This document shows positions 1 through 64,000 of a stretch of DNA of 64,000 bases, piece by piece. The position numbers and the translations under genes were made by a program. Under the pieces are notes generated by a model that was given only the letters and a program-made list of their open reading frames with translations, was not told where the DNA came from and made no database searches. The stretch is from positions 1-64,000 of the forward strand of contig JAFQBW010000004.1 of the NCBI GenBank assembly GCA_017399555.1, read 5' to 3'. Position 1 is the first letter of the stretch; each line of letters opens with the position of its first letter. The stretch is from Methanocorpusculum sp. Lineage in GTDB: Archaea; Halobacteriota; Methanomicrobia; Methanomicrobiales; Methanocorpusculaceae.

Positions 1-186
1 CACGACTTCCAGATAACCATCCACGGAAAAACCATGACTGAGGTCTCCCGCTTTGTCGCAGAACAGATCGCATCCATCGACGGCGTTCGCGAAACCATGA
101 CGCAGATTATTATGCGGACCTACAAAGAGCAGGGAGTTCCCATGTCGCGTCCCGGAAACCGCGACAGGCAGCTCATTCACTTCTGA
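1..186 (+). CDS. Lrp/AsnC-family regulator, C-terminal part (truncated by window start)
   Basis: Only the last 61 residues are visible, in frame 1, ending in TGA at 184-186. The segment HDFQITIHGKTMTEVSRF followed by an alternating strand/helix pattern resembles the C-terminal ligand-binding (RAM) domain of archaeal Lrp/AsnC regulators. The N-terminal DNA-binding helix-turn-helix lies outside the window. The stop is 8 bp before the aminotransferase start, so the two are probably co-transcribed, and the regulator may sense an amino acid handled by that enzyme. That link is inferred from position only. Confidence 0.7.
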   Translation, partial: HDFQITIHGKTMTEVSRFVAEQIASIDGVRETMTQIIMRTYKEQGVPMSRPGNRDRQLIHF

Positions 187-194
187 GGCGGAAA

Positions 195-1355
195 ATGCGC
201 AGCTTTGTATCAGATGTAGCCCGCGACATTAAGCCTTCGGGAATCAGAAAGTTCTTCGACCTCGTTTTAACGATGGAAGGAGACGTCATCAGTTTAGGAG
301 TGGGCGAGCCGGACTTCGATACCCCGTGGAGTATCTCCAAGGCCGCTATCGCTTCGATTGAGAAGGGTATGACGATGTACACCTCCAACCGCGGTCTGCC
401 GGAGCTTTGCGGTCTGCTCACCGAGGACTTCAAAAACCGCTACGGTGTTGAATATGACCCGAAGTCCGAGGTGATTTTTACAACCGGAGTTTCCGAGGCG
501 CTTGATATCGCGATGCGTGCCGTGGTGAATCCGGGTGATGAGGTCTTAGTGGTTGACCCCTGTTTCGTTTCCTATCAGCCGGAGGTCTATCTGGCAGGCG
601 GTATTCCAAAGCCGCTGCCGTGCAGAGCCGAGGACAAGTTCAAGATTACTCCTGACTCGCTGATGGAACACATCACGCCAAAGACCAAGGTTTTGATGAT
701 GAACTTCCCAAACAACCCGACAGGAGGTGTCATGGACAAAGATGACCTCAAGGCGATTGCGGATATCATCATCGATCATGACCTGTTAGTCATCTCTGAT
801 GAGGTGTACTCCGAGCTTTCCTATGACGGAAAGCACACGGCAACCGCGTCCATTGACGGTCTTTTCGAGCGGACGATTACGTTAAACGGTTTCTCGAAGG
901 CATATGCGATGACCGGCTGGCGTCTTGGATATCTCTGCGCCCCGGAGGAGATTTGCGATGCGGCTCTCAAGATTCACCAGTACTGTATGATGTCTGCACC
1001 GACAGCCTCGCAGTTTGCCGCTGTCGAGGCCCTCAAGTCCGGCGAGGAGGCGAAGAATGAGATGGTTGCCGAGTACCGCATCAGAAGAAACCTGTTTGTC
1101 AAGGGCTTAAACGATATCGGGCTTTCCTGTCATGTTCCGCAGGGTGCGTTTTATGCGTTCCCGTCGATTGAGTCTACGGGACTCACTGACGAGGAGTTTG
1201 CAGAGCGGCTTTTGAAGGAACAGCAGGTGGCTGTTGTTCCGGGCAGTGCGTTTGGCGAGAGCGGCAAAGGGCATGTCAGAACCTGTTATGCTGTTGACCG
1301 TCCGAAACTGGTCGAGGCGGTGCGCCGTATGGGCGAGTTTGTGGATTCCTTATAA
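195..1355 (+). CDS. Class I/II PLP-dependent aminotransferase
   Basis: This 386-residue protein is a fold-type I aminotransferase of the aspartate/aromatic group (subfamily I-gamma-like). Visible signatures are NFPNNPTGG, the PLP-contacting SDEVYSELSYDG, and the catalytic lysine in NGFSKAYAMTGWRLGY (K235). The C-terminal VRTCYAV contributes the substrate-carboxylate arginine. Length is normal for the family. It would transfer an amino group from an amino acid to 2-oxoglutarate. The exact substrate (aspartate, aromatic or branched-chain) cannot be fixed from sequence. It follows an Lrp-type regulator and overlaps the next gene by one base (TAATG). Confidence 0.9.
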   Translation: MRSFVSDVARDIKPSGIRKFFDLVLTMEGDVISLGVGEPDFDTPWSISKAAIASIEKGMTMYTSNRGLPELCGLLTEDFKNRYGVEYDPKSEVIFTTGVSEALDIAMRAVVNPGDEVLVVDPCFVSYQPEVYLAGGIPKPLPCRAEDKFKITPDSLMEHITPKTKVLMMNFPNNPTGGVMDKDDLKAIADIIIDHDLLVISDEVYSELSYDGKHTATASIDGLFERTITLNGFSKAYAMTGWRLGYLCAPEEICDAALKIHQYCMMSAPTASQFAAVEALKSGEEAKNEMVAEYRIRRNLFVKGLNDIGLSCHVPQGAFYAFPSIESTGLTDEEFAERLLKEQQVAVVPGSAFGESGKGHVRTCYAVDRPKLVEAVRRMGEFVDSL

Positions 1356-2782
1356 TGCAGAAGCGGGCGATTGTTCAGCGGTTCCTTGATGCAGGTCTCC
1401 TGGTTCACCCGGAGGTGGTGAACTATGTCAGCGAGAGCGGAGCGTCCGGGATTATCGAGGGAATTATCAGCTCGCTTCCGCACGGGGTAACGGTCGTTAC
1501 ACCAAAAGAGGTTGCCGGCATGACGGCGCTTCGGACTGACAAGCTGGATGTGGGTTTCGCGTCTCTGCCGGAGATTCTGGCAGGCCGCGACGGAACATCG
1601 ATTCCGCTTGCAGATCCCGAGGCCTGTTACCGGATGTTTCGCAACCGCTACGATACGTTAGCCCAGATGATGAAAGGGCGGCTTACGCCGTACCCGATTG
1701 AGGCGCTGACACGGTCCGGAAGCAAGTATGCGGACTCGGATATCGGCATTATCGGTATGGTGGTGTCGAGTTCCACTTCCGGCAAGGGACACCGGATTGT
1801 GGAGATTGAAGATCCGACAGGCACTATCAAGGTGCTGTTCAATAAGAACCGCGAGGGTTTTGACGAGGCGGAAAAGATTCTGCCGGATGAGGTAATCGGC
1901 GTGAAAGGAAAGCTTGCGCCTGCTCAGCCCGGCGGGACGTCTTCGGGAATGGTCTTTGCCGATACGCTGTTTCGGCCTGACATTCCGCTGACGCATACGT
2001 TTTCTCCGCCGCGGGGAGAGCCTGCGAAGGTTGCGCTGATTTCCGATGTGCATGTGGGAAGTGATACGTTCCTGGAAGATTCGTGGGACCGCTTTACGGA
2101 GTGGATGCACAATCACCCGGAGGTAAACTACCTCTTAATCGACGGGGATGTGGTGGACGGTATCGGTATCTATCCGGATCAGGATAAGGAGCTGCATATC
2201 AAGACGATTTATGAGCAGTATGACCGGGTAGGCGAGCTGCTCTCGGAGATGCCGAAACACCTGCAGATTGTTGTCGCCCCGGGCAACCACGATGCTGTCC
2301 GCGGGGCAGAGCCGCAGCCTGCACTTCCGGAGGAGTTCCGAACGAAGTTCCCGTCGAATGTGACGTTTGTGGAGAATCCGTCTGTGGTTTCCATTCAGTC
2401 GGTTTCCACGCTGATGTACCATGGAAGAAGTATTGATGATTTAATCAAGTTCATTCCGGGAGCATCGTATGAGCATCCGGGAGATATTATGAAGGTCATG
2501 CTTCAGCGCCGTCACTTAAGCCCGATTTACGGACAGCGAACCCCGCTTCTTTCGACCGAGACGGACAATCTGGTCATCCGCAAAGTGCCGGACATTCTGC
2601 ATACGGGACATGTGCATATCTCCGAGGTCATTAACTACCGCAATGTCTTAGGGGTGAACGCAGGCACCTGGCAGTCCCAGACGTCTTTCCAGAAGCAGAT
2701 GAACATCACTCCGACTCCTGCGGAGGCGGTTGTGGTGGACCTCTCAACGCTTTCGTATGAGAAGTACTGCTTTATGAAGTGA
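1355..2782 (+). CDS. polB: DNA polymerase D (Pol II) small subunit DP1
   Basis: This is the 475-residue small subunit of the euryarchaeal family-D replicative polymerase; it supplies the 3'-5' proofreading exonuclease. An N-terminal helical part is followed by an OB-fold (about 130-215) and a calcineurin-like phosphoesterase domain (about 225-475). The metal-binding motifs are intact: ALISDVHVGSD, LIDGDVVDG, VVAPGNHDA and HTGHVHI. The start codon shares one base with the preceding stop, indicating translational coupling. The large subunit DP2 is not in the window. Family identity is certain from motifs and order. Confidence 0.95.
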   Translation: MQKRAIVQRFLDAGLLVHPEVVNYVSESGASGIIEGIISSLPHGVTVVTPKEVAGMTALRTDKLDVGFASLPEILAGRDGTSIPLADPEACYRMFRNRYDTLAQMMKGRLTPYPIEALTRSGSKYADSDIGIIGMVVSSSTSGKGHRIVEIEDPTGTIKVLFNKNREGFDEAEKILPDEVIGVKGKLAPAQPGGTSSGMVFADTLFRPDIPLTHTFSPPRGEPAKVALISDVHVGSDTFLEDSWDRFTEWMHNHPEVNYLLIDGDVVDGIGIYPDQDKELHIKTIYEQYDRVGELLSEMPKHLQIVVAPGNHDAVRGAEPQPALPEEFRTKFPSNVTFVENPSVVSIQSVSTLMYHGRSIDDLIKFIPGASYEHPGDIMKVMLQRRHLSPIYGQRTPLLSTETDNLVIRKVPDILHTGHVHISEVINYRNVLGVNAGTWQSQTSFQKQMNITPTPAEAVVVDLSTLSYEKYCFMK

Positions 2783-2895
2783 TTCCCCCCTTCTTCTTTT
2801 GGCACAACAAAAGAACCCTAATGTATTTTGAGCACTAACATAACTTCGACTATGGATTCATTCTTCATTCACCAATTCCATAGGAGATTTATTAC

Positions 2896-4116
2896 ATGTA
2901 CGTATCTGACACTACCAAGTATCTTATTCACATTAAAATCGAGGCAGAGGGGGTGGTTGAGAAAACCGACGTAGTCGGCGCAGTCTTCGGGCAGACCGAA
3001 GGTCTTCTGGGCGAGGACATGGACCTGCGTGACCTGCAGCGAAGCGGCAGGGTTGGCAGGATTGATGTAACGCTTGTCTCGAAGCATGGAAAGACGGCAG
3101 GCGATTTGTATATCGCTTCCTCTCTTGACCGGGCTGAGACGGCGATTCTTGCCGCGGCTCTGGAGACCATCGAGCGAATCGGTCCCTGTGTTTCCCGGAT
3201 TACCGTTGAGGGAATCGAGGACCTGCGGGCAATCAAGCGCCGGAAGATTGTTGACCGCGCTAAAGAGCTTTTGATGGAGTCCTTTGACGAGGTCGGACTT
3301 TCCACGAATGAAATCTTAGCCGAGGTTCGCGAAGCAAGCCGCGTGGTAAAGATTACTGCAATCGGCGAAGAACGCATTCCGGCAGGACCGACGGTTCTGG
3401 AATCCGATGCCATCATTATCCTTGAAGGAAGGGCAGATGTCTTAAACCTGCTCCGCTGCGGAATCAAGAACACCGTGGCAGTTGAGGGCACGAAAGTGCC
3501 GGAGATTGTGGCGGAGCTTTCCCGCAAGAAGAATACTACGGTCTTTGTTGACGGTGACAGAGGGGGAGACCTGATTCTGCAGGAGCTTTTGCAGGTTGCA
3601 GACATCGACTGCGTGGCATTCTCTCCGCGGGGCAGAAGTGTTGAGGACATGACCAGAAAGGAGATTATCAAATCTCTGCGGAACAAAGTCCCGGCTGATG
3701 TTATCCGTGCACAGATTGCAAAGAACCAGCCAATCTCAGATCTTGTCTTTGAGATTACTGCGCCGGAGGATTCTGGAGATGCGGAAGTACCCGAAGAGCC
3801 TGCTCCGCTTCCGGCAGAAAAGCCTGAGCCGCAGGAGCCGATTTCCTCGGTGGAAGGCCATGCAGAGTATATGAAAGGAACAGGCCGTGCCCGTGTGCTG
3901 AGCGCTGACGCGGTGATTCTTGGAGACTATACTATAAAGGAGCTGGAGGATATCCTGCCAAGGCTGGATTCCGATGCTGCGGGAATTATTATGGATGCTT
4001 CCTGCGGGCAGAAGCTTGTGGATGCGGCATACAAAAAAGGTCTGCAGTACATCGCGGCGGCTGAGTTTTCCGGAATCGTGCACCGGCCTGCGGGAATCAG
4101 ACTGATTCCGCTCTAA
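2896..4116 (+). CDS. dnaG: Archaeal DnaG-like primase (Toprim protein)
   Basis: This 406-residue protein is archaeal DnaG, found with the exosome and able to act as a primase. The N-terminus ([18 protein letters not shown]) is typical of the archaeal family. The Toprim domain spans about 165-250, with the acidic glutamate in [14 protein letters not shown] and the DxD-like [11 protein letters not shown] proline/glutamate-rich linker (about 295-320) precedes a C-terminal domain. The start is supported by GGAG at 2882-2885. It ends against the convergent rpoL gene, with a shared terminator region between them. Confidence 0.93.
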
Positions 4117-4161
4117 CTTTTTTTTGGAAAAAAGAAAATATTTGTATCCGAATCTTCGGAT
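4117..4161. terminator. Bidirectional terminator between dnaG and rpoL
   Basis: The dnaG stop is followed by a run of eight to nine T (4119-4126) and A-rich sequence. A 7-bp hairpin, ATCCGAA-TC-TTCGGAT, lies at 4146-4161 and reaches the rpoL stop. T-rich tracts on both strands fit termination of two convergent archaeal transcripts. This is inferred from sequence only. Confidence 0.6.
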
Positions 4162-4433
4162 TAGTTTTTCAGACAGGAGAGAAGGTCGTCGCAGCGTGCG
4201 TTGATGCGTTTTGCAGCTTCGAGGACTGCGGTTGCTGCATCCTTTGATGCGTTTGGTTTCATAGTGACCGTCATCTCCGGGTCGGAGAACTGGAACTCGA
4301 TAACGTATTTTGCGACATCCACTTCATCGTCTAAGAGAAGCTCTTCGACGAGTGCGTTTACGAAAGTGTGTCCCTCTCCCTCAAGGACAAGCTGTATTTT
4401 TTCCTTTTCAAGCTCAATAATCTTCAGCTTCAT
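4161..4433 (-). CDS. rpoL: RNA polymerase subunit L (Rpo11)
   Basis: This 90-residue protein is the archaeal homologue of eukaryotic Rpb11. It dimerises with subunit D to nucleate polymerase assembly. The alpha-like dimerisation motif is visible in GEGHTFVNALVEELLLDD and is followed by the strand segment VIEFQFSDPEMTVTMK. Length (about 90) matches the family. It is transcribed alone, convergent with dnaG. Its partner RpoD is encoded 1.8 kb downstream on the other strand. Confidence 0.92.
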   Translation of the reverse strand: MKLKIIELEKEKIQLVLEGEGHTFVNALVEELLLDDEVDVAKYVIEFQFSDPEMTVTMKPNASKDAATAVLEAAKRINARCDDLLSCLKN

Positions 4434-4638
4434 TGTGTAGTATTATTTGTGCGGAGAACCTATATGTATTGCGGGTTTTCTTCCCTGAAGTTTCCCGCGG
4501 CTCTGGACCGTATCGCCCAAAGTATTATTATGTCTGAGGGTCAATATACTAGAGCACTCAGTTTAGTGGAGCAGTACTCGAAAGATACTGCGAGTGTCAC
4601 CTCTTCGAAAGAAGAGATATGATGCGGAATTATCTGTA

Positions 4639-4721
4639 GCAGATGTAGCCAAGCCTGGTATGGCGCAGGGTTGCTAACCCTGTGTCCCTCTGGGACTCGG
4701 GGGTTCAAATCCCTCCGTCTG
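4639..4721 (+). tRNA. tRNA-Ser (GCU anticodon)
   Basis: The 83-nt sequence folds as a class II tRNA. The acceptor stem pairs GCAGATG with CGTCTGC, and the anticodon stem CAGGG/CCCTG encloses the loop TTGCTAA (anticodon GCT). A long variable arm follows, then the T-loop GTTCAAATC. The discriminator base is G, as expected for serine. CCA is not encoded. The tRNA precedes the S13 operon. Confidence 0.93.
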
Positions 4722-4839
4722 CGCTTATTTTCACGCATATACCACACCCCGGCACTGCATTCGTTTTAAACGGATTAATGTGTAACTTCAGGAACGTATG
4801 AAATAAGACGTCCCACTCTCACAACAGAGAGGTAAAACA

Positions 4840-5292
4840 ATGGTTGAAGAGTCAGAATTAAAATATTTTGTGCGGATCATTAACACTGATCTGGACGGTA
4901 CCCAGCCTGTTCAGCTTGCGCTGACCGGTATTAAGGGAATCGGTCTTCACGCAGCACTTATCATCTCCCGCCGTGCAGGCGTTGACACTCATGCAATCGC
5001 AGGTCTGTTAGAGGATGAGCAGGTCGCAGCACTCGAAGAACAGGTTCTTGCATATGCCGCAACTGTACCAAAATGGATGGTCAACCGCCCCGTAGATGTG
5101 TACACTGGTGAAAAGAAACACCTCTATGGCAGCGACCTTGCACTCGCAAAGGAAGATGACATCAACCTCATGAAGAAAATGCGGTGCTACCGTGGTGTTC
5201 GTCATGAGAACGGCTTAAAAGTCCGTGGACAGTGCACTAAATCTACCGGTAGATTCGGTAAGATCGTCGGCGTTTCCAAGAGGAAGAAGTAA
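4840..5292 (+). CDS. rps13: 30S ribosomal protein uS13
   Basis: This 150-residue archaeal uS13 sits in the small-subunit head and contacts initiator tRNA and the intersubunit bridge. The N-terminal helix-two-turn-helix (LALTGIKGIGLHAALIISRRAGV) and the basic C-terminal tail (GLKVRGQCTKSTGRFGK followed by KRKK) are present. It is the first gene of the conserved archaeal operon S13-S4-S11-RpoD. A GAGGTAAAACA leader supports the ATG. Confidence 0.95.
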   Translation: MVEESELKYFVRIINTDLDGTQPVQLALTGIKGIGLHAALIISRRAGVDTHAIAGLLEDEQVAALEEQVLAYAATVPKWMVNRPVDVYTGEKKHLYGSDLALAKEDDINLMKKMRCYRGVRHENGLKVRGQCTKSTGRFGKIVGVSKRKK

Positions 5293-5305
5293 TTAGGTGA
5301 GAAAA

Positions 5306-5851
5306 ATGGGATACCCAGGAAAGAACACTAAAAAGTACTCAACTCCGACACGCCGCTATGAGAAAGCACGTATCGAGACTGAGCGCGTCCTTGCAATCAA
5401 CTATGGACTTCGTAACAAGCGCGAAATCTGGAGAGCAATTGAAGTTTTAAGAAAGCACCGTGGAGGAGCACGTGAAGTTCTCGCAATGACTTCCTCTATG
5501 GGCGAAACCCCGAAGACCGTCGCACGCCGTGAGGAGCTTCTCGGCACCCTGCAGCGCTACGGTATCGTCGGAGCAACCGCTGGAATGGATGACATTCTCA
5601 GTTTAAAGGTTGAGGACATCTTAGAACGCCGCCTTCAGACTGTCGTTTACCGCAAGGGTCTTGCACGCAGCATGAAACAGGCACGTCAGCTTATCACTCA
5701 CGGTCACATTGCCATCGACGGCAAGCGTGTCAGTGTCCCGAGCTACATGGTCACTGTTTCCGAAGAAGCAAACATCGCATACTACGCAACCTCCTCGTTT
5801 GTTGATGAAGCAAACGGTGAGCGCCAGCGTATCATGAACCAGAGGGCATAA
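5306..5851 (+). CDS. rps4: 30S ribosomal protein uS4
   Basis: This 181-residue uS4 is a primary 16S rRNA binder. An S4 RNA-binding domain lies at about 105-165 ([20 protein letters not shown], then [10 protein letters not shown]). I place the start at ATG 5306 ([14 protein letters not shown]) rather than at the in-frame GTG 5297, because that GTG lies inside the AGGTGA ribosome-binding site and archaeal S4 proteins begin in this way. It follows S13 by 13 bp and precedes S11 by 2 bp. Confidence 0.95.
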
Positions 5852-5853
5852 CC

Positions 5854-6249
5854 ATGGCAGAAGCAGCTGAAAAATGGGGCATTGCCCACATCTTCGCCTC
5901 GTTCAACAACACCATCATCACCGTTACCGACTTATCCGGTGCAGAGACCATCTGCAAATCCAGCGGTGGAATGGTCGTTAAGCAGGCACGCAATGAATCC
6001 TCGCCGTATGCAGCAATGCAGATGGCAATCAACATTGCACAGGCAGCAAAAGACAAAGGAATTACCGGCCTTCACATCCGCGTCCGCGCACCAGGAAACG
6101 GCAGACAGCGTTCTCCGGGACCAGGAGCACAGGCAGCAATCCGTGCACTCTCCCGTGCCGGAATCCGTATCGGAAGAATTGAAGACGTGACTCCCGTACC
6201 GCACGACTCCATTCGTGTAAAGGGCGGAAGAAGAGGCAGGAGAGTCTGA
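5854..6249 (+). CDS. rps11: 30S ribosomal protein uS11
   Basis: This 131-residue uS11 lies on the platform of the small subunit. The conserved signatures [22 protein letters not shown] and [20 protein letters not shown] are present, as is the basic tail GGRRGRRV. Length is normal for archaea. It is tightly packed between S4 and rpoD, with no gap before rpoD. Confidence 0.95.
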
Positions 6250-7074
6250 ATGGATCTGGTATTCAGCAGGCTCGATGACTCTGTCGCACGTTTTACTATC
6301 CACGGAGCGACGCCTGCATTCGCTAACGCCCTTCGTCGCTCAATGATTGGAGAGGTTCCAACTCTCGCAATCGAAGACATCCGTATCTACGACAACACCA
6401 GCGTTCTCTTCGATGAGATTCTGGCACACAGACTTGGTATGATTCCAATCAAGACCGATCTGTCCCAGTATTCCCCGAGAGCAGACTGCTCCTGCGGAGG
6501 CGTTGGATGCCCTGGATGTACGGTTACCTTCACACTGAGCGCTGAAGGTCCGAAGATGGTTACTTCCGGTGATCTCATCTCTATGGATCCGAAAGCAACT
6601 CCGGTCCTTGATAACATCCCAATCATCAAGCTTTGGGAAGGACAGAAGGTTGTTCTGGAAGCAACCGCTGAAGTCAACTACGGTAAAGAACACGCAAAGT
6701 GGGAACCGACTCTCGCATGCGGCTACAAGGAGTTCCCGGTTATTACTATCTCCGAGAACTGCGACGGCTGCGGAAAATGCGTTTCCGAGTGTCCACGCGA
6801 CGTTCTGGAAATTGCCGACGGCAAAGTTTCCATCCGTGTTGTCAACGGTGAGAGCAAAGAAAAGGACTGTTCGATGTGCCGTCTCTGTGAGACCGCATGT
6901 CTGGACACCGAAGTCGAAGAGTCCGCAATCAAGATTGATGCAGATTCTACCAGATTCATCTTTGTTGTAGAAAGCGACGGCTCACTGCCGGTAAAAGAAA
7001 TCATCGAACGTGCACTGCTGCATATCAAATCAGTATCCACAGACTTAATTGATGCATTACAGGAGGGACTGTAA
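6250..7074 (+). CDS. rpoD: RNA polymerase subunit D (Rpo3) with 4Fe-4S clusters
   Basis: This 274-residue subunit is the archaeal Rpb3/alpha homologue that pairs with RpoL. The alpha-like core contains TPAFANALRRSMIGEVPTLAIED near the N-terminus. A ferredoxin-like insertion at about 165-225 carries two cysteine sets, CDGCGKCVSECP and CSMCRLCETAC. This is consistent with the two-cluster type of RpoD found in many methanogens. The iron-sulfur domain is thought to influence D/L assembly. The gene abuts S11 and L18e without gaps. Confidence 0.95.
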   Translation: MDLVFSRLDDSVARFTIHGATPAFANALRRSMIGEVPTLAIEDIRIYDNTSVLFDEILAHRLGMIPIKTDLSQYSPRADCSCGGVGCPGCTVTFTLSAEGPKMVTSGDLISMDPKATPVLDNIPIIKLWEGQKVVLEATAEVNYGKEHAKWEPTLACGYKEFPVITISENCDGCGKCVSECPRDVLEIADGKVSIRVVNGESKEKDCSMCRLCETACLDTEVEESAIKIDADSTRFIFVVESDGSLPVKEIIERALLHIKSVSTDLIDALQEGL

Positions 7075-7428
7075 ATGAATAAATCCAACCCCCGCCTCGA
7101 ATCCTTAATCATGATGCTTAAACGCGCATCTAGAGAGAACGAGGCAAACATCTGGCGCGAGATTGCAGGACGTCTTGAGACCTCCAGCAAGAACCACGCA
7201 GAAGTAAATGTCAGTAAGATCAACCGCTACGCAAACGAGAACGAAATCATCATCGTTCCGGGCAAAGTTCTTGCCGCAGGAACCATTGGTGCAGCTGTTA
7301 AAGTTGCAGCATTAAACTTCTCCGATGCAGCACGCGAGAAAATCACCGAGGCAAACGGAACCTGCATGACTATCGAAGAGCTCGTTGCAGCAAATCCGAA
7401 GGGAAGCCGCGTCAGAATTCTGAGGTGA
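7075..7428 (+). CDS. rpl18e: 50S ribosomal protein eL18
   Basis: This 117-residue archaeal L18e (eukaryotic L18 family, L15 fold) has the basic N-terminus KSNPRLESLIMMLKRASREN and the conserved VNVSKINRYANENEIIIVPGKVLAAG. It occupies its usual place between rpoD and L13 in the archaeal operon and starts directly after the rpoD stop. Confidence 0.94.
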   Translation: MNKSNPRLESLIMMLKRASRENEANIWREIAGRLETSSKNHAEVNVSKINRYANENEIIIVPGKVLAAGTIGAAVKVAALNFSDAAREKITEANGTCMTIEELVAANPKGSRVRILR

Positions 7429-7434
7429 ATTGAA

Positions 7435-7857
7435 ATGGTTACCGTTATTGATGCAGAAAACCTTCTTCTTGGAAGACTCTCCAGTATCGTTGCCACCCGC
7501 GTACTTGCAGGTGAAGAGATTGCAATCATCAACGCTGAAAAAGCAATCGTTTCCGGAAACCGTGCAATGGTCTTAAACGAATACTACGTCAAGCGCGTAC
7601 GCGGATCCGTCGAAGGCGGTCCGTTCTACCCGAGACGCCCAGACCAGCTTGTGAAGCGCACCATCCGCGGTATGCTTCCATACAAGACCCGCCCGGGAGC
7701 AGCAGCTTTCCGCCGTGTCAAGGCATACGTCGGCGTTCCGTACGAGTTCAAAGACGCAGAAGCAGAAGTCCTTGCAGACGCACACCGCGACAGACTTTCC
7801 GGTGCACGCTATGTTGCAGTCGGCGAGATCAGCAAGAACCTTGGAGCAAAGTTCTAA
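7435..7857 (+). CDS. rpl13: 50S ribosomal protein uL13
   Basis: This 140-residue uL13 begins TVIDAENLLLGRLSSIVA. Internal signatures are GPFYPRRPDQLVKRTIRGML and PYKTRPGAAAFRRVKAYVGVP. Length and order (L18e-L13-S9) are as in other Euryarchaeota. A GGTGA ribosome-binding site overlaps the preceding gene's end. Confidence 0.95.
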   Translation: MVTVIDAENLLLGRLSSIVATRVLAGEEIAIINAEKAIVSGNRAMVLNEYYVKRVRGSVEGGPFYPRRPDQLVKRTIRGMLPYKTRPGAAAFRRVKAYVGVPYEFKDAEAEVLADAHRDRLSGARYVAVGEISKNLGAKF

Positions 7858-7873
7858 AACAGGTGAATGAAAC

Positions 7874-8272
7874 ATGAAAGTAATTAACACCAGTGGAAAG
7901 AGAAAGACCGCTATTGCACGCGCAACCTTCCGCGAGGGCAAGGGCAGAGTTCGTATCAACTCCGTACCATTAGAGGTTTACTCCAACGAGATCATCAGAA
8001 TGAAGATCTCTGAGGCAATTGCACTCGCTCCGGGAGCAATCGACAACGTCGATGTTGACATCGAAGTCTCCGGCGGAGGAGTCATGGGCCAGGCAGAGGC
8101 AGTCCGCACTGCACTTGGTCGCGGAATCCTTGGCTGGACCAACGACCCGAAGATTAAGGAAGTCTACCTGTCCTACGACAGAACTCTCCTTGTCAACGAC
8201 TCCCGTCAGAAGGAAATGAAAAAGCCGCATGGCCGTGGAGCACGTGCGCGCTTCCAGAAATCCTACCGTTAA
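7874..8272 (+). CDS. rps9: 30S ribosomal protein uS9
   Basis: This 132-residue uS9 has the tail that reaches the P-site tRNA anticodon region. It starts with [23 protein letters not shown] and ends with the classic RARFQKSYR, whose terminal arginine contacts tRNA. ISGGG-type core residues occur in [20 protein letters not shown]. An AGGTGA ribosome-binding site precedes the ATG. Confidence 0.95.
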
Positions 8273-8282
8273 GTACCGAAGG

Positions 8283-8318
8283 TCGAATATATTGGGGGGA
8301 ATCCTCCCCTCAATTCGA
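8283..8318 (+). promoter_or_regulatory. Hairpin with internal TATA-like element upstream of rpoN
   Basis: The S9-rpoN gap contains nested inverted repeats. Outer arms TCGAAT/ATTCGA enclose inner arms TTGGGG and CCCCTCAA around GGAATCC. The left arm includes an AATATATT element. It could be a processing site, a partial terminator or an internal promoter that adjusts rpoN levels. This is pattern recognition only. Confidence 0.4.
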
Positions 8319-8346
8319 AACATTAATAAGGACACAAAGATAACTT

Positions 8347-8535
8347 ATGATACCAGTTCGATGTTTCACATGTGGGAAAGTGATTTCCACATACTGGGAA
8401 GAATATCAACAGAGAACAGCAGCCGGTGAGGACCCGAAAGATGTCCTTGATTCACTTGGATTAGACCGTTACTGCTGCAGAAGAATGCTTCTGTCTCACA
8501 AAGAGACTGTTGATGAGTTGTATCCCTACACGTGA
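8347..8535 (+). CDS. rpoN: RNA polymerase subunit N (Rpo10)
   Basis: This 62-residue subunit is the Rpb10 homologue, a small zinc-binding assembly platform for the D/L heterodimer. The atypical CX2C..CC zinc motif is intact: [12 protein letters not shown] at the start and [13 protein letters not shown] near residue 45. Length matches the family (55-70). It lies 74 bp after S9, with a hairpin in the gap. Confidence 0.95.
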
Positions 8536-8550
8536 AGCATGAGAATGAGC

Positions 8551-8625
8551 GGGGCCGTAGGGTAGCCTGGACCATCCTATTACGTTCGGGACGTAGTGAC
8601 CTGAGTTCGAATCTCAGCGGCCCCA
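8551..8625 (+). tRNA. tRNA-Pro (CGG anticodon)
   Basis: The 75-nt sequence has acceptor stem GGGGCCG/CGGCCCC, discriminator A, T-arm CTGAG-TTCGAAT-CTCAG and D-stem GGGT/ATCC. The anticodon loop is TTCGGGA with CGG at 34-36 and a purine at 37, as expected for proline. The anticodon stem can extend to six pairs. CCA is not encoded. It lies between rpoN and rpoK, inside the polymerase/ribosomal gene string. Confidence 0.9.
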
Positions 8626-8662
8626 TTTTTTTCTCCCTGATTCATGGATGTGATTTTCTATA

Positions 8663-8860
8663 ATGACAGCTACTAGTTATACTCGTTATGAACGTGCCAG
8701 AATTGTCGGAGCACGTGCTTTGCAGATTTCGATGGGAGCTCCTGTCCTTGTCCGCACAGCAAAAATCGATCCGCTTGACATTGCTCTTGCAGAGTTCGAT
8801 GAGAACCGTGTCCCGATCACTGTTAGACGGCAGTTCGGAAATACCGTTGAGGACCTTTAA
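8663..8860 (+). CDS. rpoK: RNA polymerase subunit K (Rpo6)
   Basis: This 65-residue protein is the Rpb6/omega homologue that latches the largest subunit and aids assembly. The family signature [22 protein letters not shown] is followed by [21 protein letters not shown]. Its stop directly abuts the enolase start, so the two are translationally linked. The gene follows tRNA-Pro by 37 bp. Confidence 0.94.
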
Positions 8861-10063
8861 ATGACTGAGATTGCAGATATTCTTCTCCGTATGATTGTCG
8901 ATTCACGCGGCAATCCGACTGTTGAGGCAGAGATTACCACCGTTTCCGGCGGCTTTGGCCGTGCATGCGCTCCAAGCGGTGCATCTACCGGAATTTATGA
9001 AGCCCATGTCCGTCCGTGCGACGAGGCTATTGAGGATGCAAAGCAGACTCTTATCCCGCAGCTCATCGAACTTGATGCAGCTGACCAGAGAGGCTTCGAC
9101 TACGTCCTTCACGAAATCGACGGAACCGAGAACCTTTCCGGTATCGGTGCAAACGTGGCTGTTGCTCTCTCCCTTGCAAACGCAAAGGCAGCAGCATCCG
9201 CACAGGGACTTGAACTCTTCCAGTACCTTGGAGGAGCTTTTGTTCAGCACCAGACTCCGCTTCCGCTCGGAAACGTTATCGGCGGCGGTGCACACGCAGT
9301 TGATGCAACCGACATTCAGGAGTTCCTGATTGTCCCGACCGGAGCGGGAAACGCATCTGAAGCAGTCTTTACCAACGCTCTTGTCCACAAGCGCATCAAA
9401 GAGATTCTTGTTGCGCGCGGCAAGGGATGCGGCAAAGGCGACGAAGGAGGATGGGCACCGAAGATTTCCGACCTTGAAGCCTTCGAAATCGTAAAAGAAG
9501 CAACCGACAAGGTTTTCGACGAGACCGGAATCGAGGTCCGCATGGGTCTTGATGTTGCCTCTTCCGAGATGTGGGATGCAGAGAAACAGCGGTATGTCTA
9601 TAAGAACGCAGAGCGTACAACTGAGGAGCAGATTGCGTATATTGCAGAGCTTATCGATGACTACAACCTGATTTACGTCGAAGACCCGATTCAGGAAGAA
9701 GACTTCGAAGGCTTTGCCGCTATCACCGCCGAAGTTAAGGACCGCGATACTCTCATCTGCGGAGACGATCTGTTTGTCACCAACGTTGAGCGTCTGGCAC
9801 AGGGTATTGAGATGAACGCAGGTAACTGTGTTTTAATCAAGCCGAACCAGATTGGTACCCTGACTGATACCTTTGAGACCATTGACCTCGCACACCGCTG
9901 CGGTTACGAGACTGTCATGTCCCACAGATCAGGTGAGACAACCGATGCCACCATTGCACACTTAGGAACTGCATTTGAGTGCTGCTTCTTAAAGTGCGGT
10001 GTCGTCGGCGGCGAGCGCATCGCTAAATTAAATGAACTTATAAGAATTGAGGAGCATTTCTAA
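8861..10063 (+). CDS. eno: Enolase (phosphopyruvate hydratase)
   Basis: Enolase (400 residues) interconverts 2-phosphoglycerate and phosphoenolpyruvate in gluconeogenesis. The N-terminal domain carries [12 protein letters not shown] and PSGASTG. Barrel signatures include KGDEGGWAP, the metal ligands in [11 protein letters not shown] and CGDDLFVTN, the catalytic lysine in [11 protein letters not shown], and SHRSGET. It is a little shorter than many homologues (about 420-430). The end [19 protein letters not shown] is short but natural-looking. It is cotranscribed with rpoK and S2, a conserved archaeal arrangement. Confidence 0.95.
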
Positions 10064-10064
10064 A

Positions 10065-10673
10065 ATGGCCGACAATGAACTTGGAATTGAATTAACTGAA
10101 CCATTAGTATCTGTAGAAGAATATCTTGCTGCAGGTGTCCACATCGGTACCCAGCAGAAAGACAACGACATGAAGGACTTTATCTACCGTGTTCGTTCCG
10201 ACGGTCTTTACATCATCGACATCAGAAAGACTGACGAGCGTATCAAGCAGGTTGCAAAGTTCCTTTCCCGCTACGAGCCAGGAAAGATTTTCGTTGTCAC
10301 TTCCCGTCAGTACGGTCAGTACCCGGCACAGAAGTTCGCAGACACTCTTGGTGCAATCTCCCACGTTGGCAGATTCATCCCGGGAACCTTAACCAACCCG
10401 AAACTCCCGAAGTACGTTGAGCCGGAAGTCGTTATCGTTACCGACCCAATCGGAGATTCTCAGGTTATCACTGAAGCTGTCCAGTGCGGCATCCCGGTTA
10501 TCGCACTCTGTGATATCAACAACCAGACCAACAATGTTGATCTCGTTATCCCGACCAACAACAAGGGACGCAAGGCACTCTCCATGATCTACTTCCTCTT
10601 AACCAGAGAGATCATGAAGCAGAAGGGCATTGTTTCTTCCCTGACTGTTGAAGACTTCGAAGCTGAACTCTAA
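10065..10673 (+). CDS. rps2: 30S ribosomal protein uS2
   Basis: This 202-residue archaeal uS2 has signatures [50 protein letters not shown] and the C-terminal [22 protein letters not shown] place the start at ATG 10065 ([10 protein letters not shown]), one base after the enolase stop, with GGAG in the enolase end as ribosome-binding site. An in-frame ATG at 10047 lies inside enolase and is less likely. It is the last recognisable gene of the string. Confidence 0.93.
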
Positions 10674-10847
10674 GTTCGGTTTTCGGAAAATCATATCCTT
10701 TTTTTGTAATAGTTATTTGGTGTTTGTGAAGGGGGATTGGAAGGTTTGACCTGCCGTATGCAGGAGGGGAGTTCGCATGACGTCCCGACGGTGAGATTTT
10801 CTTTATAGAATTACTCCTATTTTTTTGCCAATCTCTCTATCTCGCGA

Positions 10848-11066
10848 AAGACGAGCGGCACGCAGTGACGCAAGCCATGAGCAAATCGTTAGGTTTGCGA
10901 AAGTGCCAAATCTCTTATATAATCCACTCCTTTGTCTTTATCTCTATAATGTGCACTCTGATTTTTCGAGCTTTTCAGACAAAAACGCACTTTCGCACGG
11001 CGTGAGGCGCTGTAAAGCGACTCAAGCCATGAGCAAGTCCGCAGGACTGGCGAAGGCGCGGTATGG
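10848..11066 (+). repeat. Two degenerate copies of a CAAGCCATGAGCAA intergenic repeat
   Basis: Copy 1 (about 10848-10908) and copy 2 (about 10985-11060) share CAAGCCATGAGCAA followed by a short stem. In copy 2 this is AAGTCC-GC-AGGACT and then GGCGAAGGCGC. The same stem (AGTCC/GGACT) recurs on the opposite strand near 36893-36930, and the related CAAGCCGTGAGCATGG occurs near 37946. This indicates a dispersed intergenic family. Confidence 0.55.
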
Positions 11067-11134
11067 GATTTATATACTTCTACATTGAATCATAAGATTG
11101 GCCGGTCTGACCAACCGGACTAACAAGATAGGAG

Positions 11135-11233
11135 GTGTTATTCATACTTCTGTTTGTAATGGCAGTCGTCACAATTGCTGTTATCATATCTCGGGAAATT
11201 CGAGCATGGCTGCAGTTATTGATGAAAAAATAG
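11135..11233 (+). CDS. Possible 24-32 residue hydrophobic peptide (speculative)
   Basis: A strong AGGAGGTG lies at 11130-11137. An in-frame reading from the overlapping GTG 11135, or more conservatively from ATG 11159, gives a hydrophobic stretch (LFILLFVMAVVTIAVII) followed by a basic tail ending in LQLLMKK and TAG at 11231-11233. One membrane segment plus a positive tail is the general form of small toxic membrane peptides. A GAGGG/CCCTC hairpin with T-rich sequence follows (11236-11258). The start codon is unclear because ATG 11159 is far from the ribosome-binding site. No family is recognised. Confidence 0.3.
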   Translation: MLFILLFVMAVVTIAVIISREIRAWLQLLMKK

Positions 11234-11331
11234 TGAGGGGTCATACCCTCATTATTTTATCTCCCTGTCATCAGGGAAATCACTATATACTTACACCGCG
11301 TAAGTATTACTTGCAATACAAACAGAAGTAT
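11144..11331. repeat. 15-nt perfect inverted repeat around small ORF
   Basis: ATACTTCTGTTTGTA at 11144-11158 recurs as its exact reverse complement at 11317-11331. Flanks also correspond loosely: CCGG hairpins and TAACAA-ATAGG occur on both sides in opposite orientation. Read on the minus strand, the right copy gives a second short hydrophobic frame beginning ILLFV, ending at 11257. The arrangement looks like two convergent, diverged copies of one small module. Confidence 0.5.
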
Positions 11332-11776
11332 GACCGGCTGAATAGGTTTGGTCGCCTATTTGTTATGGCCGGTTCACTTCCTTGCATCTTTTGGTAATTT
11401 TCTGTGTTCTCTTTTGCAGGATTCATTCTCTATCCGCCCTATCCTCCTCAGTCTCCTCTATCCGGTAATGCTCATCTTCTCTGTTCCTCTGTCCGCTCCC
11501 CGGACTCTGTTCACGCGTCGCCAAGGCTCGCGTCAACTCCGTCCGCCCCCCGCTCTGTTACTTCCCTCCGGCAGCACGCTCCGCTCGCCCCTCTTCCTCT
11601 TCATACCCGCGCAAAACAATAATTTTCCGTCCTGCGATGCCGCGGAGAATAATAAAACTCTTTTAAATTGTTAATTCAGGAAACAAACTGCAAAATAGCT
11701 GTAAAAGTCCGGTGAGGGCAGCAGTATCCACACTGCTTTGTACTCCACATCCCCCACCTAACTATAATATATGGCG

Positions 11777-12703
11777 TTAAGTGTTTTTAATCTTACCGTC
11801 TTTTCCGCTCAGAATACCGAGTTTGCGTAAATCGTTTACCACTGCTTTGAGATAGTCCGCGGTGATGTCGAAGGAGATTACGTCATTCGTTCCCTCAAGC
11901 GGGAAGGACGGAGCACCAAGTGCTTCGAGCAGTGCTTCTTCGGATGCGTTGCCTTCTGCAACAAGCTCGTGAATCTTTCCAACGAATGCCTGCTTGAAGA
12001 AAACTGCATCAACGAATTTTGCAGCCTCATCTTCATCAACATCTACGTGGTCGAGGAAGTCAGCGATTTCATCGGTGTTGACGAAGAGAACTTCTGTTCC
12101 GACGGTGATTACATAGTCGGTGGTCGAAGAGGTTCTGACATGGCTTGCGATGCCGCATTCGGCTAAGTCATCCTGGGTTACTGCCGGGAAGTCGTTGTAT
12201 GCATACATGACAGTCATCTCGTCTGCTGCTTTGATTTCTTTCAGACGATAGTTTTCCCCTTCTTCTTCGAGGAGTCCGTTGTCCTCTAAGGTTGCAAGGA
12301 CCATTAAGGAGGAGACGAATTTGTCTGCGGCATCTTTTTTGATTGCGTCATCTCCGGTTGCATCAATTGTCTGGAGCTGTGCTAACATCTGAGACGGGGT
12401 TGAGTCGGATAAGAGATCTCCTTCCTTGTGTCCTTCGAGGAACTCTTCGAGGGTTTCTTTTCTTTCGATGAGGTCGTTTTTCATGTGGAGGAGGTCTTCA
12501 TCGACTTCGTTTTCCTCTTCGTCCTTTTTGGCAAGCAGGTCGATGAGGTTCATGAACTGGGAGATGGTTCCCTCAAAGTACGGTTCTCCGGAGAAGCTGT
12601 GCTCAACAACGATGCGGCTTCCGCATTCCTTTTCGCGGAGGAATTTCTGGAAGTCCACTGCGGCTTCGTGTGAGTAAAAGGTGATTTTCTCTTCGAGTGT
12701 CAT
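11777..12703 (-). CDS. Acidic hypothetical protein, 308 aa
   Basis: I do not recognise this protein. It is strongly acidic (Asp/Glu-rich throughout), has no signal peptide or membrane segment, and is predicted mostly helical. The region around 60-100 (KKDEEENEVDEDLLHMKND) resembles a charged coiled coil. The last 40 residues (FDITADYLKAVVNDLRKLGIL) could form a helix-turn-helix-like or winged-helix fragment. Codon use matches the highly expressed genes upstream. A TATA-like GGTATATCC on the minus strand about 30 nt upstream suggests a leaderless transcript, divergent from purF. Confidence 0.75.
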   Translation of the reverse strand: MTLEEKITFYSHEAAVDFQKFLREKECGSRIVVEHSFSGEPYFEGTISQFMNLIDLLAKKDEEENEVDEDLLHMKNDLIERKETLEEFLEGHKEGDLLSDSTPSQMLAQLQTIDATGDDAIKKDAADKFVSSLMVLATLEDNGLLEEEGENYRLKEIKAADEMTVMYAYNDFPAVTQDDLAECGIASHVRTSSTTDYVITVGTEVLFVNTDEIADFLDHVDVDEDEAAKFVDAVFFKQAFVGKIHELVAEGNASEEALLEALGAPSFPLEGTNDVISFDITADYLKAVVNDLRKLGILSGKDGKIKNT

Positions 12704-12730
12704 TCTAAGTAGATAGTTAGTTTCGCATAA

Positions 12731-12766
12731 GGGATATACCTACCTCTCAGTCGGTTAAATGTATAT
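12731..12766. promoter_or_regulatory. Divergent leaderless promoter pair (unknown gene / purF)
   Basis: The 86-bp gap between the divergent starts holds one TATA-like element for each strand. GGTATATCC (minus, 12731-12740) lies about 30 nt before ATG 12703. TTAAATGTATAT (plus, 12755-12766) lies about 28 nt before ATG 12790. Neither start has a ribosome-binding site. Both transcripts probably begin at or next to their start codon. Confidence 0.5.
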
Positions 12767-12789
12767 CCGGCTTTGGCAAATATTTCTGT

Positions 12790-14181
12790 ATGTGCGGAAT
12801 CGCCGGGACAGCCGATACAATACTTGCAGCACCTGTTCTCTATCATCTTCTCCATGCGCTTCAGCATCGCGGTCAGGAGAGTGCGGGAATATTTGTCTGG
12901 GACGGAACTTCGGTACAGAAGCAGAAAGGATACGGGCTGGTCTCGGAAGTGTTCAGTGATGCCGACCTCAAACGGTTTACCGGAACGGTTGGTATCGGGC
13001 ATGTCCGGTATCCGACAACCGGCGGCTCGAAGCCGGAAAATATCCAGCCGTTTCATTTTCTTTTCCGTGGTCACTCTTTGTCGGTTGTACATAACGGAAA
13101 TCTGGTAAACACTGAGGCTTTGCGGGATGAATATGCAGGCCATGGCGTTACCTTCTCCTCAACCTCGGACACCGAGGTTATCGGAACGGTTCTCGCCGGA
13201 GAGCTGGTGAAGGGAAAAAGTCTGGAGGATGCCGTACTCTTTGCACTGCAGAAACTCTCTGGTTCATACTCGGTTATCTGTATGCTTGACGGACAGCTTT
13301 TCGGATTCCGCGACCCGCTTGGCATAAAGCCGTTCTGCATGGGAAAAACAAAGACAGGAGGATACATCCTTGCCTCGGAAAGCGCCGCACTTGACGCTGT
13401 CGGGGCGGAGCTTCTGCGGGATGTGCGTCCGGGAGAGTTTGTCTTAGTCGGCACAGACGGCATCGTCTCATCACAGTTGGTGAAGGCGGAATCTCCTGCG
13501 CACTGTATCTTTGAGTACATCTACTTTGCCCGCCCCGATTCGATTCTTGACGGGGTGCCGGTATATGATGTCCGCAGAAAGACCGGGGAGATTCTCGCCC
13601 GGGAATCGTCTGCCGATGCGGAAATGGTATCCCCTGTCCCGGATTCCGGGACTGCTTCCGCGGTTGGATTTGCAAAACAAAGCGGCATCCCGTTTCGGGA
13701 AGCCCTCATCAAAAACCGCTATACGGGCAGAACCTTTATTCTCCCCAGTCAGGAGAAGCGTGAGCTTGGCGTCCGCATGAAACTGAATCCGATTCGCTCT
13801 CACGTACAAAACCGCTCGGTGATTCTGGTGGATGACAGTATTGTCCGCGGCACCACTGCGAAACGGATTTTGTCTCTGGTTCGTGATTTTGGCGCAGCGG
13901 AGATTCATCTGCGGATAGCATCCCCTCCGGTAATTGCCCCCTGTTATCTGGGAACGGATTTCCCGACCAGAGAGGAGCTTATCTCTTCTGCAAAGACGGT
14001 TGATGAAGTCCGTGATACCATCGGCGCGTCAACACTTGCCCATGTATCGCTGTCTGGTTTGGTGGAGGCGTCAGGTCTTCCAAAAGAGTATCTCTGTCTT
14101 GGATGCCTCACCGGAGTGTATCCGTTAGAGATTGCAGGAGAAGTTTGCGAAAAGAAAAAAATGTGTGTTTACCGTAGATAG
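12790..14181 (+). CDS. purF: Amidophosphoribosyltransferase
   Basis: This enzyme (463 residues) makes 5-phosphoribosylamine from PRPP and glutamine, the first committed step of purine synthesis. The N-terminal Ntn glutaminase domain begins MCGIAGTAD, so Cys2 becomes the catalytic nucleophile after Met removal and there is no propeptide. LLHALQHRGQESAG and the oxyanion region follow. The phosphoribosyltransferase domain has the PRPP motif ILVDDSIVRGTTAKRI at about 345-360. The YLCLGCLTGVYP motif near the end fits the iron-sulfur-type PurF. The start lacks a ribosome-binding site and looks leaderless. Confidence 0.95.
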   Translation: MCGIAGTADTILAAPVLYHLLHALQHRGQESAGIFVWDGTSVQKQKGYGLVSEVFSDADLKRFTGTVGIGHVRYPTTGGSKPENIQPFHFLFRGHSLSVVHNGNLVNTEALRDEYAGHGVTFSSTSDTEVIGTVLAGELVKGKSLEDAVLFALQKLSGSYSVICMLDGQLFGFRDPLGIKPFCMGKTKTGGYILASESAALDAVGAELLRDVRPGEFVLVGTDGIVSSQLVKAESPAHCIFEYIYFARPDSILDGVPVYDVRRKTGEILARESSADAEMVSPVPDSGTASAVGFAKQSGIPFREALIKNRYTGRTFILPSQEKRELGVRMKLNPIRSHVQNRSVILVDDSIVRGTTAKRILSLVRDFGAAEIHLRIASPPVIAPCYLGTDFPTREELISSAKTVDEVRDTIGASTLAHVSLSGLVEASGLPKEYLCLGCLTGVYPLEIAGEVCEKKKMCVYRR

Positions 14182-14435
14182 TACGGGACGAACTTCTTGT
14201 GAGCGGTGATAATGGTTTTGCTGTTTGCATTAATCGTTATCACATAGTCATCCGATTCCGCATACCAGTTTTTTCCGATTCTGGTAACAGCACCTTCGGA
14301 ATTTCTGATTCTGTCTTTACACCATGACATCACATCGGCTGTTTCCAGCTGCAGGTTTCTTCTGATTCTTTCGCTTCCCTGCTCAGTGATATGTAAACGC
14401 TCTAATTGAGAAAGTAATTCGTTTTTCGCCGTCAT
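14169..14435 (-). CDS. DUF3781-family protein
   Basis: An 88-residue protein whose core matches the small DUF3781 family as I recall it: LHITEQGSERIRRNLQL, WCKDRI and the C-terminal GKNWYAESDDYVITINANS then TIITAHK. No function is established for the family that I know of. I start at ATG 14435 (MTAKNELLSQL). A longer frame extends to 14627, but those 64 residues are low-quality sequence and there is an AAGGG-like ribosome-binding site before 14435. It ends inside the last codons of purF on the opposite strand. Confidence 0.75.
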   Translation of the reverse strand: MTAKNELLSQLERLHITEQGSERIRRNLQLETADVMSWCKDRIRNSEGAVTRIGKNWYAESDDYVITINANSKTIITAHKKFVPYYLR

Positions 14436-14868
14436 AATAGAACCCTTCTGTGTACGGCTGCCTGATTGAGACATTCTGCTGCCTGTATCTTTGGCAGCAA
14501 TACGGGGAGAGAATACTTCCTCTGTTGTTCTAAATTCTGAAAACTGCTGTGATATATGTGAAGGATAACACATCTCCGGGGTGTTTGGAGGGGGGAGATT
14601 TATCATTTCTGTGTTATGCACTAACATATATCATTTCATCTATATACTCATCGATAATATTTATTTTTTATCCGCTTATTGTGTTTTTATAGGGTAATTT
14701 TTTGACAGCGGGTTAAATTATTATGTAATTGTGATGAATCATATTCCGGCACATTCAAACACCACAGAACGGATGGCAGGTTGGTTTCGGCGTGGTGTTT
14801 TTCCGCGTTTGGGGTTTTCCTGTTTTTCGTTTTTCTTTCTGTTTCATGTGCAGTACAGGTGAACGATT
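14436..14868. other. Intergenic leader region of amt with long-range stem
   Basis: This gap separates the DUF3781 gene from amt. It is AT-rich near 14640-14700 and has a possible TATA element, TTAAATTATTATG (14713-14725). Downstream, AAACACCAC (14757-14765) pairs perfectly with GTGGTGTTT (14792-14800), followed by T-rich sequence. This could be a leader hairpin or an operator. A GGAA-N6-TTCC NrpR-type site was not seen. AGGTGA precedes the amt start. Confidence 0.45.
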
Positions 14869-16071
14869 ATGGTTCTTGATACTGGTGCAACGGCCTGGGT
14901 TCTGATTTCAGCTGCATTGGTATTGCTGATGGTTCCCGCTGTAGGCCTTTTCTATGGAGGAATGGTGAGACGGAAGAATGTTATCTCAACGATGATGCTT
15001 TCTTTCGTTTCTCTTGCTCTTGGTATTGTTCAGTGGATTATTATCGGTTACACGCTGGCGTTTGGCGGCGATGTTGCAGGGCTGATTGGTTCACTGGAGT
15101 TTTTCGGACTCAGCGGTATTCCGTTTGACGGGGTGACGAATGGGATTCCAGATATCCTGTTTGTCTGTTTCCAGATGATGTTTGCCTGTCTGGCCCTTGC
15201 GATTCTGACGTCCGGTCTGGTCGGAAGGGTGAAGCTTTCGTCCTATATTGTGTTCGGGCTTTTGTGGCTGACACTTGTGTACGCTCCGCTTGCTCACTGG
15301 GCATGGGGAGGAGGCTGGGCTTCTCAGCTTGGCGCGCTTGATTTTGCCGGAGGAACGGTTGTTCATATCAGTTCCGGCTTTGCGGCGCTTGCTCTGGCAC
15401 TTGTTATCGGAAAGCGGATTGGATTTGGTGCGCAGAATTTTGCGCCGCATAATATTCCAATGACGCTGATTGGCGGTATGTTTCTGATTCTTGGATGGTT
15501 CGGGTTTAATGCAGGTTCTGCCCTTGCCGCAGACAGTCTTGCCGCGAATGCGTTTCTGGTGACTGCCGCTTCTGCGGCTTCCGGTGCGTTGACGTGGATG
15601 GCTGTTTCTGCGAAGAGCGGAAAGCCCGGTTCGCTCGGGTTTATTTCCGGCGCTCTCGCAGGTCTGGTTGGAATTACGCCGGCGGCAGGATATGTGAATG
15701 TTGCCGGGGCTTTGGTTATCGGTGTTCTGACGTCTCTGTTCTGTTATGCCGCTTTACGCTGGAGAATGAAGAGGAGACTTGATGAGTCGCTTGATGCCTG
15801 GGCAATTCACGGTATGGGCGGTGTCTGCGGAGCGGTTCTGACAGGAGTGTTTGCGGTCTCTGCACTTTGCGGAGTGGGCGGTCTTCTGGAAGGAAATGTT
15901 TTGCAGTTTGCGGTTCAGCTTCTGGATGCGGGTGTTGCCGCAGGGTATTCGTTTGCGGTGACGTTTGTTCTTGCCTGGATTATCAATAAGACGCTTGGTC
16001 TGAGAGTTTCGCATGACGAGGAGTATGTTGGTATGGATATGAGCCAGCATGGAGAGCAGGCGCATGCCTGA
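14869..16071 (+). CDS. amt: Ammonium transporter (Amt/AmtB)
   Basis: This 400-residue protein has eleven predicted membrane segments and conducts ammonium into the cell. Conserved features are GLFYGGMVRRKNV near the N-terminus, APLAHWAWGGGW, and the pore histidines in GGTVVHISSGFAAL and AIHGMGGVCGAVL. The cytoplasmic C-terminus is short. There is no cleavable signal peptide. It is directly followed by glnK (12-bp gap), the standard amt-glnK pair in which PII plugs the channel when nitrogen is sufficient. Confidence 0.95.
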   Translation: MVLDTGATAWVLISAALVLLMVPAVGLFYGGMVRRKNVISTMMLSFVSLALGIVQWIIIGYTLAFGGDVAGLIGSLEFFGLSGIPFDGVTNGIPDILFVCFQMMFACLALAILTSGLVGRVKLSSYIVFGLLWLTLVYAPLAHWAWGGGWASQLGALDFAGGTVVHISSGFAALALALVIGKRIGFGAQNFAPHNIPMTLIGGMFLILGWFGFNAGSALAADSLAANAFLVTAASAASGALTWMAVSAKSGKPGSLGFISGALAGLVGITPAAGYVNVAGALVIGVLTSLFCYAALRWRMKRRLDESLDAWAIHGMGGVCGAVLTGVFAVSALCGVGGLLEGNVLQFAVQLLDAGVAAGYSFAVTFVLAWIINKTLGLRVSHDEEYVGMDMSQHGEQAHA

Positions 16072-16083
16072 GGAGGTTTTCGT

Positions 16084-16416
16084 ATGAAGATGGTTGTTGC
16101 GGTTATCCGTCCTGAGAAGGTGGAAGGTGTGTTGAATGCTTTGGAGGAACATGATGTTCCGGGAGTGACTATTACGGAGGTTTCCGGTCGCGGTGAGCAG
16201 GGAGGTATCTGTCTGCAGTATCGTGCGGGGAAGATGCGTGTTCATACGCTTCCGAAGACGAAGCTGGAGATTGTTGTTCCGGATTCGGATGTGGATATGC
16301 TGATTTCTCTTATCCGCGGGTATGCACGTACCGGTGAGAAAGGGGACGGGAGGATTTTTGTGCTTCCGGTTGAGGCGGCGGCGTGGGTTCGCACTGATGA
16401 ATATCTGACTGAATAA
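16084..16416 (+). CDS. glnK: Nitrogen regulatory protein PII (GlnK type)
   Basis: This 110-residue trimeric signal protein binds ATP/ADP and 2-oxoglutarate and regulates Amt. The PII fold is clear: KMVVAVIRPEKVEGVLNAL, VTITEVSGRGEQGG, LPKTKLEIVV and GEKGDGRIFVLPVE. The T-loop aligns with E. coli GlnK without gaps. Tyr46 is kept but the uridylylation site Tyr51 is Met, and the usual GAEY is replaced by AGKM. Control by uridylylation is therefore unlikely, which fits archaeal PII proteins. AGGAGG precedes the start. Confidence 0.93.
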   Translation: MKMVVAVIRPEKVEGVLNALEEHDVPGVTITEVSGRGEQGGICLQYRAGKMRVHTLPKTKLEIVVPDSDVDMLISLIRGYARTGEKGDGRIFVLPVEAAAWVRTDEYLTE

Positions 16417-16452
16417 TTTTCATTCACCAGCCTCATCCCTCTTTTTTTTGGT

Positions 16453-16489
16453 GTTGCTGATAAGATATGGCGTTCTTCCGGATTCTTGG
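16453..16489 (-). pseudogene. Remnant of a third 137/148-aa paralogue (C-terminal fragment)
   Basis: On the minus strand this stretch reads PKNPEERHILSA. It resembles LASNLEEHHVLSENG near the end of the 137-aa protein at 17650-18063. DNA similarity is also visible: GATAAGATATGGCGTTCTTCC here against GATAAGACATGGTGTTCTTCC there. No intact reading frame surrounds it. I read it as a leftover of another duplicated copy, cut off next to glnK. Confidence 0.45.
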
Positions 16490-16508
16490 GCAAAAAATAG
16501 CAGGGTGG
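16489..16508 (-). terminator. Recurrent 20-nt 3' element, copy 1
   Basis: GGCAAAAAATAGCAGGGTGG on the + strand reads CCACCCTGCTATTTTTTGCC in the transcript direction. It lies just after the stop of the 130-aa gene. It is one of five near-identical copies, each at the 3' end of a transcription unit in this cluster. The six-T run suggests transcription termination. Confidence 0.55.
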
Positions 16509-16510
16509 GT

Positions 16511-16903
16511 TTAGGACACGTAGAGGTTTACCCGATAGATTGTCCCGTTGTGTTCTATGTAGCGGTTTTGACCGCCAGTGTAATACCCGTATGCTTCCCG
16601 GATTGCGTAACCGGTTTCTTTGTCTACACATCCGGGACGGATGTAGTAGTCTGAAAGTATGCCTTGGTCGATGTGGAATGATTCAGGAATGTTTCTGAGA
16701 ATCGGGTACTTTTCGTAATCTTCTTCGGTGAGTTTGATAATCACTGCATTCTCCGGGATGGGTTCTGTTGGAACTCTGAAATTGAATTCTTCGTAGAGTC
16801 CTGCGTTAAGCAGGAATGATAGCGGTCCTGAAAGTACGAGGAGAACGCCGGCTGTAATGAGGATGATGAGGATTATTTTTGTGTTTCTTTCCTGCGGTGT
16901 CAT
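16511..16903 (-). CDS. Membrane-anchored hypothetical protein (family A), 130 aa
   Basis: The protein has one N-terminal membrane segment (about 10-33, IILIILITAGVLLVLSGPLSF) and an extracytoplasmic domain of about 90 residues. The domain contains NAVIIKLTEEDYEKYPIL and ends NRYIEHNGTIYRVNLYVS. It is a clear paralogue of the 132-aa protein at 19464-19862. The segment LTEEDYEKYP is also echoed in the two C-type proteins. It starts 9 bp after the 222-aa lipoprotein gene and is probably cotranscribed with it. I recognise no described family; the function is unknown. Confidence 0.8.
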   Translation of the reverse strand: MTPQERNTKIILIILITAGVLLVLSGPLSFLLNAGLYEEFNFRVPTEPIPENAVIIKLTEEDYEKYPILRNIPESFHIDQGILSDYYIRPGCVDKETGYAIREAYGYYTGGQNRYIEHNGTIYRVNLYVS

Positions 16904-16912
16904 GACTGTATC

Positions 16913-17581
16913 TCAGATTGTTCCAAGTACCCGCAGGATTTCTTCGCGGAATCCCGGTTCGTCTGCAACGTCGTACCATTCTCCGTTGTAATCCACGCCT
17001 TTGAGGTATCCGTTTTTCAGTTCTTCTGCGGCGGCTGTTATCTGTTCTTCCGTTACGCTGATTCCATTTCTTTCTGCGATGTTTTTGATGTATGCTTCTA
17101 CATCGGAGATGATTGTGTGGGGAAGCATCGGCGTTGAGGGCTGATTTGGTTTCGGTTTGATTTCTGTCTGTTCATCTTCTGATGTGTCCGGAATTACCAC
17201 ATCAGGTTTTGTCATCTGGGAGATGATGTCATTATGGATTGCCGGGTCAAGGTTTATCACGCGTGTGACTTCGTTCTGGAATTCGACAAGGTCGTCAACC
17301 CAGACTCCACCCTCGGTGCGTACTGCATCTTTGAGATATCCGCTGTCGAGTTCATCTGCGTATTTTTGAATTTCTTCTTTTGTTAAACCGAGGGAGTATT
17401 TTTCATCTAACAGTGAAAGGTAGTGTTCCACACTGGAAAATGTTGGGGCAGGAGGTGCGTCTGGTGTGTCCGGGATTACCGGCGGCAAGTGCGTATTGGG
17501 AGTTTCCGGCTCCTGAATGCATCCCGCGGAAAGGACGACTGCAAGAAGCAGGAGGATTAGGATAATGCGGGACTTTTTCAT
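16913..17581 (-). CDS. Lipoprotein with repeated helical module (family B), 222 aa
   Basis: The signal peptide KKSRIILILLLLAVV leads to the lipobox LSAGC, so the protein is probably lipid-anchored on the outer face of the membrane. After a proline-rich spacer there are two related modules, at about 58-118 (SLGLTKEEIQKYADELDSGY, then LKDAVRTEGG) and about 168-222 (ISVTEEQITAAAEELKNGYL, then KG). The same two-module plan occurs in the 252-aa paralogue at 18647-19405. Function is unknown and I know no named domain for it. It forms an operon with the downstream 130-aa gene. Confidence 0.8.
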   Translation of the reverse strand: MKKSRIILILLLLAVVLSAGCIQEPETPNTHLPPVIPDTPDAPPAPTFSSVEHYLSLLDEKYSLGLTKEEIQKYADELDSGYLKDAVRTEGGVWVDDLVEFQNEVTRVINLDPAIHNDIISQMTKPDVVIPDTSEDEQTEIKPKPNQPSTPMLPHTIISDVEAYIKNIAERNGISVTEEQITAAAEELKNGYLKGVDYNGEWYDVADEPGFREEILRVLGTI

Positions 17582-17617
17582 ATGGGATAATCGCTGTGAT
17601 GGGTATTAAGTATATTG

Positions 17618-17637
17618 GGCAAAAAATAGCAGGGTGG
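17618..17637 (-). terminator. Recurrent 20-nt 3' element, copy 2
   Basis: GGCAAAAAATAGCAGGGTGG lies 12 bp beyond the stop of the 137-aa gene and just before the promoter of the 222-aa lipoprotein gene. It is identical to copies 1 and 4. Confidence 0.55.
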
Positions 17638-17649
17638 TGATTCTCTGAC

Positions 17650-18063
17650 TCAGACGAAAGTCTTTATCAGACAGTACAGCTTTCCGTTTTCGGATAAGAC
17701 ATGGTGTTCTTCCAGATTACTTGCGAGGTACATGTCGTCATAGCCGAAGGAGTACCAGATTTCGTCTGCCCGTTCAGGACTTATGTAATGGTCTGAATCC
17801 AGGAGCTTTGGGTTGGTGGTAACGCCGATTTCATATCCTGGCTCTCCATATATGAGTGCGGCAAGTTCTGGATATTCTTTGTGTATTTCTTCGGTGAGAA
17901 CTACGGTTGTGTATGGCTCATCTTTATTGGTGATGTCTTCGTATTCCCAGATGATAAAACCAATCATGGATGGAAAATACGATTCTTCCGGCTCCTGAAT
18001 GCATCCTGCGGAAAGGACGACTGCAAGAAGCAGGAGGATTAGGATAATGCGGGACTTTTTCAT
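17650..18063 (-). CDS. Lipoprotein (family C), 137 aa
   Basis: This protein has the same 26-residue N-terminus, ending in lipobox SAGC and IQEPE, as the 222-aa lipoprotein. A globular domain of about 105 residues follows, with IGFIIWEYEDITNKDEPYTT, LTEEIHKEYPELAALIYGEP and the C-terminal HHVLSENGKLYCLIKTFV. It is a paralogue of the 145-aa protein at 18146-18583, which keeps the domain but has a plain membrane anchor instead of a lipobox. Location is predicted to be outside the membrane. No function is assignable. Confidence 0.8.
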   Translation of the reverse strand: MKKSRIILILLLLAVVLSAGCIQEPEESYFPSMIGFIIWEYEDITNKDEPYTTVVLTEEIHKEYPELAALIYGEPGYEIGVTTNPKLLDSDHYISPERADEIWYSFGYDDMYLASNLEEHHVLSENGKLYCLIKTFV

Positions 18064-18099
18064 ATGGGATAATCGCTGTGATGGGTATTAAAGATATTG

Positions 18100-18119
18100 A
18101 GCAAAAAATAGCAGGGTGG
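18100..18119 (-). terminator. Recurrent 20-nt 3' element, copy 3
   Basis: AGCAAAAAATAGCAGGGTGG differs from copies 1, 2 and 4 by one base. It lies between the 145-aa gene stop and the 137-aa gene promoter. Confidence 0.55.
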
Positions 18120-18145
18120 AAAATAGTTGATTTTGATTATCTGAA

Positions 18146-18583
18146 TTAGACAGCTGTCTCTATTAGACAGTAGAGCTTACCGTTTTCAGATAAGACATGG
18201 CGTTCATCTGCACTACTTGGATTATAGCTGAAGTACACAGTATCATATCCGAAGGCGTTCCATAGTTCATAAGCTCTTTCTTCTGTTATATATTGGTCAG
18301 GATATAATATGAGATTAAGCGGGCTGCTTGTAACTCCAATTTCATAACCAGGCTTTCCATATATGAGGGTGGCAAGTTCAGGATATTCCTTATGAATTTC
18401 TTCTGTGAGGATTACAGTTGTATATGGCTCATCCTGATTTAGTACATCATCGTATTCCCACATGACAAAGCCTACCATGGTTGGTGGAGCTGTCAGGGAT
18501 AAATAAAGGAGCACTCCACCACCGCATAGCAGTACGAGGACTGCAACCATGCAGATGATTAATGCAATGCGTGATTTTTTCAT
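18146..18583 (-). CDS. Membrane-anchored hypothetical protein (family C), 145 aa
   Basis: The N-terminus (ALIICMVAVLVLLCGGGVLL) is a single membrane anchor without a lipobox. The outer domain mirrors the 137-aa lipoprotein: VGFVMWEYDDVLNQDEPYTT, LTEEIHKEYPELATLIYGKP, and the end ERHVLSENGKLYCLIETAV. I use ATG 18583 (MKKSRIALI), which is preceded by GGAGATTG. An in-frame TTG nine bases upstream is less likely. It forms its own unit between copies of the recurrent 3' element. Confidence 0.8.
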   Translation of the reverse strand: MKKSRIALIICMVAVLVLLCGGGVLLYLSLTAPPTMVGFVMWEYDDVLNQDEPYTTVILTEEIHKEYPELATLIYGKPGYEIGVTSSPLNLILYPDQYITEERAYELWNAFGYDTVYFSYNPSSADERHVLSENGKLYCLIETAV

Positions 18584-18619
18584 ATGTGACAATCTCCGTG
18601 AATTGTCTTAAAGATATTG

Positions 18620-18639
18620 GGCAAAAAATAGCAGGGTGG
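18620..18639 (-). terminator. Recurrent 20-nt 3' element, copy 4
   Basis: GGCAAAAAATAGCAGGGTGG lies 7 bp after the stop of the 252-aa lipoprotein gene and upstream of the 145-aa gene. It is identical to copies 1 and 2. Confidence 0.55.
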
Positions 18640-18646
18640 GCGGGGA

Positions 18647-19405
18647 TTAATAGACGATTGGATGCTCTAACATCCAGATATATTCTTCAAATGTTTCCTG
18701 ACTAAGGTTTAGTATCTTTGCGATTTCGGCTAAGTATGCAATCATATCTTCGACAAAGAAATAGTCAAGGTGTTCCATGAGACCATCAGTACGTTCGGCA
18801 TCTTTGAGATATCCTGTTTTTATCCCATCCGCAATTTTTAATATTTCTTCTTCGGTTAATCCAAGAGAATAGACTCTATTCATATTTGCCACGTCTCGTT
18901 CTACAACAACGGCGCCAGGTTTTAATGGAACTCTCGGTGCTTCAGGACCTTCAAAAAAATTGTCTGGCGGGGCAATTAGGTCTTCCACAATAGTCTCATG
19001 CAATTCTTGATTAATGTTCAGCATCCGGCTTACTTCAGCTTGGAATGCAACAATGTCATCGATTCTGACCTCTGTTTCACTTCGTTTTGCGTCTTTGAGA
19101 TAAACGGTATCCAGTTCTTCTGCATAAGATGAAATCTCTTCTTCAGTTAATCCAAGATTATAATTTACATTTAAATCTGACAGGAATGTCTCTACACTTG
19201 GAATAATTTTGTAATATGTTGGCGGCGCATCCGGGTCAAGCTGTTCTAAATCGAAGTAATACAGAGAATCTTCATCAATTGGGGGGCCTGACATCGGTGG
19301 AAGTGGGGTGTTAGTTTGATTTACTGGCTCTGGGTTTTGTATGCATCCTGCTGAAAGAACAACCGTGAGGAGCAGGATGGTCAGTGTGATAATTGGTTTT
19401 TTCAT
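18647..19405 (-). CDS. Lipoprotein with repeated helical module (family B), 252 aa
   Basis: A signal peptide ending in lipobox LSAGC and a Pro/Thr-rich spacer are followed by two modules. Module 1 (about 75-135) has NLGLTEEEISSYAEELDTVY then LKDAKRSE, ending in an FQAEVSRMLNINQELHE helix. Module 2 (about 175-245) has SLGLTEEEILKIADGIKTGY then LKDAERTD. It is a diverged paralogue of the 222-aa lipoprotein. A good ribosome-binding site, AAGGAGAT, precedes ATG 19405. Function is unknown; external, lipid-anchored location is predicted. Confidence 0.8.
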   Translation of the reverse strand: MKKPIITLTILLLTVVLSAGCIQNPEPVNQTNTPLPPMSGPPIDEDSLYYFDLEQLDPDAPPTYYKIIPSVETFLSDLNVNYNLGLTEEEISSYAEELDTVYLKDAKRSETEVRIDDIVAFQAEVSRMLNINQELHETIVEDLIAPPDNFFEGPEAPRVPLKPGAVVVERDVANMNRVYSLGLTEEEILKIADGIKTGYLKDAERTDGLMEHLDYFFVEDMIAYLAEIAKILNLSQETFEEYIWMLEHPIVY

Positions 19406-19440
19406 ATGTGATAATCTCCTTGATGTGTATTAAGTCTATT

Positions 19441-19463
19441 TGGTAAAAAAATAGCAGGGTTGG
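19441..19463 (-). terminator. Recurrent 3' element, copy 5 (diverged)
   Basis: TGGTAAAAAAATAGCAGGGTTGG is the most diverged copy. It lies directly beside the stop codon of the 132-aa gene at 19464 and ahead of the 252-aa gene promoter. Confidence 0.5.
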
Positions 19464-19862
19464 TTAAGATACATAGAGACCGACTTCGTATATTACTCCG
19501 TTGTGTTCTATGTAACGATTTCTATCCCCGGTAACATATCCATATGATTCTATGATTGCATATCCTGTTTCTCTGTTGATAAGTCCTGTAATGTCGAAGA
19601 GTTCCGAGAGGGGTGATGTATCAAGATACACACTTTCTGGGATGTCTTTGAGTACTGGATACTTTTCGTAGTCTTCTTCGGTGAGTTTGATAATTACTGC
19701 ATTTTCCGGCACAGTATCTGCCTGCAGGAATACGAGTTCTTCACCACTTCCTCCCCAACCAAGGGAGATGACGATAATTCCACCAATGATAAGGATGATG
19801 AGGAAAATCCCGATTCCGGAAAGGGCAATAAGTCCTGTTCGTTCGATTTTCTTTTGGTCCAT
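19464..19862 (-). CDS. Membrane-anchored hypothetical protein (family A), 132 aa
   Basis: One N-terminal membrane helix (about 13-35) is followed by an outer domain with VPENAVIIKLTEEDYEKYPV, RETGYAIIESYGYVTGDRN and the end RYIEHNGVIYEVGLYVS. It is a paralogue of the 130-aa protein at 16511-16903 (extended near-identity in these motifs). It is the most upstream member of the cluster in transcription direction, 47 bp from the secreted protease gene. Function is unknown. Confidence 0.8.
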   Translation of the reverse strand: MDQKKIERTGLIALSGIGIFLIILIIGGIIVISLGWGGSGEELVFLQADTVPENAVIIKLTEEDYEKYPVLKDIPESVYLDTSPLSELFDITGLINRETGYAIIESYGYVTGDRNRYIEHNGVIYEVGLYVS

Positions 19863-19909
19863 GATTTAAGTGATGAATTGGTGTTTTAGTTTCTATCTAA
19901 TATGAATAC

Positions 19910-21268
19910 TTAGGTATGTTGGCTAGCTGTTACCTTGTAGTTTCGAATCATCTTTGCATTATCGTGCGTTGCGTCACCAAGGTATGATGGTGAAGCAGTT
20001 GAAGAAAATTCTAACAAATTGAATAATGAACCATAATATTCACCAATCATGACTGTATTAGATATCAGACTTCCAGAGAACCATTTAGCATATCCCTGTT
20101 CATGTCTTCCGTTAAAACAATGACCAACTTCATGGATGATACAATATTTTCTTGCGTGGTCTCCACCATTGTACGCACCAATACTTGCATCAGCAACCAT
20201 TTGAGACCACGCATATCTATCACCAAAGTTATATGCTTGTCCTTGACTAGTTCCAGTTGATCTGTCGTGACCTCCAAGATAGAGACAAATATCTGCATTA
20301 ACTGAATCTAAGTACGATCTAGGATAGATGCTCATAAGTGTAGATAATGGATTTGTCAGTACTGTATCATGCGTACTCATTTCTATTCTCTTAGATGAAT
20401 CATAAGAGATTACATTAAGAAAGACCCCAACATCTTCACGTCCAAATGAAGTTGCGCTATTTGCTGCGGCAATATATGATTGAGCTTTGGTAACCCAATT
20501 GTCTTCAAGGGTAAAGAATGCATTGTCAGTAACTACCAGAACATCTACAGTAACAAGAGAATTTGTTGCTCTTGATGTATCATCCAGATTCATTAACGAT
20601 TCACTCGCCAATATCTCAGATACAGTTGGCTCCAGCATTCCACAGATATCAACAGGTTCACTTGGTTGGAGAATGTCATATTCCGAATAAACAATATGCA
20701 GTGGGTTCTGACTGATTCTGGTCTCGACATTTGTATCAAGTGAAGTTATTGTCAGATATTCTCCTGGGTATGATATACTTCCAATTAACAGGTTTTTATC
20801 ATTTACTGTGAATATAACTTCTGAGTTTTCAATTCCTTCAACAGTTCCTAAGTAGGAATCAATACCGTCATCAATGTTTTCTGGCATACGTTCAAGATTT
20901 ACGGTGTATTCTTCACCATAAAGTGTGATGTCGAACTCCACAGTGTCAGAACGTATTGGGATTGGGTTGTTGAAGGTTACCAATGAGTAGATTTCCTCAT
21001 CATGCCTAATCTCATTGGATGCTTTCTTTGCATTTGAGGATTCGATGATGAACTCAGGAATATTCAGAGAGCTCTGTGTGTATGTTGACAGAGCCACTTT
21101 TTCTGGACATGCTTTACCATCGTACATAATTGTTTTCTCTGGAATGGTGAAGATTGGTACATTCGCGTTTTCCAGAGAGTCGGCACTAACGGGCTGAATA
21201 CATATGACTGCTGTTAACAGCAGGATGCATACAGCGAAGAATTTTAATTTTGATGATTCTCTTTTCAT
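19910..21268 (-). CDS. Secreted metzincin-like zinc metalloprotease
   Basis: This 452-residue protein has a Sec signal peptide (KLKFFAVCILLLTAVICIQ, likely cleaved after VSA). A beta-rich propeptide-like part spans about 45-230 and a catalytic domain about 235-400. The zinc site is CIIHEVGHCFNGRHEQG, an exact HExxHxxxxxH metzincin motif. A downstream SNTVMIGEYYGSL could hold the Met-turn methionine. It is predicted to be secreted and to cut extracellular proteins. An AGGAG ribosome-binding site lies just before the ATG. It is divergent from a small secreted protein and a membrane winged-helix regulator, with a shared operator. Confidence 0.87.
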   Translation of the reverse strand: MKRESSKLKFFAVCILLLTAVICIQPVSADSLENANVPIFTIPEKTIMYDGKACPEKVALSTYTQSSLNIPEFIIESSNAKKASNEIRHDEEIYSLVTFNNPIPIRSDTVEFDITLYGEEYTVNLERMPENIDDGIDSYLGTVEGIENSEVIFTVNDKNLLIGSISYPGEYLTITSLDTNVETRISQNPLHIVYSEYDILQPSEPVDICGMLEPTVSEILASESLMNLDDTSRATNSLVTVDVLVVTDNAFFTLEDNWVTKAQSYIAAANSATSFGREDVGVFLNVISYDSSKRIEMSTHDTVLTNPLSTLMSIYPRSYLDSVNADICLYLGGHDRSTGTSQGQAYNFGDRYAWSQMVADASIGAYNGGDHARKYCIIHEVGHCFNGRHEQGYAKWFSGSLISNTVMIGEYYGSLFNLLEFSSTASPSYLGDATHDNAKMIRNYKVTASQHT

Positions 21269-21356
21269 TTTTTACTCCTGTACCTGTCTTTTGGACTGGT
21301 ACTTGTGGAAATCTGATGAATCAAATGTTCCACAATTTGGAATATCTCGTCGTTTG

Positions 21357-21439
21357 TTATAAACACATTGAGCACTTTTTTACAGGGTGGTGAGATTTTT
21401 GCAGGAGGGTGTAAAAAAGTGCTCAAAATATTTTATAAT
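21357..21439. promoter_or_regulatory. Symmetric divergent promoter with 16-bp perfect inverted repeat
   Basis: TGAGCACTTTTTTACA (21369-21384) and its exact reverse complement (21410-21425) are separated by 25 bp. The left arm sits 5 bp from a minus-strand TATA box (TTTATAA, 21357-21363). The right arm sits about 5 bp from a plus-strand TATA box (TTTTATAAT, 21431-21439). Each arm therefore covers the BRE position of one promoter. A protein bound to both arms could block or recruit TFB at both promoters. The candidate binder is the winged-helix protein at 21914-22684. Confidence 0.75.
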
Positions 21440-21462
21440 AGGAAGTTACAGATAATTGGAAG

Positions 21463-21924
21463 ATGGACTGGAAAAAGATAATTCTCATATGCGCGGTTCT
21501 TGGAATCTCATGTTTCATAACATCAGTGGGTGCTACAGGTATTGTTGATGATTATGATAATGATACTTGGGTTAATACATGGTTCACTTCTCATGGGTAT
21601 TTACCCAAAGCAGCACCAGTCTATGGAACTATTAGTAACGGTGGAGTGGTGGAGCATCCTTATGTAGTTCCATCAGGTAAAACAAGAATTGATGTATCTC
21701 TTGAATGGAATAGAGCAAACACTCAGAATGAACTAACTATGAAGATAGTAACACCAACTTTAGACACATATGGGCCTTTTTCAGATATTCAGGATGGGAG
21801 AGTTGATGGTAAAATATCTATCTCTACTATGAATAATATCAGGGCAGGGGTTTGGAATGTTATTGTTCTTGGTACTTCTGTTAGTGGAACACAGAGCTAT
21901 ACGTTAGTCTTCAATGCAATTTAA
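21463..21924 (+). CDS. Small secreted protein with PPC-like beta domain
   Basis: This 153-residue protein has a signal peptide (KIILICAVLGISCFITSVGA). The mature part is beta-rich: GTISNGGVVEHPYVVPSGKT, RIDVSLEWNRANTQNELTMK, then a C-terminal GVWNVIVLGTSVSGTQSYTL. This pattern resembles pre-peptidase C-terminal (PPC)/proprotein-type jelly-roll domains that occur with secreted proteases. The resemblance is by eye and not certain. It overlaps the next gene by 11 bp and is divergent from the metzincin, so it may assist, anchor or inhibit that enzyme. Confidence 0.65.
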   Translation: MDWKKIILICAVLGISCFITSVGATGIVDDYDNDTWVNTWFTSHGYLPKAAPVYGTISNGGVVEHPYVVPSGKTRIDVSLEWNRANTQNELTMKIVTPTLDTYGPFSDIQDGRVDGKISISTMNNIRAGVWNVIVLGTSVSGTQSYTLVFNAI

Positions 21925-22684
21925 GACAATCTCTCTCCTTCTTCTTTTTGTAATTTCATGTAGTACCTTCTGTATTTCATGTTCTGCCGAAGAAACTGAA
22001 TTGACCTTCTTCACTCCTGAATATGATATAGAGCCAGATTATAATGACGGGGTTGTCATTGTGGATGGGCTTTTACATCTGATGTATTGGGAGAACACTC
22101 TCGCATTTTATCTTCTTTCTCCTCTTGACCTTTTCAAAGATACATCATTGGGGAATTTTACTACTAATCATCTCTACCCCCTCCTCATGATTCTCTTAAG
22201 CAGTCTTGCAGGAGTTCTTCTCTTCTCCCGAAAAAATCCAGACCGCCTCTCCCCCACTGCGGCAAAAGTTCTTGCCTTCCTCAAAGAGCATCCGGTGTCT
22301 GCTGAGCCTGCGATAATTCGCGGGGTTGGAAAATCCCGCGGGGCGGTATCATATCAGCTTCATCGTCTGCTCTTTGACGGGAAAATTTACTCCGCGGAGA
22401 TTTCCGGAAAAACATGTTACAGTATGTCTCCAATTCTTATTGACTCACCAGAGACTTCTGTCTATTTCATGCGAAACAACAAACAGCAGGCAGAGATTAT
22501 CTCATATCTCTGTTCTCATCCGTGGGCAACACGAAAAGAAATCGCCGATGCAGTTTCTTTACCTGTGGATGGTGTACGGTATCATCTGAAAAATATTGAT
22601 ATTGGTATTCTGCAGAAAGGAATCAGAGAGGATGCTGAGATTTATGCGGTAGAAGATTGGGTAAAGCAGTTGTGGGAGATATAA
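21914..22684 (+). CDS. Membrane-anchored transcriptional regulator with two winged-helix domains
   Basis: The N-terminus is a signal-like hydrophobic segment (ISLLLLFVISCSTFCISCSA). A short outer loop rich in acidic and aromatic residues follows, then a second membrane helix (about 90-106). The cytoplasmic part has two winged-helix units, about 117-165 (TAAKVLAFLKEHPVSAEPAI then IRGVGKSRGAVSYQLHRL) and about 190-250 (AEIISYLCSHPWATRKEIAD then AVSLPVDGVRYHLKNI). This layout resembles archaeal membrane-bound HTH regulators that sense the cell exterior. It likely controls the adjacent divergent promoter. DNA binding is inferred. Confidence 0.75.
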   Translation: MQFKTISLLLLFVISCSTFCISCSAEETELTFFTPEYDIEPDYNDGVVIVDGLLHLMYWENTLAFYLLSPLDLFKDTSLGNFTTNHLYPLLMILLSSLAGVLLFSRKNPDRLSPTAAKVLAFLKEHPVSAEPAIIRGVGKSRGAVSYQLHRLLFDGKIYSAEISGKTCYSMSPILIDSPETSVYFMRNNKQQAEIISYLCSHPWATRKEIADAVSLPVDGVRYHLKNIDIGILQKGIREDAEIYAVEDWVKQLWEI

Positions 22685-22694
22685 AATAGACTAA

Positions 22695-22993
22695 CCGCTA
22701 ATCCACGCTAATCTCAGCCAATCGCATTCCGACTCCCTCGCTTACTTCGCCGCGACTTATCGTCGCGTCTCGTATTGCTCTCGCAAACGCTCGGCGGAAT
22801 GCTTGACTCGCGCTTCGGCGCTCGCATTTTCAGATTAAGGAGTTATTTGCTGAATTATAATGCTGTCAGGCGAGCGCCGAAGCGCGAGTCCAGCGTTCCG
22901 CTGAGCGGTGGCGATTAGCCGCGAATCCGACCAACGGGAGGATGAGAGCGAAGGTACGGAACGCGATTGGCTGAGATTAGCGTGGATTGGCGG
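22695..22993. repeat. 299-bp intergenic inverted repeat (type D)
   Basis: Outer arms of 31 nt (22695-22725 and 22963-22993) match as inverted repeats with one mismatch. They begin CCGCTAATCCACGC on the left. Inner segments are also complementary: GACTCGCGCTTCGGCGCTCGC on the left pairs with GCGAGCGCCGAAGCGCGAGTC on the right (each about 20 nt). The element fills the gap between two convergent genes, and no coding signal is seen in it. Confidence 0.75.
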
Positions 22994-23039
22994 TTCCCTT
23001 TTCAAAAAGAAAAAAAAGAAATCCTGTAAGGAAATACCC

Positions 23040-23927
23040 TTACACTTCTTCCCGAACTCTTCTTACAGCCTCGCACATATTGGCAAGCTTCTGGTATGCT
23101 CCCTCCGGGGTGTGCATCCGAAGACCGCAGTCAGGGTCGAAGAGGATATTGTCCTTTCCGAAGACGTCAATGCAGGCATACATGGCGCTCTCGATTTCCT
23201 CGATGGTCTCCACCTTCTGGTCGGAGCTTTTCACACAGCCGCAGCCAATCTTCTTGCCTTTGAGGTCGTACTTTGAAAGCGTCTCTAAGTTCTCCGGAGA
23301 GACGGCGTACTCGAAGTCTAAGATATCGACTGGAAGCTTCGTCCACTCGGAAGCGACCGCATCCAGAATGCCGCAGGTGTGCACACAGGAAGGTGTCTTG
23401 ATTCCGTCAAAGATAACAGACAGGCACTTCTTTGCGGTATCTACAGACATTGCCCCGGTGGATAATATCGGCTCGTCAACCTGGATAATTGCACATCCTG
23501 CATTGGCAAGATGCAGAGCCTCGGCATGCAGAGCGTGTGCTAAGTCGAGGGCGACCTCCTCTTTGTTCCGGTACTGCGGGGTGTTAATCTGCAGAGCGTA
23601 GGCGAGTGTGCAGGGACCGGTTAAGATTCCCTTCACCTGCTTTGTCTGCGTCAGTGCGTATTTCGTATCGGAAACGGTAATCGGTTTGCCTGCTGCTCCA
23701 ATCTTTCCCACAACCGAACTGCCGGAGATTCCCGGAAGCTTGGAGACAAATGCCTGCACCATGTCTGCTCTGACCTGACCATCGGAGATGATATCCACAC
23801 CGGCTCTGATTTGTTCAGCAACCGCGAACTTCACGGCTTTTTTGTACGGGTCGAAAAGCGAGAATCCGCTTTTCACGCAGGGAAATGAGCCGACAACGGT
23901 GGTCGGCAGAAGACAGGGCAGTTTCAT
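23040..23927 (-). CDS. Core MetE-type methionine synthase
   Basis: This 295-residue protein corresponds to the C-terminal catalytic half of cobalamin-independent MetE only. Archaeal enzymes of this type take the methyl group from a methyl-corrinoid donor rather than from methyl-tetrahydrofolate. Visible motifs are TTVVGSFP near the N-terminus, IIQVDEPILS, the zinc-ligand region SCVHTCGIL, and DPDCGLRMHTPE with the conserved cysteine. Length (about 300-340) matches the core-MetE families. The donor and exact subfamily cannot be fixed here. It stands alone, convergent with the regulator gene across an inverted-repeat element. Confidence 0.88.
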   Translation of the reverse strand: MKLPCLLPTTVVGSFPCVKSGFSLFDPYKKAVKFAVAEQIRAGVDIISDGQVRADMVQAFVSKLPGISGSSVVGKIGAAGKPITVSDTKYALTQTKQVKGILTGPCTLAYALQINTPQYRNKEEVALDLAHALHAEALHLANAGCAIIQVDEPILSTGAMSVDTAKKCLSVIFDGIKTPSCVHTCGILDAVASEWTKLPVDILDFEYAVSPENLETLSKYDLKGKKIGCGCVKSSDQKVETIEEIESAMYACIDVFGKDNILFDPDCGLRMHTPEGAYQKLANMCEAVRRVREEV

Positions 23928-23983
23928 AATATCTAGTGGGGTTTACTGCGGGATAAGGGTTGTGAGATGTCAGATGTGAAGAA

Positions 23984-24011
23984 AACTTCATATGAAATAA
24001 ACTTCATATGA
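23984..24011 (+). promoter_or_regulatory. Tandem AACTTCATATGA operator-like repeats
   Basis: AACTTCATATGA occurs twice, at 23984-23995 and 24000-24011, with a 16-bp period. The first contains the perfect palindrome TTCATATGAA. The repeats lie about 20-45 bp before ATG 24031, over the expected promoter of the small operon that encodes an XRE regulator. Autoregulation by that protein is a reasonable inference. Confidence 0.5.
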
Positions 24012-24030
24012 TTATGTACGGTGAAGTGAT

Positions 24031-24447
24031 ATGAAGAAATTTACCAGAATCTGTCTTGCAGGATTTTTTGCAGGGGCAGTATGTCTCCTTCTTTCCGGAA
24101 TTCTGCCCCTTGCGGAGTTTCCCGCACAGCTTCTCTTCGGGTTTGGCATTGCCCTGATGATTCTTGGATTCTCCAACCTGGTCTCGCAGTTTGTCGTATC
24201 CAAAACGGAGACGGAGGAGACAGTGAAAGTGAAGCGTGTTGAAGAGAATGACGAGAGAAACATCCGCATCCGCGAACGTGCGGGATTTCGAACATCTCAG
24301 ATTATCTTAGGTGCTCTTTGCATCTGTGCGCTGACATCTGCCTTTGCAAACTTTGAACTCTATGTCACTCTGATTTTTGCGGGGCTGATTCTTCTGCACG
24401 GTATTTTATTGGTTGGCTTCTCAATATATTATGAAAAGAGGTTCTGA
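24031..24447 (+). CDS. DUF2178-like four-helix membrane protein
   Basis: This 138-residue protein has two N-terminal membrane helices (about 7-25 and 32-50), a charged cytoplasmic loop with KRVEENDERNIRIRERAGF, and two C-terminal helices. The ENDERN-I-I-E-A-G loop is typical of small DUF2178-type membrane proteins that are regularly encoded next to a short XRE regulator. It overlaps that regulator gene by one base (TGATG). Function is unknown. Confidence 0.75.
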   Translation: MKKFTRICLAGFFAGAVCLLLSGILPLAEFPAQLLFGFGIALMILGFSNLVSQFVVSKTETEETVKVKRVEENDERNIRIRERAGFRTSQIILGALCICALTSAFANFELYVTLIFAGLILLHGILLVGFSIYYEKRF

Positions 24448-24641
24448 TGGAAAATCGCATAAAAGAACTGCGGGCAGAAAAAGGAATGACACAGGCAGAG
24501 TTAGCGGAGCTTGTCGATGTGTCATCGAGAACCATCATCTCACTCGAAAAAGGACAGTACAATCCGTCTGTTGTCTTAGCCCACCGGATTGCACAGGTCT
24601 TTGGAAAAACCATTGAAGAGATATTCCTCTTCGATGAGTAA
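24447..24641 (+). CDS. XRE-family HTH regulator, 64 aa
   Basis: This minimal Cro/CI-type DNA-binding protein has an HTH in RAEKGMTQAELAELVDVSSR then TIISLEKGQYNPS, and the usual tail AHRIAQVFGKTIEEIFLFDE. It belongs to the short YozG/HTH_3 type that often pairs with a small membrane protein. Its start shares one base with the upstream stop. It probably regulates its own operon through the repeats at 23984-24011. Confidence 0.88.
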   Translation: MENRIKELRAEKGMTQAELAELVDVSSRTIISLEKGQYNPSVVLAHRIAQVFGKTIEEIFLFDE

Positions 24642-24662
24642 ATTTCGTCACAACTTCACAAA

Positions 24663-24889
24663 GCAATGCGATAGCATTGCGTTACAGCGAAGGAGCGATA
24701 AGCGACGAAGCGACTGCACATATAACAAATATATCTTTTCGATTCGCGTAGATTCGCGTTTTGAATAACTCAGGCTCAAGAAAAGAAGAACACGCGAATT
24801 TCCACGAATCAAAATTTGACGCTTGTTACACGTGGTGTCGCTTCGGTGCTCATCGCACCTTCGCTGTTTGCGCAACGCTGTCGCGTTGC
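24663..24889. repeat. 227-bp intergenic inverted-repeat element (type A copy)
   Basis: The element begins and ends with 18-nt near-palindromes, GCAATGCGATAGCATTGC (24663-24680) and GCAACGCTGTCGCGTTGC (24872-24889). Inside are complementary segments GCGATAAGCGACGAAGCGAC on the left and GTCGCTTCGGTGCTCATCGC on the right. Central arms are GATTCGCGTAGATTCGCG (24741-) and CGCGAATTTCCACGAATC (24793-24810). Related elements lie at 31094-31322 and 43989-44247. It sits between convergent genes. Confidence 0.8.
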
Positions 24890-24900
24890 TTCTTTTTGTT

Positions 24901-25677
24901 TTACAGATACCCAATCGGGCATCCGAGCAAAGTCGTCACCCCAATCAGCAGAAGAATCACTGCGCCGATTATTGGCAGATGCAGAACATAAATCTGCAAG
25001 GGGTACTTTCCAATCTTTGCAAGAACCGCACCCACGCGTCCCCCATCCGGGATATTCCACTTCCGGTAACCGTTCGGGTACAGCACCGAACCAAGCGCGA
25101 CGCCTAAGAGCATCACTCCAATCCAGGGAAGAATCGGGAAGTAGTCACGCGGATAGAATCCGTCGGGAAGAATGCCGAACGGCATCAGAAATGCGGGGCC
25201 GGAAACTGTCTCTAAAAACAGACCGAGAGCGATTAACAGAACTGCCGGAATGAAGTTCCATTTTCCAAGCCGCAGGAACGGAATACAGAGAATCATACAC
25301 CAGCCCATCATCTGCAGGAAATTAAAGTACATATACCGCCCGTCGCCGATTGCAAAGTGGATAAAAACCGAGGCGACGAGAGCTATACCCACTCCTATCA
25401 GAATCACCTGAATGCCGCGTTTGATAATTGCCGCATAGTACTCTTTTCGCGGACGTCCTCTCATCCTTCCATGCCGAAGAATCAGAGACACACCGGATAT
25501 TATCACAAAAATGCTCGTCCCAAGCCAGATGTAATTACAAATCCACTCCCATACTGAGATTGAAATAACATGAAACGTCCCGAGCAGGAAAAACGTGTGG
25601 AAAAAAATCATCCCCAGAAGCGAAATGCCGCGGACTGCATCAACCTCCCAGTAACGATTGGACTTGTAACTCTCCAT
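24901..25677 (-). CDS. DUF1624 / HGSNAT-like membrane protein
   Basis: A 258-residue membrane protein with about seven helices, beginning RYWEVDAVRGISLLGMIFFH. This N-terminal signature and the RHGRMRGRPRKEYYAAIIKRG cytoplasmic loop fit the DUF1624 family, related to heparan-alpha-glucosaminide acetyltransferase-like acyltransferases. A role in acylating a surface sugar or lipid is possible but unproven. I use ATG 25677 (MESYKSNRYW). An in-frame TTG at 25758 would add 27 non-conserved residues and would overlap the divergent cstA start. Confidence 0.75.
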   Translation of the reverse strand: MESYKSNRYWEVDAVRGISLLGMIFFHTFFLLGTFHVISISVWEWICNYIWLGTSIFVIISGVSLILRHGRMRGRPRKEYYAAIIKRGIQVILIGVGIALVASVFIHFAIGDGRYMYFNFLQMMGWCMILCIPFLRLGKWNFIPAVLLIALGLFLETVSGPAFLMPFGILPDGFYPRDYFPILPWIGVMLLGVALGSVLYPNGYRKWNIPDGGRVGAVLAKIGKYPLQIYVLHLPIIGAVILLLIGVTTLLGCPIGYL

Positions 25678-25757
25678 TTCTTTACTGTTAGCGCTTGAGA
25701 GATAATTAGGTTTGTGCGGGATTATGTTTATTTCTCCACTCTTCCTATCTATATGCA

Positions 25758-27263
25758 ATGATTACCTTCCTAATCGGTATCGCAATCCTCATTATTGGAT
25801 ACTTTACGTGGGGAAAGATTGCCGAAAAAATATTCGGACCAGACGACAGGCTGACACCGGCATATGCAAACGCTGACGGAGTTGAGCGTGTCCCGCTGTC
25901 ATCCAAGCGCAACATGATGCTTCAGCTCTTAAACATCGCCGGAATGGGTCCTATTGTCGGCGTTGCCCTTGGGGCGAAGTTTGGTCCAATCATCTTTCTC
26001 TTAATCCCGATTGGAAACGTCATCGGCGGCGCAATTCATGATTACTTTGCCGGCATGATCTCGATGAGAAACAACGGCTCAGACCTCCCGTCTCTTATCA
26101 GAAAATTCTTCGGCAGATTTGCCGGAGGCATCTTCGTAGCATTCGTAAGCATTGCCCTCCTGCTTGTCGTTACCACGTTTACCAATATTCCGGCAAACTT
26201 CATTGTAAGCCTTCTGCCGTTTGGAACAGCGGTTCTCGTCATCTCGATTCTCATCATCTTCGCATACTATATCCTCTCCGCTCTCTTCCCGATTGACAAA
26301 ATCATCGGCAGAATCTATCCGTTCTTCGGCGGAACTCTGATTCTGATAACAGTTCTTGTCTGCATCGCATTAATCCCGCAGGCAGGACTTATCCCGAATC
26401 TTCCGCTGAGTGCTGAGGGAATTGCCGCAGCATTCGATGCACACCCGGACGGTCAGCCTATTCTTCCGATGCTCTTTATCACCATCGCCTGCGGTATCAT
26501 GTCGGGATTCCATGCAACCCAGTCGCCGATTGTGGCAAAAACCATCCGCCATGAAAAGGAGGGACGACGGATTTTTTACGGCATGATGATTGTCGAGGGA
26601 GTTATTGCGATGATTTGGGCGGCAGCCTGCTCCCTGCTCTTTACGCTGAGCCCGGAGACACTTGGGCTGTCGAACGGAAACACGATTATTACGACTGCCG
26701 TCTTTACGCTTCTTCCATACATCCTCGGTGTCTTAGCGATTATTGTATTCATCTTCCTTGCTGTCACAAGCGGAGACACTGCACTTCGCGTGCTTCGGAC
26801 AACTGCCGCAGAGTTTCTGCATGTTGACCAGAAGAAGGCACAGAAGCGTGTTCTAACCCTCTTGCCGTTTATCATAATCATCGCAGGGCTTCTTCTCTGG
26901 TCTAACTTAAGCCCAACAGGATATGCGGTTCTCTGGAACTATTTCGCATGGTTCAATCAGATTATCGCATCCTGCGCTCTGCTTATGGCAACAGCATACC
27001 TTGCCTGCAAAGCAAAGCCGTGGATTATCACGGCAGCGCCGGCGGCGTTTATGTGTTTCATCTGCCTTACCTATCTGTTCTGGTCAAGTCCGGAACACTT
27101 GGCAGGAGTTCCGTTTGGAATCGGACTGCCGCTTGAAGTATCTTACGTGATTTCCGCAGTTCTTGCTGTCGCTCTTTTGGCAGGTGCTGTTATCCGGGGC
27201 AGGCGGCTTTCGAAGAAGGCAGACTTTTCCCCGGAGTGTCCGGCAAAGTATCCGGAAGAATAA
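25758..27263 (+). CDS. cstA: CstA-family transporter (carbon starvation protein)
   Basis: This 501-residue protein has about 13-14 membrane helices. Family signatures include the N-terminal GPDDRLTPAYANADGVERVP, LNIAGMGPIVGVALGAKFGP, GNVIGGAIHDYFAGMISMR and SGFHATQSPIVAKTI. Bacterial members import peptides or pyruvate. The substrate in this methanogen is unknown, though pyruvate would link to the pyruvate carboxylase further along. Length fits the shorter CstA group. A TATA-like ATTATGTTTA about 30 nt upstream suggests a leaderless transcript. Confidence 0.9.
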   Translation: MITFLIGIAILIIGYFTWGKIAEKIFGPDDRLTPAYANADGVERVPLSSKRNMMLQLLNIAGMGPIVGVALGAKFGPIIFLLIPIGNVIGGAIHDYFAGMISMRNNGSDLPSLIRKFFGRFAGGIFVAFVSIALLLVVTTFTNIPANFIVSLLPFGTAVLVISILIIFAYYILSALFPIDKIIGRIYPFFGGTLILITVLVCIALIPQAGLIPNLPLSAEGIAAAFDAHPDGQPILPMLFITIACGIMSGFHATQSPIVAKTIRHEKEGRRIFYGMMIVEGVIAMIWAAACSLLFTLSPETLGLSNGNTIITTAVFTLLPYILGVLAIIVFIFLAVTSGDTALRVLRTTAAEFLHVDQKKAQKRVLTLLPFIIIIAGLLLWSNLSPTGYAVLWNYFAWFNQIIASCALLMATAYLACKAKPWIITAAPAAFMCFICLTYLFWSSPEHLAGVPFGIGLPLEVSYVISAVLAVALLAGAVIRGRRLSKKADFSPECPAKYPEE

Positions 27264-27272
27264 TCCTCTTTT

Positions 27273-27608
27273 TTATTCCCTTCCAAGGAGGGATTTTACC
27301 TGTTCATGGAGCGTCGGCACATTGGTCTTTGCAATCAGCCACACCCGCTTTAAGTCCACATCAGAATAGGCATGAATCAGGATGTTTCGAAGCCCCACCA
27401 TCTGGCGGATTGGAATGTCCGGATTTTCAGAACGGAAAGAGTCTGAAAGCTTGTTTGATGCTTCTCCGATAACTTCCAGAGAACGGATTACCGAATCCGA
27501 GACAAGATAATTGGACTCAAACTCCTCAAACGAGAGATTGGCAGTAACCTCCAGTATCCGCGAGGTCTTTTCAAAAATATGGCTGAGATAAACAGAATCG
27601 TCCTTCAT
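27273..27608 (-). CDS. hepT: HepT-like HEPN toxin (DUF86)
   Basis: This 111-residue HEPN-fold protein has the catalytic Rx4HxY motif in GLRNILIHAYSDVD and a helical N-terminus. HepT proteins are RNases, or targets of polyadenylylation, neutralised by the MntA nucleotidyltransferase encoded beside them. The gene overlaps the upstream mntA-like gene by 4 bp, the usual antitoxin-toxin order. The catalytic residues look intact. Confidence 0.87.
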   Translation of the reverse strand: MKDDSVYLSHIFEKTSRILEVTANLSFEEFESNYLVSDSVIRSLEVIGEASNKLSDSFRSENPDIPIRQMVGLRNILIHAYSDVDLKRVWLIAKTNVPTLHEQVKSLLGRE

Positions 27609-27934
27609 ACCTCAGCAGTTCCTGCCCCGTAGAGAAGAGCATCAGCCTGAATGTATGGCTTGAGATGCTGGTCAATGTATTCCAGAGATACGAGGTCAAC
27701 GTTTCGTCCAAAGAGTTCTTCGAGATATTCATGGAATGCAACAAACTCAAAAAGGTCACCCCGGTTTTCCTCGAAGAGGTAGAGAACATCAACATCACTT
27801 TCCGCGGTATCTTCTCCGCGTGCAACAGAACCGAATATGCCAACCGTCGAAACACCGAAACGCACGCGTATCTCAGAAATATGCGCTTCCAGTTTTTCGA
27901 GGACTTCTTTTCTGATGCTGATGTATTCGGACAT
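27605..27934 (-). CDS. mntA: MntA-like nucleotidyltransferase antitoxin
   Basis: This 109-residue minimal nucleotidyltransferase has the GSx10DxD active-site motif in FGSVARGEDTAESDVDVLYL. It pairs with the HEPN protein downstream. In characterised pairs MntA adds AMP to HepT and so inactivates it. The second acidic residue region (RNVDLVSLEYID) is present. It starts the two-gene operon. Confidence 0.87.
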   Translation of the reverse strand: MSEYISIRKEVLEKLEAHISEIRVRFGVSTVGIFGSVARGEDTAESDVDVLYLFEENRGDLFEFVAFHEYLEELFGRNVDLVSLEYIDQHLKPYIQADALLYGAGTAEV

Positions 27935-28034
27935 AGCCAGTTAGCTAATAGTGGGCGCCGAAAGGTATTATTCTTTTCCGGAAAGGGAAATCCACTGAAT
28001 ACCTTTAATCCCATAAGAAACAAATAAGATACAC

Positions 28035-29027
28035 ATGGATATCGCGATTGTCGGAGCATCCGGCTATGCCGGAGGTGACTTAATCAGACTCCTCTTAACG
28101 CACAAAGAGGCAAACATTGTCTGCGCTACCTCCCGCAAACTCGCCGGAACTCCGGTCACTAAAGACCACATACATCTCAAAAATTTAATCGACATCGAAT
28201 ACACCAACCCTGATGTCAACGACATAGACGCGGACTTCGCATTCTTAGCTGTTCCGCACACCGCCGCCATGCAGTACGCAGGACAGCTCAAAGAGCGCGG
28301 AATCAAGACCGTTGACTTCTCCGCAGACTACCGTCTCCCGCTGGATGTGTACGAGAAGACCTACGGGGTAACCCACACCGCATACTTCAAAGCACCGTAC
28401 GGCCTTCCGGAGCTTCACCGCGAAGAGATTGCCAAAGCCGACTTCGTTGCAAACCCGGGATGCTTCCCGACAGGAGCTACCTTGGCTGCAGCGCCAATGG
28501 CAAAGTTTGCCGAGACGATTATCTACGACTCCAAGAGCGGAGTGTCCGGCGCAGGAGATTCGGTTTCCGAGACCACGCACTACCCGAACGTTGACGAAAA
28601 CATCAACCCGTACAAAATAACCGTTCACCGTCATGTCCCGGAGATGCGTCAGGAGATGGCATTCCTTGGCTCCTCTGCATCTGTCTACTTCACCCCGCAT
28701 CTGCTTCCGGCAATCCGCGGAATCATCACCACCGCACACATCCTCTTAAAAGAGCCGATGACCAAAGAAGAAGTAGCCGCCGCATACGAGGAGTTCTACA
28801 AGGATGAACACTTTGTCCGCTTACAGCACGCAAAGCTCGGCGGCGTCAGAGGTTCGAACTTCTGCGACATCAACTGGGAGCTCGAAGCAGACGGCAGACG
28901 CCTGGTTGCGGTCTCTGCAATCGACAACCTGGTAAAAGGAGCTGCCGGACAGGCGGTTCAGAATATGAATATCATGTGCGGATTTGACGAAAGTGAAGGC
29001 ATCAGAATGCCGGGAATGTTCCCATGA
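28035..29027 (+). CDS. argC: N-acetyl-gamma-glutamyl-phosphate reductase
   Basis: ArgC (330 residues) reduces N-acetylglutamyl-5-phosphate with NADPH in arginine synthesis. The Rossmann motif [15 protein letters not shown] is at the N-terminus and the catalytic cysteine lies in [13 protein letters not shown] (about 147). The dimerisation/catalytic domain includes [11 protein letters not shown]. It overlaps argJ by 4 bp (ATGA), giving the operon argC-argJ-argB. No strong ribosome-binding site precedes the start. Confidence 0.95.
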
Positions 29028-30187
29028 GCGATATTATGAAGAGCATCTGTGCAGTCGAAGGTGTTGAGGCTGCCGGAGTTAAGGAAGGAAAGTACGGTCT
29101 TGCATTAATCCGTGCATCAGGAACCGGCGCCGCGGTATTCACCAAAAACCGCGTCAGAGCACCGGTCGTCAACCTGATGGCGGAAAGAACTCTGCGCGGA
29201 AAGTTAGACGGCGTTATCGTTAACAGCGGATGTGCAAATGCATACACCGGAAAACGCGGATTCGAGGATGCAAAAACCATGGCGCAGATTGGCGCCGAAG
29301 CCTTAGGCATTGACGAGATGAACTGCGGTGTCGCAAGCACCGGAGTTATTGGAAGATACTTGGACCTCGACTTAATCCGCCGCCAGACAGCAGCAGTCGC
29401 ACCAAACCTCGCACACTCATCTGCCGCAGAGGATGCTGCAGCCCGCGCCATTATGACAACCGACACAGTTCCAAAGCATGCACTTGTCAGAGCAGACGGG
29501 TTCACCGTTGCCGGAATCTGTAAGGGTTCGGGAATGATTGCCCCGAACATGGGAACGATGCTCTCCTTTGTTTACACGGATGCGGATGTTCCGGCAGACA
29601 CCCTTCGCGAATGTCTGAGAACTGCGGTCAACCGTTCCTTAAACCGCGTGGTAGTCGACGGAGACGAGAGTACAAACGACTCCCTCTTCTGTACCGCAAC
29701 AGGCGAGGCAGGAAAAGTCCCAACGGAAAAGTTCGCAGCAGCCCTTGAAGAAGCCTGTATTCAGCTTGCCAAACAGATAGCAGCAGACGGCGAGGGTGCA
29801 ACCAAACTCCTCGAAGTTAAGGTCTGCGGATGCAGACGCGAGGAGGATGCAGACAAAATCGCCAAGGCAGTTATCCGCTCTCCGCTGGTCAAGTCCGCGG
29901 TTTACGGCGAGGACCCGAACTGGGGACGTGTTGTCTGTGCCGCCGGTTACTCCGGCGTTGAGTTCGAGGTTGACGAACTCTCCCTTTCCATTGGAGAGGG
30001 CGAAAGCGAGGTCTCCCTGGTGAAAAACGGTGAAATCACTGCCGACCTTGACAAGGCAAAGGAGGCAATGCGCGGAAAACGCGTTGTCTTTACCCTCACC
30101 CTTGAGTCGGGAGAAGCCGAAGCCACCGCATGGGGCTGTGACCTGACAGAAGAATATGTAGAGATTAACGGGAAGTACACAACATGA
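29024..30187 (+). CDS. argJ: Ornithine acetyltransferase (ArgJ)
   Basis: This 387-residue self-cleaving Ntn-type enzyme transfers the acetyl group from N-acetylornithine to glutamate, closing the cyclic arginine pathway. The oxyanion region is [19 protein letters not shown]. The autocleavage threonine, and nucleophile of the beta chain, is in [30 protein letters not shown] is also typical. Whether it is mono- or bifunctional cannot be told from sequence. It overlaps argC and argB by 4 bp each. Confidence 0.95.
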
Positions 30188-31074
30188 CTAACAGCAGACA
30201 GAATGTATTAATGGAAGCGCTTCCGTACATCCGGAAGTTCCACAAGAAGACGATTGTAATCAAACTCGGAGGTCACGCGATGGTTGACCACAACATCATG
30301 AACACCGTAGTCGAGGATGCAGTTCTTCTGCATTATGTCGGCATGCGTGTTGTTCTCGTGCACGGCGGAGGACCGGAGATTACCGAGAAGATGAAGGCTG
30401 TCGGAAAAGAGCCGAAGTTTGTCGGCGGTCTCCGCGTAACAGACAAGGACACCTTAGAGATTGCCCAGATGGTTCTGGCAGGCAAAATCAGCAACACCAT
30501 CGTCTCGATGATTGCCAAGAACGGTGCGAAAGGTGTCGGTATCTCCGGAAACGACGGCGGATTAGTCATCGCAGAAAAGACCGGTCTTAAGAAGGTGCAG
30601 GTCGGCGACCACGAGATTGAGGTTGACTTAGGATATGTGGGAGACATCCGTGAGATTAACCCGCAGCTCTTAGAGACGATGCTCGATGCAGGATACATCC
30701 CTGTTGTCTCTCCGCTTGCTCTGGACAAGAAAGGAAACGACTTAAACATCAATGCAGACACTATGGCTGGAGAGCTTGCCGTTGCCCTCAAGGCATACAA
30801 GCTGATTTCCTTAACCGATGTGGACGGTGTCATGAACAAGGAAAGAACCGAGCTGTACCACCGCTTAACCTTAAAGAACATCGACGCACTCATGGCTGAC
30901 GGCACTATCTCCGGCGGTATGATTCCGAAGATTGAGGCAAGCGTAAACGCAGTCCGCCACGGTGTCGAGGGAGCACACATCTTAAACGGCAATGCAGAGC
31001 ACAACCTGCTTCTTGAGCTGTTCACAGATTTCGGTGTCGGAACGATGATTACCGCATCGATGATTTCCCTCTAA
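30184..31074 (+). CDS. argB: Acetylglutamate kinase
   Basis: ArgB (296 residues) phosphorylates N-acetylglutamate. The amino-acid-kinase fold shows VIKLGGHAM, the phosphate/substrate loop [22 protein letters not shown] and [14 protein letters not shown] near the C-terminus. Arginine feedback sensitivity normally goes with an N-terminal helix. The start here ([16 protein letters not shown]) is of that general type. It is the last gene of the arg operon, followed by a T-run and an inverted-repeat element. Confidence 0.95.
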
Positions 31075-31385
31075 TCTTTTTTTACTCTTTATAGCAACGC
31101 GACAGCGTTGCATAACAAGCGGAGGTGCGATGAGCACCGAAGCGACAACGTATATTCTGTAGTTATACTTTTGATTTGCGTGGATTCGCGTTTTTTATTT
31201 GGATACCTTCCCAAGATGAAAAGACGCGAATCTACGCAAATCAGAAATAAACTGTTGAATTAAGCACTGTCACTCCGGTGCTCATCGCACCTCCGCTTGT
31301 TACACAATGCTATCGCATTGTGTCTGTTTTGGAACAAAACCCCTAAACAAACTATTTATCCTCAAACCTCCGAGTATCATATACT
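31075..31385. other. Intergenic region between argB and nfeD
   Basis: A T-run directly after argB (31077-31084) likely ends the arg transcript. Most of the gap is the inverted-repeat element at 31094-31322. AACTATTTATCC near 31349-31360 lies about 30 nt before the nfeD ATG and is a probable TATA region. No other gene is visible. Confidence 0.6.
31094..31322. repeat. 229-bp intergenic inverted-repeat element (type A copy)
   Basis: Terminal near-palindromes are GCAACGCGACAGCGTTGC (31094-31111) and CACAATGCTATCGCATTGTG (31303-31322). Internal complementary parts are GGAGGTGCGATGAGCACCGA and CTCCGGTGCTCATCGCACCT. Central arms are GATTTGCGTGGATTCGCG (31173-) and CGCGAATCTACGCAAATC (31225-31242). 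Plan and spacing match the 24663-24889 element although the sequences have diverged. Confidence 0.8.
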
Positions 31386-31847
31386 ATGCTTGATGTTCTT
31401 TTGTCCCCGCAGATTCTGCCGTGGATACTGATTGCCGCAGGAATTATTTTCCTGTTAGTCGAGGCACTGTCTCCCGGTTTTTTCCTGGCAGTTCCGGGTA
31501 CAGCGCTGGTTGTGTTGGGCGTTCTGGCATTTTTTGCCTATGATCTGCTTGCAACACCGTTCGGCATTATTGCTGCGGTAGCAGGCGCTGCCGCTGCCGC
31601 TGTGGTGACAATTTTTGTGTACCGCAAAGCGTCTCCTGATAAGAAGCCGGAGACAACAAGTAAAGATACTATCGTCGGAAAGAAAGGGCGCGTCATCGCT
31701 GAAGTGACCGCGGATTCCATCTCCGGCAAGGTAGAGATTGACGGTGCTCTCTGGAGTGCAAAGAGTACCAAGGAAAATATCCCGGAAGGAGCGGCTGTTG
31801 TGGTCGTTTCCTCAGAGGGAGTCCACATCACCGTGGAGGAGATTTAA
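31386..31847 (+). CDS. NfeD-family membrane protein (stomatin partner)
   Basis: A 153-residue short-form NfeD with two or three hydrophobic helices (about 10-70) and a C-terminal OB-fold (about 90-150, IVGKKGRVIAEVTADSISGK then VEIDG). Short NfeD proteins are encoded with slipins and are thought to work with them in membrane quality control. It abuts the slipin gene with no gap. It lacks the protease domain of long NfeD proteins. Confidence 0.9.
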   Translation: MLDVLLSPQILPWILIAAGIIFLLVEALSPGFFLAVPGTALVVLGVLAFFAYDLLATPFGIIAAVAGAAAAAVVTIFVYRKASPDKKPETTSKDTIVGKKGRVIAEVTADSISGKVEIDGALWSAKSTKENIPEGAAVVVVSSEGVHITVEEI

Positions 31848-32894
31848 ATGCAGTTTCCCACATTTGTTCTTGCAGTAGTTCTCGTTGTCTTAATCCTCCT
31901 TTTATTCGCGAAAGGAGTGGTCATTGTCCAGCCGTATCAGAAAGGTCTTGCAATCCGTCTTGGAACCTACACCGGACAGTTGAATCCCGGTTTTAAGTGG
32001 GTTGTGCCGTTTATCACGAAGGTGGTAAAGCTCGACCTGAGAACGCAGGTTATCGACGTGCCGTCCCAGGAGGTTATCACGAAGGATAACTCGCCGACCG
32101 ATGTTGACGCAATTATCTATGTCCGCGTGATGGACCCAGAGCGGGCATTCTTCGAGGTTTCCAACTATCGTCAGGCAACCGTTGCGTTAGCCCAGACGAG
32201 TCTTCGCGGTATCATCGGCGATATGGAGCTGGATGAGATTCTCTACAACCGTGATATGATTAACACCCGTCTGCGTGATATTCTGGATAAGGAAACCGAC
32301 CAGTGGGGCGTGAAGATTGAGCGTGTGGAGATTAAGGAGGTCAATCCGATTGGCGCTGTCAAGCAGGCAATGACTGAGCAGACAGCAGCCGAGCGTGAGA
32401 GAAGAGCGGCAATCTTAAAAGCCGACGGAGAAAAGCGTGCGGCAATCTTAAAAGCGGAAGGTCTTCGCCAGAGTATGATTCTGGAGTCCGAAGGAGAGCG
32501 GCAGAGTAAGATTCTCAGAGCCGAGGGTGAACGCCAGAGTCAGATTTTACAGGCTCAGGGAGAAGCACAGGGTCTGCGTATCTTAGCCCTTGGTTCCCGT
32601 GCACTGGATAAGCGTGCGGTAACTGTTCTCTCGCTTGATGCTCTGCAGAAGATGGCTGACGGTCAGGCAACGAAGATTATCTATCCGTTTGAGGTATCAA
32701 ACCTGTTAAAGCAGGGTGCAAAGTTCTTAGGCGGCGATGAGCCGTTCGAGCCGGATGTGATTCCGGATGTGGAGCTTGATGAGAGTATTTTAGGCGAGCT
32801 TCCGGACAAGGATGAGATTGCCCGGGCTGTGGACAGTGCAAAGAGTGCTTCTTCGATGTCTTCTGCGGAAGAGAAGATTGAGGAGAAGGAGTAA
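31848..32894 (+). CDS. Slipin / SPFH-domain (stomatin-like) protein
   Basis: This 348-residue prohibitin-homology protein has one N-terminal membrane helix (about 5-25). The SPFH domain follows (about 28-200, QPYQKGLAIRLGTYTGQLNP; DVPSQEVITKDNSPTDVDAI). A helical region with tandem AILKAEGxRQS-like repeats (about 180-240) and an acidic tail complete it. Slipins oligomerise on the membrane and associate with NfeD. The repeat KADGEKRAAILKAEGLRQSM is typical of the group. Confidence 0.92.
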   Translation: MQFPTFVLAVVLVVLILLLFAKGVVIVQPYQKGLAIRLGTYTGQLNPGFKWVVPFITKVVKLDLRTQVIDVPSQEVITKDNSPTDVDAIIYVRVMDPERAFFEVSNYRQATVALAQTSLRGIIGDMELDEILYNRDMINTRLRDILDKETDQWGVKIERVEIKEVNPIGAVKQAMTEQTAAERERRAAILKADGEKRAAILKAEGLRQSMILESEGERQSKILRAEGERQSQILQAQGEAQGLRILALGSRALDKRAVTVLSLDALQKMADGQATKIIYPFEVSNLLKQGAKFLGGDEPFEPDVIPDVELDESILGELPDKDEIARAVDSAKSASSMSSAEEKIEEKE

Positions 32895-33072
32895 TCCTTT
32901 TTTATTTTTTTTTAGGAAATACACGCCCTGTTGGTGAGTATTATCCACACTCATATCACTACTCGTGTTTCTTGAGTAAGTTAACGGTTAATTCCCATCA
33001 ACATTTGTCATGATAGGTTAGAAAATGCGAGAACACGAGATGATTACAAGGATTTGGAAAAAAGAGGGTGTT

Positions 33073-35493
33073 TTAGGCTTCAGGAGTGTAACTTGCCGGA
33101 TAGTTGACAGTTACGCCTTCATAGCTATTAAGTCCGGAAACACCTTTATCACCACCGAACAGCTGATCAAATACGATAAGCTGATTGTGTGTCTCTGTTT
33201 CATCGTGTTCACACTTGGTCAGATCAATTCCATCAGTGCTAGCACCTGCTTCTACACGTTTGAACTTGTATTCTCCTTCTCCAGCGTAAGATGGTGTGCC
33301 ATAAGATGAATCTTCACAGTAATGATAGTTGATCCAGTCTCCATAGGTAACTACTACATTTTCACAAGTGACGTAGTCTGTTGGGTCTGCTACATTGGTA
33401 TCGCTGATATCAACATTACCAATCAGCATTCCTGCCAGACGGTAATTGTACCACTGATAATTGGATACAACATCATTGTATGAATCGATTTCACAATTTA
33501 CAGTACAGTCTTTAAACGTAAGTTCTGCATCTCCCCAGATTCCTCCAACAATGCCTCCAAGAACACAATCAGGAGTTCCCCAGAGAGAAGAAACCTTAGT
33601 ATCTTCAACAATCACATTCTTGAAAGTTTGTTTTCCATTAACTTCACCAACTACACCACCGGTATATCTATTGTAGTTCTGAATGCGTGAATTTGTTACT
33701 TTTATGTTTTCATAGACGCAGTTTCCATAGGAATAACCAACAACTACTCCCATATCGATACATTCCATCACAATATCTGCATTATCTACATTAAGGTCCT
33801 TAATGGTGGCATCAACAACTGAAGCAAAGAGACCTCCACCTTCAGTACTGTAATCTAAGCCTAAAGCCCATCCATTCTGATACAGATTCTTAATGGTGTG
33901 TCCTTGTCCATCAAAAGTTCCTTTGAATACTACATTATACCCGTATCCAATTGGATCAAAGGATACGCGTTCTCCGTTAGAATCGTACTTTTCAAGGTCA
34001 AGATCAGCAGTCAGTGTGACAGTCTTTCCATAGTAATCATTACCTAAATCTACATCCATTGCAAATGCTTTGAGTGCAGCTGGACTGCTAACTTCCTCGA
34101 TGTCCTCCCCCATAATCCAGATGAAGACATCTTTTGCGGTGTTCGATGGGTCTAAATAACAGTCATCTTTAAAGCGAGGACCGAAGATTTCAGCTGCGTT
34201 TTCATCCTTATCTCCATAACTGATTGTCACCTGGTCAACAATGATAAGAACATCATTTACTTTATTGTCCTTAACTTTGCTACCATCAGCCGCACCTGCA
34301 ATGCCACCGATATCGCGGTATGCTTTCAGAGTGAGACCAGAAACCTCATTTCCGGTGACAACACCAGTGGTATCTGAGGTGTGTAAACCGACAATACCAC
34401 CAACTTTGTCACCGTTATCGTAACCATTAGTGGCATCTCCATTTGGAACAGCAGTAATTTCAGAATCATAAACTTTACAGTTCGTCACTGATCCATATAC
34501 TCCGCCACCTACAATACCGCCTGCCTGACCATAGCTAGATACTTTGGCATTCTTAACAGTTACGCTGTCAAATGTACCTCCATTTCCGGCAACAACTCCA
34601 ACACCTCTGGTTTTGACGTTCACTACAGCACCATCAAAGATGACGTTCTGAACTTTACCATTTGTATCTACAGCACTGAAGAATCCAACCTTATCTCCAT
34701 CATTATCAGAAGTAATCTTCAGATTCTTGATTGTGTGTCCATCACCATCGAAAACTCCCTTGAATTTTGTGGAAGATGTTCCAATCGGAGTCCACTCCTC
34801 ACCTTCGAGGTCAATGTCTGCGGTCAGTTTAACAGTTGTTCCTTCATAGCCGTTACCTGCGTTGACAGAATCTCTAAATTTCTTAAGCTGTTCAAGACTG
34901 CCAATAGTAATTTCCGTTTCTGCATTTGGATTAACGGACCAGTGTGCATTGAATGTCAGTCTGTCAGTGTGTTTTCCAGAAAGGGTTGCTCCCTTCCCCT
35001 CTGTTTTGAATGTTAATTTTTCTGCATTTTCAGAGACTCCTTCAGATACTACCAGAACGACATTATCTGGGTTATAGTTGGCAACTATCTTTCCATTATC
35101 TCTGATTACAGAATATGGAATCCTACTTACAATAAAGTCAGTATCTGCTCCATTCTGGAGGTTGAAATCATGAAGGCTGTTAACAGTAACAGTAATCATG
35201 CTTTTTGCCGGAAGGAGAACGTTCGATAAACTAACCTCTCCAGTGTGTTCCAGATTAGTGTTGAAGCTCACATCACTTGGAATCTTTAACACATATGTTG
35301 AAACTAAATCATATTCAAGATCCATACCTTCGGTTTTATCTGCTGGTTGCAGAGGGACCGTTGGTGTCGTCTGTGTCTCCTCAGTAGTCCCCTCTGATGC
35401 CTGAGTATCCCCGGTTACATCATCAGCACTCACTACACCCGCCATAGAGAAAACCATAGCAAGGACAAGGAGAATCATTAAGAATTTCTTCAT
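33073..35493 (-). CDS. Secreted GLUG-repeat surface protein, 806 aa
   Basis: A signal peptide (KKFLMILLVLAMVFSMAGVV) leads to a Thr/Glu-rich linker. A beta-rich N-terminal domain follows (about 60-190), ending in GKHTDRLTFNAHW. Then come two arrays of GLUG-type repeats (for example AGGIVGGGVYGSVTNCKVYD), each introduced by an LTADIDLEGEEWTPIG-like segment (about 215 and 490). GLUG repeats form solenoid adhesin-like surfaces in bacteria. No C-terminal anchor is seen. The N-terminal domain resembles Firmicutes surface proteins by eye. It probably acts with the 186-aa protein upstream. Confidence 0.82.
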   Translation of the reverse strand: MKKFLMILLVLAMVFSMAGVVSADDVTGDTQASEGTTEETQTTPTVPLQPADKTEGMDLEYDLVSTYVLKIPSDVSFNTNLEHTGEVSLSNVLLPAKSMITVTVNSLHDFNLQNGADTDFIVSRIPYSVIRDNGKIVANYNPDNVVLVVSEGVSENAEKLTFKTEGKGATLSGKHTDRLTFNAHWSVNPNAETEITIGSLEQLKKFRDSVNAGNGYEGTTVKLTADIDLEGEEWTPIGTSSTKFKGVFDGDGHTIKNLKITSDNDGDKVGFFSAVDTNGKVQNVIFDGAVVNVKTRGVGVVAGNGGTFDSVTVKNAKVSSYGQAGGIVGGGVYGSVTNCKVYDSEITAVPNGDATNGYDNGDKVGGIVGLHTSDTTGVVTGNEVSGLTLKAYRDIGGIAGAADGSKVKDNKVNDVLIIVDQVTISYGDKDENAAEIFGPRFKDDCYLDPSNTAKDVFIWIMGEDIEEVSSPAALKAFAMDVDLGNDYYGKTVTLTADLDLEKYDSNGERVSFDPIGYGYNVVFKGTFDGQGHTIKNLYQNGWALGLDYSTEGGGLFASVVDATIKDLNVDNADIVMECIDMGVVVGYSYGNCVYENIKVTNSRIQNYNRYTGGVVGEVNGKQTFKNVIVEDTKVSSLWGTPDCVLGGIVGGIWGDAELTFKDCTVNCEIDSYNDVVSNYQWYNYRLAGMLIGNVDISDTNVADPTDYVTCENVVVTYGDWINYHYCEDSSYGTPSYAGEGEYKFKRVEAGASTDGIDLTKCEHDETETHNQLIVFDQLFGGDKGVSGLNSYEGVTVNYPASYTPEA

Positions 35494-35528
35494 AAATCTT
35501 TTACCTCGATTTTAAAGATTTTTCACAC

Positions 35529-36089
35529 TTAGATTACCACAAGTGTTGTTCCCATATTCGCATTGTTGGTTGGTGTACCAACTGAACCATCCTCATTAAT
35601 GCGATACGGCTGTACATGAATTAGTGCATCGTAGGTTCCCAAACTAAGTGTCTGGTTAAGTTTAATGCTCTGGATGTGCTTTCCCGGAGGTACTGCACCC
35701 GACTTATACAGTGAAATGTATTTGTCACCATCAGGAAGAAGCAGTTCGAATGTCAGATAATACAGACCTTCATTTTCTTCGGGGTTGTAGAAATCAACAG
35801 AATTAATTTCAGTTGTTCCTGAAGGAATTGTAATTCTGCCCCATCCTGGGATTGCTACATTCGGTTCGATGTTTGAATTAACAATCGGCGTAACATAATC
35901 ACCGGCGTTGGTATCAATCTTCAAACCGTCCTCGTCTTCTGAAGAACTGCCTGGTGTGCCAATACCAAGCCAAATGAGGAAACTGTAGTCTCCGGTTATG
36001 ATTGAACCAACCATAAGCCCACCGAAGCCAAGAGACAAAACAAGCGCAATTACTAAGACAATAATTGCGACCTTTCCTGCTTTGCCCAT
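35529..36089 (-). CDS. Membrane-anchored small surface protein, 186 aa
   Basis: An N-terminal membrane helix (VAIIVLVIALVLSLGFGGLM) is followed by an acidic linker and an outer beta-domain with FYNPEENEGLYYLTFELLLP, GAVPPGKHIQSIKLNQTLSL and PTNNANMGTTLVVI. This pattern (two beta-lines, PGK, YDALIHVQPYR) is common in small secreted proteins of Firmicutes encoded with larger surface proteins. I start at ATG 36089, where GGAGGT is 8 bp upstream. An in-frame TTG at 36104 overlaps that site. It lies 35 bp upstream of the GLUG protein gene, probably one operon. Confidence 0.75.
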   Translation of the reverse strand: MGKAGKVAIIVLVIALVLSLGFGGLMVGSIITGDYSFLIWLGIGTPGSSSEDEDGLKIDTNAGDYVTPIVNSNIEPNVAIPGWGRITIPSGTTEINSVDFYNPEENEGLYYLTFELLLPDGDKYISLYKSGAVPPGKHIQSIKLNQTLSLGTYDALIHVQPYRINEDGSVGTPTNNANMGTTLVVI

Positions 36090-36186
36090 CTCAGAAACCT
36101 CCAAAGGTCATTTTGCTAATTGGATAAATGCTACTCATATAGCAAGGTATAATATTGTAATCGTCCTGGTATAAATGTATCTCAAA

Positions 36187-36199
36187 CAAATGTTATTTG
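36187..36199. promoter_or_regulatory. CAAAT-gtt-ATTTG dyad upstream of surface operon
   Basis: A perfect 5-bp dyad with a 3-bp spacer lies in the AT-rich gap between the divergent surface-protein operon and the RHH gene. GCAAATAA occurs twice nearby (36224-36240). RHH proteins bind short repeated half-sites, so this is a candidate operator. The signal is weak because of the AT content. Confidence 0.3.
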
Positions 36200-36380
36200 A
36201 ATTACGAATAATGATACTACATTGCAAATAAGAAGCAAATAAACCCAGACATACTTACCAATGAACACTAACATCAGTAGAACTCGATTTAAAGCGCGGA
36301 TTAAAATGCATATTTGTAATTTATTTGAACCTCAAATGTCGCACTCTCACTATTATTTTCCAAGAACACAAATATTCCCA

Positions 36381-36653
36381 ATGTCTCCAAATACCAGAGT
36401 TAGAAAAAAACAGATGTCAATAAAACTTCCTCCGGACATTGAACAAAAGATTCGTGATGCAGTTGAATCCGGAGAGTTTACCAACACCACCGATGCAATA
36501 ACAGGAATGTTAAGATTATATTTCCAGAATAACGATGTCGCAAAACTTCAGGCAGAGATTATCTCACTAAGAAATGATGTTGAACTTCTTAAAATGAGAA
36601 GCGAATATTTCGAGAAGAAGCTCTGCGAAGTAACAGTAAATACAAAACGCTGA
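36381..36653 (+). CDS. Ribbon-helix-helix regulator with coiled-coil tail
   Basis: A 90-residue protein with an RHH domain in QMSIKLPPDIEQKIRDAVES then GEFTNTTDAITGMLRLYF, and a helical tail (AKLQAEIISLRNDVELLKMR) with heptad spacing. I choose ATG 36381 (MSPNTRVRKKQM). An upstream ATG at 36261 would add 40 residues that look non-coding. It is divergent from the surface-protein operon and probably regulates it. An N-terminal basic stretch is usual for archaeal RHH proteins. Confidence 0.75.
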   Translation: MSPNTRVRKKQMSIKLPPDIEQKIRDAVESGEFTNTTDAITGMLRLYFQNNDVAKLQAEIISLRNDVELLKMRSEYFEKKLCEVTVNTKR

Positions 36654-36935
36654 CGATAAGACCAAAAACAAACAGAATACAAAAAAACACCAAAAGCAAA
36701 AGGAGGTGACCCGGTTATAATAGGCGGTTAACTACTCCTCCCAACCGGATTATCCTGCAATTTTCGTTACAAGTAATACATACGTGGTGTCAGCATATAG
36801 TAATTTCTCTCATAGAAGAAGTGTGTTGAATCTTTCGGCATGAAAAATTAAGAAGAATAAACCCTCATCTCAAGTCTCTTCGAGCCGTCGCCAGTCCTTC
36901 GGACTTGCTCACGCATGTGTCCTGAGGCTTACGCC
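36654..36935. other. Intergenic region with strong Shine-Dalgarno-like site and hairpin
   Basis: AAAAGGAGGTGACC (about 36697-36710) is a near-perfect complement of the 16S 3' end but no ORF follows it. A stem CCGGTT...AACCGG (36711-36747) comes next and resembles the CCGG hairpins near 11100 and 11335. Between 36885 and 36950 is an opposite-strand copy of the AGTCC/GGACT repeat, plus CTGAGGCTTACGCCTCAG, a 7-bp hairpin. Confidence 0.45.
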
Positions 36936-37307
36936 TCAGTACACACGCCATTCCAACCCCCTCTTATTCCCGAAATTCACTAAAAGCCCCTCTTTTAACC
37001 CTGTAGCTTCCAGATAGTGACCTATCTGTTCCTCGTGAATCTTTCCAAGACAGCGAACCGCTTTCAGCTCCACAATAATTGAATCATTCACTAAAACATC
37101 TGCAACATAATCTCTGTGCAGATTAACTCCCTTGTAGAAAACAGGGATTCGAACCTGAAGCCTTGCAGAAAAACCTGCCTCCTCTAACTCCATCTGGAAT
37201 GCCTTCTCATACACAGATTCAGAAAAGCCGCTTCCGAGATTGTGTCTAACCTTCATTGCGCATCCAACAATTCTGTACATATCCGAGTTTACATCTAACT
37301 TATTCAT
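36936..37307 (-). CDS. GxxExxY-family protein
   Basis: A 123-residue protein of the GxxExxY family (PD-(D/E)xK-like fold), with the name-giving motif in HNLGSGFSESVYEKAFQMEL. Downstream are VFYKGVNLHRDYVADVLVND and IIVELKAVRCLGKIHEEQ, where D and ExK could form a nuclease-like site. GLLVNFG is conserved near the end. Function is not established. I start at ATG 37307 (MNKLDVNSDM), which has GGAG upstream. A longer frame to 37454 runs through GC-rich repeats. Confidence 0.85.
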   Translation of the reverse strand: MNKLDVNSDMYRIVGCAMKVRHNLGSGFSESVYEKAFQMELEEAGFSARLQVRIPVFYKGVNLHRDYVADVLVNDSIIVELKAVRCLGKIHEEQIGHYLEATGLKEGLLVNFGNKRGLEWRVY

Positions 37308-37650
37308 AGACAGCTCCAAAGCCAACCCGAACAACCGCGGGTGGCTACACGGCGGAGGTGTGAACCGCGAGACGATATCCGTGCCGGAATCGGAGCGAAG
37401 CGACGAGAACGGCATGGTTATCCTCTCGCGGAGAAACGCCTGTGCCCCGCCCATTTTTTGTATATTAAGGAGGGCGTGAGCAAAAAGACAGACGCGCCGA
37501 CGTCCGCAGAAGTCGAAACGCGGTAAGCGTTGAGATTTCGAGGACTAAGGAGCGGCTTGTATTTTTGTAGCCCGACGCAAAACCACTAAAAGAGCATCAA
37601 CCGTTTAATCTATCTTCAAAAACAAAACCCCAAACAAACACAATTTTTTT

Positions 37651-37693
37651 CCCGCCGAATAGAGCGGCGCGGTTAGCAGCCGCTCCGGCGGGG
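37651..37693. repeat. Strong GC-rich hairpin
   Basis: CCCGCCG (37651-37657) and GAGCGGC (37662-37668) pair with GCCGCTC (37679-37685) and CGGCGGGG (37686-37693), leaving a 10-nt loop GCGGTTAGCA and a small left-side bulge AATA. The total of 14-15 base pairs makes it one of the strongest local stems in the window. Confidence 0.6.
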
Positions 37694-37777
37694 CATCACA
37701 CACCAAAAAGAAAAATCACACATCCATAACTAAGAACACCCGTCGCTGCCGCTCGCTATCGCACGGCTAACCGCCGT

Positions 37778-37957
37778 GCTCACGGCTTGAGCCTTCGGCT
37801 CTCGCCAACCGCCGCGGCTGTTCGCGGCGGGCAATCCGGATTTTTTTGTGAGTACTCCTCTTTTGCAGTTCTGGTGAATAGATTACTCTACTATTTTTGA
37901 TTGCCCCGCCGAAAAGCCCGCGGTGATTGGCGAGAGCCGGAGGCTCAAGCCGTGAGC
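37778..37957. repeat. 180-bp inverted repeat (type E)
   Basis: The 31-nt arms 37778-37808 and 37927-37957 are inverted repeats with a single mismatch. The left arm starts GCTCACGGCTTGAGCCTTCG. The word GCTTGAGCCTTCGGCTCTCG also occurs at 44188-44207, inside another long inverted-repeat element, linking the two families. Confidence 0.75.
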
Positions 37958-38372
37958 ATGGCTCGAAGAGACATGAGGTTAGCCAAGCGGGCAGGCGGGC
38001 TTTCAAAAAACAACCAAAATCCCAACAAAAACAGCCCGATTGCAAAATCTCCAAGACTCCGCAAAGCGCGCCGGAAAATACGCTGGAAAAACAGAGAATT
38101 CATGCGCGGGTTGCAACCCAACTTCCAAACACCCCACACACCATCCACCCCCGCTTGTGTCATGAATACCGAATTCACGTTTGCAGGGGGTTTTTTGAAG
38201 TCCAAGCAAAGTCCGCAAACCGGCAAAAATCAGGCTATAAACGACTGTTTCCAAAGGGACAGTTTTAAATCCTGAGGGGGGCAACAAACATATTGATATC
38301 TCATAGCCGCCGGTTCATGCGGGAGCAGATTTCCACTAAATTCACCCTATCCGATAGAAAGGAGTGTGGTTC

Positions 38373-39668
38373 ATGGATTTAAACAACAACAACAAAAGCA
38401 TGATGGAACCTGCTGTATTCGAAAAATACGAAAGCAACGTACGGTCTTACTGCAGAAAATATCCGGTAATCTTCACCAGAGCAAAAGGCTCACTGCTGTA
38501 TGACCAGGACGATAACGAATACATCGACTTCCTCTGTGGAGCGGGAAGCTGCAACTACGGCCACAACAACGAATACATCAAAGGAAAAGTCCTCGACTAT
38601 CTCGCAGGAGACGGACTCTTACACGGCCTTGACATGTACTCGATTGCCAAGGGCGAGTTCATCCAGACACTGCAGGACTTAATCCTCACCCCGCGGGGCT
38701 ATGACTACAAAGTCATGTTCCCGGGACCAACCGGTACCAACGCGGTTGAGGCGGCATTAAAAATCGCCCGCAAAGCAAAGGGCAGGTCCAATATCTTCGC
38801 TCTTATGGGCGGCTTCCACGGCATGTCCTTAGGCTCTCTCTCCTTAACCACCGAGAGAAGTGCACGGGATGCCTGCGGAGTTACCTTGGGAAATGTTACC
38901 CACATTCCGCATCCGGCAATGATGCCTGAGATGGACACCATCGCCTACATGGATATGCTCATCTCCAACGACCACAGCGGAGTTGACAAACCGGCGGCAC
39001 TGATTGTGGAGACCGTGCAGGGAGAAGGCGGTATCTTTGTCCTCTCCGAAGAGTGGCTGCGGAGAGCACGCGAACTTTGCGACAAGCATGACATGATGCT
39101 CATCGTTGACGACATTCAGGCAGGATGCGGCAGAACCGGCTCCTTCTTCTCCTTCGAGAGAGCAGGCATCAAGCCTGACATCGTCGTCATGGCAAAATCG
39201 ATTGGCGGAATCGGGATGCCCGCGGCAATCGCCCTCGTAAAACCGGAGTACGATGTTCTGCTTCCGGGAGAACACAACGGAACCTTCCGCGGATTCCAGC
39301 TCGCCTTCATTGCCGGAAAGGCCGCACTCGAATGCCTGGTGCACGACAACCTCGAAGCGGAATGCAAGAGAAAAGAGGGAATTATCCGCGAGTTCCTCGA
39401 ATCCCGCGTGCCAAAGATTGCAGACAACCTCGAGGTCCGCGGTATGGGTGTCATGTGGGGAATTGACTTCGGCGAATACTCGCCGCTCATGGCCTACGAT
39501 ATCCGCAGACGCTGCTTTGAGAAAGGCGTTATCTTAGAACTCTGCGGAAGAGAGGATACCGTCGTCAAAATCATGGCGGCAATCACTATTCCGGACGATA
39601 TTCTGCTCAAAGGTCTCGGCATTGTCTGCGATGTTATGGCAGAAGCAGTTGCCAACCCGATTGAATAA
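38373..39668 (+). CDS. ectB: EctB-type diaminobutyrate-2-oxoglutarate aminotransferase
   Basis: A 431-residue class III PLP aminotransferase close to EctB, which converts aspartate semialdehyde to L-2,4-diaminobutyrate. Diagnostic stretches are NYGHNNEYIKGKVLDYLAGD, FPGPTGTNAVEAALKIARKA, LIVDDIQAGCGRTGSFFSFE and PGEHNGTFRGFQLA; the PLP lysine is in VVMAKSIGGIG. Length fits EctB (about 430). No ectA or ectC is near, so the product may serve something other than ectoine. I use ATG 38373 with AGGAGTG upstream; the GTG at 38364 lies within that site. Confidence 0.85.
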   Translation: MDLNNNNKSMMEPAVFEKYESNVRSYCRKYPVIFTRAKGSLLYDQDDNEYIDFLCGAGSCNYGHNNEYIKGKVLDYLAGDGLLHGLDMYSIAKGEFIQTLQDLILTPRGYDYKVMFPGPTGTNAVEAALKIARKAKGRSNIFALMGGFHGMSLGSLSLTTERSARDACGVTLGNVTHIPHPAMMPEMDTIAYMDMLISNDHSGVDKPAALIVETVQGEGGIFVLSEEWLRRARELCDKHDMMLIVDDIQAGCGRTGSFFSFERAGIKPDIVVMAKSIGGIGMPAAIALVKPEYDVLLPGEHNGTFRGFQLAFIAGKAALECLVHDNLEAECKRKEGIIREFLESRVPKIADNLEVRGMGVMWGIDFGEYSPLMAYDIRRRCFEKGVILELCGREDTVVKIMAAITIPDDILLKGLGIVCDVMAEAVANPIE

Positions 39669-39676
39669 TTCCCCCT

Positions 39677-40696
39677 CTATTTTTCCGGAACAATAATTGT
39701 TCCATCCGCAATGTCGCGCTCGATATCAGCTATTGCAGAGATTAACTCCTTTGGAACAACCTCTTTCATATATCCGACAAGCCCCACATAATCGCCTTCC
39801 GCATATCCTAAGGAGATGGTCTGTCCGCTGAAGTCTTCGCCTTCCTTGTAGAGAAGAACCGTATCGCGGATTGCCTGCGGGATATGCTTTACCACACTGA
39901 AGAGCACTGCATCAGGGGCAAGGTAGCTCTGGTCAACATCAACGCCGATAACATAGTTTCCTGTTTCATCCGCGGCCCGAATCGCTCCGGTGCCGGAGGT
40001 TCCCGCAACCTGATAGACGATGTCAGCTCCCGCATCATACATCTGCATCGCTGATTCATATCCGAGGGCGGCATCGGTAAACGAACCGGTATAATCCGCC
40101 AGAAGCTCAATCTGCACACCGCGCTCTTTTTCCGCCCGCTCGATTCCGGCGGCAAATCCATGGTAGAAGCCTTCCACAATATCCGTGTGCACACCGCCCA
40201 TGAAACCGATTACCCGCGTTTCGGTAAGCATACCTGCGGCATATCCTGCGGCATAGCTTGGTTCATTGGAGCGGAAAACAATATTTGCCAGATTGTCCGG
40301 CTGTTCCCCTGCCGCATAGGCAGTATCCACCATCAGATACTTTTCCATTGGATTGGCAAGCGCAGAAGACGTCATCTGGGTTACTGTATAGAATCCGCCG
40401 GTCACAATAATATCTGCATCATATTCATGAATCAGACTCTCCGTTGCTCCCCAGACCTTCTCCACCGAATCCTCGATATGAGATTCCGTGACAACGCCTT
40501 TTTCCTTGCTTAACAGATAGACGCCTTCGGCAATCTGGAGAGTGAACGGATCAAAACCGCTTTCAAGCTCCATCACGAGACCTACCCGGTAGTCCTCTTC
40601 CTTTTCGGCAAACAGCGTGTCCGCAGTAAAAATATAGCCGACAAAACATGCCGTGAAAATGACAGCCAGAATGCCCAGAAGAGTAAGCGGTTTCAT
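39677..40696 (-). CDS. BMP-family substrate-binding protein
   Basis: This 339-residue protein belongs to the basic membrane protein (Med/BMP) family of type 1 periplasmic binding proteins. Bacterial members bind purine nucleosides for ABC transporters. The N-terminus (LTLLGILAVIFTACFVGYIF) is a membrane anchor rather than a clear lipobox. Family stretches are YRVGLVMELESGFDPFTLQI, NEPSYAAGYAAGMLTETRVI then GFMGG, and QVAGTSGTGAIRAADE. No ABC permease or ATPase lies nearby. It is divergent from the Nramp-like gene with only 44 bp between. Confidence 0.88.
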   Translation of the reverse strand: MKPLTLLGILAVIFTACFVGYIFTADTLFAEKEEDYRVGLVMELESGFDPFTLQIAEGVYLLSKEKGVVTESHIEDSVEKVWGATESLIHEYDADIIVTGGFYTVTQMTSSALANPMEKYLMVDTAYAAGEQPDNLANIVFRSNEPSYAAGYAAGMLTETRVIGFMGGVHTDIVEGFYHGFAAGIERAEKERGVQIELLADYTGSFTDAALGYESAMQMYDAGADIVYQVAGTSGTGAIRAADETGNYVIGVDVDQSYLAPDAVLFSVVKHIPQAIRDTVLLYKEGEDFSGQTISLGYAEGDYVGLVGYMKEVVPKELISAIADIERDIADGTIIVPEK

Positions 40697-40740
40697 ACCT
40701 GCAATTATATTTATCTGCTGAATACAAATATCTATTTCAT

Positions 40741-42726
40741 ATGAACGAGAGCAGGCTTTCCCGCTTCCGCAAATGGTTTGCCAACACCTTTGTCTTCTTC
40801 GGGCCGGGCCTTCTTCTGGCTATTACCGCCGCCGGAGAGGCAGGAATCACCGAGGCAATCGAAATCGGAGCACACTACGGCCTTGCTCTTCTCTGGGTTG
40901 TCATCATCACCCTGCTCTTCAAATATGCGTTCACAAACGGTATCGCCCGCTATACCTTGGCAACAGGACATACCATCTTCGATGCGCTGGGAAAACTGCC
41001 CGGACCGAAAAACTGGGGTCCGATATTAGTCATCGTCTCCTATATGTTAGAGATGTTTGCCGTCGGCGCAATGATTCTCTTCGCGGCAACCTTCCTTGAC
41101 TATCTTCTGCCCGGCGTATTTTCCATATTCCTGCTCTCAATAACCCTGCTGATTGCAGCGCTCGCACTCCTTCGCACCCACATCTACCACCATTTCGAGC
41201 AGATTATGGCGGTGATTGTCATTGTCATGGGAATCTCCCTGATTCTGGTTCTCATCTCCTTCCCGTTCACGCCGGACATGATTCTCTCCGGCATCGTGCC
41301 GAACATCCCGGCAGGCTCGGAGACCGCAATTCTTGCAATCTTAGGTGTTGTCGGTTCCGGTCTGAACTTAATGCTCTACTCGGTCTGGCTGAAGGAAAAG
41401 ACCGATAAGACTGAGCTTGCGGACGGCACATGCTATGTGAAAAATGAAGCGTTCTTCAAGCGGTTCATCAAAAGCGTCAATGCCGACATCGCGATTGGTT
41501 TCGCAATCGTTCTGCTCATCACCTTCGGCTTTATGTGTCTCGGCTATGCCGGATTTGCCGTTTCGTTTATGCCGCACGGCGCAGAGCTGAATCTGAACAT
41601 CCTGATTACGCAGGTTCTCTATCTGTTCAGTTCCATTCCCTACGGCACCTATGTCTTCCTGCTCTTCGTGGCAATTATCTTCTTCGGTTCTGTCGTTATC
41701 GGAATTGACGCCAGAGCCAAGGCACTGACGCGGGTTATTGTTTCGATGCGGGAAGATGCCGGAAAGACGGTAGTCCGCGAGAGCAGAGTCTATCAGTTCT
41801 TTATCTGGGTGTTTGTCGGCATTCTGATTCTCTCGATTCTCATCAACAATCCGATGGGAACAATCAGACTCAGTGCGGTTATCTGTGCTCTTCTCTTTGG
41901 TGTCTTCGGATTCATTCTGCTGTACCTGAACTCCCGTCTTCCGGAGTATGCCAGAGCGAGCAGACTCTGGATGCTGGTGATTGCGGTCGGCAGTATCCTT
42001 TCCGCATATGTAGCCCTCTTAATCGAAGGTTCCTTCCTTGAGTTCGGACTGCCGCTGTTTGAGAATGTCCTGGTCTGTACGGTAGTGTTCTATATCTTCT
42101 GCCGGACAAAGACGTTTCAGCGTATGGCAGACGGAACGGCAAACATCGTGGATAAGTTCTGGGTTGTCTTTATCTTCGGATTGATTTCGGTGTACGGAAC
42201 GTACAGCGGTATCATGATTGCCGGAGAGTACGGCGGCTACATCTTAAACTTCCGCGATTTAGGCGCCATGATCGCAGGTGTTCTCGGAGGCCCTGTTGTC
42301 GGATTCTTTGCGGCACTGATTGGCGGTGTGTATCGTCTGACGGTGGGCGGAGTCACAGCAGTTCCCTGTTTCCTTGCAACGCTTGCGGCAGGAGTGCTTG
42401 CGGGAATTGCTATCCGCATCTGGAAGGGAAAGCTTACCATGCGGCGGGGCGCAACGCTTGCGGCTGTTGTTGAACTGCTCCACCTGCTTCTTATCTTCCC
42501 GATTTACGCGCTTGCCACCGGGGTGATGGGACTTTCGATGATTCAGGATGTAATCCTGACAACCACCCTGCCGATGACGATTGTAAATGCCGCGGGCATG
42601 ATAATCTTCGCCCACTTTGCGCAGAAGTATCCGCTTCTGCAGGGCGGACTGAAGCGGATGACACTCAGCAGTCTGCGCGAAGAGATTCGGGCACTCATTC
42701 ATCCGCTGACGGAGGAGAAACCATGA
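40741..42726 (+). CDS. Fusion of Nramp-like transporter and 5TMR-LYT domain
   Basis: This 661-residue membrane protein has two parts. Residues 1 to about 430 resemble Nramp-family metal-ion transporters: GPGLLLAITAAGEAGITEAI, then YGLALLWVVIITLLFKYAFT and ARYTLATGHTIFDALG. The classic DPGN motif of helix 1 is replaced by AAGEAG. Residues about 460-630 match the five-helix LytS/5TMR-LYT sensor domain: AGVLGGPVVGFFAALIGGVY, RLTVGGVTAVPCFLATLAAG. The tail is cytoplasmic. It overlaps the LivJ-like gene by 4 bp. The fusion suggests transport coupled to sensing; the substrate is unknown. Confidence 0.82.
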   Translation: MNESRLSRFRKWFANTFVFFGPGLLLAITAAGEAGITEAIEIGAHYGLALLWVVIITLLFKYAFTNGIARYTLATGHTIFDALGKLPGPKNWGPILVIVSYMLEMFAVGAMILFAATFLDYLLPGVFSIFLLSITLLIAALALLRTHIYHHFEQIMAVIVIVMGISLILVLISFPFTPDMILSGIVPNIPAGSETAILAILGVVGSGLNLMLYSVWLKEKTDKTELADGTCYVKNEAFFKRFIKSVNADIAIGFAIVLLITFGFMCLGYAGFAVSFMPHGAELNLNILITQVLYLFSSIPYGTYVFLLFVAIIFFGSVVIGIDARAKALTRVIVSMREDAGKTVVRESRVYQFFIWVFVGILILSILINNPMGTIRLSAVICALLFGVFGFILLYLNSRLPEYARASRLWMLVIAVGSILSAYVALLIEGSFLEFGLPLFENVLVCTVVFYIFCRTKTFQRMADGTANIVDKFWVVFIFGLISVYGTYSGIMIAGEYGGYILNFRDLGAMIAGVLGGPVVGFFAALIGGVYRLTVGGVTAVPCFLATLAAGVLAGIAIRIWKGKLTMRRGATLAAVVELLHLLLIFPIYALATGVMGLSMIQDVILTTTLPMTIVNAAGMIIFAHFAQKYPLLQGGLKRMTLSSLREEIRALIHPLTEEKP

Positions 42727-43913
42727 GTCACGACGACCACGGACACAGCCGCGGCATTCCGCGGGCAGGAACGATTATCCTGCTGATTCTGCTTGTAGTG
42801 TCGGTGAATATGCTGTTTGTCTCCTACGGAGATTATCCGGAGGACAAGAATATGCGTATCGCGGTTCTCCTGCCGTTTTCCGGCGGTCAGGAGGAGTTCG
42901 GCATTGAGTATGCCAGAGGAGTGGAGATTGCCGCAGAGGAGTTAAACTACCATGTGCTTCCGGGCGGCAGAACATACACGGTTGATTATTTTGATACCAA
43001 AGGGGACACGATGTCTCTGCTGAATACGTTCCTGGAGATTTACAATGCGGACTATCCGGTGGTCATTGGGCCTATGACCAGTACAGAGACGCTGGCGATT
43101 GCAAAGTATGCGGAGATTTTAGGGGTTGTTCTCATCTCGCCGGGAGCAACAACCGACGAACTGACAGGATACCGGGATTATGTGTTCCGTATCGTTCCTT
43201 CCGACCGCTACTTGGGTTCAGGCCTTGGTAAGCTTGTCGGCGGCAACGAGAATTATGAGACGGTGATGGTGTTCCACACAGATGACAGCTACGGCATTGG
43301 TCTGACAGAGCTGTTCATTGAAGAGCTTTCCGCGTATCACAAAGAGCCGGCGGCAGTCGTGGAGATGCCGCTTGACAGTGCCGATACGTTTGACTATGCA
43401 GGGGCGGTCTCGCTGATGAAGGAGATTTGCCCGGATGCAGTCTTTGCGATTACGCCGAACTCCGCAAGCTTTGTAAAGCTCTTAGAGACCGCAGATGCGG
43501 CAGGCCTGCATCCGCAGTGGATTGTAACGGACAACTCCGCAAGTTCGGAGGTCGCACACTCCGGTTCTGCCGCAGAGGGCGTGATTGCTGCCGTACCTTC
43601 CAAGAAGGGTTCTGACGTTGCCTATCCGCAGCAGTACCTGGAGAAGTACTCATCCCCGATGACAATTCAGGACTCGATTTACGGATACGATGCGATGATG
43701 ATGGTCGCAGAGGTTATCGGCTCATACGGCTATGAGCCGGAACAGATCAGAGACGGTCTTCGCGAAATCCGCTATGTGGGTCTATCCGGTGCGGTGGTGT
43801 TTGATGAAAACGGCGACCGTTATCCGGTCTATGATGTGATGCAGGTAAGAGACGGCGAGTGGGTTGTTCTTCCATGGAATGAGGTGATGTCTTTTGAGGC
43901 AGGACATCACTGA
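42723..43913 (+). CDS. LivJ-like type 1 binding protein, membrane-anchored
   Basis: A 396-residue protein with a His-rich cytoplasmic N-terminus (SHDDHGHSRG), one membrane helix (about 17-33), and a type 1 periplasmic-binding-protein domain (IAVLLPFSGGQEEFGIEYAR; VVIGPMTSTETLAIAKYAEI). LISPGATTDELTGYRDYVFR is typical of amino-acid-binding LivJ relatives. No ABC transporter genes are adjacent; instead it overlaps the Nramp-LYT fusion by 4 bp. It may deliver a ligand to that protein or act as its sensor. The histidines suggest metal binding, by inference. Confidence 0.85.
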   Translation: MSHDDHGHSRGIPRAGTIILLILLVVSVNMLFVSYGDYPEDKNMRIAVLLPFSGGQEEFGIEYARGVEIAAEELNYHVLPGGRTYTVDYFDTKGDTMSLLNTFLEIYNADYPVVIGPMTSTETLAIAKYAEILGVVLISPGATTDELTGYRDYVFRIVPSDRYLGSGLGKLVGGNENYETVMVFHTDDSYGIGLTELFIEELSAYHKEPAAVVEMPLDSADTFDYAGAVSLMKEICPDAVFAITPNSASFVKLLETADAAGLHPQWIVTDNSASSEVAHSGSAAEGVIAAVPSKKGSDVAYPQQYLEKYSSPMTIQDSIYGYDAMMMVAEVIGSYGYEPEQIRDGLREIRYVGLSGAVVFDENGDRYPVYDVMQVRDGEWVVLPWNEVMSFEAGHH

Positions 43914-44395
43914 ATATTTTTTAGGAGGTTTTTCTGTGGGGCATGGGTGCCTTAGTAAAAACACAAAGGATTTCTAACAACCTCAAAAGCAACACTATAG
44001 TGTTGCGCAAGCAGCGTAGGAGCGATAAGCGACGGAGCGACAACGCATCTCCAAACATATTGTTAATATTCGCGTATATTCGTGTCTTTTGAATATCAAA
44101 CGCGAATCTTCGCGAATTTATGGGAAAGATATCTTCAAGGAGATGGCGAAAGCTTCGCTTATCGCACGACTTTCGGTCGTGCTCAAAGCTTGAGCCTTCG
44201 GCTCTCGCTAATCGCTCGCTTTCTGTAACGCAACACTATCGTGTTGCTTCATAAAGTTTTTGAAAAATAGAGGTTGTTAGAAATCCTCACACAGACAAAT
44301 AAAAATTAGTGAACAACTGTATCGCTTTTGCTCTCGGAATTTTTATGTACAGCAAAAACACAGATATTGTCTATCGACCATTTGTGAGGATTCTT
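43914..44395. other. Intergenic region dominated by a long inverted repeat
   Basis: The gap between the LivJ-like gene and the surface protein contains the 319-bp inverted-repeat element described separately. The remaining 110 bp form an AT-rich leader with GAGGATTCTT before ATG 44396. No gene is seen. Confidence 0.6.
43968..44286. repeat. 319-bp intergenic inverted-repeat element (type A copy, longest)
   Basis: Outer arms GGATTTCTAACAACCTC (43968-43984) and its exact reverse complement (44270-44286) enclose near-palindromes GCAACACTATAGTGTTGC (43989-44006) and GCAACACTATCGTGTTGC (44230-44247). Central arms are ATTCGCGTATATTCGTG (44068-) and CGCGAATCTTCGCGAAT (44101-44117). The right half carries an extra segment, GCACGACTTTCGGTCGTGC followed by CTTGAGCCTTCGGCTC, that is shared with the 37.8-kb repeat. 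Confidence 0.8.
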
Positions 44396-47353
44396 ATGAG
44401 AAATGTACGCTTCGAGTCGAAGACAACCCCATCCCATTGGAAATCGCTTAGGGTTCTTGGGGTTCTGTTTTGTCTGATTGTTTTGACTGTGGGATTTGCC
44501 GGAGCGGCAGGGGCTTCTGGTATTGATATTACATTGGGCACTCCTGCTTCTGGTGATAACTGGGCGTATGATTCTTTGAACGAGACACTAACGCTTAATG
44601 GCGGCACATGGGAGTATATCAATGCCACAGGTGCCGGGGACTTGATTATCGAACTCAACGGCACAAACAACATTACGGGAGGGTTTGTTGTGCTGATCAT
44701 TGAGGAGGGTGTTGAGTATCAGGATTTCTACAGTATTTATGTGATGGATGGGAATCTCACTATCCAAAATGGGGCTGACGGCGGCCTGCTGAATGTTACT
44801 GCGGCTGCATCTCAACAGTATGCCGCAGGGATTTATGCTGAAGGCAATATCATTTTCGAAAGCGGTACTGTTGAAATAGATATATGTGGAGATGGTAATG
44901 TGTGGGGAGTTTGTGCTGATGGTGCTGTTTCCATTTCCGGCGGACAGGTAAACATCGAGGCCGCATCATCAGGAGATGGTGCGAAGGCTAATGGAATCTA
45001 TGCTTATGAAATTGAAATCTTAGGCGGTGCTGTGAACATTGAGGCAGAAGCATCAGGAGATGAAGCGAAGGCTAATGGAATCTATGCTTATGAAATTAAA
45101 ATCTTGGGCGGTACGGTGACTGTGGAGTCACATTCTGTTGATGGTTCAGCATATGGCATCCATACACATGACAATCTCTTAATCTCCGATTCCGCAAAGG
45201 TAAATGTAGCAGAGGTAATCAGTTGTTGTTCCTCTGGCATTGATGTAGGGGGCAACCTCACCATCTCCAACACTGCTGAAGTAAATGTAACCGCAGTTAA
45301 TTCATCAGATAATTACACCTTTGGCATCTATACATATGGCAATCTCTTAATCTCCGATTCCGCGAAGGTAAATGTAGCAGATGTGACTTCAGCCGGTGAA
45401 TCTTCCTATGGTATCTATGTTGACGATGGCTGTGGTAATCTCGTGATTTCTGACTCCGCAAAGGTAAATGTAGCAGAGGTAATCAGTTGTTGTTCCTCCG
45501 GCATTGAGGTGTGGGGCAACCTCACCATCTCCAGCACTGCTGAAGTAAAAGTAACCGCAGTTAATTCAACCGATGATTCCGCCTATGGTATCTGTACATA
45601 CGACAATCTCTTAATCTCCGATTCTGCGAAGGTAAATGTAACAGAGGTGACTGCAGACAGTGATTCTAAGAGTCCCTCTCGGGTGTCTGCCTATGGCATA
45701 CTCACTAGCAGTGGTAATCTCACGATTTCTGACTCTGCTGAAGTTACGGTGACTGAGGTAACCGGTCTGTCTGCATCCGGTATCGGTACAGGATGGGACA
45801 TAGAAATCTCCGGCGGCACAGTAACTGTAGATGTACAGGCAACTGCTGTTGAATGTCCGGTTCAGGGTATCATACCCTATTATGATGCTGTCATTTCCGG
45901 CGGGTCTGTGACCGTAAATGCTATCTCGCTCAATGGTCCTGCCTATGGTCTCTCCAGTTATATGGATGATATCTTCATCTCCGGCGGCTCAGTAACAGTA
46001 AATACAGAAGCGACTGGTAATGATGCTTCTGGAATTTATACATCATCTTACTCCATGGATGATGGAGTTGAGGATACTGGTGATATTTTCATCTCCGGCG
46101 GTGAAGTAACCGTAAATGCAAAAGCAGGTGGTGAATCTGAGTATGTCATTTCTGCCTACAGTATCCAGTCACAACGGGGCGTAATTGAAATCTCCGGCGG
46201 CGTGGTAACAGCAAATGCCAAAGCAACTGAAAAGGCAGATGCATATGGTCTCAGTGCAGAATCAGAAATCACCATCTCTGATGGTTCGGTAACTGTGTAT
46301 GCAGATGCTGCCGGTGATTATGCTTATGGTATATATGTTGATTCCGGCGGTGTATTTGCCCAGACGAACGGAGTGGTCAATACAAGGGCAAAAGTAACCG
46401 GTGATTTAGGATATGCATATGGTGTTGGTGATCACAAGAGTGAAATCACTGGCGGAAAGATAACAGCAATAGGGGACAATTGGGCATTTGCCGCTTCATA
46501 CTCTTCAGATAGACTCATTGTTGCTTCAACTCTTACTGTACGGGCGTCAGAGAACATCGAAGGAACGGGTCTCTCAGAGGTCAGTCCGTCTGTTGTGACA
46601 GAAGTGGGGTCTGAATACAAATATGTTGTCATCGAATATTTGCAGAAAGACGACACCCCAAGCGGAAACAGCGGCAGCAGTTCCAAACCATCCAAACCCT
46701 CTAAACCTGTAGAGCCTGAAATTCCGGAAGAACCGTCTGAGCCTGGAATTATCACTCCGTCTGAAACCATCGTGGAAGACACCAAAGAGATTATCGTAAG
46801 TGATGAAACAACTGAAGTCCTTGAAACCGGAGAAACAGTAACAGTTGTCGAACTTGAAGACACCGAAATCATCCAGAGCGTTGCAGTACCTGAAGAGATT
46901 GCAGAAGAAAACCCCGGAGCATCTGTCATGGTAACCGAAGGAAACAAAGATACAGTCCTTCTTCCAGGCGATATCACAACAGAAGACGTCCACGTAATTG
47001 TTGACCTGGCAGTTGTTGACACAGAAGGAAAACCGGTCAAAATCAAATCCTCCGGATACTTCATCTTAGATGCCAATGTGCCCAATGGCAAGAAACTCGC
47101 TGTTGGACACTACAAAGACGGCATCTGGGAAGACTGCAAAGTCGAGCATATTGGAAACGGACAGTACAAAGTCCACTACAACAGCTTATCTCCATTTGCC
47201 GCAGTCTTCATAGAGGAAGATGAAGAAAGCCCGTTTGTTGTTGCAGAAGAGCCGGTAGATGAACCTGAGATTCCGGAAAATCCGGAAAGCTCAATGCCAA
47301 TCCTTGCAGTACTCGCCGGACTTGGTGTTGTCGTACTGATTAGAAGGAAATAA
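44396..47353 (+). CDS. Large repetitive surface protein with C-terminal membrane tail, 985 aa
   Basis: A signal/anchor segment (LRVLGVLFCLIVLTVGFAGA) is followed by a long array of beta-solenoid-like repeats, such as NLLISDSAKVNVAEV with SSGI/YGIY turns (about 150-480), then ISGGSVTVNAxA repeats (about 490-700). A Ser/Pro/Lys linker (SGSSSKPSKPSKPVEPEIPE) leads to a C-terminal domain with YFILDANVPNGKKLAVGHYK. The end, PESSMPILAVLAGLGVVVLI-RRK, has the form of an archaeosortase-type sorting tail. I start at ATG 44396 with AGGATT upstream rather than at the longer frame from 44309. It is predicted to be a cell-surface adhesin or sheath component. Confidence 0.8.
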   Translation: MRNVRFESKTTPSHWKSLRVLGVLFCLIVLTVGFAGAAGASGIDITLGTPASGDNWAYDSLNETLTLNGGTWEYINATGAGDLIIELNGTNNITGGFVVLIIEEGVEYQDFYSIYVMDGNLTIQNGADGGLLNVTAAASQQYAAGIYAEGNIIFESGTVEIDICGDGNVWGVCADGAVSISGGQVNIEAASSGDGAKANGIYAYEIEILGGAVNIEAEASGDEAKANGIYAYEIKILGGTVTVESHSVDGSAYGIHTHDNLLISDSAKVNVAEVISCCSSGIDVGGNLTISNTAEVNVTAVNSSDNYTFGIYTYGNLLISDSAKVNVADVTSAGESSYGIYVDDGCGNLVISDSAKVNVAEVISCCSSGIEVWGNLTISSTAEVKVTAVNSTDDSAYGICTYDNLLISDSAKVNVTEVTADSDSKSPSRVSAYGILTSSGNLTISDSAEVTVTEVTGLSASGIGTGWDIEISGGTVTVDVQATAVECPVQGIIPYYDAVISGGSVTVNAISLNGPAYGLSSYMDDIFISGGSVTVNTEATGNDASGIYTSSYSMDDGVEDTGDIFISGGEVTVNAKAGGESEYVISAYSIQSQRGVIEISGGVVTANAKATEKADAYGLSAESEITISDGSVTVYADAAGDYAYGIYVDSGGVFAQTNGVVNTRAKVTGDLGYAYGVGDHKSEITGGKITAIGDNWAFAASYSSDRLIVASTLTVRASENIEGTGLSEVSPSVVTEVGSEYKYVVIEYLQKDDTPSGNSGSSSKPSKPSKPVEPEIPEEPSEPGIITPSETIVEDTKEIIVSDETTEVLETGETVTVVELEDTEIIQSVAVPEEIAEENPGASVMVTEGNKDTVLLPGDITTEDVHVIVDLAVVDTEGKPVKIKSSGYFILDANVPNGKKLAVGHYKDGIWEDCKVEHIGNGQYKVHYNSLSPFAAVFIEEDEESPFVVAEEPVDEPEIPENPESSMPILAVLAGLGVVVLIRRK

Positions 47354-47539
47354 CATCTGTCAGAGATAACTCTGACCAAATCTTTTCTTCATGAAATCCT
47401 GCTGTGTTAGCGGATGTTTTTTTTCAAAAATATATTCCAAATACATATCATGACAACATTTTATCATGTATAAAAACATATTATCCATCTACAGTAGGAT
47501 GTAGACGGTTTCTCTCTGGTCTTACTTGGAGTATTTACT

Positions 47540-48604
47540 ATGGATGAAAACGCAAAAAATGAAATGCGGAACTATTTGTCTGCCGCAGGATTCTTTGTAT
47601 TTGCCGTATCTACTCTGGCTATCGGAGTATCATACCTATCTGGAACTGTCGGAGCTGAGCAGAAGAACATAACTATTATCAGCACACTTCTCCTTCTATT
47701 AGTTGGAGTTCTTCTTGCAGTAATCGGAAAGCGTGACCTGACGGCAATTACCTTCCTTATGCTCGGCTCGATAAAGCTTTTGATGTTAGCAACCGGTTTT
47801 GTAAGCCCGGGTATGGAGATTGTTGTCGAGATGTCCTTTGTCAATATTATTCTGTATCTGTTCCTCCTGATTCTGGCAGTAATTCTTTTAACAGCAAAAG
47901 ACAAAGCAAAATATCCGCTTGCAATACTTATCGCATTACAGGCACTCTTCACGACTGTTAGCTATATCATCCCGTCTGAGGAGATTATGTCTTCTGTTTT
48001 TGGATACACCCGCCTTATCCTGACTGTTATTGCCCTCTACTATGCCTTTGCCTGTGCATCTGAAAGAATCTGCTTCCCATGCTCAAAGATCTTAACCGCA
48101 GATCAGGAGACTGATTTCAAGAAGTCTGCATCTGCTCTTGGTTATCTCACGATTTCGGCAAGCATGCTTGTCTGGGCAATTTACTATCTCTTCAATAAAT
48201 CCGAAATTGTTGCCAACACAATTTACGCACTCGATGGAGTTTATGCAGCTCTTCTGATTTTAGTAAGCATCCTGCTCTTCGCTGTTGCCAAGATGAGGTT
48301 TACTCCGGTGATGTTCCTGCTTGCAGGCAGTCTCCTTGCCGTAAGTTCTGTAATTGGAGCTACCTCTGAGTTCATCTTAGGAATTCTCTTTATCGTCCTT
48401 GGAATCTTTGCAGTTCTCAGAACCGAATCCCGTATCCTTCCCGGACTTATGTTTGTGGTTTACGGGGTTAGTTACTTCATTGGACCTGTTGCCGCGAGTG
48501 CAGGAATTATGATTCTGGCTGTCGCGGTCAACGGAATTCCGGCATTAATCGCACTCTATTTGGCTGTCGCAACATTTTCCCAGAGAAAGCTCCCTCTTAT
48601 CTAA
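47540..48604 (+). CDS. Polytopic membrane protein with internal duplication, 354 aa
   Basis: About twelve membrane helices are arranged as two similar halves, 1-175 and 190-354. FLMLGSIKLLMLATGFVSPG in the first half matches FLLAGSLLAVSSVIGATSE in the second; SAAGFFVFAVSTLAIGVSYL matches SALGYLTISASMLVWAIYYL. The joining loop has a cysteine-containing segment (ASERICFPCSKIL). No family is recognised with confidence, although the repeat pattern loosely recalls GPR1/FUN34/YaaH-type proteins. An upstream stem (CATCTAC..GTAGATG-like, 47487-47508) precedes the gene. Confidence 0.7.
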   Translation: MDENAKNEMRNYLSAAGFFVFAVSTLAIGVSYLSGTVGAEQKNITIISTLLLLLVGVLLAVIGKRDLTAITFLMLGSIKLLMLATGFVSPGMEIVVEMSFVNIILYLFLLILAVILLTAKDKAKYPLAILIALQALFTTVSYIIPSEEIMSSVFGYTRLILTVIALYYAFACASERICFPCSKILTADQETDFKKSASALGYLTISASMLVWAIYYLFNKSEIVANTIYALDGVYAALLILVSILLFAVAKMRFTPVMFLLAGSLLAVSSVIGATSEFILGILFIVLGIFAVLRTESRILPGLMFVVYGVSYFIGPVAASAGIMILAVAVNGIPALIALYLAVATFSQRKLPLI

Positions 48605-48722
48605 AAATCAACAACCCTTTTTTTCATGTATCCGGAGCTTATGAAAACACATGATTATTCAATTTAGGGACAAAGCCAAATAAATCCCAATCATTATCAT
48701 CTCATGCGTCATATAATCAACC

Positions 48723-50060
48723 ATGGGAGATGGAGAACGCGGAGGGTTTTCCGGTTCGCTGAGTTTTATTTTAACAGCCGCCGGAACTGCGGTAGGTCTT
48801 GGATGTATCTGGAGATTTCCGTATCTGACTGCTGAGCATGGCGGAGGCATATTCATCCTGTGTTATGTTGCCATTCTTTTGACGCTTGGAATCACGCTTC
48901 TGTCAGTTGAGTTTGCCATTGGCAGAAAGACCGGCGTCGGTGTTTTGGATGCGTTTGGAAAACTGAACCCGAAGTTCGGATTCCTCGGAATTATCTGTGT
49001 TCTCGTCTGTGCATTGAGTCAGCCCTATTTTGCGGTTCTCGGTGCATGTATTACAAAATACGGTTTCCTGTATATGTCAGGCGGCGGAGAAGCGGCCGCG
49101 GAGGCAGGATTCTATGCAACATATATTGCCTCAAACTTTGAGCCGCTGTTATGGCTGCTGTTCTACATCGCAATAGCCGCCGTTATCGTTTACTTCGGTG
49201 TGCAGGCAGGAATTGAGCGGGTTTGTAAGATTGTGATGCCAATTGAGGTGTTTTTAATCGCCATCCTTGCAATCGACTGCCTGTCTCTTCCCGGCGCATG
49301 GGAGGGACTTGTCTATTTCCTTGCTCCGAACTTTGACAACTTCACCCCGGATGCAGTGCTTGCGGCTTTGGGGCAGGTGTTCTACTCATTATCCTTAGGA
49401 CTTGGCGTGATGGTGACCTTTGGTTCGTATCTTTCCAAGAAGGTGAATGTGATTAAGTCCTCCTGTTCAACGGCATTCTTCACCTTCCTTGTCTCCATGC
49501 TTGCAGGAGCGCTGATTGTTCCGGCAAGTTATCTCTATACGAACGGCAATCCGGCGGCGGTCGGCTCCGGCGGAATTTTCGAGTCGCTTCCGATGGTCTT
49601 TGATATGATGCCGTTTGGAACGGTTACCGGCGGAGCGTTCTTTGTTCTGCTCGCCTTAGCCGCTCTTACGTCGACGATTGCAGAGTTTGAGGTGATTGTT
49701 ACTGCATTGAAGGACAGACTTGGATTCTCCCGCTTAAAGGGGGTTATCATCATGAGTGTGTACACCTTGATTCTCGGCGGTTTCATCTCGCTTGGATACG
49801 GCGCATTAAACTGGATTCAGATTGGAGACATGTATCTTCTTGAGTTCTTTGATTTCATGAGCGGAACGATTCTGATGCCGCTGATGGTGTTCTTCACGTG
49901 TATTCTGGTTGCCTACTTTGTCAAGCCGAAGGTTGTCCTCGATGAGATGAACTTAAAAGAGAAGGGTCTGGTTCGCAAGGGAATGTGGGTTATGCTGAAG
50001 TTTGTCTGTCCTGCATGTATTGCGATTATTTTTATCACGAACATCATCGGGATGTTCTAA
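48723..50060 (+). CDS. NSS-family sodium-dependent transporter
   Basis: This 445-residue protein of the neurotransmitter:sodium symporter family has about 11-12 helices. The hallmark first helix is FILTAAGTAVGLGCIWRFPY, with the unwound GLG segment that binds sodium and substrate. Further signatures are GGGIFILCYVAILLTLGI, VEFAIGRKTG, and FYSLSLGLGVMVTFGSYLS. Prokaryotic relatives import amino acids (LeuT, MhsT, TnaT). The substrate is not predictable here. It is followed at 60 bp by a TehA/SLAC1-type gene. Confidence 0.92.
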   Translation: MGDGERGGFSGSLSFILTAAGTAVGLGCIWRFPYLTAEHGGGIFILCYVAILLTLGITLLSVEFAIGRKTGVGVLDAFGKLNPKFGFLGIICVLVCALSQPYFAVLGACITKYGFLYMSGGGEAAAEAGFYATYIASNFEPLLWLLFYIAIAAVIVYFGVQAGIERVCKIVMPIEVFLIAILAIDCLSLPGAWEGLVYFLAPNFDNFTPDAVLAALGQVFYSLSLGLGVMVTFGSYLSKKVNVIKSSCSTAFFTFLVSMLAGALIVPASYLYTNGNPAAVGSGGIFESLPMVFDMMPFGTVTGGAFFVLLALAALTSTIAEFEVIVTALKDRLGFSRLKGVIIMSVYTLILGGFISLGYGALNWIQIGDMYLLEFFDFMSGTILMPLMVFFTCILVAYFVKPKVVLDEMNLKEKGLVRKGMWVMLKFVCPACIAIIFITNIIGMF

Positions 50061-50120
50061 TCCCTGCATATTTTTTTTCACACGGCTGCGGAGGGGACGT
50101 TCAAATCCGTTCCTTTATTT

Positions 50121-51104
50121 GTGTTCAGCGCATATTGGTATGGTATTGTGAATCGGTTTCAGAAGTTCCTCTCCATTCTCCCCCTTCCGATATCGGGGCT
50201 GATGCTTGCGACTGCATCGCTTGGCATTTTGCTTTCGCAGTATTTCAGTTCGGTGCTTCTGATTCCCGAAGCAGGGTTTGTCCTGCAGGCTCTCTGCGGA
50301 ACTGCGGCAGGCATTCTCTGGGTTCTGCTTGTTCTCAAAGCGGTGTTCTTCTTCCCGCAAATCCGTCAGGCGTTTCATGATCCGGTTGCGGCTTCGGTTG
50401 CCGGTACGTTTCCGATGGCGATGATGATTCTGTCTGTCTATCTTGCAGATTTGTCGGCTGATTTTTCCGTTCTGTTCTGGTATGCGGGTGTCTTTCTGCA
50501 TGCGGCACTGATTGTGTTTTTCACGGTTCGTTTTGTGCGCCGTCCAAAGCTTTCCCAGGTGTTTCCCAGCTGGCTTGTTGTCTATGTGGGAATTGTTCTT
50601 TCAGCAATTACTGCCCCTTACTTTAATCAGATTCAAACAGGTCAGATTTGTTTCTGGTTTGGTGCGGCAGCTTTAGTTCCGCTTCTGCCGGCTCTTCTGG
50701 TGCGGTGTACTCAGCTTCCGCTTTCTGAACCGGTGCGTCCGCTCTTCTGTATTTTTGCGGCCCCCGTGTCAATTATTCTTGCGGGATATGTGCAGAGTTT
50801 TTTTGCACATGCGGGATTTGTCTCTGTTCTTCTGATTGCGGAAACGGTTATCCTTATTCTGGTTCTGACCCGTCTTCCCGCTCTTTTACGGCTTCCGTTC
50901 TATCCAAGCTATGCAGCATTTACGTTCCCGTTTGTGGTGACAGCTACTGCATATCTGTTCGGGATTCAGAATCTTGTTGAGGCAGGATTCCTGTCAGTCT
51001 GGTGGTATGCGGTTCCGGGCTGTGTTCTTTTGTTTGCGGCAGTGCTTGTCATCTATGTGTCCCTTCGATACGCATCGGCACTCTGGAAGATGGTTCTGCA
51101 GTAA
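50121..51104 (+). CDS. TehA/SLAC1-family (TDT) transporter
   Basis: A 327-residue protein with ten predicted helices and the family start ILPLPISGLMLATASLGILL. The family includes anion channels and C4-dicarboxylate or sulfite exporters. Other matching segments are LYSVYLADLSA-like loops near 110 and PSYAAFTFPFVVTATAYLFG near 275. The start is uncertain: GTG 50121 is used here and GTG 50148 (MNRFQKFLSILPLP) is a good alternative. Neither has a clear ribosome-binding site. It is convergent with frhB. Confidence 0.82.
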   Translation: MFSAYWYGIVNRFQKFLSILPLPISGLMLATASLGILLSQYFSSVLLIPEAGFVLQALCGTAAGILWVLLVLKAVFFFPQIRQAFHDPVAASVAGTFPMAMMILSVYLADLSADFSVLFWYAGVFLHAALIVFFTVRFVRRPKLSQVFPSWLVVYVGIVLSAITAPYFNQIQTGQICFWFGAAALVPLLPALLVRCTQLPLSEPVRPLFCIFAAPVSIILAGYVQSFFAHAGFVSVLLIAETVILILVLTRLPALLRLPFYPSYAAFTFPFVVTATAYLFGIQNLVEAGFLSVWWYAVPGCVLLFAAVLVIYVSLRYASALWKMVLQ

Positions 51105-51197
51105 TTTCTTTTTTGCCGGTTTTGAAAACAGGATTGCTCCGGTAATCGGAAATGAAAAAACGTTCTTAAAAAAGCTCAAGCCCTACGATTCCCAAAA

Positions 51198-51226
51198 CCG
51201 CAGTAAGCCTGGAAAGGCTTACCGCG
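51198..51226. terminator. Hairpin between tehA-like gene and frhB
   Basis: GTAAGCC-TGGAAA-GGCTTAC (51203-51222) with flanking CGC/GCG extends to about ten base pairs. A second stem, GTACCC...GGGGTAC (51240-51260), lies closer to frhB. Together they form the 3' region between two convergent transcripts and may end or stabilise the frh mRNA. Confidence 0.5.
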
Positions 51227-51284
51227 GCGGGTAGATACTGTACCCGAGAGGGTGGGGTACATGCACAAATCCAATGGACTCCGT

Positions 51285-52157
51285 TTAAATGTATGGGGAG
51301 CGCAGTGGTTTGAGGAGAGTGCCCTCGTGCTTTCTGTGCTCGAGGTATGCTCTGTTGTTGTCGATCTTTGTCTTTGCGAGTTTCTCGACGAGTTCAAGTC
51401 CTGGCTTGACTCCGTCCATGGACTCTGCAACGATCCAGCCTGCATCGACTGCCTTCTGGAATGCTGCCTCTCCTGCCTTGGAGCGGATGAAGACGGTGGA
51501 CCATCCATCCGGAGTTCCAACGGATCCAGTGGAGATATCTGCCATGTTTGCGACGTAGTCGAGACAGACGTGACATGCCGGCTGCTCGTACTTGTGGGTA
51601 ACCTTGAGTGGGATCTCTGCAGTTGCACCGCGCTCGGTGTAAACAGTGAACTTACCCTTTCCAATGTCCATCTTCTTGACATTGTCAATCTTGGTTGCAC
51701 AGTGGTCTTCGACCATCTGGTAGAGACCCTGGTACGGGAAGTTCTCCATACAGAAGATACCGATTGCAAGAGCAATCTTGTCCGGTACGTCACGGAGACC
51801 GATTGGGTACAGCTGTGCCTTTCTGACTGCCTGGATCTGACACGGGGTGCCGACGATACCAATCTTGTCAAGACCGTAGCTGCGGGTTGCCTCCTTAATG
51901 AGAGACATGTTCGGGGAAATCGAGTACTTGGTTCCGCGTGCTGCGAGAAGTTCCTCGATAGTGGTTGCGATCATCGGTTCCGGCTTGTACGGCTCTGCTC
52001 CTGGTCCAGCGACGATTGCTCCGTCAATGATGCCTGCTTCGAGTGCGTATGCAAACATCGAGGTGACGATTCCTCCGTCCTGGGCCTTACCGAGAATGTC
52101 TGCACAGGCGGTTTTTGCCTTGTAGACTGCCTTGTATTCTCCAAGATATTCAGACAT
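51285..52157 (-). CDS. frhB: Coenzyme F420-reducing hydrogenase subunit beta
   Basis: FrhB (290 residues) holds FAD and one 4Fe-4S cluster and passes electrons from the hydrogenase to F420. Conserved stretches are KTACADILGKAQDGGIVTSM, FCMENFPYQGLYQMVEDHC, VGTPCQIQAVRKAQL and CHVCLDYVANMADISTGSVG. Length is normal (280-290). It is the last gene of frhA-D-G-B, 18 bp after frhG, with AGGTT-like sequence before the ATG. Confidence 0.96.
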   Translation of the reverse strand: MSEYLGEYKAVYKAKTACADILGKAQDGGIVTSMFAYALEAGIIDGAIVAGPGAEPYKPEPMIATTIEELLAARGTKYSISPNMSLIKEATRSYGLDKIGIVGTPCQIQAVRKAQLYPIGLRDVPDKIALAIGIFCMENFPYQGLYQMVEDHCATKIDNVKKMDIGKGKFTVYTERGATAEIPLKVTHKYEQPACHVCLDYVANMADISTGSVGTPDGWSTVFIRSKAGEAAFQKAVDAGWIVAESMDGVKPGLELVEKLAKTKIDNNRAYLEHRKHEGTLLKPLRSPYI

Positions 52158-52175
52158 TTTTTTAACCTCCGAACC

Positions 52176-53171
52176 TTATGGTTTCATAACCTCGCCGATG
52201 AGTTCGGTAATCGATTCGTACTGTCCGCAGACATCGAAGCTGAAGAAGCTTCTTGGACACTGGGCGTAGCATGCTCCGCACTTGATACAGAGGTCACGCT
52301 CGACCTGCGGCTTGCCGTACTGCATGGTGATTGCACGGACGGTACATGCTGCTGCACAGCTTCCACAGCCCATACAGAGGCCCTGGTTGATGACTTCGGT
52401 CATCAGGTCGCAGCCGCATGCTTCGGTTCCTGCTGCTGCAAGGTTCATTAACGGGGTAAGGTATGCGGTTGCAAGTGCCTTCTGCTCGTCGTTTCCTTTG
52501 AGTAACAGGTATGCCATTAAGCAGACGTTTCTAATCTGCTGCGGGGTTGGTGCACATGCCGGGATGTAAACATCGACCTTGATAAGGTCTCCGATTGGGA
52601 CAAAGCCCTCGTGCTGCGGCTGGTTCTGCTGACCACCGCGGCAGAAACGGGTAGTGTTTCCGTAGCATGCACATCCGCCGAGAGCAACAACAATCTTTGC
52701 TCTCTCGCGGGTTTCTAAAATCTCTTCCATAGAGCACTCGTCGTTAATACAGACAGAACCCTCAACTAATGCGACATCCATCTCCGGGATGTGACGTACA
52801 TCAGCAAGAGTCAGACAGTAGACGAGATCTGCGTATTTATCGAGGATTGTGAGTAATCCTTCGTAGTTGTCTGCAAGGGACACGAGACATCCGGTACATC
52901 CGCTCATGTGAACGTGTCCTACAGTAATCTTGTCAGCCACTGGCTTCTCCTCCTTAGGTTTTTGAATAATATGCTTTTGTTCGACCGGTTCGACATTGCC
53001 TGCTGCCGGCTGTGCAGCTGGGGCTTCTGCTTTCACTTCTGCTTTCGGCTGCTCAACTGGCTTTTCGACAATTTTGTCAGCTGGTTTTGCACCAGGCTTT
53101 GCGTCCTGTTTTCCCTCGCTGACACTCTCTTTACCGAACAGTAAGCTTTTGAGTTTATCTAATAATCCCAT
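52176..53171 (-). CDS. frhG: Coenzyme F420-reducing hydrogenase subunit gamma, N-terminally extended
   Basis: FrhG carries three 4Fe-4S clusters linking the NiFe site to FrhB. The core from about residue 85 is canonical: VHMSGCTGCLVSLADNYEGL (proximal cluster), ALGGCACYGNT, CMGCGSCAAACTVRAITMQY and CIKCGACYAQCPRS. The frame begins at ATG 53171 with TAGGAG upstream, adding about 77 residues: a possible amphipathic helix (MGLLDKLKSLLFG) and a Lys/Pro/Ala/Glu-rich linker. A second start, GTG at 52940, has AAGGAGGAG six bases upstream and would give a normal-length FrhG (MADKITVGHVHM). Both starts may be used. Confidence 0.93.
   Translation of the reverse strand: MGLLDKLKSLLFGKESVSEGKQDAKPGAKPADKIVEKPVEQPKAEVKAEAPAAQPAAGNVEPVEQKHIIQKPKEEKPVADKITVGHVHMSGCTGCLVSLADNYEGLLTILDKYADLVYCLTLADVRHIPEMDVALVEGSVCINDECSMEEILETRERAKIVVALGGCACYGNTTRFCRGGQQNQPQHEGFVPIGDLIKVDVYIPACAPTPQQIRNVCLMAYLLLKGNDEQKALATAYLTPLMNLAAAGTEACGCDLMTEVINQGLCMGCGSCAAACTVRAITMQYGKPQVERDLCIKCGACYAQCPRSFFSFDVCGQYESITELIGEVMKP
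52940..52955 (-). promoter_or_regulatory. Internal ribosome-binding site and GTG start inside frhG
   Basis: On the minus strand, AAGGAGGAG is followed by AAGCCA and then GTG (start base 52940), in frame with frhG at codon 78. The spacing is ideal, and the protein made from here begins as ordinary FrhG proteins do. The Lys-Glu-Glu codons of the linker happen to encode this site, so chance cannot be excluded. Confidence 0.6.
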
Positions 53172-53174
53172 TGT

Positions 53175-53657
53175 TTAAGCTCCTATTTCCTGTAAAATGA
53201 CAGATACAGTTTTGGGAACGGCTCCTTCGACCTCCGGGCTCAGTTCGAGAACAAAGTCCTCGGAATCCGGAGCTGGAATACACGCGGGCTGGCACCCAAT
53301 GATAACAATGTCCATTTTTCCTTTCAGTCTGCCGATTGGGTCAAGCAGATTTCCGGAATGGGCGTCCATGTAACGCTCTTCCCTGCCTTCAGGCAGAAGG
53401 TCGGCTGGGATTTTCGTCACGTCTCCGGGTTTACCCCCGAAGTCCATGCAATCCACAATAATCAACTTCTTAGTTACCTCAGGCTCCAGCATGGAAAAGA
53501 TGAGGTGGGGGCCGCCAAGGCCGACATCCATTGCTTTTACATTGTCTGGGAGTTCGTGGTCAGCTAAAGCTCTGATTACTGCGGGACCGAATCCGTCATC
53601 GCCAAAGAGTTCGTTACCGACTCCGGCTATTATTATTTCTGGGAATAGGCCATCCAT
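53175..53657 (-). CDS. frhD: F420-hydrogenase maturation endopeptidase
   Basis: FrhD (160 residues) is the HycI/HyaD-type protease that removes the C-terminal tail of FrhA after nickel insertion. Signatures are VGNELFGDDGFGPAVIRAL, with the nickel-sensing glutamate and aspartates, IIVDCMDFGGKPGD and VIIGCQPACI. It lies between frhA and frhG as in other methanogens. It follows frhA by 10 bp and precedes frhG by 3 bp. Confidence 0.94.
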   Translation of the reverse strand: MDGLFPEIIIAGVGNELFGDDGFGPAVIRALADHELPDNVKAMDVGLGGPHLIFSMLEPEVTKKLIIVDCMDFGGKPGDVTKIPADLLPEGREERYMDAHSGNLLDPIGRLKGKMDIVIIGCQPACIPAPDSEDFVLELSPEVEGAVPKTVSVILQEIGA

Positions 53658-53667
53658 TGTATATTAC

Positions 53668-55035
53668 TTACTCAAGGAGCTTCTGTGCAACAAGCTTGTT
53701 GTCTTCATCCAGTACAATCATGTGGGTTGCACAGGAGACACACGGGTCGTATGCACGGACAATAACTTCTGCGAGCTCCCATGGTGCGCCAGTGAGTGCA
53801 CGGCTGCAGGTTGGGAAGTTCCAGGTGGTCGGGACGAGCATAGAGAACCACTCGACTTTGCCGTTGCGGACCTTTGCAAGGTGAACGTCTGCTCCGCGTG
53901 GTGCTTCGTTGGATGCCCATCCGATAGAACCGTCACCCTGTGGGATAACGTCTGCAACGACGGATCCGCTGGTGTTGAGTGCGTCGGCTGCCTCGATCAT
54001 CTTGTAGACAGAGTCCATGTACTCCATCTCGCGAGCGATGTTTAAGCCGATTGCGCCCTTACGGTCGTAGTTCTTGAAGATAGACATACGTGCGCGTGGA
54101 CCGACTTCGACCGGCTGGCCGTCGTAGAGTGGGACACCAGTGCATGCCTGCATCTGCGGCCATGCCTTGGTTCCTGCCTTGGTGGTTCCGCCAACTGGGT
54201 ATGCTTCATCCTCAAGGGTGATTTCTTCTTCGCCCATGTACCAGTCCCATGGTCTGACTTCAAGCCAGCGTGCTGGGTCCCAGGTCGGGTGCTCATCGAG
54301 GGAGGAGCTTCCGTACATTGGGTCGGTTGCCATGTATCCCTGCTGGTGGTAACCGAGGTCCTTCGGGATTGCAACTTCGCGTCCGCACATCTCTGCCCAG
54401 TCGCGCTTGCCGTAGTTCTCGAAGACTGCGATCATGAATTCCATCTGCTCACGTGCGAGCGGGAGTGCCTGCTTTGCAAGGTCGAGGACCTTTGCCTTTG
54501 CACGTGGAGTGATGTTCTTGTACATACCACCAACGCGTGGGTTGGACGGGTGAACTGCTTCGCCACCAACGATCTCACCGATGGTCTGACCGATCATACG
54601 GAGAGTCTGGATGCGCTTTGCAACAGATCTGACCGGCTCCTCTGGGGAGAACGGGTTGATCTTGGAGTCAGTACCTGGGAGGTACATATCCGGCAGTGCA
54701 AGGATGTCATGCAGTGCGTGGGAGTGCAGTCTGTTTGCTGCCTGCAGAATGATACGCAGAAGGTATGCGTCGTCTGGAATCTCAACACCCATGGATGCTT
54801 CCATAGCCTCAGTTGCGGCAAGGGTGTGGGCAATCGGACAGATACCGCACACACGGGAAGCGATCTTTGGAACCTGCTCATAGGTCTTTCCGATGGCAAG
54901 CTTCTCTACTCCACGAACCGGGGTGATAGAAAGCCAGTCTCCGCGCTCGATGATGCCTTCATCGTTGACCTTTAAAACGAGTTTGGAGTGACCTTCATGT
55001 CTGGTGGTCGGGGAAATTTCTACTACTTTCGACAA
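53668..55035 (-). CDS. frhA: Coenzyme F420-reducing hydrogenase subunit alpha (NiFe)
   Basis: FrhA (455 residues) carries the NiFe active site that oxidises H2. The two nickel-ligand pairs are present: RVCGICPIAHTLAATEA (about 62-65) and DPCVSCATH near the C-terminus. These are followed by a 17-residue tail (MIVLDEDNKLVAQKLLE) that FrhD would cleave after the histidine. All four ligands are cysteine, with no selenocysteine. The start is TTG 55035 (MSKVVEISPTTRHEGHS), with GATGAGGCG eight bases upstream. This is the first gene of frhADGB. Confidence 0.95.
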   Translation of the reverse strand: MSKVVEISPTTRHEGHSKLVLKVNDEGIIERGDWLSITPVRGVEKLAIGKTYEQVPKIASRVCGICPIAHTLAATEAMEASMGVEIPDDAYLLRIILQAANRLHSHALHDILALPDMYLPGTDSKINPFSPEEPVRSVAKRIQTLRMIGQTIGEIVGGEAVHPSNPRVGGMYKNITPRAKAKVLDLAKQALPLAREQMEFMIAVFENYGKRDWAEMCGREVAIPKDLGYHQQGYMATDPMYGSSSLDEHPTWDPARWLEVRPWDWYMGEEEITLEDEAYPVGGTTKAGTKAWPQMQACTGVPLYDGQPVEVGPRARMSIFKNYDRKGAIGLNIAREMEYMDSVYKMIEAADALNTSGSVVADVIPQGDGSIGWASNEAPRGADVHLAKVRNGKVEWFSMLVPTTWNFPTCSRALTGAPWELAEVIVRAYDPCVSCATHMIVLDEDNKLVAQKLLE

Positions 55036-55373
55036 TGTTTTCGCCTCATCCTAAGTTATTTAGGGTATTCAAACAGCTATACGGAAATATTACCATTGTC
55101 CTTTTGGATTAATGACACGTACCGAGGTACGTTATGTATTATCTCTTAATTGAGCGATATTAAAGATTCTCATCCCCTTTTGGAAAACAACCCGCAAATG
55201 GAGCGTTAACAGAGTTACAATCACACGAATTATATAATTAGTATTACTCAAACACATCCTATTGAACATTGCGTCATACGAAATCGGGAAATAACGCAAA
55301 TTAAACCCGAAATCAAAATGCGCTTGATTAAAACATGTAAAATAAAAAAATAAGAGTTTTTTGAAGAGATATC
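55036..55373. other. frh promoter region with dyad ACGTACC-GA-GGTACGT
   Basis: The gap upstream of frhA contains a perfect 7-bp dyad, ACGTACC-GA-GGTACGT (55117-55132), about 85-100 bp before the frhA start. AT-rich sequence near 55085-55100 (minus strand GGTAATATTTCC) may hold the TATA box. The side towards mptA has a minus-strand T-run (about 55340-55351) that probably ends the mptA transcript. No gene is visible. Confidence 0.5.
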
Positions 55374-56309
55374 TTATGCGTTCAGTTCGCTTCTAAGCTC
55401 AGCAAGGGTTGCATCGCGCTCTGCGTATGCATCGTGCTGGTGGATACTCTCTTCATTGGTCTGACGAAGGGTAACGCGGGTCTCTCCCGGAAGGTCTGCA
55501 AAGTTTGCAACGACCTGGCGTGCCATCTCACGAACACAGTCCTCAACGAAGCGTGCGTTCTTGTGGGCTGCCATAACGACGTAGCTCTCGTCTCCGCGCT
55601 TTAACAGCTCGTAGATTCTTGCACTCATGGAGTCCTTTAAGACGTTGATAACCTTGTCAAGCGGGACAATGGTCTCGCCGTCGGTTTCAATGGATAAGAA
55701 TCCACGTCCGCGCTGGTTGTGGGAAGCCATCGGGATCTCCTGGAAGAATGCCTCAATCTTCTCTTTCGGAATCTCGAGCTGTTCCATAACATGCATTGCG
55801 TGGTCCTTCATGATGTTCTGTGCACACGGGCATGCAGTGATACCGGTAACTTCAGCACCGATGCTCTTTCTGACAATCGGGTTGTTGTTGTTACGCTGTG
55901 CGATTGCATGTGCATAAACATTGACGACTTCCTGACAGGTGGTCTTGGAAACCGGAGTCTCGCGGTTCATCATGTAGCAGCTGTGCATGAAAACTTCAGT
56001 CTGCTCTGCATACTCATGGTGGTCTAAGAGCTTCTTTGCGACAACACCGCAGATGTCTTCAATTCCTTTGACCTCGCCGTTAGTTGCCTGCTGAAGGACT
56101 TCATCAATTACTTCGAAGTTTCTGGAAAGGTTTGCACCTTTCAGGCTGCTTGGCAGATCGACGAACACGTCAAATTCAGAAATGAAGATTCCTGGACGTG
56201 ACTTTCCTGGTCTCGCCACTTCGACGAGTTTCTTGACATTTTTCACACCAACACGCGTAAGGCTGATTCTTACATCAGGCGCGGTGGACTGAACATCTGG
56301 TAGTGACAT
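55374..56309 (-). CDS. mptA: GTP cyclohydrolase MptA
   Basis: This 311-residue archaeal GTP cyclohydrolase (FolE2-related) makes 7,8-dihydroneopterin 2',3'-cyclic phosphate for tetrahydromethanopterin. Visible features are the N-terminal SLPDVQSTAPDVRISLTRVG, the substrate/metal region MNRETPVSKTTCQEVVNVYA, the metal-binding cysteine in VTGITACPCAQNI and IPMASHNQRGRG, and FVEDCVREMARQVV. Length fits. It has its own promoter (minus-strand TATATAG, about 56392-56399), divergent from ilvC. Confidence 0.94.
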   Translation of the reverse strand: MSLPDVQSTAPDVRISLTRVGVKNVKKLVEVARPGKSRPGIFISEFDVFVDLPSSLKGANLSRNFEVIDEVLQQATNGEVKGIEDICGVVAKKLLDHHEYAEQTEVFMHSCYMMNRETPVSKTTCQEVVNVYAHAIAQRNNNNPIVRKSIGAEVTGITACPCAQNIMKDHAMHVMEQLEIPKEKIEAFFQEIPMASHNQRGRGFLSIETDGETIVPLDKVINVLKDSMSARIYELLKRGDESYVVMAAHKNARFVEDCVREMARQVVANFADLPGETRVTLRQTNEESIHQHDAYAERDATLAELRSELNA

Positions 56310-56391
56310 TATCTATCGTGTCCTTTCCCGTCAACTTCTGCGTTCTATTTGCAGGGAAGTTTAACGTGTATCTATCTGTATTGGTATCTGT

Positions 56392-56493
56392 CTATATAAC
56401 TTTTTGTTTCGTATTCTGTCTCATGTGATAAAAGCACCTCTCATGAACAGGAAATAGAGCGGTGGAAAGCGCACGCAACGCAGGATTATATAG
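56392..56493. promoter_or_regulatory. Divergent TATA boxes of mptA and ilvC
   Basis: CTATATAA (56392-56399) is a TATA box on the minus strand about 85 nt before mptA. TTATATAG (56486-56493) is a TATA box on the plus strand 28 nt before the ilvC start. AAGGAG (56510-56514) is the ilvC ribosome-binding site. Confidence 0.55.
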
Positions 56494-56520
56494 TTTGAAT
56501 AAAAACCTAAAGGAGTAAGA

Positions 56521-57507
56521 ATGAACACATACACTGTCTCCCCGGCTGATGAGCAGTATTTCCTCTCGAAGCGTATCGCAATCCTCGGCTACGGCTCGCA
56601 GGGAAGAGCGCAGGCTCTGAATCTGAGAGACAGCGGGGCGGATGTGATTGTCGGAAACCGCGCGGGAAAAAGTTTTGACCGTGCGGCAGAAGACGGCTTT
56701 GCGGTTTACTCTGTCTCTGATGCCGTGCAGAAGGCGGATGTGCTTGCCCTGCTGTTTCCGGATGAGTCTGCCGCAGATATTTACGCGGAAGAAATCGCGC
56801 CCTATCTGCGGGAAGGACACACGCTTCTCTTCGCGCACGGATTCAATATTCTCTATAATCTCATCCAGCCGCCGGAATTTGTGGATGTGGTTCTCGCAGC
56901 GCCGAAGGGGGTGGGGCCTATGGTTCGCCGGCTCTATGAGGAAGGAGGAGGGGTTGCTTCTCTTGTTTCGGTGCATCAGGATGCATCAGGTCATGCTCTG
57001 CAGACAGCACTCGGGTTTGCCGCGGCGATTGGCTCTTCCCGCTCGGCAATTCTCGAATCCACGTTCAAAGACGAGACGGAAACCGACCTCTTCGGCGAGC
57101 AGGCGATTATCTGCGGCGGCATTCCGGCATTAATCGAGGCAGCAGTAGATATCTTAATTGAGGCTGGCTATCCACCGGAGCTTGCCTACTCGGAGTGCGC
57201 CCATGAGGTAAAGCTCGTTATCGACTTAATCTATGCAAAAGGGTTCGGCGCGATGTATGATTCAGTCTCCAGAACCGCAAGCTACGGCGGCATTACCCGC
57301 GGAAAGCGCCTGATTTCCGAGCGCCTGAAATCAGATATGAAAGAGATTCTCCGCGAGGTACAGTCCGGAGAGTTTGCTGAGGAGTGGGTTGCGGAAAAGC
57401 GTGCCGGAAGCGGACACTTCCGAGAGCTTGTAGAGAACGCGCGGGAAAGCGAGATGGAAAAAGCCGGTGTGGCTTTTAGGAAGATTCTGGAAGCAAAAAG
57501 TGAGTAA
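56521..57507 (+). CDS. ilvC: Ketol-acid reductoisomerase
   Basis: This 328-residue class I KARI converts acetolactate to dihydroxyisovalerate in branched-chain amino acid synthesis. The dinucleotide loop is AILGYGSQGRAQALNLRDSG. The domain signatures FAHGFNI, APKGVGPMVRRLYEEGGGVA, STFKDETETDLFGEQAIICG (Mg-binding D and E) and CAHEVKLVIDLIYAKGFGAM are intact. It appears monocistronic, with a strong AAAGGAG ribosome-binding site and a TATA box 28 nt upstream. Confidence 0.95.
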   Translation: MNTYTVSPADEQYFLSKRIAILGYGSQGRAQALNLRDSGADVIVGNRAGKSFDRAAEDGFAVYSVSDAVQKADVLALLFPDESAADIYAEEIAPYLREGHTLLFAHGFNILYNLIQPPEFVDVVLAAPKGVGPMVRRLYEEGGGVASLVSVHQDASGHALQTALGFAAAIGSSRSAILESTFKDETETDLFGEQAIICGGIPALIEAAVDILIEAGYPPELAYSECAHEVKLVIDLIYAKGFGAMYDSVSRTASYGGITRGKRLISERLKSDMKEILREVQSGEFAEEWVAEKRAGSGHFRELVENARESEMEKAGVAFRKILEAKSE

Positions 57508-57522
57508 ATCTCAACTCAGGAT

Positions 57523-58038
57523 TTACCCTTCCATTCTTTTCTGCAGAGTAAACATCCCTTCACCGCCGTCACCGATAAACTCATCCAGAGAATTCGGGTC
57601 ATGGTAATGAGCATTTATGAACTCGGTGATGTGGAATCCGCATTTGTTGACATAGAAGTGGATGTTTCTTTTCTCAAAGTATGGAGTGCAAGTTTCCCAT
57701 ACTCTGGTTTCCGGATAGCGTTGTTCAATTTCCTTCCAGATTGCATAACCAACTCCTCTTGTCTGAATGCCAGTTTTAACATAGAGAAAATGAAGGTGAT
57801 TGTGTTGTGTCTCCTCATCAATTACCACAACCGCTCCGCCGACCATTTCCCCGTCAACAACAGCTTTGTACGCGACAGAGCCTTTGGTGTTCAGCGATTC
57901 GTCAATATCCTTTTCCGGAAGAATGCGCTCTGCGGTTTTTCCAAAGACTTCTTCAAAGCCATTCTGAAAAGCCTCCTGCATATCTTTTTTAAACGATTCA
58001 AGGTCTAAGTCGGTAATTGGTACTAAAGACAGCTTCAT
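57523..58038 (-). CDS. GNAT-family N-acetyltransferase
   Basis: A 171-residue acetyltransferase of the GNAT fold. The acetyl-CoA region is HLHFLYVKTGIQTRGVGYAI, with RTRGVG-like loop and the following helix WKEIEQRYPETRVWE. FEKRNIHFYVNKCGFHITEF gives the C-terminal strand and helix. I start at ATG 58038 (MKLSLVPITDLDLE); the in-frame TTG 58065 is less likely. The substrate is unknown. Confidence 0.85.
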   Translation of the reverse strand: MKLSLVPITDLDLESFKKDMQEAFQNGFEEVFGKTAERILPEKDIDESLNTKGSVAYKAVVDGEMVGGAVVVIDEETQHNHLHFLYVKTGIQTRGVGYAIWKEIEQRYPETRVWETCTPYFEKRNIHFYVNKCGFHITEFINAHYHDPNSLDEFIGDGGEGMFTLQKRMEG

Positions 58039-58067
58039 AGATTCCAAACAATGATTAATTCTCAAAT

Positions 58068-58475
58068 TTAGCTGAAGATAATCGTTACCGTGATGGTGCT
58101 GATGGGGGCATCTTCCCAGGCACGTTTGTACTCAGTGGTAAATGTGTATGTTCCCGGCTTATCTGCGGAGACGTCCCAGTCATAAATCGTTCCGGCACCG
58201 ACAATTTCCGGCCCGTCAGTGGTGATGCGGCCCCAGCCGATGATATCCAGACCGTCAGAGACAACCGGTTCTGTCCAGTCGTATCCGGTGGTTGGGTTTC
58301 CTTCAGTGGTGATGGTGATAATGTCTCCTGCTTTTGCGGTGACGGTTTCTTCTCCGCCAGAAGAGTCAAAGGTTACTGCATACTCCTGAACTTCTTCATA
58401 AGAAATACACCCTGCGCCAAATACACAGCCGAGCAGGACTGCCGCGGTTAAAAGAAAGATTGGTTTTTTCTTCAT
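58068..58475 (-). CDS. Chagasin-family (I42) inhibitor lipoprotein
   Basis: A 135-residue lipoprotein with signal peptide and lipobox (LGCVFGAGCISYEE). The mature domain matches chagasin-type cysteine-protease inhibitors: TTEGNPTTGYDWTEPVVSDG contains the NPTTGY loop, VGAGTIYDWDV the second loop, and TEYKRAWEDAP the third (RAW in place of the common RPW). Such proteins block papain-like proteases. Its target, host or self, is unknown. A second, non-lipidated copy follows at 58532-58951. Confidence 0.88.
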   Translation of the reverse strand: MKKKPIFLLTAAVLLGCVFGAGCISYEEVQEYAVTFDSSGGEETVTAKAGDIITITTEGNPTTGYDWTEPVVSDGLDIIGWGRITTDGPEIVGAGTIYDWDVSADKPGTYTFTTEYKRAWEDAPISTITVTIIFS

Positions 58476-58531
58476 GGAAAGTTATACGCGACGGCGGTAT
58501 AAAGTCTTTCAGAAAAAAGAAGTTTTGGCAC

Positions 58532-58951
58532 TTAGAAAGTGCGCAGAGAAACAACGCCGTTTGGTCCATTCAGGAAATCCGGGAGATAAACAAACACGGC
58601 CTTCAGCGTTTTTGCAGGGGCATTTTCCCATGCACGGTTATATTCGGATTTGAAGGGATAGAATCCCGGAGTGTCAGCAAAAACGGTCCACTCAAAAACA
58701 CCGCCGGTACCAATCATGCCCGGTTTAAACTGCGTATAGTCAGCGTGTATCAGGGAAAGCCCGTTTGACAGTACCGGTTCAGACCAGGTGTATCCCGTAG
58801 TCGGATTGCCGACCGCGGAAATAATAATCATCTCCCCGCAGTTTGCAAAAACCGTTGCTTCGGTATGCTCCGTCTCTTCTGCGGCACCGGTAGAGACAAA
58901 ACAGCCGAGAAGAACAAGGAGTGTTACGAAAAATACTGCAGATTTCTTCAT
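58532..58951 (-). CDS. Chagasin-family (I42) inhibitor, secreted
   Basis: A 139-residue paralogue with a cleavable signal peptide (FFVTLLVLLGCFVSTGAA) and no obvious lipobox at the cleavage site. The inhibitor loops are SAVGNPTTGYTWSEPVLSNG, GTGGVFEWTVFAD and SEYNRAWENAPA. The C-terminus is extended (LPDFLNGPNGVVSLRTF). It lies 56 bp upstream of the lipoprotein copy in the same direction, so one is probably soluble and one membrane-bound. Confidence 0.86.
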   Translation of the reverse strand: MKKSAVFFVTLLVLLGCFVSTGAAEETEHTEATVFANCGEMIIISAVGNPTTGYTWSEPVLSNGLSLIHADYTQFKPGMIGTGGVFEWTVFADTPGFYPFKSEYNRAWENAPAKTLKAVFVYLPDFLNGPNGVVSLRTF

Positions 58952-59061
58952 GCAGAAGAATATGCAGTCAGAGTATATAGTATTTCAGGAGGAATACTGT
59001 GGAGGATTCCCTCCCGTTTACCGCCCAAACCCTGATATCCTCTGCCAACACATTATCATGT

Positions 59062-59262
59062 ATGCAGACGATTCAGTTATCCGATAAGGCATATAACGAA
59101 CTGGTCTCGCGACGCATTGGCAGACAGTCCCTCTCCACCACACTGCTAAACAATCTCATCCCAATAGAATCAGGATGGGATGTAGAGAAACTTGATGCAG
59201 ATTTAGACAAAGAGGTCAAAAATTCCCAACGCCTCATACCCCATGATGAGGTATTCAATTGA
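59062..59262 (+). CDS. Antitoxin-like small protein (partner of RelE-type toxin)
   Basis: A 66-residue protein, MQTIQLSDKAYNELVSRRIG then a variable middle and an acidic C-terminal half (DVEKLDADLDKEVKNSQR). It has the layout of short antitoxins: a DNA-binding-like N-terminus and a flexible acidic tail. I use ATG 59062; the longer frame from 58999 begins in non-conserved sequence. It overlaps the RelE-like gene by 4 bp (TTGA). The family is not firmly recognised. Confidence 0.65.
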   Translation: MQTIQLSDKAYNELVSRRIGRQSLSTTLLNNLIPIESGWDVEKLDADLDKEVKNSQRLIPHDEVFN

Positions 59263-59561
59263 GATATCAGATTGGCTATACCAGATCTGCAGTAAAATAC
59301 ATCCAATCTCTCAGTAGTGAAGAGAAGAAAAAACTTCAGAAAACCATAGAATACTGTCTTGGAGAACACCTGTTCGACAACGACCGGAGATGCAACAAAA
59401 AACTCCTGCAGGGTTCTTACCCAAAGACATTCCGCCTTCACGTTTCGATGACACATACTGTATTCTACCGTGTTATCGACAATGGCAGATTTGTAGAAGT
59501 GGCAAACGTGATGGGCATTAATCAGGCGCACAGCAAATACGGGCTCTTCTGCCTCTTCTAA
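59259..59561 (+). CDS. RelE/ParE-superfamily toxin
   Basis: This 100-residue protein has the RelE fold pattern: RYQIGYTRSAVKYIQSLSSE, KKLLQGSYPKTFRLHVSMTH and TVFYRVIDNGRFVEVANVMG. The start is TTG 59259, overlapping the antitoxin stop. Basic residues in the third strand (FRLHV, FYRV) fit an mRNA-interferase or related activity, but the key catalytic residues vary and cannot be confirmed. Confidence 0.78.
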   Translation: MRYQIGYTRSAVKYIQSLSSEEKKKLQKTIEYCLGEHLFDNDRRCNKKLLQGSYPKTFRLHVSMTHTVFYRVIDNGRFVEVANVMGINQAHSKYGLFCLF

Positions 59562-59698
59562 ACTCTCTTTTCAGCCCTGTAAATGCCGGACTTGTCCAAT
59601 AAAAACAAACAAATCACAGATAAATTTTAAATGCGTTTCGCGCAAAAATACACCCGCATATGAAAATACGAATTGTTATTGAGATTAATTATGAAAAG

Positions 59699-59772
59699 TG
59701 CTGCGAGAGGGATCCGAACCCCCGACCTTCGGATTATGAGTCCGACGCCCTAACCAGCTAGGCCACCGCAGC
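59699..59772 (-). tRNA. tRNA-Met (CAU anticodon, elongator type)
   Basis: On the minus strand the acceptor stem GCTGCGG pairs with TCGCAGC (one G-T pair), with discriminator A. The anticodon arm is TCGGA-CTCATAA-TCCGA (anticodon CAT), and the T-arm is GGGGG-TTCGGAT-CCCTC-like. The D-arm has GGTTA. Similarity to archaeal elongator tRNA-Met is strong by eye. A tRNA-Ile with modified CAU cannot be wholly excluded. Confidence 0.9.
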
Positions 59773-59835
59773 AAAAAGTGCATATTAAGAACGCTGTTTA
59801 AGAATATATATGTTCCGAAAAATGGTTGGAGGGAA

Positions 59836-61338
59836 TTACTCCTTCTTTGCGGCGTTCTTCTGTGCTAATGCGTTCATGTACGCAGTAACTGCCGCAGTTA
59901 CCGCAATGGTTTTTCCTTTCTCGAACTTCAGCGAATCGGCGAGCTGATGCATACGAGTCTCGCTCTCGCGCATGTACTGCGAAAGGGAGCTTCTGACCGT
60001 CGGCTCGGAGAGGAAGTGCGTGTGCGTGTTTCCGGCGATGAACTCCGGATTGTTCATGACTGCATAGTGGAGCGGAAGCGTCGTCTTGACGCCTAAAATC
60101 ACATACTCCATTAATGCACGGCGCATACGGTTAATCGTCTCCTCACGCGTCATTGCACGGGCGCAGAGCTTCGCAATCATCGAGTCATAATGCGGCGGAA
60201 TCGAGTATCCGTTGTGGATACAGCTGTCGATTCGAATACCTGGTCCTCCCGGAGAGCGGTAGTGCGTAATCTTTCCGGCGTCTGCCGCGAAGTTGTTCAT
60301 CGGGTCTTCCGCATTGATACGGCATTCGATAGCATGTCCGCGGCAGGTAATCTGCTCCTGAGCATACGGAAGCGGTTCGCCTGCGGCAACCATAATCTGC
60401 ATTCTCACCATGTCAATACCGGTGATGAGTTCTGTGACCGTGTGCTCAACCTGCAGACGGGTGTTCATCTCCATGAAGTAGTAGTTGCCGTTATCATAGA
60501 GGAACTCCACTGTTCCCGCGTTCTCATAGCCGCAGGTCTTTGCGACAGTAATTGCAGACTGCGTCATTCTCTCGCGCAGTTCCGGTGTCATGATAGGACA
60601 CGGAGCCTCCTCGATTAACTTCTGGTGTCTTCTCTGAATCGAACACTCACGCTCGAACATATGGACAACATCGCCCTGCTTATCCGCAAAGACCTGCACC
60701 TCAATGTGGCGCGGCTTTGCGAGATACTTCTCGATGAAAACCGTCGAATCGCCGAATGCCGCGGCTGCAGTTCTGCTGGACTTTGCGATTGCTTCATCGA
60801 GTTCCGCCTCGTTGTTGACAATCGTCATACCAATACCGCCGCCGCCGGCAGAAGCCTTCACAATAACCGGATAGCCAATGGCTTCCGCAAATGCCTTTGC
60901 CTCATCGTGGTTTGTGGACTGCGTCCACGGTAAGACAGGGACACCTGCATCATGCATTGCCTGCTTGGAATCCAACTTGGAGCCCATCATGCGGATGGTC
61001 TCTTCCGAGGGGCCGATATAGGCAAATCCTGCCTTCTTGACCGCTCCGGAGAACGCCGCCTTCTCCGCAAGGAAACCGTATCCCGGGTGGATGGCATCAG
61101 CGCCTGCCATATCTGCCACCTCCAAGATGCGCTCGATATTCAGATAACTCTTGGTCGGGTGAGCCTGACCGATTAAGAATGCCTCATCCGCATACTTTAC
61201 ATGGAGCGCATTCTCATCCGCTTCGGAATAGACAGCGACCGTCTCAATTCCCATCTCGCGGCAGGCACGCATGACGCGGATGGCGATTTCTCCGCGGTTT
61301 GCAACTAATACTTTGTCGAAGTACTGGTTTCTGCTCAT
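59836..61338 (-). CDS. pycA: Pyruvate carboxylase subunit A (biotin carboxylase)
   Basis: This 500-residue ATP-grasp biotin carboxylase subunit carboxylates the biotin carried by PycB, supplying oxaloacetate for the incomplete reductive TCA path of methanogens. Signatures are VLVANRGEIAIRVMRACREM, IHPGYGFLAEKAAFSGAV, VKASAGGGGIGMTIV and FMEMNTRLQVEHTVTELITG. Length is typical. It overlaps the upstream pycB by 4 bp. Confidence 0.95.
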   Translation of the reverse strand: MSRNQYFDKVLVANRGEIAIRVMRACREMGIETVAVYSEADENALHVKYADEAFLIGQAHPTKSYLNIERILEVADMAGADAIHPGYGFLAEKAAFSGAVKKAGFAYIGPSEETIRMMGSKLDSKQAMHDAGVPVLPWTQSTNHDEAKAFAEAIGYPVIVKASAGGGGIGMTIVNNEAELDEAIAKSSRTAAAAFGDSTVFIEKYLAKPRHIEVQVFADKQGDVVHMFERECSIQRRHQKLIEEAPCPIMTPELRERMTQSAITVAKTCGYENAGTVEFLYDNGNYYFMEMNTRLQVEHTVTELITGIDMVRMQIMVAAGEPLPYAQEQITCRGHAIECRINAEDPMNNFAADAGKITHYRSPGGPGIRIDSCIHNGYSIPPHYDSMIAKLCARAMTREETINRMRRALMEYVILGVKTTLPLHYAVMNNPEFIAGNTHTHFLSEPTVRSSLSQYMRESETRMHQLADSLKFEKGKTIAVTAAVTAYMNALAQKNAAKKE

Positions 61339-63065
61339 TTCACCACCACAAGAACGTCTCCGCTCTGGACAACTGCTCCGTTCTCGACAAAGATTTCCGT
61401 AACCGTTCCGTCAACCGGGCTGACAACCGGATTTTCCATCTTCATAGCTTCGAGTACGAGGAGAGTGTCTCCCGCAGAAACCTTCTGACCTGCCTGGACT
61501 TTGATGTCGAGAACCATTCCCTGAATACTGCTCTTGACTCCTCCCGGCACATCTCCTCTCGGACGGTGGTTTGCATCAGCTTCGGCACTGACAACAGACT
61601 CGCCTTCCACAGATAAGATACGGACTGCAAAGACCTCTCCGTCAACTTCGACTTCCATCGAGCGCGGAATCTCGTAGTCAACAGCAGCTGCCGGTGCTGC
61701 TGCTTTCGGCTCCGGCATCGGCTCTGCCTTCTTTTCTCCTTTGAGGAAGGCGGGGGCAATAGCCGGGTAGAGGATGTAAGTTAAGACATCCTCTTCCTTC
61801 TTCACGAGTCCCTGACCTTCGGCATCTGCCTTCATCTTGTCATAGACTGGCTCTAAGGTATCAGCCGGGCGGCACTCGATTCTGTCAACCGGTCCTACAA
61901 CGGACTCGATGAATGCTAGGTCAAGTGCCTTCGGGCTCTTTCCGTAGAGACCGCGGAGGTAGTCGCGGACTTCGTTGGTGACAGTCTTGTATCTGCCGCC
62001 CATTAAGACGTTTAATACAGCCTGCGTTCCGACAATCTGAGAGGTCGGGGTAACCAGCGGCGGGTAGCCTAAGTCTGCTCTGACCTGCGGGATTTCGACT
62101 AAAACCTCGTCAAGTTTCTCTAAAGCGTTCTGCTCTTTGAGCTGAGAGACAAGGTTGGAAATCATACCTCCCGGAAGCTGATAGACCAGAACGTCGGAGT
62201 CGATGCGCATCGAGATGCCGTCGATTAAGCAGTCGTACTTTCCGCGGACTTTGACTGCTTCGTTCTTGATATTGCGCAGAGTCTCTAAGGAGATTCCGGT
62301 ATCGCGGGCAGTGCCTGCAAGCGATGCGACGATGGATTCCGTTGCCGGCTGGCTGGTACCGCCTGCAAACGGAGACATTGCAGTATCGAGAATGTCAACA
62401 CCTGCTTCGATTGCTGCCTGATAGCTCATCGGGGCAATACCGGAGGTTGAGTGCGTATGCAGACAAACCGGGATGTCAACACGCTTCTTGATGCCGGTAA
62501 TGAGTTCACGTGCTGCTTCCGGCATGATAAGACCTGCCATATCTTTGATACAAATCGAGTTACAGCCCTTGCTGTAGAGCTCTTCTGCCAGGTCAACGAA
62601 GCCGGCAATGGAGTGGACAGGGCTTGTGGTATATGATATTGTGCCCTGGAGGTGACAGCCGTTGTCGATGACTGCCTGCATCGAACGCTGCATGTTGCGG
62701 ATATCGTTTAGTGCATCGAATACGCGGAATACACCAACGCCGTTTTTGGCTGCGGCGGAGATGAATCTGTCAACAACGTCATCCGGATAGTGTTTGTATC
62801 CGACGAGGTTCTGACCGCGAAGGAGCATCTGAATCGGGGTCTTTACAAATATTTCGCGGAGATCACGCAGTCTCTGCCATGGGTCGTCGTTTAAGTAACG
62901 GATACAGGTGTCAAAGGTAGCACCTCCCCATGCTTCAACTGACCAGAAACCGGCTTTTTCCATCTCGGCGGCGAGGGAAAGCATATCTTCGGTGCGCATT
63001 CTGGTAGCCGCTAAGGACTGATGTGCATCACGAAGCGTGGTATCGGTAATTTTGAGTTGTGTCAT
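61335..63065 (-). CDS. pycB: Pyruvate carboxylase subunit B (carboxyltransferase with biotin domain)
   Basis: The 576-residue subunit contains the carboxyltransferase TIM barrel (ITDTTLRDAHQSLAATRMRT; CIKDMAGLIMPEAARELI; VCLHTHSTSGIAPMSYQAAI), a post-barrel domain, an Ala/Pro-rich linker (about 470-490) and a C-terminal biotinyl domain with VLEAMKMENPVVSPVDG, whose lysine carries biotin. The order pycB-pycA with 4-bp overlap makes the pair stoichiometric. It resembles oxaloacetate decarboxylase alpha, but the pairing with PycA supports pyruvate carboxylase. Confidence 0.95.
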   Translation of the reverse strand: MTQLKITDTTLRDAHQSLAATRMRTEDMLSLAAEMEKAGFWSVEAWGGATFDTCIRYLNDDPWQRLRDLREIFVKTPIQMLLRGQNLVGYKHYPDDVVDRFISAAAKNGVGVFRVFDALNDIRNMQRSMQAVIDNGCHLQGTISYTTSPVHSIAGFVDLAEELYSKGCNSICIKDMAGLIMPEAARELITGIKKRVDIPVCLHTHSTSGIAPMSYQAAIEAGVDILDTAMSPFAGGTSQPATESIVASLAGTARDTGISLETLRNIKNEAVKVRGKYDCLIDGISMRIDSDVLVYQLPGGMISNLVSQLKEQNALEKLDEVLVEIPQVRADLGYPPLVTPTSQIVGTQAVLNVLMGGRYKTVTNEVRDYLRGLYGKSPKALDLAFIESVVGPVDRIECRPADTLEPVYDKMKADAEGQGLVKKEEDVLTYILYPAIAPAFLKGEKKAEPMPEPKAAAPAAAVDYEIPRSMEVEVDGEVFAVRILSVEGESVVSAEADANHRPRGDVPGGVKSSIQGMVLDIKVQAGQKVSAGDTLLVLEAMKMENPVVSPVDGTVTEIFVENGAVVQSGDVLVVVK

Positions 63066-63156
63066 TTTGAAGAAAACTCCCGGCTAGTGAGTTATCTAAA
63101 CCTTAATTATTTTGGACGTGAAAGGTAAAAAAGTAGTCTATAGGGAAGAGTTGGTT

Positions 63157-63744
63157 TTATCTCTTCCAGAAGGGTTTGCTGTTTTGTGCATTCTGGCTGT
63201 TCTGCTCTCTGAGGAACTGTTCGAGGGAAGCAATCTGGTCCCAGAGGGTGAACATCTGTTCTTTTAAGGAGGCGATATCGGCAGAAAGGGCGGAGACGGA
63301 GTCGATGAACTTCTCCATGTCAATCTCGTTTTTGTCGCGGAGAGCGGCAAAACGGTGGTCCATGCTGACGACTTTTGCTTCCATGGAGCGGACGGCGAGG
63401 ATTAATTCCTCTTCGGTTTCGGTCCGCGGAATCGGTTTGGGAGCTTCTCTTGGAACATCTTTGGGCGTTTCGATTCCCATCCGTTTCATGTCTTCCAAGG
63501 CACGCTCTTCCAGGGATTTTCCGCCGCGGATAGCAGGGACGATGACGTCATGGGGAAGGCCCTGAGCGCGTAAGTCGGCAACTTTTCTGAAGCGGTCAAC
63601 GACGCTGTCTTCGTAGACGGCGACTTTGCCAATCTTTTTGCCCGGCAGGATGACTTCGTACTCTTTTGCAATCTCACGGACTTCGGATTCGGGGATACCG
63701 AGGATTACTGCAATCTCTGCAACTTTTTTCGGTGCTTCGGACAT
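63157..63744 (-). CDS. MerR-like HTH protein with coiled coil
   Basis: A 195-residue protein with an N-terminal HTH of MerR-like or phage-type (KKVAEIAVILGIPESEVREI and AVYEDSVVDRFRKVADLRAQ, about 5-80), a Pro/Glu-rich linker and a long helical region (about 105-180, SMEAKVVSMDHRFAALRDKN) ending in Asn/Gln-rich sequence. I start at ATG 63744 (MSEAPKKVAE). The frame to 63807 adds 21 unlikely residues. There is no ribosome-binding site, so it is perhaps leaderless. It may regulate pycBA, which lies directly downstream, but this is inferred only. Confidence 0.72.
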   Translation of the reverse strand: MSEAPKKVAEIAVILGIPESEVREIAKEYEVILPGKKIGKVAVYEDSVVDRFRKVADLRAQGLPHDVIVPAIRGGKSLEERALEDMKRMGIETPKDVPREAPKPIPRTETEEELILAVRSMEAKVVSMDHRFAALRDKNEIDMEKFIDSVSALSADIASLKEQMFTLWDQIASLEQFLREQNSQNAQNSKPFWKR

Positions 63745-63810
63745 AGATGTTCTACTATTCGCGGTCCTAAGAGATAAAGGAGGCGGAGTGTGTGAGTTTT
63801 TGCTCAATAT

Positions 63811-63820
63811 TTTTATATAG
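63811..63820 (+). promoter_or_regulatory. TATA box of the truncated membrane protein gene
   Basis: TTTTATATAG lies 21-30 nt before ATG 63841. The absence of a ribosome-binding site suggests a leaderless transcript. Confidence 0.5.
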
Positions 63821-63840
63821 TGTCAGCGGGATTATTCTGT

Positions 63841-64000
63841 ATGAGCGATGATGTGAAGGCAAAAGACGTCCTCATCGTTTTGGGGATAGTTGCCGCAGTA
63901 ATCCTTGTACTGACTGCGGCTGTCTGGCTGTTTACACCAAGCAGTTACGGAACAGTCTGTTTCATGCCGACAGGGGAACTGGAAGAAGGAGTGGAGATTC
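63841..64000 (+). CDS. Membrane protein, N-terminal part (cut by window end)
   Basis: The first 53 residues are visible: MSDDVKAKDVLIVLGIVAAV with a membrane helix (about 10-32), then PSSYGTVCFMPTGELEEGVE. A short charged cytoplasmic start, one helix and an outer domain are predicted. The rest lies beyond the window, so no family can be named. Confidence 0.6.
   Translation, partial: MSDDVKAKDVLIVLGIVAAVILVLTAAVWLFTPSSYGTVCFMPTGELEEGVEI

Follow-up and report, generated by a model that had tools for sequence, protein, structure and literature searches.

We found that a perfect inverted repeat between two divergent genes, in a 64,000-nucleotide stretch of Methanocorpusculum DNA (the window), is best read as two copies of one promoter element, each serving its own gene. 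Judging from the sequence comparisons below, it is quite probable that the double winged-helix protein encoded beside the repeat reads both copies, most likely as an activator and in answer to a signal at the cell surface.

The inverted repeat and its two promoters

A first-pass annotation of the window had described arms of 16 bp set 25 bp apart. The repeat is real, and its perfect arms are one base longer, with 17 bp each (TTGAGCACTTTTTTACA at 21368–21384 and TGTAAAAAAGTGCTCAA at 21410–21426) and 25 bp between them. The repeat at 21368–21426 exceeds chance: the 64 kb contain just one other perfect inverted repeat with arms of at least 13 bp and a gap of at most 80 bp, the seeds with 13-bp arms number 14 (all from these two loci) against a mean of 0.25 in randomised windows, and an arm of at least 12 bp arose in 6 of 2000 randomisations of the local 400 bp. 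The parts of the locus are as follows.

19464..19862, − strand: small membrane protein whose gene follows that of the metzincin at a distance of 47 bp and has no element of its own
19910..21268, − strand: secreted metzincin-like protease with HEVGHCFNGRH (PF13582, 23.0 bits against a cut-off of 22.4)
21356..21363, − strand: TATA box TTTATAAC of the metzincin promoter, from the sequence
21367..21384, − strand: left arm, TGTAAAAAAG-TGCTCAAT, the upstream element of the metzincin promoter (perfect inverted match to the right arm; exact fit to the family pattern TGCTCAATNNNTTTATA)
21410..21427, + strand: right arm, upstream element of the secreted protein/regulator operon, TGTAAAAAAG-TGCTCAAA (inverted repeat)
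21432..21439, + strand: TATA box TTTATAAT of the secreted protein/regulator operon, from the sequence
21463..21924, + strand: small secreted protein, 153 aa, overlapping the next gene by 11 bp
21914..22684, + strand: membrane-anchored regulator, 256 aa (Pfam HTH_20/HTH_24, hydropathy, AlphaFold secondary structure)

The arms had been placed about 5 bp from two divergent TATA boxes, and we measured 4 bp on the (−) strand and 5 bp on the (+) strand. They had also been placed on the TFB recognition element (BRE), where they do not lie: if the BRE is the hexamer adjoining the TATA box, each arm extends over no more than its outer 1–2 bp and sits just upstream of it. Transcription would be expected to start near 21336 for the metzincin and near 21460 for the operon. 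The metzincin TATA box starts 95 bp before the ATG, ahead of which is an AGGAG ribosome site. That of the operon starts 31 bp 5′ of its ATG, so the operon mRNA would be nearly leaderless, and in many other members of the element family described below 23–28 bp separate the TATA end from the ATG. The small membrane protein gene at 19464..19862 is probably co-transcribed with the metzincin.

Since transcription on either side should begin beyond the TATA box, the repeat should be absent from both divergent transcripts. This bears on the idea that the repeat encodes an RNA hairpin, a terminator or an attenuator: long perfect arms could fold, but a repeat outside both transcripts, together with the existence of family members with a single arm, leaves such a role extremely improbable.

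The protease carries the HEXXHXXG/NXXH zinc motif of M12-like metzincins, and its PF13582 score is just over the cut-off. Homologues occupy the same slot at three related loci (L041, L043 and L046). The homologue at L041 (6702–8078) is split over two open frames (352 and 95 aa) and may be broken or misassembled. The close relatives L040 and L044 have the same operator and regulator as L041 and L043, and there the divergent gene encodes an unrelated secreted protein (MKQIMK...) in place of the metzincin. A PPC beta-sandwich domain was recognised in 3 of 10 members of the small secreted-protein family (best E 3.3e-5); the same search gave no match in the window's own 153-aa protein.

The arms belong to a genus-wide family of promoter elements

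Genome-wide work on the window's genome consisted of pattern searches. With up to two mismatches allowed, the full 17-bp arm has no further copy in this genome of 2.02 Mb, and the arm of this class (class 1) occurs there only at the metzincin and secreted protein/regulator operon promoters, a point that counts against the model proposed below. A mobile-element inverted repeat was rejected, the full arm being found only at 21368–21426. The first-pass annotation had proposed a search of the genome for arm-like sites beside TATA boxes. With a shorter family pattern, four of the six sites with at most one mismatch lie within 1.5 kb of a winged-helix gene (P ~1e-6).

The family element consists of a variable stretch of about 11 bp followed by TGCTCAA(T) and TTTATA, and stands directly ahead of the BRE/TATA that it serves. 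In 25 Methanocorpusculum genomes, TGCTCAATNNNTTTATA with one mismatch allowed gave 83 matches, against 7 for the reversed control. Most of the matches adjoin genes for paralogous, membrane-anchored proteins with two winged helices. They are mostly located before genes for secreted proteins, lipoproteins and regulators, with the TATA box often ending about 25 bp before the ATG. Of the 24 exact sites in the loci compared, 19 have a winged-helix gene within 1.5 kb, a linkage that is partly circular because the seed motif came from such loci; most TGCTCAATNNNTTTATA sites fall outside the seed loci. The genes behind the elements encode secreted or membrane proteins in 30 of 38 cases, compared with 26 of 59 genes of the window. 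One further family element in the window was identified by pattern match.

63801..63817, + strand: TGCTCAATATTTTTATA, a family element ahead of the gene for a small membrane protein (ATG at 63841)

Orthologous and paralogous loci retain both the secreted protein/regulator pair and the inverted repeat, with differing arm sequences. The arms are AATACATTGAGCATAGATTCCAATTC in the M. parvum group, ATTGAGCATTTCATCCAATGC at L009/L045 and ATTGAGCATTTCATCCCATGC at L010/L046, and in all of these the TATA-proximal part is TGCTCAAT; GCATTGGAATCTATGCTCAAT is the element of another cluster. Between L045 and L046 the arms differ by one substitution, which is present in both arms, and the spacers are unrelated. 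Sites of the form AAAACCTAATT(T/C)G-(T/C)GCTCAATANATTTTTATA that no convincing gene follows were also seen in several genomes, at L133, L134, L152, L154, L080 and L084, the last two about 665 bp from a regulator gene. These gene-less sites are possibly small-RNA promoters or promoters of missed genes. A search of literature mostly from outside the subscription journals found no earlier account of such a modular operator family, an absence that is not proof.

The window also contains an array of related lipoprotein and small membrane-protein genes (16913–19457) with class-2 elements (CTGCTATTTTTTGCYCAATAT).

19430..19457 (approximate), − strand: degenerate class-2 element (CTGCTATTTTTTTACCAAATAG) before lipoprotein gene 18647–19405
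18608..18634, − strand: class-2 element (CTGCTATTTTTTGCCCAATATCTTTAA) before gene 18146–18583
18088..18114, − strand: class-2 element before lipoprotein gene 17650–18063
17606..17632, − strand: class-2 element before lipoprotein gene 16913–17581

With three exact and one degenerate class-2 elements in the lipoprotein array, two element classes lie side by side in this DNA. The nearest regulator adjoining a class-2 element is on contig C58 of the same genome.

The two arms are independent sites

Perfect symmetry and identical arms, as seen in the window, are what a single symmetric operator bridged by one dimer or tetramer would show. Across the family, however, the core-to-core distance in divergent pairs takes values of 23, 34, 35, 36, 45, 56 and 76 bp, a range without helical periodicity, and promoters with a single arm are common. 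Further, at the syntenic locus of a relative (G006) the left arm belongs to the other class while the right arm is kept. We consider a bridged operator very improbable. Since the core-to-core distance varies, the arm-to-TATA spacing is nearly constant across the family and single-arm cases exist, the arms are better understood as independent sites upstream of the BRE. The suggestion that one factor could switch both genes survives in part: the comparative data agree that the divergent promoters carry the same element, but not that they share one symmetric operator.

The variable half is cluster specific and tracks the linked regulator

We compared the 13 bp upstream of TGCTCAAT among 93 sites in 43 clusters. 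Identity was 0.75 for sites of one cluster and 0.37 for sites from different clusters of one genome. Averaged by cluster, identity of the variable half was 0.72, a value reached in 0 of 2000 permutations (mean 0.53, maximum 0.64), and the specificity also holds without the clade richest in repeated sites. Within-cluster identity peaks at about −11 to +17 and drops on both flanks. The downstream flank from +18 to +30 retains some excess identity (0.57 against 0.33), and the shared variable halves could partly reflect recent promoter duplication. Over 21 dissimilar versions the variable half is strong only at T −10 and A −6, and TGCTCAAT is near-constant across paralogous clusters.

For 21 regulators, whose operators were assigned by hand and in some cases from promoters read by eye, similarity of the variable half correlates with that of the first winged helix (wH1; r 0.58) and of the helix of the second (wH2; 0.57), and less with that of the ectodomain (0.33). 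The ectodomain correlation falls to 0.05 or 0.02 when wH1 or wH2, respectively, is held constant. A finer assignment, in which wH1 would contact the constant half and wH2 the variable half, was built on the change of SRG to SRS/SRN alongside TGGTCAAT, TGTCCAAT or TGCCCAAT; it was dropped because of a C49-type exception and because the correlation test lent it no support. A 10-bp direct repeat inside the element was likewise rejected as weak (identity 0.41, against about 0.2–0.3 at other offsets).

These results bear on whether an unlinked factor reads the conserved TGCTCAAT half, with the local winged-helix proteins as bystanders. The near-constancy of TGCTCAAT over paralogous clusters is what such a factor would produce, and certain elements have no linked regulator, just as certain regulator genes have no recognised element. 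Yet the variable half is cluster specific and tracks the DNA-binding domains of the linked regulator, and only one TFB gene was found in the genome, which makes an alternative TFB unlikely; an alternative TFB reading TGCTCAAT was rejected on this ground. We regard an unlinked reader as unlikely overall, and favour the local protein.

A membrane-anchored double winged-helix protein is the candidate reader

The 21914–22684 protein has an N-terminal hydrophobic segment, a short ectodomain, a transmembrane segment at about residues 85–106, and two winged helices (wH1 at 114–170, wH2 at 190–246). Hydrophobic spans of 19 residues begin at residues 2–8 and 85–88. It scores 27.2 bits for HTH_20 (cut-off 27) and 25.8 for HTH_24 (cut-off 21.9). 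For PF24266 (HVO_0163-type) it reaches 16.7 bits against a gathering threshold of 31, a cut-off exceeded by its paralogues L059 (33.9) and L057 (47.3). The regulator has eight paralogues in its own genome and many across the genus, and no relatives were found in the viral contigs searched. Solved structures gave no informative sequence match, and Foldseek with a low-confidence model of the regulator returned generic winged-helix matches.

At the syntenic locus of G006, a 31-bp stretch containing the right arm is conserved at 93.5% identity, and wH1 of the regulator is identical to that of the window at 55 of 58 residues, while the ectodomain matches at 18 of 81 (22%). This locus lacks both the secreted gene and the metzincin, and its left arm is a class-2 element serving an apparent lipoprotein remnant. 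The G006 regulator gene has lost its second winged helix and may be decaying. That the arm and wH1 persist in this relative, which has a different ectodomain and neither the secreted partner nor the metzincin at the locus, marks the local winged-helix protein as the best candidate reader. The first-pass annotation had named this protein as its candidate, and the cluster-specific variable half and its co-divergence with the DNA-binding domains point the same way.

We therefore propose the following working model. One element would serve the metzincin promoter and the other the secreted protein/regulator operon, each immediately 5′ of its BRE/TATA, and the regulator would act jointly on the operon that encodes it and on the divergent metzincin. 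The variable half (TGTAAAAAAG in the window) would specify which regulator is addressed, with the TGCTCAA(T) half common to the family. The secreted and regulator genes overlap, and this pair recurs in several clusters, with the secreted gene absent in G006. Topology and operon structure suggest that the ectodomain senses something outside the cell, perhaps with the co-encoded secreted protein.

The regulator would most likely act as an activator, helping TFB/TBP at a weak promoter. Activation is the favoured sign, by roughly two to one, because activating archaeal regulators usually bind upstream of the BRE/TATA (PMC5937170, PMC5512572), a tendency that counts against repression. Alternatively, the same elements and the same local regulator could act in repression, with the bound protein blocking TFB/TBP until a signal from outside releases it from the DNA. 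The constant half reaches into the BRE at its upstream edge, and CsmR binds upstream of the BRE with targets that rise in the deletion mutant (PMC13286277), so position upstream of the BRE does not decide the sign. Repression is a real though clearly less likely possibility than activation.

Relation to known systems

Membrane-bound one-component regulators (TTR) are widespread and reported to be enriched in Methanomicrobia, according to the passages on prevalence and domain make-up of a survey (PMC10269533), which come without operator sequences. Like them, the 21914–22684 protein is a single chain with one or more transmembrane regions as well as a DNA-binding domain. ArnR and ArnR1 of Sulfolobus acidocaldarius are archaeal membrane-bound one-component winged-helix regulators too, and act on surface-structure genes via inverted-repeat boxes upstream of the BRE/TATA (PMC6396743; PMC13286277). 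In ArnR, however, the HTH is N-terminal and the membrane segments C-terminal, whereas in the window protein the transmembrane segment precedes both winged helices; and the ArnR box is a palindrome, TCGAC-N5-GTCGA, at one promoter, whereas the window element TGTAAAAAAGTGCTCAA is non-palindromic and bipartite.

The position of the site is closer to that of two other regulators. EarA of Methanococcus maripaludis has its site immediately upstream of a weak BRE, and its proposed role is to aid TFB recruitment at a surface-structure operon (PMC5512572), and TFB-RF1 of Pyrococcus furiosus activates from just upstream of a weak BRE via TFB recruitment (PMC5937170). The window arms end 4–5 bp before TTTATA, a comparable placement. 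EarA differs in using four 6-bp sites at the fla promoter, where each promoter of the window locus has a single bipartite element and the regulator is membrane-anchored and belongs to a paralogous family. The TFB-RF1 site is palindromic (TCTG-N5-CAGA), and no membrane anchor is noted in the parts of that account drawn on here (PMC5937170). In outline the arrangement also resembles ToxR/ToxS of Vibrio, a membrane-anchored winged-helix regulator with a small extracytoplasmic partner (PMC7496328, PMC7265457). The domain order is opposite, however, the window protein has two winged-helix domains, no sequence relationship is expected, and partnership with the secreted protein is suggested for the window by the operon alone.

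Taken more widely, we see about even chances that Methanocorpusculum carries multiplied, insulated surface-signalled switches, each with its own membrane-anchored double winged-helix regulator and two-part operator. Duplication would give rise to new switches, as would the exchange of ectodomains, secreted partners and cargo genes about a reader–operator pair that stays conserved, with the constant half of the operator marking the family and the variable half serving as the address. To our knowledge, operators are known for few of the membrane-bound regulators of archaea. If the wider reading is true, the genus offers a natural series of some twenty operator versions, each distinct and each with a linked regulator, with which recognition rules, insulation of paralogues and the sign of regulation would be directly testable in vitro. 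The element would then also be a sequence handle on the surface proteins that a host-associated methanogen switches together.

A neighbouring intergenic element

The intergenic DNA downstream of the regulator gene holds, at 22700–22988, an element of some 290 bp that is bounded by terminal inverted repeats (GCGATTGGCTGAGATTAGCGTGGATT). Contigs C43, C58 and C60 of this genome carry similar ends in pairs, a pattern like that of a miniature transposable element, and the inner palindrome of the element (22805–22890) is the window's other perfect inverted repeat. The regulator gene at L042 (8542–9093) encodes a nearly identical wH1 but another ectodomain and no wH2, and its end runs into sequence like the end of this element.
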